Shown here piece after piece: positions 1 to 36,902 of a stretch of 36,902 bases of DNA (position 1 is the first letter of the stretch; each line of letters starts with the position of its first letter). Origin of the DNA: Chitinophaga pinensis (lineage in GTDB: Bacteria > Bacteroidota > Bacteroidia > SXHM01). The stretch covers positions 1 to 36,902 of the forward strand of contig CAMAVO010000008.1 in NCBI GenBank assembly GCA_945861685.1, given 5' to 3'. Made by a program: the position numbers and the translations under genes. The notes beneath the pieces are model-generated. The model did not search any database, was not told the DNA's origin, and saw only the letters and a list, made by a program, of their open reading frames with translations.

Positions 1-1188
1 ATGGATTCAGAAGACAAGCTGTTTATTCTCTACACTTCCGGCTCAACAGGAAAACCAAAAGGTGTGGTGCACACTATAGGTGGCTATATGGTTTATACAG
101 CCTATACTTTTCAGAATGTATTTCAGTATAAAGAGGCTGAGGTTTTCTGGTGTACTGCTGATGTGGGTTGGGTAACAGGGCACTCATACCTTATATATGG
201 TCCTTTATTAAGCGGTGCTACAACCTTGATGTTTGAAGGCATTCCAACCTTTCCCGATGCCGGTAGATTCTGGAGCGTGATTGATAAACACCAGGTAAAT
301 ATTTTTTACACTGCACCAACTGCAATTCGTTCACTCGTAGCAATGGGACTGGATTTTGTAAAACCGTATAAATTGGATTCGCTGCGTGTTCTTGGTAGTG
401 TTGGTGAACCAATTAACGAAGAAGCATGGCATTGGTATGACGAAAATATCGGCAAGAAAAATTGCCCGATTGTAGATACCTGGTGGCAGACCGAAACAGG
501 TGGAATTATGATTTCGCCTTTAGCCGGAATAACCAAAACAAAACCTTCATTTGCAACACTTCCACTTCCGGGAATACAGCCTGTTCTGCTTGATGAAAAA
601 GGAAATGTGTTAGAAGGAAATAATGTGGAAGGTCGCCTGTGTATGAAGTTCCCCTGGCCTTCCATTATTCGCACTACCTATGGAAATCACGAACGTTGTC
701 ACGATGCCTATTTCTCACAATTCAAAAACTATTACTTTACAGGCGATGGATGCAAGCGCGATGAAAATGGCTATTACAGAATCACAGGTCGTGTAGATGA
801 CGTAATAAAAGTTTCGGGCCACTTATTAGGAACTGCAGAAATTGAAAATGCCATTAACGAACATCCCGATATTGTGGAAAGTGCTGTAGTTGGTTTTCCT
901 CATGACATAAAAGGTTGGGGAATTTATGCCTTTGTCATTGACGAACACGGAAGAACTGATACCGAAGAACTGAAAAAAGAAATTATTGCTACCGTAAATA
1001 AATTCATGGGTGCCATTGCCAAACCTGATAAAATTCAGGTAGTGAAAGGCTTACCCAAAACCCGCAGCGGAAAAATAATGCGCAGAATTTTGCGCAAAAT
1101 TGCCGAAGGCGATGTTGCCAATCTTGGGGATACATCAACGCTGCTCGACCCCGCTGTGGTGGATGAAATAAAATCAGGAGCGATCTAA
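1..1188 (+). CDS. acs: Acetyl-CoA synthetase (AMP-forming), C-terminal part, 5'-truncated by window edge
   Basis: Converts acetate, ATP and CoA to acetyl-CoA through acetyl-AMP in the cytosol. The 395 visible residues hold the ATP-binding P-loop motif [10 protein letters not shown] (about residues 13-22), the adenylate motif TWWQTETGG (about 160), the hinge region TGDG...[12 protein letters not shown], and the C-terminal [11 protein letters not shown] whose lysine is the catalytic and acetylation-regulated lysine of the family. Full-length Acs proteins are about 640 residues, so some 240 N-terminal residues lie upstream; the ATG at base 1 is an internal Met, not the start. The residue after VSGH is Leu where the well-studied Salmonella enzyme has an ATP-contacting Arg. 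The gene ends 100 bases before a polyprenyl synthase, with a hairpin-forming repeat between them. Confidence 0.96.
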
Positions 1189-1193
1189 ACTCT

Positions 1194-1251
1194 ACCGCTA
1201 AGTTCACAAGAACACGAAGTTTTTTCTTGTGAACTCAGTGTTTTTAGTGGT
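1194..1251. repeat. Long imperfect inverted repeat between acs and the prenyl synthase
   Basis: Outer arms ACCGCTAA (1194-1201) and TTAGTGGT (1244-1251) pair with one G-U. Inner arms GTTCACAAGAA (1202-1212) and TTCTTGTGAAC (1224-1234) are an exact 11-bp match. The wording resembles the 'CACTAAGTTCACAAG...' repeats I associate with Bacteroidota intergenic regions. It could stop transcription of acs, although there is no strong T-tract after the stem. Confidence 0.7.
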
Positions 1252-1288
1252 GAAATAATCTCTACTTTCGGCAAGCTAAAAAATTCTT

Positions 1289-2263
1289 TTGCTTACGCTC
1301 GACCAGATAAAAGCCCCTATTGCAGCCGAAATGGATTCATTCGAATCGCATTTCCGTGATTCAATGAAAAGCAAGGTTGCGCTGCTGGATAAAATCACAC
1401 ATTACATTGTTAAACGCAAGGGCAAACAGATGCGCCCTATGTTTGTTTTTCTTTCTGCAGGAATGTGTGGCGGAATTAATGAATCTACTTTTCGTGCGGC
1501 AACTTTAATAGAATTGCTGCATACTGCTACATTGGTTCATGATGATGTAGTGGATGATTCCAACGAGCGCAGAGGTTTCTTCTCTGTCAATGCACTTTGG
1601 AAAAATAAAATTGCAGTTCTTGTGGGTGATTATTTGCTTTCGCGCGGTTTGCTGCTTTCTGTTGAAAATAAAGAACACCGTTTGCTGGGGATTGTAACTA
1701 ACTCCGTTCGCGAAATGAGTGAAGGTGAATTGTTGCAAATTGAAAAAGCGCGTAAACTCGATATTGATGAGGCGGTATATTTTGAAATCATCCGCCAGAA
1801 AACAGCGTCATTGATTGCATCCTGTTGCAGCAGTGGCGCAGCATCTGTTTCTGATGATGATGCATTAGCCGAAAAAATGCGACTCTTTGGCGAATATGTT
1901 GGAATTGCCTTCCAGATAAAAGACGATTTGTTTGACTACGAACTTGCCAACGAAACCGGCAAACCCAGCGGCATCGACATCAAAGAAAAAAAGATGACAC
2001 TTCCTTTGATTTACAGTTTGAATAAATCAACTAAAAGTGAAAAACGCCACATCATCAACATTGTTAAAAATCACAATACTGATATGAAAAAAGTGGCGGA
2101 GGTAATTGAATTTGTAAAGCAGAAAGGCGGCATCACTTATGCCGAACAAAAAATGCAGGAGTATCAGAACAATGCACTGAAAATGTTAAATGACTTCAGC
2201 GAAAGCACTTACAAAACCTCGCTTATTGAGTTGGTGCAGTTTGCAACGAGAAGGAAGAAGTAA
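1289..2263 (+). CDS. Trans-polyprenyl diphosphate synthase (octaprenyl/heptaprenyl type)
   Basis: A 324-residue class I polyprenyl synthase that adds isopentenyl diphosphate units to an allylic primer, most likely making the side chain of menaquinone. The first aspartate-rich motif is DDVVDD (from about residue 85, in HDDVVDDSNERRG) and the second is KDDLFDYE (about 210). KGKQMRP near residue 45 is the conserved N-terminal Lys-Arg diphosphate-binding segment. The start is TTG: an in-frame TAA lies at 1277-1279, and the next Met is residue 15, inside the conserved LDQIKAPIAAEMDSFE region, so a start near 1289 (or the ATT at 1283) is needed. Chain length cannot be read from the sequence. It is convergent with yqeY across a repeat. 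Confidence 0.93.
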   Translation: MLTLDQIKAPIAAEMDSFESHFRDSMKSKVALLDKITHYIVKRKGKQMRPMFVFLSAGMCGGINESTFRAATLIELLHTATLVHDDVVDDSNERRGFFSVNALWKNKIAVLVGDYLLSRGLLLSVENKEHRLLGIVTNSVREMSEGELLQIEKARKLDIDEAVYFEIIRQKTASLIASCCSSGAASVSDDDALAEKMRLFGEYVGIAFQIKDDLFDYELANETGKPSGIDIKEKKMTLPLIYSLNKSTKSEKRHIINIVKNHNTDMKKVAEVIEFVKQKGGITYAEQKMQEYQNNALKMLNDFSESTYKTSLIELVQFATRRKK

Positions 2264-2265
2264 GT

Positions 2266-2324
2266 GTCATGCTGAGCTTGTTTCAGCATCTGTATTTAAG
2301 ATTCCGAAACAAGTTCGGAATGAC
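2266..2324. repeat. REP-like doublet of two hairpins between convergent genes
   Basis: Two 25-base arms (2266-2290 and 2300-2324) are imperfect reverse complements of each other around a 9-base A/T-rich spacer. Each arm is also its own hairpin: GCTGA-N7-TCAGC in the first and TTCCGAA-N5-TTCGGAA in the second. Both begin or end with GTCAT/ATGAC. The stem bases differ between arms but stay paired. The arms match short elements I recall as common in Bacteroidota genomes. It lies between the stops of the prenyl synthase and yqeY, where it may act as a two-way terminator. Confidence 0.8.
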
Positions 2325-2330
2325 GAAATA

Positions 2331-2774
2331 CTACTTAGAAAGTAGTTCTCTTACAATTTTAGAAATCACACTTCCGTCTGCCTTCCCACTTAATTCTTTA
2401 GTGGCGGCTCCCATTACTTTCCCCATGTCGGCAGGTGAAGATGCGCCAACAGTTGTAATAATATTCTGAAGAATGGCTTTCAATTCATCTTCACTCATTT
2501 GTTTAGGAAGATAGTTTTCAATAACGGCAGCTTGCGAAATTTCCACATCGGCTAATTCTTGCCTTCCCTGTCCAATATAAACTTCGGCAGTTTCTTTCCG
2601 TTGTTTCACCATTTTTTGCAGGGCTTTCAGTTCTGTTGCTTCGCTTTGCCCTTCTGGTGAAGTTTTTAAAAGCAGTAATGCAGATTTAATAGCACGTAAA
2701 GCTTCAAGTTTTGAAGCATCTTTTGCCAGCATTGCATTTTTAATGTCGGTGTTGATTTGGTCGGTTAGGTTCAT
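2331..2774 (-). CDS. GatB/YqeY domain-containing protein
   Basis: A 147-residue protein of the YqeY family, full length for the group. It is all-helical with the conserved 'LKAL..M.KQRK.....Y...GR.ELA..E..E...I..YLP.QMSEDEL' layout, seen here as LKALQKMVKQRKETAEVYIGQGRQELADVEISQAAVIENYLPKQMSEDEL. The family is related to the tail domain of the GatB amidotransferase subunit, which binds tRNA; the role of the stand-alone protein is not settled. The ATG at 2774 begins the typical MNLTDQINTDIKNAMLAKD. It sits 56 bases downstream of the hydrolase gene on the same strand, so the two may be cotranscribed. Confidence 0.93.
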   Translation of the reverse strand: MNLTDQINTDIKNAMLAKDASKLEALRAIKSALLLLKTSPEGQSEATELKALQKMVKQRKETAEVYIGQGRQELADVEISQAAVIENYLPKQMSEDELKAILQNIITTVGASSPADMGKVMGAATKELSGKADGSVISKIVRELLSK

Positions 2775-2830
2775 ACTATTTGTGATTTTGTGAATTAATG
2801 ATTTTGTTAATAATCTCGCTAAACTGTAGA

Positions 2831-3496
2831 CTATCGAATATTGACTGTGGACTCATTCGCAATGTCCTTCAAGACTTCCGCATTCATTTCGTGTTTGCCT
2901 TCAAAGGTAACTATGTTGTAGCTAAAGCCTGCAGTATCAAGAAATTTCTTGTAGTCCTCCGGTTTCAGATATTCTAAATATTCGTCCTGATGACCATAAA
3001 CAAGGGTAACAGGAATAGAACTGAAACGGTTTCCATGAATAGCTAAATCCACATCTACCGGAAATGTGCCTGCCCACATAATTAGCCGGTTTACTTTAAC
3101 ATTGCTTTGTGCCAGCCAACGACAAACTGTTGCTGTGCCTTGCGAAAAACCAAGCACATTCAGTTTTACTTTATTGAAATCAACCTCCGAAAAAAGTTTG
3201 TCGAATAACAAATTCAGAAAGTTGAGGTAATCCCTGACTTCATTTTCGCGGTCTTCTTTGGTCATCCATGCTGCACCCATTCTTCCGGAAACGCCATCTA
3301 AGTAAAATTTTGAAAGGCCTTCCGGAGCAACTACAAAAGTCTTATCGTTTTCCACCAGTTGAAAGTGTTTGATAAAATATTCAGCCAGTTGTCCGTAGCC
3401 ATGACAAACCAGCCAAATAGTTTCGGTGTTTGCATCTATATTTCCTGAAGTGTAATAACGTCCTGTCTTACTTACGGTAATGGTATGTTGTGTCAT
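2831..3496 (-). CDS. Alpha/beta hydrolase, phospholipase/carboxylesterase-like
   Basis: A 221-residue cytosolic alpha/beta hydrolase without a signal peptide. The nucleophile elbow is GFSQG with Ser118. The likely acid is Asp171 in YGHQDEYL and the likely base is His202 in EGKHEMN, so the catalytic triad looks complete. The CHGYGQLAEYF segment near residue 31 would form the oxyanion loop. This matches the carboxylesterase/lysophospholipase (YpfH-like) group; the substrate is unknown. The next gene, yqeY, follows 56 bases later. Confidence 0.85.
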   Translation of the reverse strand: MTQHTITVSKTGRYYTSGNIDANTETIWLVCHGYGQLAEYFIKHFQLVENDKTFVVAPEGLSKFYLDGVSGRMGAAWMTKEDRENEVRDYLNFLNLLFDKLFSEVDFNKVKLNVLGFSQGTATVCRWLAQSNVKVNRLIMWAGTFPVDVDLAIHGNRFSSIPVTLVYGHQDEYLEYLKPEDYKKFLDTAGFSYNIVTFEGKHEMNAEVLKDIANESTVNIR

Positions 3497-3615
3497 TTTT
3501 TTAAATCATATCTAAACAAATCCTGATTGGTCGACAGAAAAACAGTGTTAAGCGAAAGTTTTCAAAAAAGTAATGTCAATAACTAACTTCAACCATCACA
3601 ATCAGAATTTATTCG

Positions 3616-5262
3616 GTGCGGCAAATATACTCTATTCTGTTTTTCTTTTTTCTGAGCGCATTTGCGAACAATGTTCTTGCACAATGCTCAATGGTTGTGT
3701 TGAGCGTTGAAGAAAAATCTGCACAAGCTGATGTTATTTTTGATGGAAAGGTTTTAGCAAAAAAATGTTTTTACGATGCGACCGGAAATATTTCAACTTC
3801 CAACACCATTCAAGTTGCTACTCAAAAATCAGGAAATGAAATTCCTCTTTTGATTGAGATAATTACACCCGGAGGCGTGATGGAAGATAAAGCCCAAATT
3901 CATTTTCCGGGATTGAATTTACAGGTGGGTGATGTGGGAACCTTTTACTGCACCGAAAAAAACGGCAAGTATTTTCCGGTTGCACTTTCACAAGGCTTTG
4001 TTCCGTATGAAGTAACGGAAGAAAAATTAACTGCAGCGGAAATCTCTACTATCACACCTTTAAATATTACAGGAGGAACTCAGGATGAGATAACTATCAA
4101 CGGAACTGATTTTGGTAATACTCAGGGCAGCGGAACTGTTTCGTTTCGTAATGCAGATAATGGTGGTGCAGGTTGGGTAACTATTCCTGCGGGACCACAT
4201 TACATCTTGTGGACTAACACGATGATAAAAATGCTCATTCCTACCTACACAGAAAACGGAGTTACAGTGGCGGGTTCAGGAAATATAAAGGTAACAACTT
4301 CATCAGGCGCAAGCGTGCAAAGCGCCCAGCAGGTGAATATACATTATGCCTTGAGTGAGTTGGTTTACAATAGTCAGATAGGCAAAATAGCACTTGCGGC
4401 TGCAGATATCAGCGGAGGATATACTATGAAAATGAGTTCACTGTTTTCGCAAAATACACAGGCAATGTATGCCCTGAAAAGAGCAATGACCACCTGGCGT
4501 TGCAATACCGGAATAAATATTTCACTAGACACGGTAAACTATCTTCATGGCATTACTGCTTATAATGACGGATACAGTTCCATTTCATTTGATGAACAAG
4601 GTTTGCTGCCCGCAGGTGCGTTAGCCACTACCGTTATTTCAGTTTCGGCCTGCAACAATGAAGGTATAGTGAACTGGCAGTTGAGTGAAGTGGATATGAT
4701 TTTCAGTTCTTCAGCTTTGTGGAATACAGGAAGCGGACAACCCTTTACTAATTATTATGATTTTGAATCAGTTGCGCTGCATGAACTGGGGCACTTACAT
4801 CTTGAGCAGCATAATAACAATGCATCATCGGTTATGTATTATATGACAAATTCAGGCGAAACCAAACGCAATCTGTTTAATGACAGCGGACTTGACGGTG
4901 GAATTGAGGTGATGCAGAACAGTGTTAACCCCGGATATAGTTGCAATAGTTTTGAGAACATTGTTCCATTAAATGGTGGTAATTGCAGCATGGTTGGAAT
5001 TGATGATAAGGAGCAAACCGCAGAAAACAGTGTTACTGTTTTTCCTAATCCTTCGCAGGGAAATTTTACGCTTAACTGGAATGATTTCACAAAAGGTGTG
5101 GTTCAGGTAAACATTCACAATCAAATTGGCGCATTGGTTTTATCGCGTACCTTCACCAATCAGAATTCAGCATCGTTCAATCTGCCGCTTGCAGCGGGAA
5201 TGTACTTTATTGAATTGCAGAGCGAAGAAAAAATCCTTACCCGAAAACTCAGTATTCAATGA
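3616..5262 (+). CDS. Secreted metzincin-like zinc metalloprotease with IPT/TIG and T9SS sorting domain
   Basis: A 548-residue exported protein. The N-terminus (IYSILFFFFLSAFANNVLAQ) is a signal peptide ending near residue 22. Residues about 145-240 look like an IPT/TIG immunoglobulin-like domain (ITGGTQDEITINGTDFG). The catalytic region holds HELGHLHLEQH at about 389-399, which fits the metzincin pattern HExxHxxxxxH, followed by SSVMYYM, a plausible Met-turn. The usual Gly at position 8 of the zinc motif is Leu here. Residues from about 476 (FPNPSQGNFTLNW...GMYFIELQ) form a type A T9SS C-terminal sorting domain, predicting secretion through PorU-type machinery. The start is GTG at 3616, because stops lie just upstream and no ATG precedes the signal peptide. 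The last four bases overlap the next gene (ATGA). Confidence 0.85.
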   Translation: MRQIYSILFFFFLSAFANNVLAQCSMVVLSVEEKSAQADVIFDGKVLAKKCFYDATGNISTSNTIQVATQKSGNEIPLLIEIITPGGVMEDKAQIHFPGLNLQVGDVGTFYCTEKNGKYFPVALSQGFVPYEVTEEKLTAAEISTITPLNITGGTQDEITINGTDFGNTQGSGTVSFRNADNGGAGWVTIPAGPHYILWTNTMIKMLIPTYTENGVTVAGSGNIKVTTSSGASVQSAQQVNIHYALSELVYNSQIGKIALAAADISGGYTMKMSSLFSQNTQAMYALKRAMTTWRCNTGINISLDTVNYLHGITAYNDGYSSISFDEQGLLPAGALATTVISVSACNNEGIVNWQLSEVDMIFSSSALWNTGSGQPFTNYYDFESVALHELGHLHLEQHNNNASSVMYYMTNSGETKRNLFNDSGLDGGIEVMQNSVNPGYSCNSFENIVPLNGGNCSMVGIDDKEQTAENSVTVFPNPSQGNFTLNWNDFTKGVVQVNIHNQIGALVLSRTFTNQNSASFNLPLAAGMYFIELQSEEKILTRKLSIQ

Positions 5263-5921
5263 GCGGAAAAACTGCTCTTATTGCAGGTACCAGCGGATTA
5301 GTTGGCATTCATGTTCTTCAATTGCTGGCAGATGACAATGCTTTCAGCAGAGTAAAATTAATTACCCGTAAACCACTTGCCATAAACCGAGAAAACGTTT
5401 CGGAAATTATTGTTGACTTTGATCAGCTCAACCAGTTTTCGCAGCGCCTTGCTGCTGATGTGGTTTTTTGCTGCCTTGGCACAACCATTAAAACAGCCGG
5501 CTCACAGGCAAATTTCCGTAAAGTAGATTATACCTATTGCCTTGAATTAGCCAAAGCCGCCAAAGCGCAGGGCGCCAAACAATTTATCCTTATTTCATCA
5601 TTGGGTGCTGACGATAAGGCATCAAATTTTTACCTGCGCACCAAGGGTGAAATTGAAACCGCCATTGCTGCTCTTAATTTTGATAGCTTCTGTATACTTC
5701 GCCCTTCCATGTTGCTGGGCGACAGAAAAGAAACACGAATAGGCGAGAGCATAGGCAAAGTTTTTATGCAGGCAACAGGTTTTCTGTTTGCCGGTCCGCT
5801 AAAAAAATACAAAGCCATAGAAGCTCAAACCGTTGCCCGCTGCATGGTGCAGCTTGCCAAAAATCCCGAACCAGGAAAACTGATTTTTGAGAGTGATGTG
5901 ATTGCACATTACGCGAAATAA
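5259..5921 (+). CDS. NAD(P)-binding Rossmann-fold oxidoreductase (atypical SDR, HTATIP2/NmrA-like)
   Basis: A 220-residue protein with the dinucleotide-binding motif AGTSGLVG (about residues 9-16), the strand-end 'CCLGTTIKTAG' typical of atypical short-chain reductases, LISSLGAD, and YLRTKGE, which supplies a YxxxK pair. LRPSMLLGDRKETRIGE matches the C-terminal part of the family. The substrate is unknown. It starts inside the stop of the protease gene (ATGA), so translation is probably coupled, although no functional link between protease and reductase is evident. Confidence 0.85.
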   Translation: MSGKTALIAGTSGLVGIHVLQLLADDNAFSRVKLITRKPLAINRENVSEIIVDFDQLNQFSQRLAADVVFCCLGTTIKTAGSQANFRKVDYTYCLELAKAAKAQGAKQFILISSLGADDKASNFYLRTKGEIETAIAALNFDSFCILRPSMLLGDRKETRIGESIGKVFMQATGFLFAGPLKKYKAIEAQTVARCMVQLAKNPEPGKLIFESDVIAHYAK

Positions 5922-5945
5922 TTTCGGTTGCTCTTAAAAAGACCC

Positions 5946-6270
5946 CTGTTTTTGTTTTCAAAACACGCGCTGTCCTCTATTGCATTGTGCCTTTTGTAAA
6001 GGAAACAGGCGTTGGCATATATGCCATCAGGTGTTTTGTTAAAAAAATACGCACAGTTATATATGACATCCTGTGTTTTGTAAACAAAACACCCGCTGTT
6101 ACACATACCATTCTATCTTTTGCTTACAAAATACCCAATGTTATATATGACATTGAGTATTTTGAACTAAAAACACGCTCCGGCATATATGCCAGACCGT
6201 GTTTTGTAAAGAAAACAGGCGCTGCAATATATGACAGCGTGCCTTTTGCTTAGAAAAGGCGCGGTGGCAT
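5946..6270. repeat. 42-bp tandem array of alternating palindromic modules (8 A modules, 7 B modules)
   Basis: The invariant TTTTG core of module A recurs with its G at 5954, 5996, 6038, 6080, 6122, 6164, 6206 and 6248, exactly 42 bases apart each time. Module A has the consensus GTGTTTTGTAAAnAAAACAC; the copy at 6073-6092 is an 8-bp stem with a 4-base loop, and the one at 6241-6260 is GCCTTTT/AAAAGGC. Module B lies between A copies and is centred on ATATAT: TGGCATATATGCCA (6013-6026), GGCATATATGCC (6182-6193), CAATG...CATTG (6136-6155), CGCTG...CAGCG (6220-6239). Arms change between units while staying complementary in the best copies; the first, third and fourth units are degraded. There are no unique spacers, so it is not CRISPR. 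It fills most of the 480-base gap 5922-6401; outside it that gap holds only A/T-rich sequence and a weak promoter-like site near 6330-6356. Confidence 0.93.
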
Positions 6271-6401
6271 TGTTGAAAATCAATGATTTAGATAAAAATG
6301 GGCTAAAAAGTCAAAAGTAATTTTTTCTGTTTGACTTCAATCCTTTTTTATCTTCGTATTAATCAACTTAAGTTTCCCTATACCCCCCTAACCCAATAAC
6401 C

Positions 6402-6752
6402 ATGGAACAGGACGAGCGTATCCGTAACCTTTTGCCTCCCTTACACAAAGCGCAAAAGCAGCTTATTGCCATTGAAAAAATAATAGTTGAAGAACGGGAT
6501 TTTACTAAAGCCTCCATTCTTTTGCTTGCTATTTTGGGTGCTTTGCGCAGCCTTAGTTATCAACATTTTTTGCCGCTGTTTCGCGCAAATATACTGTGGA
6601 GAATAAATGGTTTGCTTGGCAAAACTCAACTTCCTGATTTGTCACGTCAGTATCTTGAAAACACAAGCGATTTATTAAACAACATGAAAGAAAAAGAAGT
6701 GCAACAGGTTTTTATACAACTCAGAAAAATAGAGGAAAATCCGTTGCGCTGA
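6402..6752 (+). CDS. Hypothetical protein, 116 residues
   Basis: Not recognised. A mostly helical, charged protein (MEQDERIRNLLPPLHKAQKQ...) with a moderately hydrophobic middle (ASILLLAILGALRSL, about residues 38-52) that is too polar on both sides to be a clear membrane segment. No signal peptide and no cysteines. The ATG at 6402 follows a C/T-rich leader. A possible promoter, TTTG at 6330-6333 and TATCTTCG at 6349-6356, has a short spacing. It lies between the 42-bp array and another gene of unknown function whose upstream region has a similar 'ACCCCC' leader, so they may be regulated alike. Codon use resembles the neighbours, which supports a real gene. Confidence 0.65.
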   Translation: MEQDERIRNLLPPLHKAQKQLIAIEKIIVEERDFTKASILLLAILGALRSLSYQHFLPLFRANILWRINGLLGKTQLPDLSRQYLENTSDLLNNMKEKEVQQVFIQLRKIEENPLR

Positions 6753-6788
6753 AAAATTCAGTTGTTAAAAACTTTTGAATTCGGTTTG

Positions 6789-6821
6789 TTGACTCATACC
6801 CCCTTGCCTGGTTTTACTTTG
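6789..6821 (+). promoter_or_regulatory. Putative Bacteroidota-type promoter of the 6853 gene
   Basis: TTG at 6789-6791 and TTACTTTG at 6814-6821 are separated by 22 bases, which fits the reported TTG-N17-23-TAnnTTTG pattern apart from one base in the -7 box. The leader to the ATG is about 30 bases. Confidence 0.45.
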
Positions 6822-6852
6822 CCCCACAAATTTTTAAAACCAAAAAAAAACC

Positions 6853-7806
6853 ATGACAAGCATTACCCGTAAATTACCCCGTACTATCGAATCGCGTTAC
6901 AAGGCTATTCGTTTTGCCAAAAACAAAAAAGACAGTCTGCCGCCTGCAGGCAACATACTGTCAGTTGCCACCACCACCCGCCTTGACAACATTGTGGTAA
7001 GTTATGAAGCTGCCTATAATGATTTAGGTTTAAAGCAATCAACTTACAGTGGCAATACCCCACTGAAAAATGTAGCCAAAGGGCGCAGCAAAATGTTTAC
7101 CTCGCATTTTATTCAAGTGTTTAATCTGGGTGTGGCACGCGGCATTTACAATGCTGCCCACCGCGCACTTTATAAATTAGAGGTGGGCTCAGATGCCTTA
7201 CCCGAAATGTTAACCGAAGAAGATATAATAAGCTGGGGAAATAAAATTGTAACCGGTGATGCGCAGCGCATCACTCTAGGAGGCGCACCTATGACTAACC
7301 CCACAGCTCCGGAGGTGCAAACCGAGGTATCTGCTTTTGTAGGTTTATTTACTTCGCAAAGTAATCTGAAAGATACCTTAGATACAGCCGAAGAAACACT
7401 GGAAGCCTTATTTGACGAAACCGACAAAGTGATAAGAAAAGTGTGGGACGAAGTAGAAACATTTTACAACGAAGAAGAAACCGACAGCATGCGCAACAAT
7501 GCACGTGAGTGGGGTGTTATTTATATTACAGTGGGTGCAGAATCAACCATCAGCGGAAAAATAACAGGCACCGTTCCTCCTCCGGGTCCGGGGTTGCCTG
7601 TGGCTGTTGCCAACGCAACCATTCTTGTTCTTGAAAGTGATGACCTGACCCAGAGCGATGCCAACGGTGATTATACTTTAAAAACAAAATTTGTAGGCAT
7701 AACTAAAATAAAAGTTACTGCCGATGGGTATGCAGATTATGAAGTGGAAATTGAAATAGCCGAAGCGCAAACCATAACCGTTAATGCAGTGTTGACACCC
7801 TTGTAA
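6853..7806 (+). CDS. Hypothetical protein with C-terminal carboxypeptidase-regulatory-like domain
   Basis: A 317-residue protein. Residues 1-225 are not recognised: a basic N-terminus (MTSITRKLPRTIESRYKAIRFAKNKK) followed by helical sequence. Residues about 230-317 (STISGKITGTVPPPG...ATILVLESDDLTQSDANGDYTLKTKFVGITKIKVTADGYADYEVEIEI) form a single beta-sandwich of the CarboxypepD_reg type. No signal peptide, lipobox or T9SS tail is visible although that domain is usually found outside the cytoplasm. Its own promoter lies upstream and a strong hairpin terminator downstream, so it is probably a single-gene transcript. Confidence 0.75.
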   Translation: MTSITRKLPRTIESRYKAIRFAKNKKDSLPPAGNILSVATTTRLDNIVVSYEAAYNDLGLKQSTYSGNTPLKNVAKGRSKMFTSHFIQVFNLGVARGIYNAAHRALYKLEVGSDALPEMLTEEDIISWGNKIVTGDAQRITLGGAPMTNPTAPEVQTEVSAFVGLFTSQSNLKDTLDTAEETLEALFDETDKVIRKVWDEVETFYNEEETDSMRNNAREWGVIYITVGAESTISGKITGTVPPPGPGLPVAVANATILVLESDDLTQSDANGDYTLKTKFVGITKIKVTADGYADYEVEIEIAEAQTITVNAVLTPL

Positions 7807-7831
7807 ATAAAACGTATAACGTGTAAAATAT

Positions 7832-7860
7832 AAAAGTCCCGCATTGTTGCGGGACTTTTT
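7832..7860 (+). terminator. Strong intrinsic terminator
   Basis: A perfect 12-bp stem, AAAAGTCCCGCA (7832-7843) and TGCGGGACTTTT (7848-7859), with a TTGT loop and a T-run continuing into TTTTTGTTTT. The A-tract on the other side lets it work for the minus-strand histidine kinase gene that ends at 7888. Confidence 0.92.
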
Positions 7861-7887
7861 GTTTTATGTTTCGTCAATAATGAATAG

Positions 7888-10614
7888 CTACTCAGCCTGC
7901 ACTGCTATTGTAAAATAAAAAACACTTCCTTCACCTGCTTTTGATTCAACCCAGATTCTCCCGTTGTGCAGTTCCACAATTTTTTTGCAGTGCGATAAGC
8001 CAATGCCCGAACCTTTATAATTATCGCTCGAATGCAGGCGCTGGAAAAGCAGAAATATTTTTTCAAAATGTTTCCCGTCTATTCCAATTCCGTTATCTGC
8101 AAATGAAAATTCCCATTCATGCTCGCGTTTTTTTGCTTTAATATTAATTTCAGTTGCAACCTCTTTTTTTCTGAATTTAATAGCATTGCCAATCAAATTC
8201 TGAAATAACAGTTCCATCTCAATCGGGTACGCTTTCAGCACAGGAAGATTTTCAGCTATTATAACTGCCTCGCTTTCTTTTATGGAAACGTGTAAATTTT
8301 CCATTGCATGTTTCAGAATATCATTGCAATCGCTTTGTTGTAAAATAATTTTATTGCCCAGTCGTGAGTAGTCGAGTAAGGCAGTTATTAAATCGCGCAT
8401 GCGCATTGCCGATTGAGAAATAAAGCGGACATAGGTATTTGCGTTGTTGTCAAATTTTGCAGCGTACTCATCAGTGAGCAACTCTGTAAAACTGCTTATA
8501 GTGCGCAGTGGTTCCTGCAAATCATGTGATGCAATGAATGCATACTGCTCTAATTCCTTGTTTTTTATTTCCAATTGGTTATAGAAATCCCTTAGTTTTT
8601 GGTTAGTCAGTTTTCTTTCAGTAATATCTAAAACGGTTCCCCGCATATATATTGCTTTGTCATCACTATCTCTTTCAACATCACCTCTTGCTTCAATGTA
8701 TTTTATTTCCCCCTTTTTTGTAATTATTCTATATTCGGTTTCAAATTTATATACACCCTTCAAAGCTAATTCAATAGCCAGCAATACATTGCTTTTATCA
8801 TCGGGATGCAGGCAATTAACAAACAAAGAATAGGAGGATTCAATTTCTCCGGGCTCGTAGCCAAAAATTCTATACTGCTCATCCGACCATTTTTCTTTGC
8901 CCGTTGTAATATCCCATTCCCAACTCCCCAGCCTTGCAATTTTCTGGGCAATAGCAAGACTGTTTCGTGTTTTTTCTATTGAAATTTCAAATTCTTTTCG
9001 CTCGGTAATATCCTGAGTTGTTCCTTTCAGCCATATAGATTCGCCTTCTTCGTTTTTAATTATTTCGCCAAGCCCTAACAGGTGCTTGATACTTCCGTCT
9101 CCCATAATCACCCTGTGTTCATAAACAGCTGCTACCCCTGCTTCGTTTGCCAGGTTTATTGCATCATCAAGGTTTGCAATATCATCGGGATGAATTTTTT
9201 TCCGGCATACTTCAAAAAGTTTTTCAGCAGGTGTTTCCTCTACCTCAAAAATGTGATAGAGCTCATCAGACCAAAATAACGCACCGGTTTTGAGGTTAAA
9301 CTCCCAGCTACCGGTTTTTGATAATTTTTGGGCATCGTTAAGGCTCTTTCTGCTTTTCCGGTTTTCTTTTTCAATGGCTTTTCGTTCGGTTATATCAATA
9401 AGTGTAGTGAGCATGTGAGGCTCACCATCTAGTTCAATTAGTAGTGTTGAGGTAAGTATGTCAATTCTTCTGCCGGTTGAGCTCCTCAGCTTAACTTCCA
9501 CATCCTGCATGTTGTAGTTTTTTTCTTTTACATGTTCAAGAATGTCTTCTCGTTTTTTAGTGTCTATGATATTAAACTCTGCAGAAGTTTTTCCTATTAC
9601 CTGTTCTCGTGTAAGAGAAAACAATTTTAAAAACGCATTATTTGCATGAAGATAGTGCCCGTCTTTTACCCTGATAATATTGGTTGGAACCGGGCTTGAT
9701 TTGAAAAATTTAAAAAACCGTTCGTGCGAGAGTGACAATTCTTTTTCAACCTCATTGCGTTTGGCATTGACCTTATTCAGCTGCGCAGCTACATGCCAGG
9801 TAATAAAAAAGAACACAAGCATAGCATTAATTACCCCAAAGGCCACCAGCAATTCAGCATTTACATTGTAATGGTGGACAATGTAAAGAAGTTCTATTCC
9901 AAGAAAAAACGGGAAGAGTACAATTCCCGGAACCAATACACGGGCTAAGAGCCCACCCGGGTCAGAACCCGAAAAGGTGTGCATAAATCCCTGGTTGTGA
10001 TTGTAGAACATTACAGCCAAGGCAGCAATCAGAAAGCATATTGCCGTATGCACAGCCATAGGATATTTTGCAAGTAGTTCTATAAATTCGGGAATAAAAT
10101 AGACATAGCCGAGCGCAAAAAAAAGTCCGATAAGAAAAGTGCCCAGTGCCAGGTAATTTGCAATTGATTTTAAGATTATTTTTTTACTTCCGCTTAAAAT
10201 AATTGAACAGCCAAGCAGAATAAAATTCAGCGCTGTAGCCGGTGCAATTTGGCTTATGCTGCCTCGTGATTTTTCATTGAAAATTTTAGTATTAAACAGC
10301 CATTCTTCTTCTCCAATAGTTGTAGAAAAAATAATATCGGAAAGTTTTAAAACACCAATAAGGATAACAGTTGCTGCTAAAACTATACTTAGCCATTTAA
10401 ATGTATGCTTTTCTGTACTATTCTTTGTAACAAGAAAAATAGCAACTCCTGATAAAAAAAATCCGAGTGCCGTTAGTGGGTTCATAGCAACAAGCCCCGG
10501 AATGGGGCGTTTCAGAAATTCAATATCAAATTGCCAACCTAGCAGCACAAGAAAACCGACTGTAGTAATAGCTAAACCTAAAAAACCTGCTATTTTATTT
10601 TGTGTGGTTTGCAT
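7888..10614 (-). CDS. Membrane-bound multi-PAS hybrid-less sensor histidine kinase
   Basis: A 908-residue kinase. The N-terminal 260 or so residues hold about seven or eight hydrophobic segments (for example IAGFLGLAITTVGFLVLLGW and VPGIVLFPFFLGIELLYIV), an integral-membrane sensor domain of the MASE kind. Three PAS/PAC units follow (about 295-410, 420-540 and 545-665), each closing with a D-I-T-E-R-K signature. The phospho-acceptor is His697 in ASHDLQEPLRT, which is the phytochrome-like H-box, followed by NLIGNAIKF (N box), DNGIGI (G1) and GSGIGLSHCKKIVE (G2). No receiver domain is attached. It lies 25 bases after a CheY-like gene in the same direction, so those receivers are its likely partners. 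The signal is unknown. Confidence 0.92.
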   Translation of the reverse strand: MQTTQNKIAGFLGLAITTVGFLVLLGWQFDIEFLKRPIPGLVAMNPLTALGFFLSGVAIFLVTKNSTEKHTFKWLSIVLAATVILIGVLKLSDIIFSTTIGEEEWLFNTKIFNEKSRGSISQIAPATALNFILLGCSIILSGSKKIILKSIANYLALGTFLIGLFFALGYVYFIPEFIELLAKYPMAVHTAICFLIAALAVMFYNHNQGFMHTFSGSDPGGLLARVLVPGIVLFPFFLGIELLYIVHHYNVNAELLVAFGVINAMLVFFFITWHVAAQLNKVNAKRNEVEKELSLSHERFFKFFKSSPVPTNIIRVKDGHYLHANNAFLKLFSLTREQVIGKTSAEFNIIDTKKREDILEHVKEKNYNMQDVEVKLRSSTGRRIDILTSTLLIELDGEPHMLTTLIDITERKAIEKENRKSRKSLNDAQKLSKTGSWEFNLKTGALFWSDELYHIFEVEETPAEKLFEVCRKKIHPDDIANLDDAINLANEAGVAAVYEHRVIMGDGSIKHLLGLGEIIKNEEGESIWLKGTTQDITERKEFEISIEKTRNSLAIAQKIARLGSWEWDITTGKEKWSDEQYRIFGYEPGEIESSYSLFVNCLHPDDKSNVLLAIELALKGVYKFETEYRIITKKGEIKYIEARGDVERDSDDKAIYMRGTVLDITERKLTNQKLRDFYNQLEIKNKELEQYAFIASHDLQEPLRTISSFTELLTDEYAAKFDNNANTYVRFISQSAMRMRDLITALLDYSRLGNKIILQQSDCNDILKHAMENLHVSIKESEAVIIAENLPVLKAYPIEMELLFQNLIGNAIKFRKKEVATEINIKAKKREHEWEFSFADNGIGIDGKHFEKIFLLFQRLHSSDNYKGSGIGLSHCKKIVELHNGRIWVESKAGEGSVFYFTIAVQAE

Positions 10615-10639
10615 CCGACATCAAACATCGGAAATTTAA

Positions 10640-11056
10640 TCAGTAATTGTCTGAAAAATATTCGCGCAGAATTTCTTCCAGCGGTTTGCGCAAGAGCGGT
10701 TTATTCATAAAAACCGTCTTTGGGTGTTTTGTTCTTGCTCTTGCCTCATCATCGGGGTTGCGCGATGTGGTAAGAATAACAATCAACGTTCCCCAGCGTT
10801 GTTCGCGGGTCAGGTTTTTATATTCTTCCATAAATTCCCAGCCACTCATGCCGGGCATATTCAAATCAAGAAAAATAATATCGGGATGGGGATAGCTGCC
10901 TTTCTCTTCTGTTCTTAAAAACTGTAGTGCTTTATCGCCACTTGTTTCTATATGCACCTTTTCTGCACATCCTGATTCGCGTATTACTTTCTCATGAAGA
11001 AAATTAGCACCTTCAAAATCATCAACCAATAAAATCAGTTTCAGTTTTTGCTTCAT
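10640..11056 (-). CDS. CheY-like single-domain response regulator (second of two)
   Basis: A 138-residue stand-alone receiver. The acidic pocket is VDD at residues 11-13, the phospho-acceptor is Asp64 in FLDLNMPG, the switch residue lies in LTTS (95-98), and the conserved lysine is Lys119 in MNKPL. There is no output domain, so it would act by protein contact or phosphorelay. It is of the Bacteroidota type found next to PAS kinases. Its ATG overlaps the stop of the upstream receiver by four bases, and the kinase gene begins 25 bases downstream. Confidence 0.93.
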   Translation of the reverse strand: MKQKLKLILLVDDFEGANFLHEKVIRESGCAEKVHIETSGDKALQFLRTEEKGSYPHPDIIFLDLNMPGMSGWEFMEEYKNLTREQRWGTLIVILTTSRNPDDEARARTKHPKTVFMNKPLLRKPLEEILREYFSDNY

Positions 11057-11508
11057 ATTCTGCGTGCGCGCTGGTCAGTAACAGCAATAGGTTTGTTAAC
11101 CGTTTCAATGTTGAAAATCTCTGTAACTATTTTGCAAAGATTAACGGCCGTTATGGTTTTGAAATAATAATATTTCATGTCATTGGCTGCATAAGCAGAA
11201 ACATCCTGATTGGTCATGGTTGTTGCTAAATAAGCCAGCTCCGTGCGGCTTTCATTATAGTTGGGAAGTGAGCGTACCGCATCAATAAATTCATGCCCGC
11301 TCATGCCGGGCATGTTTATGTCAATAAAAATAAGGTCAGGAAAATCGTATTTTGTTTTTATGTCAGAAAGGTAAACCAGTGCGTCTTCTGCAGTTGTGAA
11401 GAAAAGCGAATCACGGGCTACATTTGCCTTTTTGACAATAAACTTATGATACTCATTGGTAGGAATATCATCATCAATGAAGACTATTTTATTCAGTCTT
11501 TTCATCAT
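11053..11508 (-). CDS. CheY-like single-domain response regulator (first of two)
   Basis: A 151-residue receiver. It shows FIDDD (residues 10-14), phospho-acceptor Asp63 in FIDINMPG, a Thr in LATTMT, and a conserved Lys in YYYFKTI. A short C-terminal tail (KPIAVTDQRARRI) follows the domain. No DNA-binding output. The first Met pair (MM) gives two equivalent starts one codon apart. It shares ATGA with the next receiver and lies 39 bases downstream of the ArsR-type gene. The receivers differ clearly in sequence, so they are not a recent duplication. Confidence 0.9.
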   Translation of the reverse strand: MMKRLNKIVFIDDDIPTNEYHKFIVKKANVARDSLFFTTAEDALVYLSDIKTKYDFPDLIFIDINMPGMSGHEFIDAVRSLPNYNESRTELAYLATTMTNQDVSAYAANDMKYYYFKTITAVNLCKIVTEIFNIETVNKPIAVTDQRARRI

Positions 11509-11547
11509 TTTTCCGGATTATACTGCTAAGTATTTTCCGGATTAATT

Positions 11548-11832
11548 TTATTGATCTTTTAAATACTTCTTTACAACCCCAAGTAAACCATAAAGCTCCC
11601 TTGAGGCAATAGAGTAATAAATAAATTTCCCGCTTCTTTTCCCTTTAATATATCCTGCTTTAGTAAGCAGCATAAGGTGGTGTGAGGTAAGCGATTGTTC
11701 TGAATCGATTTTTTTGACAACATCATTTACAGATACTTCGCCTTCTAAGTTTAATAATTCCAGAATCTGCACGCGGATGGGATGACCTCCTGCACGCAGC
11801 ACTGCTGCGATGGTTTTTTCATTGATTTGCAT
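11548..11832 (-). CDS. ArsR-family winged-helix transcriptional regulator
   Basis: A 94-residue DNA-binding protein with the ArsR layout: HPIRVQILELL, then SVNDVVKKIDSEQSLTSHHLMLLTKAGYIKGKRSGKFIYYSI with the recognition helix around SLTSHHLMLL and the beta-wing after it. It has no cysteines, so the usual thiol metal sites of ArsR/SmtB are absent; it may respond to another cue or simply bind DNA. It is the first gene of a likely four-gene minus-strand operon with two receivers and a PAS kinase. An AT-rich palindrome lies 24 bases upstream of its ATG and may be an autoregulatory operator. Confidence 0.88.
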   Translation of the reverse strand: MQINEKTIAAVLRAGGHPIRVQILELLNLEGEVSVNDVVKKIDSEQSLTSHHLMLLTKAGYIKGKRSGKFIYYSIASRELYGLLGVVKKYLKDQ

Positions 11833-11856
11833 GGTGTGTGGTGTTAAGTTAGTGTA

Positions 11857-11870
11857 AATTATTAATAATT
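11857..11870. promoter_or_regulatory. AT-rich 14-bp palindrome, possible operator of the ArsR-type gene
   Basis: AATTATTAATAATT is a perfect palindrome between the start of the ArsR-type gene and its candidate -7 box. Position and symmetry suit a homodimeric regulator, but AT-rich palindromes also arise by chance in this region. Confidence 0.3.
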
Positions 11871-11912
11871 AAATTTTCAATACAATACTATAAATATAAA
11901 GTTAATATGTTA

Positions 11913-11920
11913 CAAAATTA
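11913..11920 (-). promoter_or_regulatory. Candidate -7 box for the ArsR/two-component operon
   Basis: The minus strand reads TAATTTTG, matching TAnnTTTG, about 80 bases before the ATG at 11832. No TTG at the right distance was found, so this is tentative. Confidence 0.3.
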
Positions 11921-11996
11921 TACAAGCAAGATTATTTAATAGATAAAGTATAAATTTTTGGCGATGAATAATAGCTCTGTGGATAGGTCAAATGAT

Positions 11997-12004
11997 TACT
12001 TTTG
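11997..12004 (+). promoter_or_regulatory. -7 box (TACTTTTG) of the ABC-F gene
   Basis: TACTTTTG is an exact TAnnTTTG match ending 18 bases before the ATG at 12023. The TTG that could be read as a start at 12002 is part of this box. No clear -33 TTG was found. Confidence 0.5.
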
Positions 12005-12022
12005 CGCCCTTTCGTAAAAAAA

Positions 12023-13990
12023 ATGATTTCAGTTAACAGGCTTTCGGTTCAATTTGGTGGCAGCGACCTTTTCGATGATGTTTCTTTTCTTGTAAACTCC
12101 CGCGACCGCATTGGGCTTACTGGGAAGAACGGTGCAGGAAAATCAACCATGTTGAAAATACTGGCCAAGGAGCAGAATCCCACCGAGGGAGAAGTGGCTA
12201 TTCAGAACGATTGCACCTTGGGTTATCTTCCTCAGGAAATGCACCTGAGATTGGGCAAGACCGTTTTCGATGAAACCGAAACGGCCTTCGTTGAAGCCAA
12301 AGATCTGGAGAAAAAAATTGAGCATTATAATGAGCAGTTGGGCATTCGCACCGATTACGAAAGCGATTCCTATTCCGACCTTATTGTGAAGATGAACGAT
12401 GCCAACGAGCGCTATAACCTGATTGGTGGCTACACCATGCAGAGTGATATTGAACTGGTATTGTTCGGTTTGGGATTTGAGCGCAGCGATTTAACCCGCC
12501 TTACTGATGAGTTCAGCGGTGGATGGCGCATGCGTATTGAACTGGCAAAAATTCTGTTGCAGAAACCAAGCGTTATGTTGCTGGATGAGCCTACCAATCA
12601 CTTGGATATTGAGTCCATTCAATGGCTTGAGGATTTTTTGAAAAACTACTACGGAGCAGTGGTGCTGGTATCGCACGACAGGGCTTTCCTTGATAATATT
12701 ACCACACGTACAATTGAAATTTCGCTTGGAAAGATTTACGATTACAAAGCCAACTATTCAAAATACGTGCAATTGCGCGCAGAACGCAGGGAGCAGCAGC
12801 AGGCTGCCTTTGCCAATCAGGAAAAATATATTGAGCATACCGAGATGCTCATCAATAAATTCCGAGCAAAAGCCAGCAAGGCTTCCATGGCGCAGAGCTT
12901 AATTAAGAAGCTGGATAAGATAGACCGCATTGAAGTGGACGAAGAAGATAATGCTACGCTGCGATTCAAATTTCCGCCTGCACCCCGTTCAGGAAAAGTT
13001 TTGGTGGAAGCCGAGAACATTGCCAAGCGGTATGGAGAAAAAACCATTTTCAGCAAAGTGGATTTTATGATTGAGCGCGAAGAGCGCATTGCTTTTGTAG
13101 GTAAAAACGGTGAAGGAAAGTCAACCCTTTCAAAAATTATTGCAGGTGTTGAAACGTATGAAGGTAAGATGACCATAGGCTACAATGTGAAGATTGGTTA
13201 TTTCGCACAAAATCAGGCTGAAATTCTGGATGGAGAAAAAACAGTTTTTCAAACCATTGACGATGTGGCAGAAGGTGATGTACGCAAAAACGTGCGCAGT
13301 TTGTTAGGTTCGTTTTTGTTTGGAGGCGATGCGGTTGACAAAAAAGTAAAAGTGCTTTCGGGTGGAGAAAAAAACCGTCTTGCGCTTTGTAAATTGTTGT
13401 TGCAGCCTTACAACCTGCTTATTATGGACGAGCCCACCAACCACTTGGATATGCGCTCGAAAGAAATGCTGAAGAGTGCACTGATGAAGTATGACGGAAC
13501 GCTCATTGTTGTTTCGCACGACCGTGATTTTTTACAGGGACTAACCGATAAAGTGTATGAATTCCGCAACGGAAATATCAAAACACATATTGGTGATCTG
13601 CAGGCATTCCTTGCTTCTCGCAAAATTCAGAACCTTGCACAGTTGGAAGTAAAAGCCGCTGCCAATGGTGCTGATAAGAAAGAAAAAGAGAAGGAAAAGT
13701 TTGAATCAAAGCACGAACAGGAGGAAAAGAAAAAGCTGGAAAAAGAACTGAAGCATGCGCAAGCAGCAGTTCAGAAAAACGAAAAAGAAATTGAGCGTTT
13801 GGAGCAACTTATAAAAGAAATGGACGACAATCTGCTTGACCCTGAATTTTATAGCGAAGCACTGAAAGATGCTACTGTTTTTGAACGTTACAACGAACTC
13901 AAGAAAAATTTAGAGCGCGAAATGGAAGTCTGGGACAGACACCAAAACGCGCTCGAAAAACTGCAACTAAGTGTCGGAAACCTTACTTAG
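12023..13990 (+). CDS. ABC-F family ATPase (ribosome-associated, Uup/EttA-like)
   Basis: A 655-residue soluble protein with two ATP-binding cassettes and no membrane part. Cassette 1 has Walker A GKNGAGKST (about residues 34-42), signature FSGGWRMRIELAK and Walker B LLDEPTNHLD. Cassette 2 has GKNGEGKST, LSGGEKNRLALCK and IMDEPTNHLD. Between them is the ABC-F linker (ANQEKYIEHTEMLINKFRAKASKASMAQS). The last 100 residues are a charged coiled coil (KEKEKEKFESKHEQEEKKKLEKELKHAQ), as in Uup-type members. The family acts on ribosomes as translation factors or protects against antibiotics; the class here cannot be set. The ATG at 12023 begins the canonical MISVNRLSVQFGG. The 3' end overlaps the convergent gene by 8 bases. 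Confidence 0.95.
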   Translation: MISVNRLSVQFGGSDLFDDVSFLVNSRDRIGLTGKNGAGKSTMLKILAKEQNPTEGEVAIQNDCTLGYLPQEMHLRLGKTVFDETETAFVEAKDLEKKIEHYNEQLGIRTDYESDSYSDLIVKMNDANERYNLIGGYTMQSDIELVLFGLGFERSDLTRLTDEFSGGWRMRIELAKILLQKPSVMLLDEPTNHLDIESIQWLEDFLKNYYGAVVLVSHDRAFLDNITTRTIEISLGKIYDYKANYSKYVQLRAERREQQQAAFANQEKYIEHTEMLINKFRAKASKASMAQSLIKKLDKIDRIEVDEEDNATLRFKFPPAPRSGKVLVEAENIAKRYGEKTIFSKVDFMIEREERIAFVGKNGEGKSTLSKIIAGVETYEGKMTIGYNVKIGYFAQNQAEILDGEKTVFQTIDDVAEGDVRKNVRSLLGSFLFGGDAVDKKVKVLSGGEKNRLALCKLLLQPYNLLIMDEPTNHLDMRSKEMLKSALMKYDGTLIVVSHDRDFLQGLTDKVYEFRNGNIKTHIGDLQAFLASRKIQNLAQLEVKAAANGADKKEKEKEKFESKHEQEEKKKLEKELKHAQAAVQKNEKEIERLEQLIKEMDDNLLDPEFYSEALKDATVFERYNELKKNLEREMEVWDRHQNALEKLQLSVGNLT

Positions 13991-14240
13991 GTAAGCCCAT
14001 TGCGGTTGCATCATTCACCACAATGTAGTGGTTGTGTGAAACATCGCCCGTGTTAGTTTCCAGAAAAGAAGTTATATGCTCAAGATCATTAGCTTCCCAA
14101 ACACAAACGGCATCATCTCCTGCTGCATTAGGTAATACGCTGTGAATTTTTATTCCTTCAGGAAGATTTGGCAATGCTGCCTGTGCGCGTGTCCAGAATT
14201 CTCCCGGATTGCTGATGGTGTGTTTAACTGCGAAAAACAT
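13983..14240 (-). CDS. Small conserved hypothetical protein, 85 residues
   Basis: Not assigned to a named family. The pattern (MFFAVKHTISNPGEFW...ALPNLPEGIKIHSVLPNAAGDDAVCVWEANDLEHITSFLETNTGDVSHNHYIVVN) suggests a small alpha/beta fold of the ferredoxin-like dimeric barrel kind, but this is only an impression from strand and helix spacing. There is no signal peptide. Its stop overlaps the end of the ABC-F gene by 8 bases on the opposite strand. A TATATTTG box lies 33 bases upstream of the ATG, so it probably has its own promoter. Confidence 0.75.
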   Translation of the reverse strand: MFFAVKHTISNPGEFWTRAQAALPNLPEGIKIHSVLPNAAGDDAVCVWEANDLEHITSFLETNTGDVSHNHYIVVNDATAMGLPK

Positions 14241-14272
14241 GGTTTTGGTTTTTTAGGGGATTAATAATGTAT

Positions 14273-14280
14273 CAAATATA
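14273..14280 (-). promoter_or_regulatory. -7 box (TATATTTG) of the 85-residue gene
   Basis: The minus strand reads TATATTTG, an exact TAnnTTTG match, 33 bases before the ATG at 14240. No clear TTG at the -33 position. Confidence 0.45.
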
Positions 14281-14303
14281 CAATTTCCGGATAATTACGA
14301 AAA

Positions 14304-16080
14304 TTAAAAAAGGTTTATCCCAATCCTGAAACCAAAACGTACTGGCACGTAAATCTTGTTCCATCTGTCTGGGTCAAATCGCTTGTCGCCATTATCGTCA
14401 AAGCTGTAATTGCTATAATTGAATGTGGCATCTGTTGATGAAATATCCAGTTTGCGGTATCCTACACCCACACCAAAATAATAATCAATATGAAAAAATC
14501 CTCCAAGATTATCACCTAAGAATCCTCCAAGAATACAAAATTCGTAGCGTGTTGCAGAAGCACTGATAGTATTAAATGTCTCAGGAATCATGGTGGTAGA
14601 GTTTGTAAATGTATATGGCTCTGATGCGAAATTATATTTTGCATAGCGCGGCTGAAATCCTACATAACCAGCCATTATTTGTTTTCTTCTGCCAACACTT
14701 TTTTGTTTGCATTTTTCTTGCAAGAATTTTCAGCGTATAAGAATATTCCATCCCTTTATATTTATATGGATTAGAAGCATTATTTGAACTGCTACCTAAT
14801 TTATATTGCCCGAAACGATATTTGTCTCCTTTATCAGTGGTGTTTGAAAAGTTCACTCTGAATTCATTTACAATTCTTCCGAAACGTATATCAACACTTA
14901 CCGGATAATCATTCCATATATACATGAACGGATTGGTGGCAACAGCAACTGAAAAATTGCCGCGGGCATTTGCTTTCCTTTCAGCCCTTTCTCTGCGTTT
15001 GCGCTCTTCTTCATCACGCTGGGCTTGCAGTCTGCGTTCTTCTTCTGCTTTTCTGCGGGCTTCAGCAATTTTGCTTTTTATCTCCTGCACTTTAGCGTTA
15101 TCACCAATGAATTCAAACACTTTTTGCAGACGCTCCCACTCATATTCAGAAAAGCCAGAAGAGTACCTTTCAATAATATTTACCGCGTTTCGCGCATCTG
15201 TTTTATCTGGTTCTTTCATAGCAGATTCGGAATATTGCCAACCCGATTCAAGTGTAGGTGAACTTGCAGCTTTTGCATAATTGCCAAACCATTTATCAGA
15301 TTCGGTATATTTTTCAACAGCATATAAGGCTTTGGCCGCACGCAACATTAAACTATTGTCAGTAGTGGTCATTCCGTTTATCTTTTTTATCATTGAGTTA
15401 TTAAGTGGTCCTTCTTCATTACTTTTTTTACTTTCACTATCAATAGCAGGCCATTTCTCCAATGCAATTATCCAATGTTCTGCTTTCTCTTCTTTGCTTT
15501 TTTTAATATCATATGATCGTGCAATGTCATAGCTTATTGCCCATTCTCTATAGTAATTAAGGCCCTTTTTTACCGGCTCATATATTTTTTCAAGCTCGAA
15601 AACACGATTGTAATTATTGTTTTCATGGCCAGCCCATGCAGCAAGATAAACCATTGTAGTATACTGAGCATCCAGGGGATTTGATTCATTAAACTGTATA
15701 TGTTTTTCGCAGGAATATTGGCTTACTGCACTAAAATAAGGTCATACAGCAAATGCCTTATTCATATATTCTTCCTGTTTTTTAAAATCATCTATTTCTG
15801 AATAGAGGTAAGCGATGTTTGTATAAATCCAGGCTTTGCGGTAAGTTAATGCATCTGTATAATCCGAAGATTTTGATTCAACTACTGCAATAAGGTCAAG
15901 TGCTTCCTGGTATTTTGCAATAAGTGCAGGAATTTTTGAAGCATCAGGTTTTGCGAAGAAATCATCATCAAGTGAAGTCACCTCTTTCACTTTATCAAAT
16001 TGTTTTGTCCACTCTTCTTTTTGCGCAAAAACTAGTTGAAATGAGAATGTTAGGATGATAAAAAGTATAACTTTTTTCAT
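14304..16080 (-). pseudogene. Broken gene: exported TPR/coiled-coil protein with C-terminal outer-membrane-barrel-like region
   Basis: Reading from the ATG at 16080, a signal peptide (VILFIILTFSFQLVFAQ) and TPR-like helices run to an in-frame TGA at 15742-15744. The same frame then stays open to about 14690: more helical repeats, a highly charged stretch (ARRKAEEERRLQAQRDEEERKRRERAERKA) and beta-rich sequence (FSVAVATNPFMYIWNDYPVSVDIRFGR). Near the A6 run around 14700 the sensible protein moves to another frame and ends at 14304 with YFGVGVGYRKLD...VPVRFGFRIGINLF, typical of a barrel ending in Phe. An intact product would be about 590 residues. The two lesions (one nonsense, one shift that removing a single A would repair) suggest decay, or sequencing errors in a low-coverage assembly. 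The N-terminal 112-residue piece could still be made and exported. Confidence 0.8.
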
Positions 16081-16103
16081 AGATTTGGTTTTGATTATAA
16101 TTT

Positions 16104-16111
16104 CAAAAATA
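16104..16111 (-). promoter_or_regulatory. -7 box (TATTTTTG) upstream of the broken gene
   Basis: The minus strand reads TATTTTTG, 23 bases before the ATG at 16080, inside the 38-base gap after the epimerase gene. It suggests the broken gene had its own promoter rather than depending on read-through. Confidence 0.4.
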
Positions 16112-16118
16112 GTTTTTT

Positions 16119-17132
16119 TTACAACTCCAAACCAATTCCCGGTTTTTCAGGAGTAATGATATATCCATCAATTAACTCGGGATTTCTAAATGGATTGTTG
16201 CTGATAAGGAACGGGCCGTCCAAATCTACATAATCTGCAATTGAGGCAAGGTGAGAAGCAGCCAGAATTGCGCACGAAGTTTCGGTCATGCAACCTAACA
16301 TGATTTTCATTTTCAGTTCACGCGCGCGTACAATCATTTTATATGCTTCTGCCATTCCCGTTGATTTCATCAGCTTGATATTGATGCCGTGAAAAAATTC
16401 CGCTGATTTTTCTAAATCACCAAAACGCTTAACAGATTCATCTGCCAAAAGCGGCAGTGGACTTTTTTCTTTCAGCCACATCATATCATCGTCTAAGCAA
16501 TTTACGGGCATGGGTTGTTCCACTACTTCAAAACCATTTTCTTTAAGCATGTAAAGCATTTCAAGCGCCATGCTTTTATCATTCCAACCCTGGTTGGCAT
16601 CGGCATACAAGGGTTTATTGCATTCATTTTTTACGATGTGAACAATTTTTTCATCCTCCTTTGTTCCCAGTTTTATTTTCAGGATTTTAAAATCTTTTGC
16701 TTCTTTTATTTTTTTCGGAAGAGTGGATAGCTCATCAATTGCAATGGTATAGCTTGACTGTTTCTTCTCTGCGGTTTTTATTCCGAAAAGTTCATAGCAG
16801 GCCTTTCTTAAAATCTTCCCGACTAAATCATGCAGCGCAATATCAATGGATGCTTTGGCTGCATTATTCCCTTGCTGAGTTTTATCAACATGAGATAATA
16901 TCTTTTCTATCTCGTGTGGGGTTTCAAATTGTTCCAACTTAAGGTTGGAAAGAAATGCAATCACACTTTCCTGCGTTTCGCCATGATAGGGCGGGAGTGA
17001 GGCTTCACCGTAACCGATAATTCCTTTGTGCTCCAGCTGCGTTAAAACAATGGCTGTTGTATTGCGTGTGCCATGTGCCAACCCGAAAGGATTTTTGAGT
17101 TGCAGTGTATAAGGGCGGAAGCTGAGTTTCAA
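16119..17132 (-). CDS. Dipeptide epimerase (L-Ala-D/L-Glu epimerase-like, enolase superfamily)
   Basis: A 337-residue cytosolic enzyme of the muconate-lactonizing subgroup. It shows the KxK acid/base motif KIK (Lys152 and Lys154), the metal ligands Asp178 (YADANQGW), Glu205 (VEQPM) and Asp231 (ADES), and the opposite lysine in NIKLMKSTGM, so it appears fully active. Family members epimerise L-Ala-D-Glu from peptidoglycan turnover or other dipeptides; the precise substrate depends on loop residues I cannot judge. The start is TTG at 17132, opening directly onto the first strand (MKLSFRPYTLQLKNPFGLAHGT); no ATG exists nearby in frame. Confidence 0.92.
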   Translation of the reverse strand: MKLSFRPYTLQLKNPFGLAHGTRNTTAIVLTQLEHKGIIGYGEASLPPYHGETQESVIAFLSNLKLEQFETPHEIEKILSHVDKTQQGNNAAKASIDIALHDLVGKILRKACYELFGIKTAEKKQSSYTIAIDELSTLPKKIKEAKDFKILKIKLGTKEDEKIVHIVKNECNKPLYADANQGWNDKSMALEMLYMLKENGFEVVEQPMPVNCLDDDMMWLKEKSPLPLLADESVKRFGDLEKSAEFFHGINIKLMKSTGMAEAYKMIVRARELKMKIMLGCMTETSCAILAASHLASIADYVDLDGPFLISNNPFRNPELIDGYIITPEKPGIGLEL

Positions 17133-17176
17133 CGAATAAAATTTGCGCTAAAGTATTCAGAATTCAGGTTGACATA

Positions 17177-17189
17177 GTTCCGCAGGAAC
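17177..17189. repeat. Short inverted repeat upstream of the SMC operon
   Basis: GTTCC-GCA-GGAAC is a perfect 5-bp stem with a 3-base loop in the gap between the divergent epimerase and SMC genes. Confidence 0.5.
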
Positions 17190-17214
17190 GGAAAAACAAA
17201 TTATCCCAAAAATG

Positions 17215-17234
17215 TTATCAACATTGGTTGATAA
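17215..17234. promoter_or_regulatory. Perfect 8-bp inverted repeat, possible operator of the SMC operon
   Basis: TTATCAAC-ATTG-GTTGATAA lies a few bases upstream of the candidate -33 TTG. A dimeric regulator could bind it. No regulator gene is adjacent. Confidence 0.4.
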
Positions 17235-17240
17235 ACATAA

Positions 17241-17271
17241 TTGCAAGTTAACCTCAAAAATCATTTTTTTG
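17241..17271 (+). promoter_or_regulatory. Putative promoter of the MksB-like gene
   Basis: TTG at 17241-17243 and TTTTTTTG at 17264-17271 are separated by 20 bases; the -7 box lacks the A of TAnnTTTG. The leader to the ATG at 17293 is about 20 bases. Confidence 0.4.
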
Positions 17272-17292
17272 CATCTTATACACAGACGTACC

Positions 17293-20022
17293 ATGCTAAA
17301 CAGAATCATAGTTATAAACTCAGAATTGTATGCCAAGGCAGCAATTCAAATAGGTCAGAACCACAGCATTCAGATGACTGCCGAAAACAACGTGGGTAAA
17401 AGCTCGTTCCTGAACACGCTCAATTTTCTTTATATCACCGATAAAGACCAGATGCGTTTTGAGGATAACCGAAAGTTAGCGGACTCCATGAAACACTATT
17501 TTGACGGAACAAGTCTGCACAGTTTCATCATTTTTGAAATCTTTAAAACCGAATATTATTGCATACTGGCAAAGGCAACTCCTGAAAACACAATTGAGTA
17601 TTACCGTTTGCCCGGAGCATTTAAAGAAGAAAACTTTATTCAGAAATCGGCTGACTCGTCCAAGGTAAAACGTTGGGACAAAATACTGGAAGAGCTTACC
17701 AAAGAAAATCCGCTTGACCCGCCTGTGTTGCTGAAAGGAGAAGACCTTTATAACACGGTTTACAATTCAGACCGCACAAAAAATCCTGTTGTTTGGATTA
17801 AGCGCGAAGTTAAACGCAAAGGCCGTTCGTTCTCCAACAGCTTTACTGAGATTTATCGCCACCTCATTAAAACCAGTGATATCAGTGAGAAATCATTTAA
17901 AAATGCTTTGCTGATTGCGGATAACAAACAAGACCTTTCACTGAATGTTTTTACAAGTTCCAGCTTTGAGAAAATTAATGAGTTCGAGAAAAAGAAACAT
18001 CACCTCGATAATCTTTCGGCAGTAAAACAGGATTTTGAAAAGCTGAAATTGCTGAATGATAAATTTTCAACTGAAGAAAATATACTGGCGAAGTTGAAAC
18101 ACACCTTTGTGTTGCATTTCAACGCCATTGAAAAAGAATTGTGGGAAAAGACAGGTTCTGAAAGTCAGCTTTCACTTTCTATTCGTGAACTGGAAAATAA
18201 AATTGAATATACGCTGAAACATCAGCGCGACCATTTGATTACCGAAAAAGCAAATCTGAATAACCAGATTTCAAACGCCACCAATGCCATTGAAGAAATA
18301 AATAAGCAGTTGGCCGAAGTAGCAGACTTTGAGCCTACGGAAGACAACCTGATGTTCCAGGGCATTATGGCGAAGTACGAAGAAGAAAACCGTCAGCGCA
18401 TAAATATTGAAGCGCAAATAATGCAACTCGACCGTAGTAAATTTACATTGCAGGAAGTGGAGGGTGCCATCAAAAAACTGAATGACGAAATTGAACAACT
18501 GCAAAAAAATATCAAGGATTTTGATAACCTGCTTTATCAGAACATCTCCTCAAAGCCTGATGTAATTAGCAAAGTTTATACTTACCTGAGCAGTGATGTT
18601 GCTTTTCTGAGTAAGTCACACATCAAGAAAAAAATTACCAAAGCAGATTTACCGCTTTCATTCTTTGACGGAAAAATTGATGTGAAGGGAATTGAACTGA
18701 AACATCCTCCAACCGTTAAACAATTGCAGGATGAAGTAAAAACAAAGAAGAAAGAACTTGCTGAAAAAAGCATTCAGTTAGAGGCTATAAAAAACCGCAG
18801 CACGCTTCAGCAACAGGTTGAAAAACTGGCGCAGTCAATTGGAGATACAGCTAAGCTGATTAAGAAGATCAACGATAAACCTTCTTTGGTTGCTGCTAAA
18901 AAAGAAAACGAAGCGTTGGTGAACAGCAAACTGAGAAAAACATTGAGTGATATTCAGCGGAAGATTGATGCAAAGGATGCGGAGATAACAAAAGAGAAAG
19001 ATACATTGGCTGCACGTAAACTTGAACTGAACAGGCTTCACGCCAATCTTTCAAAATACCGCGAACAATACGAACACATTGTTGCAAAAACGGATATTCT
19101 GCAAACGGACGAAACCGTAAACGAACCGTTTGACAAAATTTACGACCGCTTCTATCGTGTGTACGACAGTTTCAGGGCAACGCGTGAGCAACGCAAAGAG
19201 TTGAAAGATGCAATCAATAAAAAATTAGACAAAGACATTCAGGATATCAGAGAATTCGTTACGGAGGTGGAAGAAGAGATCAGCAACATTCCGCAGATGG
19301 ATAAGGTTATCAGTAATTTGCTGGATACACTTTCTTACGAGATTGGGAACCCTACACATTCTTTCCTCACGCAGTTCAACGATTTCAAAACGTTTATTTA
19401 TAAAAGCTACAACGCCAAACTTGCTGAATACCCTGTATCGAATATTCAGAGTGTGCGTGTGAAAATTGTAGAGAACGAAGAAATGATTCAAGACCTTGAA
19501 AAAATCTCCCGTTTGAAATTTACGGGAGGAATTGATTTTGACAACGGTTACAGCGAAAGCAAAGCAGCTTTGGAAAAACAATTAACCGACAGCAAAGGCA
19601 AGCCTGTTGACATCACCGATTTGTTTACCATTAAAGTGGAGATCACCAAAATTACGGGCGAAAGCGAAGAGATTGATTTGTCTAAACAGGTGCAATCGCG
19701 CGGAACTAACATTGTTCTGAAATTGTATCTCTTCCTGAACATTCTGAAAGATTTAGTTCACAGTGATCCTGAAAACAAAATTGTGATTTATGTAGATGAG
19801 CTGGATGCAATCGGACAAAAGAACGTGAAGCAACTGGTGCGTTTTTGCATCGACCACAACTTTGTTCCGATCTTTGCTGCACCACGTAAAGTAGAAGGCA
19901 TTCAGAAGTATTATCTGGTGAAAGAGCCGCTGGCACAGGCAAAAGATAAAGGAGCCCGTAAACCTAAAATTACTTTTGGCGAGTTGCAATCATTCCCCGT
20001 TACTTACAGGAACGCGAACTAA
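17293..20022 (+). CDS. mksB: SMC-like coiled-coil ATPase, probable MksB/JetC condensin subunit
   Basis: A 909-residue protein built like a small SMC. The N-terminal ATPase half has a P-loop, AENNVGKS (residues 30-37), that fits [AG]xxxxGK[ST]. About 220-800 is mostly coiled coil (ELENKIEYTLKHQRDHLITEKANLNNQISNATNAIEEINKQLAE and similar) broken by a short globular piece near 430-500 that could be a hinge. The C-terminal half has QSRGTNIVLKLYLFLNIL, a candidate signature motif, and Walker B KIVIYVDELDAIGQKN (about 828-840). Size and the two following genes suggest the MksB/MukB/JetC branch rather than canonical Smc or RecN. The ATG at 17293 is preferred over 17212 because it begins just before the first conserved strand and follows the promoter. 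The next gene starts 4 bases after the stop. Confidence 0.72.
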   Translation: MLNRIIVINSELYAKAAIQIGQNHSIQMTAENNVGKSSFLNTLNFLYITDKDQMRFEDNRKLADSMKHYFDGTSLHSFIIFEIFKTEYYCILAKATPENTIEYYRLPGAFKEENFIQKSADSSKVKRWDKILEELTKENPLDPPVLLKGEDLYNTVYNSDRTKNPVVWIKREVKRKGRSFSNSFTEIYRHLIKTSDISEKSFKNALLIADNKQDLSLNVFTSSSFEKINEFEKKKHHLDNLSAVKQDFEKLKLLNDKFSTEENILAKLKHTFVLHFNAIEKELWEKTGSESQLSLSIRELENKIEYTLKHQRDHLITEKANLNNQISNATNAIEEINKQLAEVADFEPTEDNLMFQGIMAKYEEENRQRINIEAQIMQLDRSKFTLQEVEGAIKKLNDEIEQLQKNIKDFDNLLYQNISSKPDVISKVYTYLSSDVAFLSKSHIKKKITKADLPLSFFDGKIDVKGIELKHPPTVKQLQDEVKTKKKELAEKSIQLEAIKNRSTLQQQVEKLAQSIGDTAKLIKKINDKPSLVAAKKENEALVNSKLRKTLSDIQRKIDAKDAEITKEKDTLAARKLELNRLHANLSKYREQYEHIVAKTDILQTDETVNEPFDKIYDRFYRVYDSFRATREQRKELKDAINKKLDKDIQDIREFVTEVEEEISNIPQMDKVISNLLDTLSYEIGNPTHSFLTQFNDFKTFIYKSYNAKLAEYPVSNIQSVRVKIVENEEMIQDLEKISRLKFTGGIDFDNGYSESKAALEKQLTDSKGKPVDITDLFTIKVEITKITGESEEIDLSKQVQSRGTNIVLKLYLFLNILKDLVHSDPENKIVIYVDELDAIGQKNVKQLVRFCIDHNFVPIFAAPRKVEGIQKYYLVKEPLAQAKDKGARKPKITFGELQSFPVTYRNAN

Positions 20023-20025
20023 ACC

Positions 20026-21258
20026 ATGAGCAACTTAAATCTATCCGGTAAAGAAATTCTGCGTTTTTTGAATACGCATTATGAGTTTGTGCACAGCGCA
20101 TTCGCTGCGGGCAAGCCGCATTTCATGATTGATGCAGACAAGTTCATGCGTCTGCTTCATGACTACAATGCAAAGAACGAAAGCAAGATTTCCCTTTACC
20201 GCCTTACCTCAGAAGTAAAATTCTGCCGACAACTTTCAACGGGCGAATACAAACTCAACCGGAACTACATTCCTTTTCTGGAATATCTGTTCAACGATTT
20301 TGTTTTGAATTTACCCGAAACATTAAAAAACAGGTATCAGGCAGTTTTCAATCATTTCACGGCATTGAAAACGGAGACAACCGGTTTTCGTGTTGTATTA
20401 CTTGCTCAGGAAATTATTAATGTAATTGAAGATTTCCTGAGTGATATTGAAGGACAAACGCAACGCCTGCTGCGCGATACCGAAGCATTGAAAGTTAATG
20501 TTGGAAATCATTCTGCCTTCTCCACACGCATACAACGTGCTAACTTCTGGATTGACGAATACATTATTCCGCTCAACGGAATTCTGGATAAAGAACGTGC
20601 TGATTCCATAGTGAATGTGATTATTCAATTACAGCAGTATTCCAATGAAAGGCGTTTGCTTTCGGATAACTACGAGTTGAAACTGGAGTTCGAAAAACTG
20701 TATGCCTGCGCGGTAAATGCAAAATCGGAATTAAATAAAACGCTGAGCAAACTTACCCGCGAATTATTACCGCTGCTGGAGCGTATCAAAAGTGATTCTA
20801 TTATTCTCAACGGTTTTTATCATTTCGTTGAAAATATTGATGATCCTAAAGCATACGTTGCTGCACTTCCGCACATCGTGCGCAGAACAAAATCAAGCGT
20901 TACCTCCAAGGCATTTGCTGCTGAAGCTGAATTTTATATTGACCAGTTCAGTTACCTCACGCCCGAAATTCTTTTCAATGAAAGTGATGAAGATATAGAA
21001 TGGCTGCCCGATGCCGCTTTCTTTAAAGAGCAATTGCTGAAAGACGATGGCGTGAAAGATTTTTACAAATGGTGCTTAACTTCGCTGGAAGAACAGACCG
21101 AAAATATTACACTATCTAAATTTTTTACGCTCTCTAACATGTTGCTGGACGAAGACCTGGTAATAGAATATAAAGACGAAAAGCGTTACGAAATAAAACT
21201 GGCCGATGCCACCTTATTAATGCCAAAAATTAAAGTTTATGCAAAGCTATCCAAGTGA
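20026..21258 (+). CDS. mksF: Probable MksF/JetA-like kleisin subunit
   Basis: A 410-residue helical protein without signal or membrane segments. The N-terminal 110 residues look like a winged-helix unit (GKEILRFLNTHYEFVHSAFAAGKPHFMIDADKFMRLLHDYNAK...LSTGEYKLNRNYIPFLEYLFNDFV). A long helical middle follows (VVLLAQEIINVIEDFLSDIEGQTQRLLRDTEALK, then KERADSIVNVIIQLQQYSNERRLLSDNYELKLEFEKLYACA). The C-terminal third is mixed and ends with strands (DLVIEYKDEKRYEIKLADATLLMPKIKVYAK). This order resembles MksF/JetA proteins, which bridge the SMC heads. The assignment leans on gene context as well as layout and I cannot run a profile search. Four bases after the SMC gene and overlapping the third gene by 20 bases. 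Confidence 0.62.
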   Translation: MSNLNLSGKEILRFLNTHYEFVHSAFAAGKPHFMIDADKFMRLLHDYNAKNESKISLYRLTSEVKFCRQLSTGEYKLNRNYIPFLEYLFNDFVLNLPETLKNRYQAVFNHFTALKTETTGFRVVLLAQEIINVIEDFLSDIEGQTQRLLRDTEALKVNVGNHSAFSTRIQRANFWIDEYIIPLNGILDKERADSIVNVIIQLQQYSNERRLLSDNYELKLEFEKLYACAVNAKSELNKTLSKLTRELLPLLERIKSDSIILNGFYHFVENIDDPKAYVAALPHIVRRTKSSVTSKAFAAEAEFYIDQFSYLTPEILFNESDEDIEWLPDAAFFKEQLLKDDGVKDFYKWCLTSLEEQTENITLSKFFTLSNMLLDEDLVIEYKDEKRYEIKLADATLLMPKIKVYAKLSK

Positions 21259-21757
21259 ACACCGTGAAATTGTAAGCGCTCTTGTTGACGGGCGTTTCGT
21301 TATCTATCCTAACCCCACCTTCGTTTCGCTGAAGCTGCAGGAAGAGGAATACCGCGAATTTTTTACCCAGAGTTACGGTTATGAGTTGGTTATTGATTCC
21401 GAAATTGCGTACCTTACTTCCACCGAAGGAATGGAGAAACGTACTCGCGACTTTGTTTTGTTTCTTGCTTTGCTTTGCCGCGAGTTGGACTACAGGGGAA
21501 AGAATTTCCGTGATGCCATTGAAGTGGGTGTTTTTGACATGGCCGAAACAGAACAGATGCTGAAACAATCATCTAAATGGGAAGTACTGGAAAAAACTTC
21601 TGTTGCCGACTTTAATGAGTTCATCAGTATCTGGCATCGTAAAAATGTATTGTTCCGTGCCGAAGGACAATTTAAATTTACCAAAGCGGTGAAGATATTC
21701 TTTGACTTTGCAGTGAATGTTGCCAATGCGAAGTTGAAGGAAGTAGAGGCAGCGTAG
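21239..21757 (+). CDS. mksE: Probable MksE/JetB-like KITE subunit
   Basis: A 172-residue protein with the expected size and pattern for MksE/JetB (tandem winged-helix KITE proteins): an opening helix and wing (EIVSALVDGRFVIYPNPTFVSLKLQEEEYREFFTQSYGYELVIDSEIAYL), then KRTRDFVLFLALLCRELDYRGKNFRDAIEVGVFDMAETEQML, then FNEFISIWHRKNVLFRAEGQFKFTKAVKIFFDFA. In the complex it would bind the kleisin MksF and help contact DNA. The ATG lies inside the end of the mksF-like gene, which suggests coupled translation and fixed stoichiometry. Confidence 0.65.
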   Translation: MQSYPSEHREIVSALVDGRFVIYPNPTFVSLKLQEEEYREFFTQSYGYELVIDSEIAYLTSTEGMEKRTRDFVLFLALLCRELDYRGKNFRDAIEVGVFDMAETEQMLKQSSKWEVLEKTSVADFNEFISIWHRKNVLFRAEGQFKFTKAVKIFFDFAVNVANAKLKEVEAA

Positions 21758-21807
21758 ATAAATTCTTCCTTTAGTCCTCTGTTTTCTTCTTTGAATCTTG
21801 TGTTTTA

Positions 21808-21826
21808 GGCATATAAACTATATGCC
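21808..21826. promoter_or_regulatory. Palindrome over the expected -33 region of mqnC
   Basis: GGCATATA-AAC-TATATGCC is a perfect 8-bp inverted repeat 9 bases upstream of the -7 box of mqnC. It could be an operator, or a weak terminator for the SMC operon ending at 21757. Its arms resemble the GGCATATATGCC palindromes of the 42-bp array. Confidence 0.4.
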
Positions 21827-21834
21827 ATAAATTC

Positions 21835-21842
21835 TATCTTTG
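21835..21842 (+). promoter_or_regulatory. -7 box (TATCTTTG) of mqnC
   Basis: An exact Bacteroidota -7 consensus, 14 bases before the ATG at 21857. No TTG at the standard -33 distance; the palindrome occupies that place. Confidence 0.55.
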
Positions 21843-21856
21843 CAAGCCCGTAGAAA

Positions 21857-22981
21857 ATGAATACAGAAACCTTATTAGACCGCGCCCTTAATTTTGAGTT
21901 CCTCACTATTGAAGAAGGCATGTTCCTTTTCCAACATGCAGCCCTGAGCGAACTTATGTTTGTTGCCAACGAATTGCGCAAAAAACAAAAACCCGATAAT
22001 AAAGTAACCTGGATAATAGACCGCAATGTAAACACCACCAATGTCTGCATTGCCAATTGCAAATTCTGCAATTTCTACCGTATTCCCGGTCACCCCGAAA
22101 GTTACATCACCACCATTGAACAATACAAACAGAAGATTGAAGAAACGTTTCGTTATGGTGGCGAGCAACTTTTATTACAAGGAGGTCATCATCCCGAACT
22201 GGGTTTGAAATTTTACACTGATTTATTTCGTCAGTTAAAAAGTCTTTATCCGAATTTAAAACTGCATTCACTTGGTCCGCCAGAGGTTGCGCACATAAGC
22301 AAGCTGGAAGGAATTTCGCACACCGAAACATTGAAAGCCCTGAAAGAATCAGGTTTGGATTCATTACCCGGTGCAGGCGCTGAAATTCTGAACGACCGTG
22401 TAAGGCGCATGATCTCGAAAGGAAAATGCGGAGGACAGGAATGGCTGAACGTGATGCGTGCAGCACATCAACTGAACATTACCACATCCGCAACCATGAT
22501 GTTCGGACATATAGAAACTTTGTATGAACGCTTTGAACATTTGGTTTGGCTGCGTCAGGTGCAGAGTGAAAAACCAAAAGATGCAAAAGGATTTCTTGCT
22601 TTTATTCCCTGGCCTTTTCAGGATGATGGTACGTTATTGAAACGTGTAAAAGGAATTTCAAATAATGTAAGTGCGGAAGAATACATACGTATGATTGCCA
22701 TGAGCCGCATTATGTTGCCGAATGTGATTAACATTCAGGCATCATGGCTAACGGTTGGAGAAAAAACTGCGCAGATTTGTCTGCACTCCGGAGCAAATGA
22801 TTTTGGTTCTATCATGATTGAAGAGAATGTTGTTTCGGTAGCAGGTGCACCGCATCGCTTTACTTCAGAAGGAATTCAGAACGCCATTCGTGAAGCAGGA
22901 TTTGAGCCGCAACTAAGAACGCAGCAATATGAATACCGTGAGTTACCTGAGGTAATGGAACAACAAGTAATAAACTATTAA
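21857..22981 (+). CDS. mqnC: Cyclic dehypoxanthinyl futalosine synthase (radical SAM)
   Basis: A 374-residue radical SAM enzyme of the futalosine pathway to menaquinone. It cyclises dehypoxanthine futalosine. The [4Fe-4S] cysteines are Cys64, Cys68 and Cys71 (CIANCKFC, CxxxCxxC), preceded by NVNTTNV as in MqnC/MqnE/CofH. Further family segments are QGGHHPELG, SATMMFGH, WPFQDDGT and GANDFGSIMIEENVVSVAGAPHRFT, the last fitting MqnC better than MqnE. No other mqn gene lies in the window. The polyprenyl synthase at 1289 may serve the same product. The ATG follows a consensus -7 box. Confidence 0.92.
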   Translation: MNTETLLDRALNFEFLTIEEGMFLFQHAALSELMFVANELRKKQKPDNKVTWIIDRNVNTTNVCIANCKFCNFYRIPGHPESYITTIEQYKQKIEETFRYGGEQLLLQGGHHPELGLKFYTDLFRQLKSLYPNLKLHSLGPPEVAHISKLEGISHTETLKALKESGLDSLPGAGAEILNDRVRRMISKGKCGGQEWLNVMRAAHQLNITTSATMMFGHIETLYERFEHLVWLRQVQSEKPKDAKGFLAFIPWPFQDDGTLLKRVKGISNNVSAEEYIRMIAMSRIMLPNVINIQASWLTVGEKTAQICLHSGANDFGSIMIEENVVSVAGAPHRFTSEGIQNAIREAGFEPQLRTQQYEYRELPEVMEQQVINY

Positions 22982-22988
22982 TATAAAG

Positions 22989-23016
22989 CTCTGCGCCTCC
23001 GCGTCTCTGCGGTTAA
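22989..23016. repeat. Familiar dispersed repeat just upstream of the beta-oxidation gene
   Basis: The stretch from CTCTGCGCCTCCGCG to CTCTGCGGTTAA matches a repeat wording I recall from intergenic regions of many environmental bacteria. It lies only 18 bases before the ATG at 23035, so it is part of the 5' leader or promoter of that gene. Confidence 0.5.
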
Positions 23017-23034
23017 AAACTAAACACCAACACC

Positions 23035-25182
23035 ATGATAAACTACACCCTACTCGAAGACAGCATTGCCCTCATCAGCTTTGACATGAAGAATTCAACG
23101 ATGAATGTGCTCAATCAGGAATCAATTGCTGCTTTTGACGAAGCCTTTGACAAAGCAGTAAAAGATGCTGCCGTGAAAGGCATCATCGTTACTTCCGATA
23201 AAAAAGAGTTTATCGCAGGAGCAGATTTAAAAATGATTGCTGCCGTGAAAACTCCTGAGCAAGTGATGGAGAAATCAGGCGTGCTTCATAAACTCTACCG
23301 CAAGATGGAAACCTCCGGAAAGCCTGTGGTTGCAGCAATCAACGGAACTGCATTAGGTGGTGGTTTTGAGCTTTGTCTGGCATCTCATTTCCGCATTGCG
23401 GTTAATGATGCAAAAATACAAATTGGCTTGCCAGAAGTATTATTAGGATTGCTTCCCGGTGCAGGAGGAACGCAGCGTTTACCCCGCATGATTGGTATTG
23501 AACAAGCGCTTCCGCTTTTACTGGAAGGAAAAAAACTGCGCCCTGAACAGGCACTGGAAAAAGGTCTGGTGAATAAACTAGTTGCTACAAAAGAAGAGTT
23601 AATTCCTGCTGCTGTTGAATGGATAAATACAGTTGGTAAAAAAGTTCAGCCGTGGGATGATAAAGGATTTAAAATTCCCGGTGGCGGTGTGCAAACACCA
23701 ACAGGAGTGCGTGTATTTATGGCAGGAAGCGCACTGCTGCAAAAGAAAACATTTGGCAATTATCCGGCTCCTACTGCCATTATGAATTCGGTTTACGAAG
23801 GTTTGCAACTGGATTTTGACAGAGCACTGAAAGTAGAGATGCGTTATTTTACACAATGCGCGATGTCACAGGTGGCGAAGAATATGATACGCACCTTGTT
23901 CTTCACCATGAATGCAGCCAACAGCGGTGCAGCACGACCAAAAGATGTTCCTGCAAATACACTTACTAAAGTGGGAGTATTAGGAGCGGGAATGATGGGT
24001 GCCGGTATTGCTTATGTTTCAGCAGTTGCTGGTCTAAATGTTGTTTTAAAAGACCGTTCTGTTGAAGATGCTGAAAAAGGAAAAGCATATTCGGTGAAAC
24101 TGTTGAATGAAAAAGTCAGCAAAGGTCATATGACCAAAGAAAAAGCAGATGAAATTCTGGCACGTATTGTTACTACCGCAGATCCGAAAGCAGTGGAAGG
24201 CAGCGAACTGATTATTGAAGCAGTTTTTGAAGACAGAGCGCTGAAAGCAAGTGTAACAAAAGAAACGGAAGCGGTGCTGGCACCGACTGCTGTGTATGCT
24301 TCCAATACTTCTACTTTGCCTATCACAGGTCTGGCAGAAGCATCGGTTCGTCCTGAAAACTTTATCGGTATCCACTTCTTTTCTCCGGTTGACAAAATGC
24401 AACTGGTTGAAATTATTCTCGGAAAAAATACTTCGGATTATGCAAATGCCATGGCAATTGATTATGTAAAACGAATTAAGAAAACGCCTATCGTGGTGAA
24501 TGACGGAAGAGCGTTTTATACCTCACGTATTTTCTCGACCTACATTGCAGAAGGTTTGAATATGTTGCAGGAAGGCATTGCTCCCGCATTAATCGAGAAC
24601 GCAGGGAAAGCAGCAGGCATGCCTGTTGGTCCGCTTGCCGTTGCAGATGAGGTTAGCATTGAGCTGATGTATAAAATCAATAAGCAAACAGAAAAAGATC
24701 TTGGAAGAGTGAACGAAGGAGCAGAAGCAAAAGTAGGTCGCCTCTTTATGGAAAAGCTGGAACGTCCCGGCAAAAAAGCAGGAAAAGGGTTTTATGAATA
24801 CCCGACAGATGGTAGCAAAAAGCGCCTCTGGTCAGGACTAGCAGAGCATTTTCCTTTGGCAAAAGAACAACCCGATGTTGAGCTTTTGAAAAAACGTTTG
24901 TTGCATTATCAGGCATTGAATGCCGTGAAATGTCTGGAAGAAAATGTATTGACCTCACCGCGTGATGGTGATATCGGTTCTATCCTCGGTTGGGGCTTTC
25001 CTCCATACACAGGCGGTATCTTCTCTTACATTGATATGATCGGTGTGCACCAGTTTGTGGAAGATTGTAGAACACTGGCAACCGCTTACGGTGCACGTTT
25101 TAATCCACCGGCATTGCTGGAAGAGATGGCAAAGACAGGAAAGAAATTTTACGAAGAGAAAACAGAAAAGGCAGTAGCTTAA
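23035..25182 (+). CDS. fadJ: Bifunctional enoyl-CoA hydratase / 3-hydroxyacyl-CoA dehydrogenase (FadJ/FadB type)
   Basis: A 715-residue multifunctional beta-oxidation protein. Residues 1-190 are the crotonase domain, with KEFIAGADLKMI and the oxyanion-hole region GTALGGGFELCLASHFRIA and glutamate region GLPEVLLGLLPGAGGTQRLPR. From about 312 the dehydrogenase domain begins with the NAD motif GVLGAGMMGAGIA, followed by ASNTSTLPI, the catalytic HFFSPVDKMQLVEII and the C-terminal domain (YTSRIFSTYIAEGLNMLQEG). It hydrates trans-2-enoyl-CoA and oxidises 3-hydroxyacyl-CoA. A thiolase partner gene is not beside it. tyrS starts 9 bases after its stop, so they are likely cotranscribed. Confidence 0.94.
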   Translation: MINYTLLEDSIALISFDMKNSTMNVLNQESIAAFDEAFDKAVKDAAVKGIIVTSDKKEFIAGADLKMIAAVKTPEQVMEKSGVLHKLYRKMETSGKPVVAAINGTALGGGFELCLASHFRIAVNDAKIQIGLPEVLLGLLPGAGGTQRLPRMIGIEQALPLLLEGKKLRPEQALEKGLVNKLVATKEELIPAAVEWINTVGKKVQPWDDKGFKIPGGGVQTPTGVRVFMAGSALLQKKTFGNYPAPTAIMNSVYEGLQLDFDRALKVEMRYFTQCAMSQVAKNMIRTLFFTMNAANSGAARPKDVPANTLTKVGVLGAGMMGAGIAYVSAVAGLNVVLKDRSVEDAEKGKAYSVKLLNEKVSKGHMTKEKADEILARIVTTADPKAVEGSELIIEAVFEDRALKASVTKETEAVLAPTAVYASNTSTLPITGLAEASVRPENFIGIHFFSPVDKMQLVEIILGKNTSDYANAMAIDYVKRIKKTPIVVNDGRAFYTSRIFSTYIAEGLNMLQEGIAPALIENAGKAAGMPVGPLAVADEVSIELMYKINKQTEKDLGRVNEGAEAKVGRLFMEKLERPGKKAGKGFYEYPTDGSKKRLWSGLAEHFPLAKEQPDVELLKKRLLHYQALNAVKCLEENVLTSPRDGDIGSILGWGFPPYTGGIFSYIDMIGVHQFVEDCRTLATAYGARFNPPALLEEMAKTGKKFYEEKTEKAVA

Positions 25183-25191
25183 GATATACGT

Positions 25192-26463
25192 ATGAACTTT
25201 GTTGAAGAACTGAAATGGCGCGGCATGTTACAGGACATCATGCCCGGAACGGAAGAATTGCTGAATAAGGAAATGGTGAGTGGCTATATCGGCTTTGACC
25301 CAACTTCTGATTCATTGGGCGTTGGCAATCTGGTACAGATAATGATTTTACTGCATTTCCAACGTTGCGGACATAAGCCCATTGCTTTGGTTGGTGGTGC
25401 AACCGGAATGGTGGGTGACCCAAGCGGAAAATCACAAGAAAGAAATCTGCTGAATGAGGAAACATTGAACCACAATCTTTCTTCGCAGAAAAAACAACTC
25501 GAGAAATTTCTTGATTTCAATTGCGGAAAAAACTCAGCAGAGATTGTAAATAACTATGACTGGTTTAAGAATTTTACCTTCCTTGATTTTATCCGTGATG
25601 TGGGTAAGCATATTTCCGTGAACTACATGATGGCGAAAGATTCGGTGCAGTGCAGATTGGAAACCGGAATGTCATTCACAGAGTTTTCTTACCAGTTGGT
25701 GCAGGGTTATGATTTCTATTGGCTCTGGAAAAACAAGGGAATTAAATTGCAGATGGGCGGCAGCGACCAATGGGGAAACATCGTTACCGGAACGGAGTTG
25801 ATACGCAGAAAAGATGCAGGAGAAGCATTTGCGCTTACTACTCCTTTGATTAAAAAAGCAGACGGAACCAAATTCGGAAAAACCGAAAGCGGGAATGTCT
25901 GGCTGGATGCGAAGAAAACATCTGCTTATAAATTTTATCAATTCTGGCTTAATGCCAGCGATTCAGATGTTGCTACATACATCCGTATTTTCTCTTTGAA
26001 AACAAGAGAAGAAGTGGAAGCATTAGAAGCAGAGCACAAAACAGAACCGCATTTGCGCAAATTGCAGAAAGCACTTGCTGATGAAATCACCACTCGTGTT
26101 CATTCTGCTGAGGCTTTACAACGTGCAAAAGAAACTACTGATATTCTTTTCGGAAGTTCTTTTGAAGATTTTAAAAAATTATCAGGAGAGGAAATTGAAG
26201 ATGCTTTTGATGCTGATACAATATTTTCAGTTGATGCAAATTTGTTTGCAGAAGGAATTGATGTAGTGAGTTTGCTTGGAGAAAAAGCTGCGGTATTCCC
26301 TTCAAAAGGAGAAGCGAGGAAAACTATCCAAGGCAACGGAGCAAGCATCAACAAAGAGAAAATTTCGTTAGAGAAAAAGATTACTACAGCTGATTTGCTT
26401 TACAATAAATACCTGTTGGTGCAGAAAGGTAAGAAGAATTATTTTTTGGTGAAGGCAGCGTAG
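25192..26463 (+). CDS. tyrS: Tyrosyl-tRNA synthetase with altered HIGH motif
   Basis: A 423-residue class I synthetase that charges tRNA-Tyr. It has the tyrosine-binding [11 protein letters not shown] (about 32-42), [30 protein letters not shown], the KMSKS-type loop KFGKT (227-231, as [10 protein letters not shown]) and a C-terminal S4-like RNA-binding domain ([20 protein letters not shown]...[17 protein letters not shown]). The HIGH box is GVGN at residues 43-46 (DSLGVGNLV), so both family histidines are missing. Everything else looks intact. The stop codon directly abuts the stop of the convergent gene at 26464. Confidence 0.95.
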
Positions 26464-27471
26464 TTACTGCACCAATAAGTTACACCCGCGTAAATCAGAG
26501 TTATCAAACCTTCCGCTTACTTCAAAGTTGTTATCGTGGTGAAGCATTCCCAAATCCTGAGTGGCAATAAAGGAGCAGGAATTGATGTTGGCTAAATCTA
26601 TCACATTAATGCCGCCTGTTTTTCCGCGGTCAAGAATTTTAAGTGGATCATTTACATCTCGTATCAACACGTTCATCCATGGAGGACACTGAAAAATTCC
26701 GTTTCCTTTTGAGTATGCCTGTGAAAGTAATTCTGTCATCCCGTATTCGGAATGAATAACGTTAACTCCAAATTTTTCGCAAAGGATTTGATGTAATTCT
26801 TCGCGCAGCAGTTCTTTGCGTTTGCCTTTCATGCCGCCTGTTTCCATGATAATGACCTCACCTGAAAGAGGGGAAGAAATCAGTTCCGCTAAATCGAGCA
26901 AGGCATATGTAACACCGAGTAGAAGTACTTTTTGTCCTTTTGCGAGGAGTGAGTTTAGTTTTTCTGAAAGCTCATTCAGATTGTGAAGATAAAAACCGCT
27001 GTCCGGATTTTTGGTTGCAGCAATTAAATCGTTTGTCATGTAAACCAAGGATGAGCCTTCGCGCTCAAGATAGGAGGGAAGCAGAGCTATCAGACAATAC
27101 TCTTGGATGTTACCGTAAAAAAGCTCAAAACCTTTTCTGAAACTTTCTTCATAAATTGAAATATCGGAAACGTGGTGTTTGCTTTGAACACCTCCTGTTC
27201 CACTACTGGTAAATAGTTTTGATGGAAGCTTCTCGTCCCGATAGCTATCGGGAACGCTCGAAGTGACAATCATATGTGTCTTAAAGAACTCAATCGGTAA
27301 AAACGGAATATCATTTACTGACTTTATTTCGGCAGGATTGATTTTCAGAATATCACAAAATTGCCTGTAAACAAGACAATTTTTGTGTTGTAACTGAAAA
27401 ACCGCTAAAGCAGTCTCTTCAAAGTCGCTCTCGGTTTTTATTGCGAATAGTTTCTCTGTTAGCGTGTTCAA
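26464..27471 (-). CDS. LuxE-like acyl-protein synthetase (PaaK/LuxE family) with repeat-derived insert
   Basis: A 335-residue adenylate-forming enzyme like LuxE, which activates a fatty acid as acyl-AMP. The nucleotide-binding motif is FTSSGTGG (87-94), with IIMETGGMKGKRKEL, VIHSEYGMTELLSQAY (the acyl-adenylate motif) and DLANINSCSFIATQDLG further on. No LuxC or LuxD partner is nearby, so the product is not predicted to be luminescence; related Bacteroidota genes often sit alone. Residues about 70-82 (TSSVPDSYRDEKL) are encoded by a palindromic repeat element in frame. The start is TTG at 27471, because an in-frame TAA lies 9 bases upstream and no ATG precedes the conserved N-terminus. Confidence 0.82.
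   Translation of the reverse strand: MNTLTEKLFAIKTESDFEETALAVFQLQHKNCLVYRQFCDILKINPAEIKSVNDIPFLPIEFFKTHMIVTSSVPDSYRDEKLPSKLFTSSGTGGVQSKHHVSDISIYEESFRKGFELFYGNIQEYCLIALLPSYLEREGSSLVYMTNDLIAATKNPDSGFYLHNLNELSEKLNSLLAKGQKVLLLGVTYALLDLAELISSPLSGEVIIMETGGMKGKRKELLREELHQILCEKFGVNVIHSEYGMTELLSQAYSKGNGIFQCPPWMNVLIRDVNDPLKILDRGKTGGINVIDLANINSCSFIATQDLGMLHHDNNFEVSGRFDNSDLRGCNLLVQ
27225..27267. repeat. Palindromic repeat inside the LuxE-like coding sequence
   Basis: TCCCGATAGCTATCGGGA (27236-27253) is a perfect 18-bp palindrome flanked by CTTCTCG and ACGCTCGAAGTGAC, giving imperfect outer arms. This wording resembles Bacteroidota intergenic repeats of the 'GTCACTTCGAGCG' type. It sits in frame just upstream of the codons for FTSSGTGG. 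Confidence 0.75.
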
Positions 27472-27493
27472 ATCTGTTTAGCGTTAAAATCCT

Positions 27494-27501
27494 TATTTTT
27501 G
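27494..27501 (+). promoter_or_regulatory. -7 box (TATTTTTG) of the lipoprotein gene
   Basis: TATTTTTG fits TAnnTTTG and ends only 4 bases before the ATG at 27506, so transcription would start at or next to the start codon and the mRNA would be nearly leaderless. Confidence 0.4.
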
Positions 27502-27505
27502 CTTT

Positions 27506-28015
27506 ATGAATAAGAATTCAAAAGTAAGTTTATTTGTCTTGTTTCTATTGGTTATAGGTTTCTCTTCTTGTCTGAAGAGGAACGATTTCCCTGATGAACC
27601 TCAGATTGAATACCTTGATTTTGTGAAGTATCAGAATACACAAGGCAAAGATTCAATCGGTGTTTTAAAATTCAAATTTACGGATGGAGATGGTGATATA
27701 GGGCTTGACCAACAGGATACTTTCCCGCCTTTTGATGAAGGAAGTTTGTATTACTATAATTTTTATGTAAAATATTTTGAAAAACAGAATGGTGAATTTG
27801 TAGAAGTTGTGCTTGCACAACCCAATAACTCGCGTATTCCCAATATTACACCCCAAGGACAAAACAAAACGCTTGAGGGCGAAATACAAATAGCGCTTTA
27901 CATCAATAATCCGCTTTCAAATTTTGATACGATAAAATTTGAAGCCTATATTTTTGACCGTACTTTAAATCAAAGTAACACGATTGAAACGCCTGAGATA
28001 GTGGTTGTGAAATAA
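27506..28015 (+). CDS. Hypothetical lipoprotein, 169 residues
   Basis: The N-terminus (VSLFVLFLLVIGFSSC) is a lipoprotein signal peptide with Cys22 as the lipidation site. The rest is beta-rich: IEYLDFVKYQNTQGKDSIGVLKFKFTDGDGDIGLDQQDTFPPFDEGSLYYYNFYVKYFEK, with an acidic DGDGDIGLD loop that could bind calcium. I recognise the overall look of small Bacteroidota lipoproteins but not a named function. Its stop directly abuts the stop of purN on the other strand. It is divergent from the LuxE-like gene. Confidence 0.8.
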   Translation: MNKNSKVSLFVLFLLVIGFSSCLKRNDFPDEPQIEYLDFVKYQNTQGKDSIGVLKFKFTDGDGDIGLDQQDTFPPFDEGSLYYYNFYVKYFEKQNGEFVEVVLAQPNNSRIPNITPQGQNKTLEGEIQIALYINNPLSNFDTIKFEAYIFDRTLNQSNTIETPEIVVVK

Positions 28016-28594
28016 TTACCCCTCTGTTTTTTCCTTAATAAAACGTTCAACTGCTTCGGGAAAATAGTTATGCTCCAGTTCCTGCACCCTTGCAGCCAGC
28101 ATCTCAGCCGTATCATTTTCCAAAACCGGACACTTAGCCTGAAATAAAATTCGCCCTTCATCATAATGTTCATTTACCAAATGAATGGTAATTCCGCTTT
28201 CTGATTTGCCGCTTTCAATAACGGCTTTGTGAACGTTTAAGCCATACATTCCTTTGCCGCCAAAATCAGGCAGCAGCGCAGGGTGGATGTTGATGATTTT
28301 GTTTTCGTATGCTTTTAAAATGTTATCGGGTACTCTTATAAGGAAGCCGGCAAGTACAATGAAATCAATCTTTTCGGCAATTAGTTTTTCAAGGACTGTT
28401 GAAGAATTATAAAACTCTTCTTTTGTGAAATTAATTGCAGGAATACCAGCTTTACGTGCAATTTCCAAAGCCCCCGCTTCTTTGCGATTGCTTACCAATA
28501 GCACAACTGAAATGTCTTTGTTTCCTGAAAAATAGTCAATCAGTCGCTTTGCATTGCTTCCTGTTCCGGAAGCAAAAATTGCCAGTCTCTTCAT
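28016..28594 (-). CDS. purN: Phosphoribosylglycinamide formyltransferase
   Basis: A 192-residue enzyme of purine synthesis that formylates GAR with 10-formyl-THF. It has the phosphate-binding ASGTGSNAKRL near the N-terminus and the catalytic Asn102, His104 (INIHPALLPDFGG) and Asp145 (NEHYDEG), so it looks active. The ATG at 28594 begins MKRLAIFASG; the TTG two codons earlier is less likely. It lies 9 bases downstream of the heavy-metal domain gene on the same strand, probably as a chance operon. Confidence 0.95.
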   Translation of the reverse strand: MKRLAIFASGTGSNAKRLIDYFSGNKDISVVLLVSNRKEAGALEIARKAGIPAINFTKEEFYNSSTVLEKLIAEKIDFIVLAGFLIRVPDNILKAYENKIINIHPALLPDFGGKGMYGLNVHKAVIESGKSESGITIHLVNEHYDEGRILFQAKCPVLENDTAEMLAARVQELEHNYFPEAVERFIKEKTEG

Positions 28595-28603
28595 CTGCAA
28601 AAA

Positions 28604-28945
28604 TCAATGTCCGCCTTTTTTGCAGCACTTAGGAAGTTTATCGTAGGTTTCTTTTTTGGCAGGCACATCATCAGCATCATAGCCAATGTTGGCAATGGCT
28701 TCGCGTATTTTTTCAGGGTTGGTTCTTTTGTCGTAATAAATAACTGTAGCTATCTGGTCATTTGTATTAACGGTAGCTGACTTTATTCCTTTTTCAAAGG
28801 CAAGTGCTTTTTCAATGCGCTCTTTACACTCATCGCATTGGGCAGATGTTTTAATTTTTACTTCGGCAGTTTGTGCTGAAACCGAGAGTGAAAAAATTGA
28901 AATAAACAGAATTAATGGAGTGGTGATTTTTTTAATGATTTTCAT
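28604..28945 (-). CDS. Exported heavy-metal-associated (HMA) domain protein, MerP-like
   Basis: A 113-residue protein with a signal peptide (KKITTPLILFISIFSLSVSAQ) followed by one HMA domain. Cys37 and Cys40 (QCDECKERIEKAL) form the metal site; TVIYYDKRTNPEKIREAIANIGYDADD is the usual second half. The C-terminus ends KCCKKGGH, a second possible copper or zinc ligand group. A role as periplasmic metal chaperone is likely, but no P-type ATPase is nearby. The ATG at 28945 is chosen because it begins the signal peptide and follows the -7 box at 28982-28989. Confidence 0.88.
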   Translation of the reverse strand: MKIIKKITTPLILFISIFSLSVSAQTAEVKIKTSAQCDECKERIEKALAFEKGIKSATVNTNDQIATVIYYDKRTNPEKIREAIANIGYDADDVPAKKETYDKLPKCCKKGGH

Positions 28946-28981
28946 CTTTGATATAAAATTGATTTTGCGTTTTAACAGCAA

Positions 28982-28989
28982 CAAAGATA
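28982..28989 (-). promoter_or_regulatory. -7 box (TATCTTTG) of the HMA-purN transcript
   Basis: The minus strand reads TATCTTTG, 36 bases before the ATG at 28945. It is back to back with a second TATCTTTG on the plus strand at 29000. Confidence 0.55.
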
Positions 28990-28999
28990 CCACTATTCC

Positions 29000-29007
29000 T
29001 ATCTTTG
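29000..29007 (+). promoter_or_regulatory. -7 box (TATCTTTG) of the radical SAM gene
   Basis: TATCTTTG ends 6 bases before the ATG at 29014. The TTG at 29005 is part of this box and is not a likely start. No TTG at the -33 distance was confirmed. Confidence 0.55.
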
Positions 29008-29013
29008 CGCTCC

Positions 29014-30042
29014 ATGTTTGCCGCAAGAGCCAAAGACGGACTAAATTTTTTATCAAAAACCACACCGCGCAGGGCTGTTAATGCTTTGAAAGTGTTGGGC
29101 AGTTACTATTATTCCAAGTATTCAAAAAAACCGGTGCAGCTGGGCTTGCCGATCAGCATTTCTATTGAACCTACTACTTCGTGTAACTTAAGGTGCCCTG
29201 AATGTCCGAGCGGATTGCGTTTTTTTACCCGCCCAACCGGAATGTTGAATCAGGAGTTTTATAAAGATACCATTGACCAGCTCCATCAAGACTTGCTTTA
29301 CCTGATTTTTTATTTTCAGGGCGAGCCTTACCTTAATCCTGCTTTTCTGGATATGGTAAAATATGCTTCTGAAAAGAGAATTTATACTGCTACTTCTACC
29401 AACGCACATTACTTAAATGATGCTAATTCAAAGAAAACAATTGAGAGCGGATTAGACCGCTTAATTATTTCTATTGACGGCACTAGTCAGGAAGTGTATG
29501 AGCAATACAGAATAGGAGGGACGCTGGAGAAAGTGTTGGAAGGAACCAAGAATATTGTGAAGTGGAAGAAAGAACTGAAATCAAAAACGCCTCACATTAT
29601 TTTTCAGTTTCTGGTGGTGAAACCTAACGAACATCAGGTAGAGGATGTGAAAAAACTGGCATTGGAATACGGTGTGGATGAAGTTAAATTCAAGACCGCA
29701 CAGGTGTATGATTATGAAAATGATCCTAATCAGTTGATTCCCTATAACGAAAAATATTCGCGTTACAAAAAGAACAAGAGTGGCTCGTTTGATATTAAAA
29801 ACCCTTTGCTGAACCATTGCTGGAAACTCTGGCACTCATGTGTGATTACCTGGGACGGTTTGGTAGTTCCCTGCTGCTTTGACAAAGACGCCACCCATCA
29901 GTTTGGTGATTTGAAAGAAATGTCGTTTGCGCAACTGTGGCAAAACGAAAAATATCAGAACTTCAGGTCTTCAATTTTAAAGTCGCGGTCAGAGATTGAT
30001 ATTTGTACCAACTGTACAGAAGGTGCAAAAGTTTGGGGATAA
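29014..30042 (+). CDS. Radical SAM / SPASM domain protein
   Basis: A 342-residue enzyme with the radical SAM cluster Cys57, Cys61 and Cys64 (CNLRCPEC) and the SAM-binding FYFQGEPYLNP. The C-terminal region HCWKLWHSCVITWDGLVVPCCFDKDATHQFGDL...DICTNCTEG carries six or more cysteines, the SPASM pattern for auxiliary Fe-S clusters. SPASM proteins modify peptides or sugars; the target is unknown and no small precursor peptide gene is visible beside it. The next gene, an exported TPR-like protein, follows after 57 bases. Confidence 0.88.
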   Translation: MFAARAKDGLNFLSKTTPRRAVNALKVLGSYYYSKYSKKPVQLGLPISISIEPTTSCNLRCPECPSGLRFFTRPTGMLNQEFYKDTIDQLHQDLLYLIFYFQGEPYLNPAFLDMVKYASEKRIYTATSTNAHYLNDANSKKTIESGLDRLIISIDGTSQEVYEQYRIGGTLEKVLEGTKNIVKWKKELKSKTPHIIFQFLVVKPNEHQVEDVKKLALEYGVDEVKFKTAQVYDYENDPNQLIPYNEKYSRYKKNKSGSFDIKNPLLNHCWKLWHSCVITWDGLVVPCCFDKDATHQFGDLKEMSFAQLWQNEKYQNFRSSILKSRSEIDICTNCTEGAKVWG

Positions 30043-30099
30043 ACCTTATAATATTTTTCGTATTCTTGCGTTAATTATTCAAAATAAATCTCTGTTTTT

Positions 30100-30921
30100 T
30101 TGAAACTGATCCAAACCAAAAACAAATTTCTTTTTTCCTGGCTGTTTGTAGTTCTATTTAAAGGTTTCGGATTTTGCTGTGTTGCATTTCCTGGTCATGC
30201 TGTTGCGCAGGATTTACTTTCGGAAGGTAAAAAGTATTATGAAAAAAGAGCAGAGGGCGCTACGGGTTTAATAGCCAAACCCGAAAACATTAACACCGCT
30301 ATTGCTGATCTTGAAAAGGCATATGCAATGGGAACTAATCTTGAAGAAACAGGAGCATATCTGATTAAATGCTACAACTATAAAGGTCGTTTCGTTTGTT
30401 CAAGTAACGCAGATAAAAAAGCAGTGTTTGAGAAAGGAAAATTTTTGGGAGAAGCGTTATTGAAAAAATATCCGAATTCAGCATCTGTTTTATATGAATA
30501 TATATGTGTACTGGGTTTATGGGCAAATGAAATTGGTGCTTTAAAAGCAGGTTGGGATGGGGTAATAGGAAAAATGAAAAGCAATACAGAGAAACTAATT
30601 GCAGTTGACCGTACTTATTCATTTTGCGCAGGCGAACGAATACTTGGGTTGCTCTATTTGAAAGCACCTTATATTCCTTTAGTGCTTACCTGGCCGGATA
30701 ATGAAGATGCTCTTTTCTATCTTGAGAAATCTGTTAAGTGCTACCCTGCTGATTTTGGAAACGTTTTTTATTATGCTGAAGTTTTACATAAGAATAAACA
30801 AGTAGAAAAGGCTAAAGAATATATGAAGAAGGTTATTGGCATGACTCCCAGGGCGGAATTATTTCTTGAAGATCTGAAGTTTAAAAAAGATGCAGAGAAA
30901 ATTCTGCTCGAGTGGGATTAA
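30100..30921 (+). CDS. Exported TPR-like protein of unknown function
   Basis: A 273-residue protein with a long hydrophobic signal segment (FLFSWLFVVLFKGFGFCCVAFPGHAVAQ) followed by helical repeats (INTAIADLEKAYAMGTN..., KKAVFEKGKFLGEALLKKYPNSASVLYEYICVLGLWANEIG, NEDALFYLEKSVKCYPADFGNVFYYAEVLHKNKQVEKAKEYMKKVIG), like the TPR solute-handling proteins of TRAP-T type. A function cannot be set. The start is TTG at 30100: an in-frame TAA lies at 30085-30087 and no ATG precedes the signal peptide. Confidence 0.75.
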   Translation: MKLIQTKNKFLFSWLFVVLFKGFGFCCVAFPGHAVAQDLLSEGKKYYEKRAEGATGLIAKPENINTAIADLEKAYAMGTNLEETGAYLIKCYNYKGRFVCSSNADKKAVFEKGKFLGEALLKKYPNSASVLYEYICVLGLWANEIGALKAGWDGVIGKMKSNTEKLIAVDRTYSFCAGERILGLLYLKAPYIPLVLTWPDNEDALFYLEKSVKCYPADFGNVFYYAEVLHKNKQVEKAKEYMKKVIGMTPRAELFLEDLKFKKDAEKILLEWD

Positions 30922-30963
30922 TCCGCTAATTTTCATCCACAAATTCCACTGATTAGTATCACG
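30922..30963. repeat. Possible dispersed repeat after the TPR-like gene
   Basis: TCCGCTAATTTTCATCCAC and what follows to 30963 resembles 'CCGTG/ATCCGC' repeats known from intergenic regions of environmental bacteria. CTAAT and ATTAG can pair across it. Copy number cannot be tested here. Confidence 0.35.
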
Positions 30964-30984
30964 TTTTTTGTTAAACAATTTATC

Positions 30985-30992
30985 TATGTTTG
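30985..30992 (+). promoter_or_regulatory. -7 box (TATGTTTG) of the FkbM methyltransferase gene
   Basis: An exact TAnnTTTG match 28 bases before the ATG at 31021. A TTG at 30968-30970 is only 14 bases upstream, shorter than usual. Confidence 0.5.
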
Positions 30993-31020
30993 TCGCTGCA
31001 AAAACACCTGAAAGAATATA

Positions 31021-31818
31021 ATGATAACGACCAAACTGATTGACGGAACCGAAATTTTCTGTCTTCGCAAACCCGAATCCAAAATGCTTGACCATCACGT
31101 TGAAGGCTATATGCAACACGGCATTTCCATTAACGATGGTGATGTGGTTTTTGATGTGGGTGCCAACATAGGTGTGTTTGGTGTGCGTGCAGTTCAAAAA
31201 TTCAGCAACGTAAAAGTGTTTGCGTTTGAGCCCATTCCCGAAATTTATGAGGTGCTGAAAACAAACGCTGAGAAGTTTGGCAAAGGAAGATTCTTTGCGC
31301 TGAAATACGGTGCTTCGGATGCAAACGGAACAACATCGTTTTCTTATTTTCCGAATACACCTGCGCTTTCTACTTCGCATCCCGAAATGTGGGACGAAAA
31401 CCCCGATGCATTTGAAAACGCAGTGAAGGGCAGCATGAAAAACGCACCGGCCGATATGCAGTGGATGAAATGGCTGCCTACCTCGCTTGCCGGACTGGTT
31501 GCCCGCTTTTTGCGCAGCGGAAAACAAATGATTACCTGCGAGCTGCGCACCATTTCTTCGGTGATTGAAGAATACAAGATTGAGAAAATTGATTTGTTGA
31601 AAATTGATTGTGAGGGTGCCGAACTTTCTGCTATTAAAGGAATAAATGAAGAGGACTGGAAAAAGATTAACAAAGTAGTAGTAGAAGTGCATGACATGGA
31701 AAATCGCGTTGAGTTTATTTCGGATTTATTGCGCAGACATGGACTGACTAAAATTGTGAAAGAAAAAGAAAAGGCGCTGGAAGAAACCGCGCTTTACAAT
31801 GTTTATGCTACGCGCTAA
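31021..31818 (+). CDS. FkbM family SAM-dependent methyltransferase
   Basis: A 265-residue methyltransferase. It has the SAM-binding motif VFDVGANIGVFGV (about 43-55), the acidic strand VFAFEPIPEIYEVL, and the FkbM signature IDLLKIDCEGAELSAIKG near residue 185. FkbM-type enzymes O-methylate sugars or polyketides; the acceptor here is unknown. The next gene starts at the base right after its stop, so the two are almost certainly cotranscribed, and both may modify lipids or glycans. Confidence 0.9.
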   Translation: MITTKLIDGTEIFCLRKPESKMLDHHVEGYMQHGISINDGDVVFDVGANIGVFGVRAVQKFSNVKVFAFEPIPEIYEVLKTNAEKFGKGRFFALKYGASDANGTTSFSYFPNTPALSTSHPEMWDENPDAFENAVKGSMKNAPADMQWMKWLPTSLAGLVARFLRSGKQMITCELRTISSVIEEYKIEKIDLLKIDCEGAELSAIKGINEEDWKKINKVVVEVHDMENRVEFISDLLRRHGLTKIVKEKEKALEETALYNVYATR

Positions 31819-32520
31819 GTGACCAATACAGACATTATACTAATCACCTTGGGTGTTCTGCTTGCCGGAAACATCATTGCATTAGTGTATTCGTGGCTGG
31901 TACTTTATACCGATGTGTTTAAAAAGTATCGTCTTCAGGAAAAACCATATAAGCCAGGCATTTTCTTTCAACGTTTGCCGCTTATTTTATTGAACCTTGC
32001 TATTCTTGCTGCTGTTACTGCGTTATCGATGTATTTTTTTGCCGATATAATTTTTGAAACTTCGGTGCCCGTGTGGTGGTTAATTCCGGTGCAGGTTATT
32101 TTTATTTTTGTTATTGACGATGCGTGGTTTTATTTTGCCCACCGCCTTATGCACGAGAATAAATTTCTCTTACGCAAAATTCACAGCATCCATCACCAGG
32201 CTATAACACCGTTTCCGTTGGAGTATATTTATGTGCATCCGCTGGAGTGGATGATCGGCAGCGTGGGTTCGTTCCTTGGTATTGGTGCACTGCTGCTGAT
32301 TATGCCTGTTAACTTTTATGCTTTTCTGGTGTATGGTGTTATCCGCAACCTGCACGAGGTGGAGATTCATTCTGATTTGCGTTCGCCCATTGCCAAATAC
32401 ATTCCTTTTCTTAATCCAACAGAGAACCATGATTTGCATCACGCTAAAGTGAAAGGCAATTATGCTTCTATGTTTACTATCTGGGACAGGGTGTTTGGTT
32501 CGGTGCTTAAGAAGGATTGA
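31819..32520 (+). CDS. Fatty acid hydroxylase / sterol desaturase family membrane protein
   Basis: A 233-residue integral membrane di-iron oxygenase. The histidine boxes are HRLMH (108-112), HSIHH (122-126) and HDLHH (204-208), plus His179 and His184 between the second and third, so the metal site looks complete. Hydrophobic segments precede and separate the boxes (for example LPLILLNLAILAAVTALSMYFF and WWLIPVQVIFIFVID). Family members hydroxylate or desaturate lipids. GTG at 31819 is the start, directly after the stop of the methyltransferase gene. Confidence 0.9.
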   Translation: MTNTDIILITLGVLLAGNIIALVYSWLVLYTDVFKKYRLQEKPYKPGIFFQRLPLILLNLAILAAVTALSMYFFADIIFETSVPVWWLIPVQVIFIFVIDDAWFYFAHRLMHENKFLLRKIHSIHHQAITPFPLEYIYVHPLEWMIGSVGSFLGIGALLLIMPVNFYAFLVYGVIRNLHEVEIHSDLRSPIAKYIPFLNPTENHDLHHAKVKGNYASMFTIWDRVFGSVLKKD

Positions 32521-32547
32521 TTTTTCTCTTTTTTACGAATTACAACA

Positions 32548-32671
32548 AATACTCTCCCCATTCAATACAAATAATCAGTATTGTTTGCGAGTATTCTGGT
32601 AAAGGGTTCTATCCGGTTACATAGGGTAACTTAAAACACTTTTCTTGCCACCAGAAAAGATTGTAAGCCGG
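32548..32671. repeat. Cluster of nested inverted repeats before the sensor kinase gene
   Basis: AATACTC (32548-32554) pairs with GAGTATT (32589-32595), enclosing CAATAC (32563-32568) and GTATTG (32578-32583). Downstream, CCGGTTACA (32613-32621) pairs with TGTAAGCCGG (32662-32671) with one bulged G, enclosing a CTTTTCT/AGAAAAG hairpin (32639-32659). TTCTGGT (32594-32600) could alternatively pair with ACCAGAA (32650-32656). The gap 32521-32756 holds no gene and is otherwise AT-rich. Confidence 0.55.
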
Positions 32672-32744
32672 TTTTGTACATCAAAATAAACCAGTGTGCT
32701 GAAGCCAGCCATAAAGAATAACAACTAAAATTTAAACAGGCTCT

Positions 32745-32752
32745 TACCTTTG
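32745..32752 (+). promoter_or_regulatory. -7 box (TACCTTTG) of the sensor kinase gene
   Basis: An exact TAnnTTTG match ending 4 bases before the GTG at 32757, so the leader would be very short. No TTG was found at -33. Confidence 0.45.
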
Positions 32753-32756
32753 CCGC

Positions 32757-33710
32757 GTGCAAAAGAAATTTCCCCGCGCTTTATTGCTCTTCTACATCTT
32801 GGTGGCTTATGTCTTCATTCAGTTTTGCTGGTGGGCATATAGCTTGGTGCAACTCAATTCAGAGATTTATAATCTGAAATTAGAAATACTAACCATGGCT
32901 CACGAAGCGGGTCCTGAGTTGCAAATTGAAAAAGCCAACCTTGACCAGAAACTATATTCACGCATCTGGATGGTGCTGGGTGAGGGCAGCGTGTTTTTTA
33001 TTTTGCTGGCAGTAGGTGTTTGGCAAACCTTGCAAAGCTTCCGCAAAGAAGTTTCGCTGGCACGTCAGCAGAAGAATTTTTTGCTGGCTGTAACACATGA
33101 ATTAAAATCACCAATCGCATCCGTAAAGTTGTATTTACAAACCTTGCAAAAGCGCGAGTTGGAGCGCGAAAAACAAAATGAGATTGTTGCCAAAGCCATT
33201 GCAGATACCGACCGCTTGGGCAGTCTGGTTGAAAATCTTTTGCTTGCCACCAAAATTGACCGCAGTGATTATACACTATATTTTGAGGAAGTAAATCTTT
33301 CCGATTTAATTACCCAGATAGTTGCAACCCATCCCGAAAATAAACGCCTGAAAACCGAAATTCAGCAAGGGATAAAAATGCAGGCAGACAAATTAGCATT
33401 CACATCCGTTGTAGTAAACCTGCTTGAAAATGCCTTGAAATATTCGGAACAAACAGTAACTGTAAAACTGCAGCGCGATAAAAATATTTTACTCAGTATA
33501 ATTGATAATGGCTCCGGAATTCCTGACGAAGAAAAACAAAAAGTATTTGAAAAATTTTACCGCATAGGCAATGAAGATACACGCAAATCTAAAGGAACAG
33601 GCTTGGGATTATACATTGTTAAAAATCTTGTTGAGCGCCACAACGGAACCATTCAAATCCGCAATAACCAACCCAGTGGCAGCATTTTTGAAATAGAATT
33701 TTTGGCTTAA
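32757..33710 (+). CDS. Sensor histidine kinase with two membrane segments
   Basis: A 317-residue kinase. Transmembrane segments are LLLFYILVAYVFIQFCWWAYSL (about 9-30) and VFFILLAVGVWQTL (about 78-91), bracketing a short extracytoplasmic loop of about 45 residues. The phospho-acceptor is His114 in THELKSP. NLLENALKYSE (N box), DNGSGIP (G1), FEKFYRIG (F box) and GTGLGLYIVKNLVERH (G2) follow. No response regulator gene is adjacent; topA follows. The start is GTG (MQKKFPRALL) just after the -7 box. Confidence 0.92.
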   Translation: MQKKFPRALLLFYILVAYVFIQFCWWAYSLVQLNSEIYNLKLEILTMAHEAGPELQIEKANLDQKLYSRIWMVLGEGSVFFILLAVGVWQTLQSFRKEVSLARQQKNFLLAVTHELKSPIASVKLYLQTLQKRELEREKQNEIVAKAIADTDRLGSLVENLLLATKIDRSDYTLYFEEVNLSDLITQIVATHPENKRLKTEIQQGIKMQADKLAFTSVVVNLLENALKYSEQTVTVKLQRDKNILLSIIDNGSGIPDEEKQKVFEKFYRIGNEDTRKSKGTGLGLYIVKNLVERHNGTIQIRNNQPSGSIFEIEFLA

Positions 33711-33750
33711 AATCCGCGAGAATCCGCCCAATCCGTGTCATCCGCGTTCC
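33711..33750. repeat. Dispersed 'ATCCGCG / ATCCGTG' repeat between sensor kinase and topA
   Basis: The words AATCCGCGAG, AATCCGCCC, AATCCGTGTC and ATCCGCGTTCC follow one another with a period of about 9-10 bases directly after the stop of the kinase gene. I recall this wording as a recurring intergenic sequence in several bacterial phyla. Confidence 0.55.
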
Positions 33751-33765
33751 ATCCTTTTAATAAGA

Positions 33766-33798
33766 TTTGTTTTTTTTAAATCTAATTGCTTTTCTTTG
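33766..33798 (+). promoter_or_regulatory. Putative promoter of topA
   Basis: TTTG at 33766-33769 and TTTCTTTG at 33791-33798 are separated by 21 bases; the -7 box lacks the A of TAnnTTTG. The leader to the ATG at 33831 is about 32 bases. Confidence 0.45.
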
Positions 33799-33830
33799 CA
33801 CGCTCCAAAAAATAAGAACAAAAACTGTTT

Positions 33831-36164
33831 ATGGCTAAAAATCTTGTCATCGTTGAGTCGCCTGCCAAGGCAAAAACAATTGAGGGATACCTCGGAAAAG
33901 ATTACTTAGTTAAGTCAAGTTTCGGTCACATCCGCGACCTTCCTAAAAAAGGATTGAATGTGGACATCAACAATAAATTTGCTCCTACTTACGAAGTTCC
34001 TGCCGACAAAAAAGCAGTGGTAAATGAGTTGAAAAAACTAAGTAAAGATGCAGAGGTTGTTTGGTTAGCATCGGATGAGGACCGTGAAGGAGAAGCTATT
34101 TCGTGGCACTTGTTTGAGGCACTTAAATTAGACGAGAAAAAAACAAGACGCATTGTTTTTCACGAGATTACCAAGCCTGCGATTTTAAAAGCAATTGAAA
34201 ACCCGCGCACCATTGATATTAACCTGGTAAATGCGCAGCAAGCCCGCAGAATACTTGACCGTTTGGTAGGTTTTGAGCTTTCGCCCATCCTTTGGAAAAA
34301 GGTAAAACCAAATCTTTCAGCTGGTCGTGTGCAGAGCGTTGCAGTGCGTTTAATAGTAGAAAGGGAACGCGAAATCATTAATCATAAATCAGAATTCTTT
34401 TACCGCGTTGTTGCCATTTTCGAAATAAATAAAGACGGAAAAAAATCACAGGTAAAAGCAGAACTGCCTAAAAAATACAAGACTAAAGAAGAAGCACAGA
34501 AATTTTTAGATGCGTGTGCGACTTCAGAATTTACAGTAGAAGATCTGGAGAAAAAACCTTCAAAGAAAGGCCCTTCAGCACCTTTTACAACTTCAACCTT
34601 GCAGCAGGAAGCCAGTCGTAAATTGGGTTTCTCCGTTTCAAGAACCATGACAGTGGCGCAGAAATTATACGAGTCAGGAAAAATAACCTACATGAGAACC
34701 GACTCGGTAAACCTTTCTGAAACCGCACTGACAGCCGCAGAGAAAGAAATTACCCGCTCATTCGGAAAAGAGTATGTAAACATCAAACAATACAAATCCA
34801 CTTCAAAAGGTGCTCAGGAAGCCCACGAAGCTATTCGTCCTACTTATATGGAAAACCATGAGGCAGGTGCAGATGCTTCGGAGCAACGCTTGTATGATTT
34901 AATCTGGAAAAGAACACTTGCTTCTCAAATGGCAAATGCGGAATTGGAGAAAACAACCGTAACTATAGGTGTTTCCAATTCACCTGAAAAATTAGTGGCA
35001 AGAGGTGAGGTTATAAAATTTGACGGCTTCCTGAAAGTATATATGGAAAGCACGGACGAAGAACCGGAAGACAGTGAAGAGGGCATGTTGCCTCCCATGG
35101 AAAAAGGACAAAAACTTGACCTGAATGAAATAACAGCAACTCAACGTTTCACACAGCATCCACCACGTTATACAGAGGCAAGTCTGGTAAAAAAATTAGA
35201 AGAGCAGGGGATAGGAAGACCTTCTACTTATGCCCCTACTATTTCAACTATTCAAAATCGTGGATACGTTGTTAAAGAAGAACGCGAAGGAACTCCGAGA
35301 GCGTATTCTCAATTGGTTCTGAAAGACAACAAGATTGTTGAAAAGCAATTATCTGAAAATACAGGTGCGGAAAAATCAAAGCTTTTTCCGAGTGATATTG
35401 GTATGGTGGTGAATGATTTTCTGGTAGCAAATTTTGCAAACGTGTTGGATTTTGGTTTCACAGCAGAAGTGGAAAAAGAATTTGACGAAATTGCAGAAGG
35501 CAAGCTGGAATGGAGTAAAATGATAAATGATTTTTACAAACCGTTCCATAAAAATACCGTTGATACAACTGAAAATTCTGAACGTGCATCAGGCGAACGT
35601 TTGTTGGGTGTTGACCCTGCAAGCGGCAAAAATGTTTACGTAAGAATTGGAAGATTTGGTCCAATGGCACAAATAGGCGAGGCAGCGGAAGAAGGTGGAG
35701 AAAAACCTAAATTCTCCAGTCTTAAAAAAGAACAGCGATTAGAAGCTGTAACATTGGAAGATGCATTAGAATTATTCAAACTTCCGCGCACCGTTGGCGA
35801 ATTTGAAGGCAAGGAAATGATTGTAAGTGCAGGACGTTTTGGACCGTATATTAAGCACGATAATAAATTTATTTCGCTGCCAAAAACCGAAGACCCACTT
35901 ACAATTACTAGCGAAACAGCTGCAGAACTGATACAAGCCAAACGCAAATCCGACAGCGAAAAACTGATTAAATCTTTTCCTGAAAATGCAGAGGTGCAAG
36001 TGCTGAACGGGCGTTGGGGACCATATATTGTAGTTGGCAAAAAGAATGTAAAAATTCCTAAAGGCAAAGAAGCAACATCACTTACCTTGGAAGAATGTCT
36101 AAAACTTGCTGCCGAAGCTCCTGATAAGCCTGCAAGAGGAAGATTTACTAAAAAGAAGAAATAG
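33831..36164 (+). CDS. topA: DNA topoisomerase I (type IA)
   Basis: A 777-residue type IA topoisomerase that relaxes negative supercoils. It begins with the Toprim segment LVIVESPAKAKTIEGYLG and continues with ASDEDREGEAISWHL (acidic triad). The active-site tyrosine is Tyr287 in ITYMRTDS. NLSAGRVQSVAVRLIVERE and EEQGIGRPSTYAPTI are further family motifs. The C-terminus has three TopA repeats of the short Bacteroidota kind (GRFGPMAQIGE, GRFGPYIKHDNKFISLP, GRWGPYIVVGKKNVKIPKG) and a basic tail in place of the C4 zinc fingers of the E. coli enzyme. A partial arginase-fold gene follows 52 bases later. Confidence 0.97.
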   Translation: MAKNLVIVESPAKAKTIEGYLGKDYLVKSSFGHIRDLPKKGLNVDINNKFAPTYEVPADKKAVVNELKKLSKDAEVVWLASDEDREGEAISWHLFEALKLDEKKTRRIVFHEITKPAILKAIENPRTIDINLVNAQQARRILDRLVGFELSPILWKKVKPNLSAGRVQSVAVRLIVEREREIINHKSEFFYRVVAIFEINKDGKKSQVKAELPKKYKTKEEAQKFLDACATSEFTVEDLEKKPSKKGPSAPFTTSTLQQEASRKLGFSVSRTMTVAQKLYESGKITYMRTDSVNLSETALTAAEKEITRSFGKEYVNIKQYKSTSKGAQEAHEAIRPTYMENHEAGADASEQRLYDLIWKRTLASQMANAELEKTTVTIGVSNSPEKLVARGEVIKFDGFLKVYMESTDEEPEDSEEGMLPPMEKGQKLDLNEITATQRFTQHPPRYTEASLVKKLEEQGIGRPSTYAPTISTIQNRGYVVKEEREGTPRAYSQLVLKDNKIVEKQLSENTGAEKSKLFPSDIGMVVNDFLVANFANVLDFGFTAEVEKEFDEIAEGKLEWSKMINDFYKPFHKNTVDTTENSERASGERLLGVDPASGKNVYVRIGRFGPMAQIGEAAEEGGEKPKFSSLKKEQRLEAVTLEDALELFKLPRTVGEFEGKEMIVSAGRFGPYIKHDNKFISLPKTEDPLTITSETAAELIQAKRKSDSEKLIKSFPENAEVQVLNGRWGPYIVVGKKNVKIPKGKEATSLTLEECLKLAAEAPDKPARGRFTKKKK

Positions 36165-36177
36165 TTTTTAATTGAAT

Positions 36178-36201
36178 GTCACCCTGAGCGTAGTCGAAGG
36201 G
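36178..36201. repeat. Dispersed GTCACCCTGAGCG-type repeat after topA
   Basis: GTCACCCTGAGCGTAG followed by TCGAAGGG is a wording I recall as very common in intergenic regions of Bacteroidota. CCCT and AGGG can pair. It shares the GTCA-prefix with the doublet at 2266. Confidence 0.6.
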
Positions 36202-36216
36202 TTTTAAAACTACAAC

Positions 36217-36902
36217 ATGGACATCTCCATTTTCTTTGAGCCTGCAAACCTTGGTGAAACAACCTTTCAGGCAAATACCATTGGAGAAAAGATTATCCGC
36301 TATTCCGAAAAAGGAAATTTTCCTGAATTAGAAAATACCGACATCGTTATAATAGGAGTGAGTGATGACCGAAAAGCAGTTCATAATAAAGGCTGTGCAG
36401 AAGCTCCTGATTTTGTCCGCAAAAAATTATATAATCTTTATCGTGGCGACCACGCTTTACGTCTTACCGACCTTGGAAATATCCAAAAAGGAAATACCAT
36501 TGAAGACACTTATTTTGCGCTCACTTCTGTTATCGGTTTTCTGGCAAAGAAAAAAATTGTAACCATAATAATAGGTGGCAGCCAGGATTTGACGTATGCC
36601 AATTATTGTGCTTACCGCGACATGGAGCAAATGGTAAATATTGTTGCCGTTGATTGTGCATTTGACATGGGCGAAATGGACAGTCCCGTTGATTCAAGAA
36701 CCTATCTGAGCAAAATAATTTTGCATCAACCCAATTTCTTGTTCAACTTCAGTAGTATTGGCTACCAAACCTATTTCGTTGAGCAAAAAGGCATTGCACT
36801 GATGGAGAAAATGTTCTTCGATTCATATCGTTTAGGCGATGTAAAGAAAGACATTGAAGAAGTAGAACCGGTAGTAAGAAATGCAGATATTTTAAGTTTT
36901 GA
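36217..36902 (+). CDS. Arginase/formimidoylglutamase-fold protein lacking metal-binding histidines, 3'-truncated by window edge
   Basis: 228 residues are visible, starting MDISIFFEPANLGETTFQANTIGEKI. The sequence follows the ureohydrolase layout (VIIGVSDDRKAVHNKGCAEAPDFVRKKLYNLY, then VTIIIGGSQDLTYANYCAY, then VNIVAVDCAFDMGE). In active arginases these last two are GGxH and DxHxD; here they read GGSQD (120-124, His replaced by Gln) and DCAFD (146-150, His replaced by Ala), so the di-manganese site is incomplete. It is probably not a working arginase or formimidoylglutamase. From memory, such proteins lie near topA and gliding or T9SS genes in some Bacteroidota; the window ends before this can be seen. 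Confidence 0.8.
   Translation, partial: MDISIFFEPANLGETTFQANTIGEKIIRYSEKGNFPELENTDIVIIGVSDDRKAVHNKGCAEAPDFVRKKLYNLYRGDHALRLTDLGNIQKGNTIEDTYFALTSVIGFLAKKKIVTIIIGGSQDLTYANYCAYRDMEQMVNIVAVDCAFDMGEMDSPVDSRTYLSKIILHQPNFLFNFSSIGYQTYFVEQKGIALMEKMFFDSYRLGDVKKDIEEVEPVVRNADILSF

Follow-up and report, generated by a model that had tools for sequence, protein, structure and literature searches.

Our results reveal a class of tandem DNA arrays that keep their spacing and, often, their place 5' of particular protein families, while their sequence is free. One such array lies at about 5945 to 6285 of the window, by which we mean the whole 36,902-nucleotide stretch of Chitinophaga pinensis DNA that was analyzed. 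We tentatively interpret it, with slightly less than an even chance of being right, as a double-stranded-DNA element that would load a dimeric or polymerizing DNA-binding protein to control the adjacent gene.

An array of exact 42-bp units

The array consists of eight units of exactly 42 bp, with similarity fading in the B half of the eighth. An earlier note on this DNA, made from the letters alone, had described eight TTTTG cores at this spacing, and the cores do start at 5950, 5992, 6034, 6076, 6118, 6160, 6202, and 6244 (5950 + 42k, k = 0 to 7) without an indel. Self-identity is 0.63 to 0.64 at shifts of 42, 84, and 126, whereas no other shift from 5 to 139 goes above 0.44, and the units differ mutually by about 37%. 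The two dyads per period that the note had reported are also present. Dyad A, which has the consensus TTTTGN4CAAAA and reads TTTTGttttCAAAA in unit 1 (5950 to 5963, repeating at +42k), has its center between unit columns 6 and 7; that of dyad B, around ATATAT, falls between columns 27 and 28, exactly 21 bp away. Pairing varies along the array: dyad B of unit 5 (CAATGTTATATATGACATTG, 6136 to 6155) is among the best paired, and the outer arms are degraded in the dyad A where units 4 and 5 meet (6113 to 6136, the TTTTG at 6118 with its flanking arms). All of the arms listed in the note were found (TGGC/GCCA, CAATG/CATTG, CGCTG/CAGCG, GTGTTTTG/CAAAACAC, and GCCTTTT/AAAAGGC). Because a repeat that equals its own reverse complement must have two dyad centers half a period apart, two palindromes 21 bp apart amount to one symmetry and not to two facts. 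That symmetry is strong, with the consensus unit 81% complementary, compared with 49% in shuffles (z = 6.3).

The further claim that arm changes compensate one another held up in part. Within the window array, pairing between the two arms of one unit is no better than between arms taken from different units (62 versus 59.6 expected; p = 0.28), so the palindrome resides mostly in the shared consensus. The covariation test that the note had proposed was significant on 17 two-unit rows (score of 0.233 versus 0.143 ± 0.018, reached by 0 of 500 shuffles, with slid controls at 0.096 or less), a score that is inflated by relatedness and row overlap, given that the rows overlap and come from five arrays at three distinct loci. 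One clear two-pair exchange was documented in the last dyad A (GCCTTTTGCTTAGAAAAGGC, 6241 to 6260; GTGTTTTGCTTAGAAAACAC in sister species), where the window has GCC/GGC and two other genomes of the genus, G006 and G003, have GTG/CAC. The array at G003:C11 carries a mismatched GTG..GGC, and so each paired state may be a single template-switch step away. Over 31 arrays, a set partly ascertained by sequence, deviating cells stayed Watson-Crick in 8.1% of cases within the same dyad, compared with 4.4% in neighboring-unit controls. Overall, then, the arms co-change only weakly.

Of six other genomes of the genus, two (G003 and G006) carry this array as well, with about 95% identity and the same upstream flank, and it is indel-free in all three species. 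At one other array, sister species differ in length by exactly 84 bp, or two units, and G003 has two further arrays with a 42-bp period. When a model of two-unit rows was searched by sequence only, the same architecture was recovered in three genomes from one genus of another Bacteroidia family (best E value, 2e-9), with TTTTGN4CAAAA accompanied by a TGTTAYRTNTGACA-like B dyad. In the window's own genome, the window array alone was significant by E value. Thus, the search of this genome and other Bacteroidota that the note had suggested yielded copies in sister species, along with similar arrays elsewhere in the genus and in a second family. More broadly, at least 119 stretches with three TTTTN6AAAA cores spaced at 42 bp were found in public genomes, many of them in Bacteroidota and many of them 21-bp arrays or two alternating 21-bp halves. 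Draconibacterium and Niastella are among the genera with TTTTN6AAAA arrays at 42 bp.

Several observations stand beside this distribution. In G003, the sequence diverges about 30 bp past the array (L020, G003:C115, about 1000 to 1040) and the 317-aa gene is on another contig (L251, G003:C59), reflecting an insertion or an assembly break between the array and its partner. Viral contigs contained 19 stretches with the TTTTN6AAAA trimer, made up of two recurrent groups of related contigs plus single matches, and the protein family of the 317-aa gene, which we call fam310, was not seen encoded on the contigs with these stretches. Nine viral contigs (L172, L173, L175, L176, L180, L183, L186, L188, and L189) have in common a short array with a 42-bp period that overlaps the start of a conserved 212-aa gene; these are related phages and a separate phenomenon. 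Finally, the window has dispersed copies of an imperfect palindrome at 2264 to 2325 (GTCATGCTGAGCTTGTTTCAGCATCT...) and 36178 to 36201 (GTCACCCTGAGCGTAGTCGAAGGG), an ordinary REP-like repeat that is unrelated to the 42-bp array.

Period and genomic neighbors of the arrays

The period of the class was examined in draft metagenome-assembled genomes, using open reading frames from a simple caller and loci that are not phylogenetically independent. In 800 kb of genome G002, array segments were found at 21 bp (13 segments), 42 bp (19), 63 bp (14), and 84 bp (14), and none were found at 19 to 20, 22 to 23, 39 to 41, or 43 to 44 bp. Other period peaks in that genome were mostly multiples of 9 and came from collagen-like coding repeats. 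The window's own genome had 11 arrays in 434 kb, nine with periods of 21, 42, or 63 bp, one of 20/61, and one of 22/44. Across 1.2 Mb of two genomes of the same genus, nearly all intergenic arrays had periods of 21n. The few that broke this rule (20/41/61, 22/44, and 22/43/65) were off by a base or two, which helical phasing can accommodate and a reading frame cannot. Density was about one array per 40 kb in the two genomes sampled. Within 42-bp units, G/T versus A/C composition alternates at 21 bp (z = 7.2).

In the window, the array is followed on the plus strand by the 116-aa open reading frame (6402 to 6752), which had no match in Pfam, PHROG, or NCBIfam, and by the 317-aa gene (6853 to 7806), a member of the multicopy fam310 whose product has a helical N-terminal domain and a carboxypeptidase-regulatory (transthyretin-like) C-terminal domain. 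Several arrays in the second family stand before relatives of this gene. When we searched for fam310 by protein, ignoring arrays, 23 of 295 Bacteroidia genomes had matches and 30 loci were read. A 42-bp array lay 5' of the gene in 22 of the 29 loci with enough upstream sequence, and at these loci 42 bp outscored every other period between 15 and 63 (identity of 0.64 to 1.0). Because several of these loci are mutually orthologous, they represent about 18 independent cases. Usually no more than about 150 bp, and sometimes 300 to 500 bp, separate the end of the array from the start codon; six clear exceptions were shorter, distant relatives of the family. As a background, 19 of 623 open reading frames in G002 had an array no more than 600 bp upstream (Fisher p of about 6e-24, uncorrected for relatedness).

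Despite this linkage, unit similarity between fam310 loci was at the level of shuffled sequence (mean of 0.44 versus 0.43), meaning that unit sequences are private to each locus, and there was no significant correlation between divergence of the array and divergence of the protein (Mantel r = 0.08, p = 0.20). The earlier note missed both the linkage to downstream gene families and the locus-private sequence. One fam310 member with a 42-bp array in front, in a metagenome-assembled genome labeled Anaerolineae (L149, 6286 to 7420), was found by DNA pattern alone and suggests wide spread or transfer.

A second family, TGN-FN3, shows a similar association. A phylum-wide search returned seven loci, four with clear upstream arrays at 21 or 42 bp, one in the window's own genome at 20/41/61, and two at noise level. 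In G277, a less related genome, the only 21n array in 385 kb stands at a TGN-FN3 gene. Plain 21-bp arrays also occur upstream of a protein family that has 42-bp arrays (L321 and L324). For the 317-aa protein, AlphaFold2 modeled a transthyretin-like domain and a helical domain that includes a 58-residue helix (pLDDT of 84), and for the TGN family a helical domain plus FN3 (pLDDT of 90); the helical domain had no convincing match in PDB or viral structure libraries. Furthermore, 10 of the 20 intergenic arrays in G002 are followed by a gene for a protein of 200 to 400 aa without an obvious signal peptide, with a helical-looking N terminus and, mostly, an FN3 or carboxypeptidase-regulatory C terminus (assigned partly by eye).

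About half of the arrays stand at other genes or between convergent genes. A 42-bp array with well-paired dyads (ACACAGGCACGTGTGT) in the window's own genome (L332, G000:C3:20001-40000, locus coordinates 687 to 983) sits between convergent genes, and so not all arrays precede a gene. Arrays also adjoin genes for a secreted Endonuclease I that carries a type IX sorting domain, lying between a TonB-dependent receptor and Endonuclease I in two species of one genus (L230 and L247) and directly behind the Endonuclease I gene in G003, of the window's genus (L022). Separately, in a PAS histidine kinase gene on the minus strand of the window (7888 to 10614), positions 8578 to 8985 fail to align with sister species G006 while the flanks align at 94 to 97%, a possible replacement of the sensor domain.

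Double-stranded DNA, RNA, and rival origins

Among folded RNA, cruciform DNA, and dimeric protein sites in phase, the three readings offered by the earlier note, the invariant 21n spacing favors the third. Consensus symmetry was evident in the 42-bp class (median z of 2.2; p < 0.05 in 14 of 31 arrays, which were partly ascertained by sequence), whereas the 21-bp class was not clearly palindromic (median z of 0.7). Since symmetry clearly marks only the 42-bp class, yet both classes precede the same protein family, the module is 21 bp long and the arrays are either direct or alternating in orientation. By the same reasoning, pairing is dispensable and phase is not. Where pairing is kept, it is at chance at the innermost pair, 0.66 at the next pair (chance, 0.26), highest at five to six bases from the dyad center (0.77 to 0.79), and near chance by nine, spanning about 16 bp; the axis was picked to maximize pairing, which inflates all of these values alike. 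Pairing one base from the center would imply a 2-nucleotide loop, so a hairpin could not close there. Taken together, the evidence favors double-stranded DNA with a two-turn phase over RNA folding.

There was no A/T periodicity at 10.5 bp over the 31 42-bp arrays (z = 0.2), which speaks against curved DNA with phased A-tracts and indicates that A-tract bending is not the point. The spacing of 21 bp, along with a LytTR gene near G068:C1, prompted us to consider LytTR operators, but the site [TA][AC][CA]GTTN[AG][TG] was not enriched (20 occurrences versus 16.1 ± 6.1 expected). The core shared between arrays is weak (GGAAA and AAACC). Thus, neither a known site type nor curvature explains recognition. 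Phased tandem operators of dimeric regulators, including LytTR-type direct repeats about 21 bp apart, share with our arrays a position upstream of a gene and dyads or direct repeats set a whole number of helical turns apart. Yet the present arrays have far more copies and private sequences, in addition to showing no enrichment of the LytTR 9-mer.

An argument can be made that the arrays are transcribed and act as RNA hairpins in a leader or 3' region, where they would affect stability, cause attenuation, or bind the encoded protein. The whole array folds strongly on either strand (z of −8.9 and −8.4), the consensus pairs and co-changes in the alignment of related units, and most fam310 arrays end close to the start codon. 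However, strong folding on both strands would be expected of any such array, and the array is strand-symmetric. Exact 21-nt spacing is not needed by RNA, 21-bp arrays, also where they stand at the same gene family, are not clearly palindromic, and pairing is kept where a hairpin could not close. Moreover, there was no clear excess of G·U over A·C among deviating cells of the 31 arrays (18.3% versus 18.0%; 83 versus 67 in a separate tally), which counts against RNA among the note's three readings. We therefore consider an RNA element improbable. Type III toxin-antitoxin (ToxI-like) RNAs are likewise tandem repeats of about 35 to 42 nt upstream of a protein gene, as is the array described here with its 42-nt units. 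They differ in that no nuclease-toxin family was matched in the 317-aa partner, and in that our arrays are nearly strand-symmetric and include 21-bp arrays at the same gene families. No Rfam match reached the gathering score in the window.

A stronger contender, although still unlikely in our estimation, is that the arrays arose as minisatellites that grew in place and regulate nothing. A mutational or enzymatic process working in 21-bp steps would amplify any sequence, and template-switch correction of imperfect palindromes would produce symmetric units and paired arm exchanges. Such an origin fits the private sequence at each locus, the gain or loss of whole units, the weak same-unit co-change (8.1% versus 4.4%), and the GTG..GGC at G003:C11, from which both GCC/GGC and GTG/CAC arms could arise in a single step. 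It does not account for why arrays so strongly favor positions 5' of two particular families of proteins, nor for an array that is indel-free in three species despite unit divergence of about 37%, and no slippage mechanism known to us advances in constant 21-bp steps. An origin as mobile-element repeats (REP/BIME or MITE) is very improbable, even though the arrays are intergenic, palindromic, and found in many genomes. REP families, some of them in tandem, are also intergenic palindromes, but they share sequence genome-wide. Our arrays do not: units from different fam310 loci resemble each other no more than shuffled sequence does, and the search of the window's own genome returned only the window array at a significant E value, which counts against REP/BIME. 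Among MITEs, BrickBuilt of Porphyromonas gingivalis is a minisatellite/MITE with one unit sequence at 19 loci, terminal inverted repeats, and a unit number that varies between strains, and MITE464/PgRS has 41-nt direct repeats (PMC4596501). BrickBuilt is similar in being an intergenic, spacer-free row of short tandem units (23 nt) in Bacteroidota (PMC4596501). It is unlike the present arrays, which have locus-own sequence, a 21n period, and an association with certain protein families; fam310-linked arrays showed no obvious conserved repeats at their ends. The window array also occupies the same place, with high identity, in two sister species, and no relatives of the 317-aa window protein in phage records or of a TGN-FN3 protein in plasmid records were found. 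Least probable of all, with next to no chance in our view, is that the arrays encode repeat peptides, 42 bp being 14 codons and 21 bp a heptad. A plus-strand 88-aa frame with a 14-codon unit (5987 to 6253) is open through the window array, and 21 is divisible by 3. But this frame has a stop in G006, its 15 variable sites between species fall 7, 5, and 3 at codon positions 1, 2, and 3, and position 2 is the least conserved between units. In addition, several arrays of the class have stops in all six frames, and periods of 20/61 and 22/43/65 exist. The 88-aa frame is spurious and the window array is non-coding. A CRISPR array was also rejected, given the absence of spacers, the divergence of the units, and the lack of a Cas domain among the eight flanking proteins scanned.

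Implications of conserved geometry

Under our preferred reading of a double-stranded-DNA element, modules two helical turns apart would stand in a row, alternating in orientation in the window array so that each 42-bp unit holds two modules and a dyad recurs every 21 bp. A putative dimeric or polymerizing protein could load on one face of the helix and turn the array into a long operator or nucleoprotein platform that would control the neighboring gene or operon, here the 116-aa open reading frame and the 317-aa helical/transthyretin-like gene. Locus-private sequence is unusual for operators of a single regulator and counts against this interpretation, as do the weakness of the shared core, the lack of enrichment of LytTR sites and of a 10.5-bp A/T signal, and the location of about half of the arrays at other genes or between convergent ones. 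A broader proposal, which we advance with somewhat greater reserve, is that a two-part system exists in Bacteroidota and some other bacteria, in which a sequence-private array of 21-bp modules is coupled to genes for cytosolic-looking proteins that join a helical domain to a C-terminal beta-sandwich. In such a system, inheritance would preserve the array's geometry and not its sequence.

We refer to the array class as new based on its differences from the known systems considered above, and because no description of 21/42-bp arrays in Bacteroidota was found in the open-license full-text literature. Should the arrays turn out to bind an ordinary regulator, they would be better seen as a variation on a familiar theme. 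Regulatory and repeat elements are normally recognized by conserved sequence, whereas what is conserved here is module length, 21 bp or a multiple of it. With spacing and often place conserved and sequence free, the class escapes searches by sequence. Were a protein to read the phase, the arrays would constitute a sequence-tolerant DNA element that is read by its geometry; if instead a process writes 21-bp steps, they would point to a new kind of repeat-making machinery.
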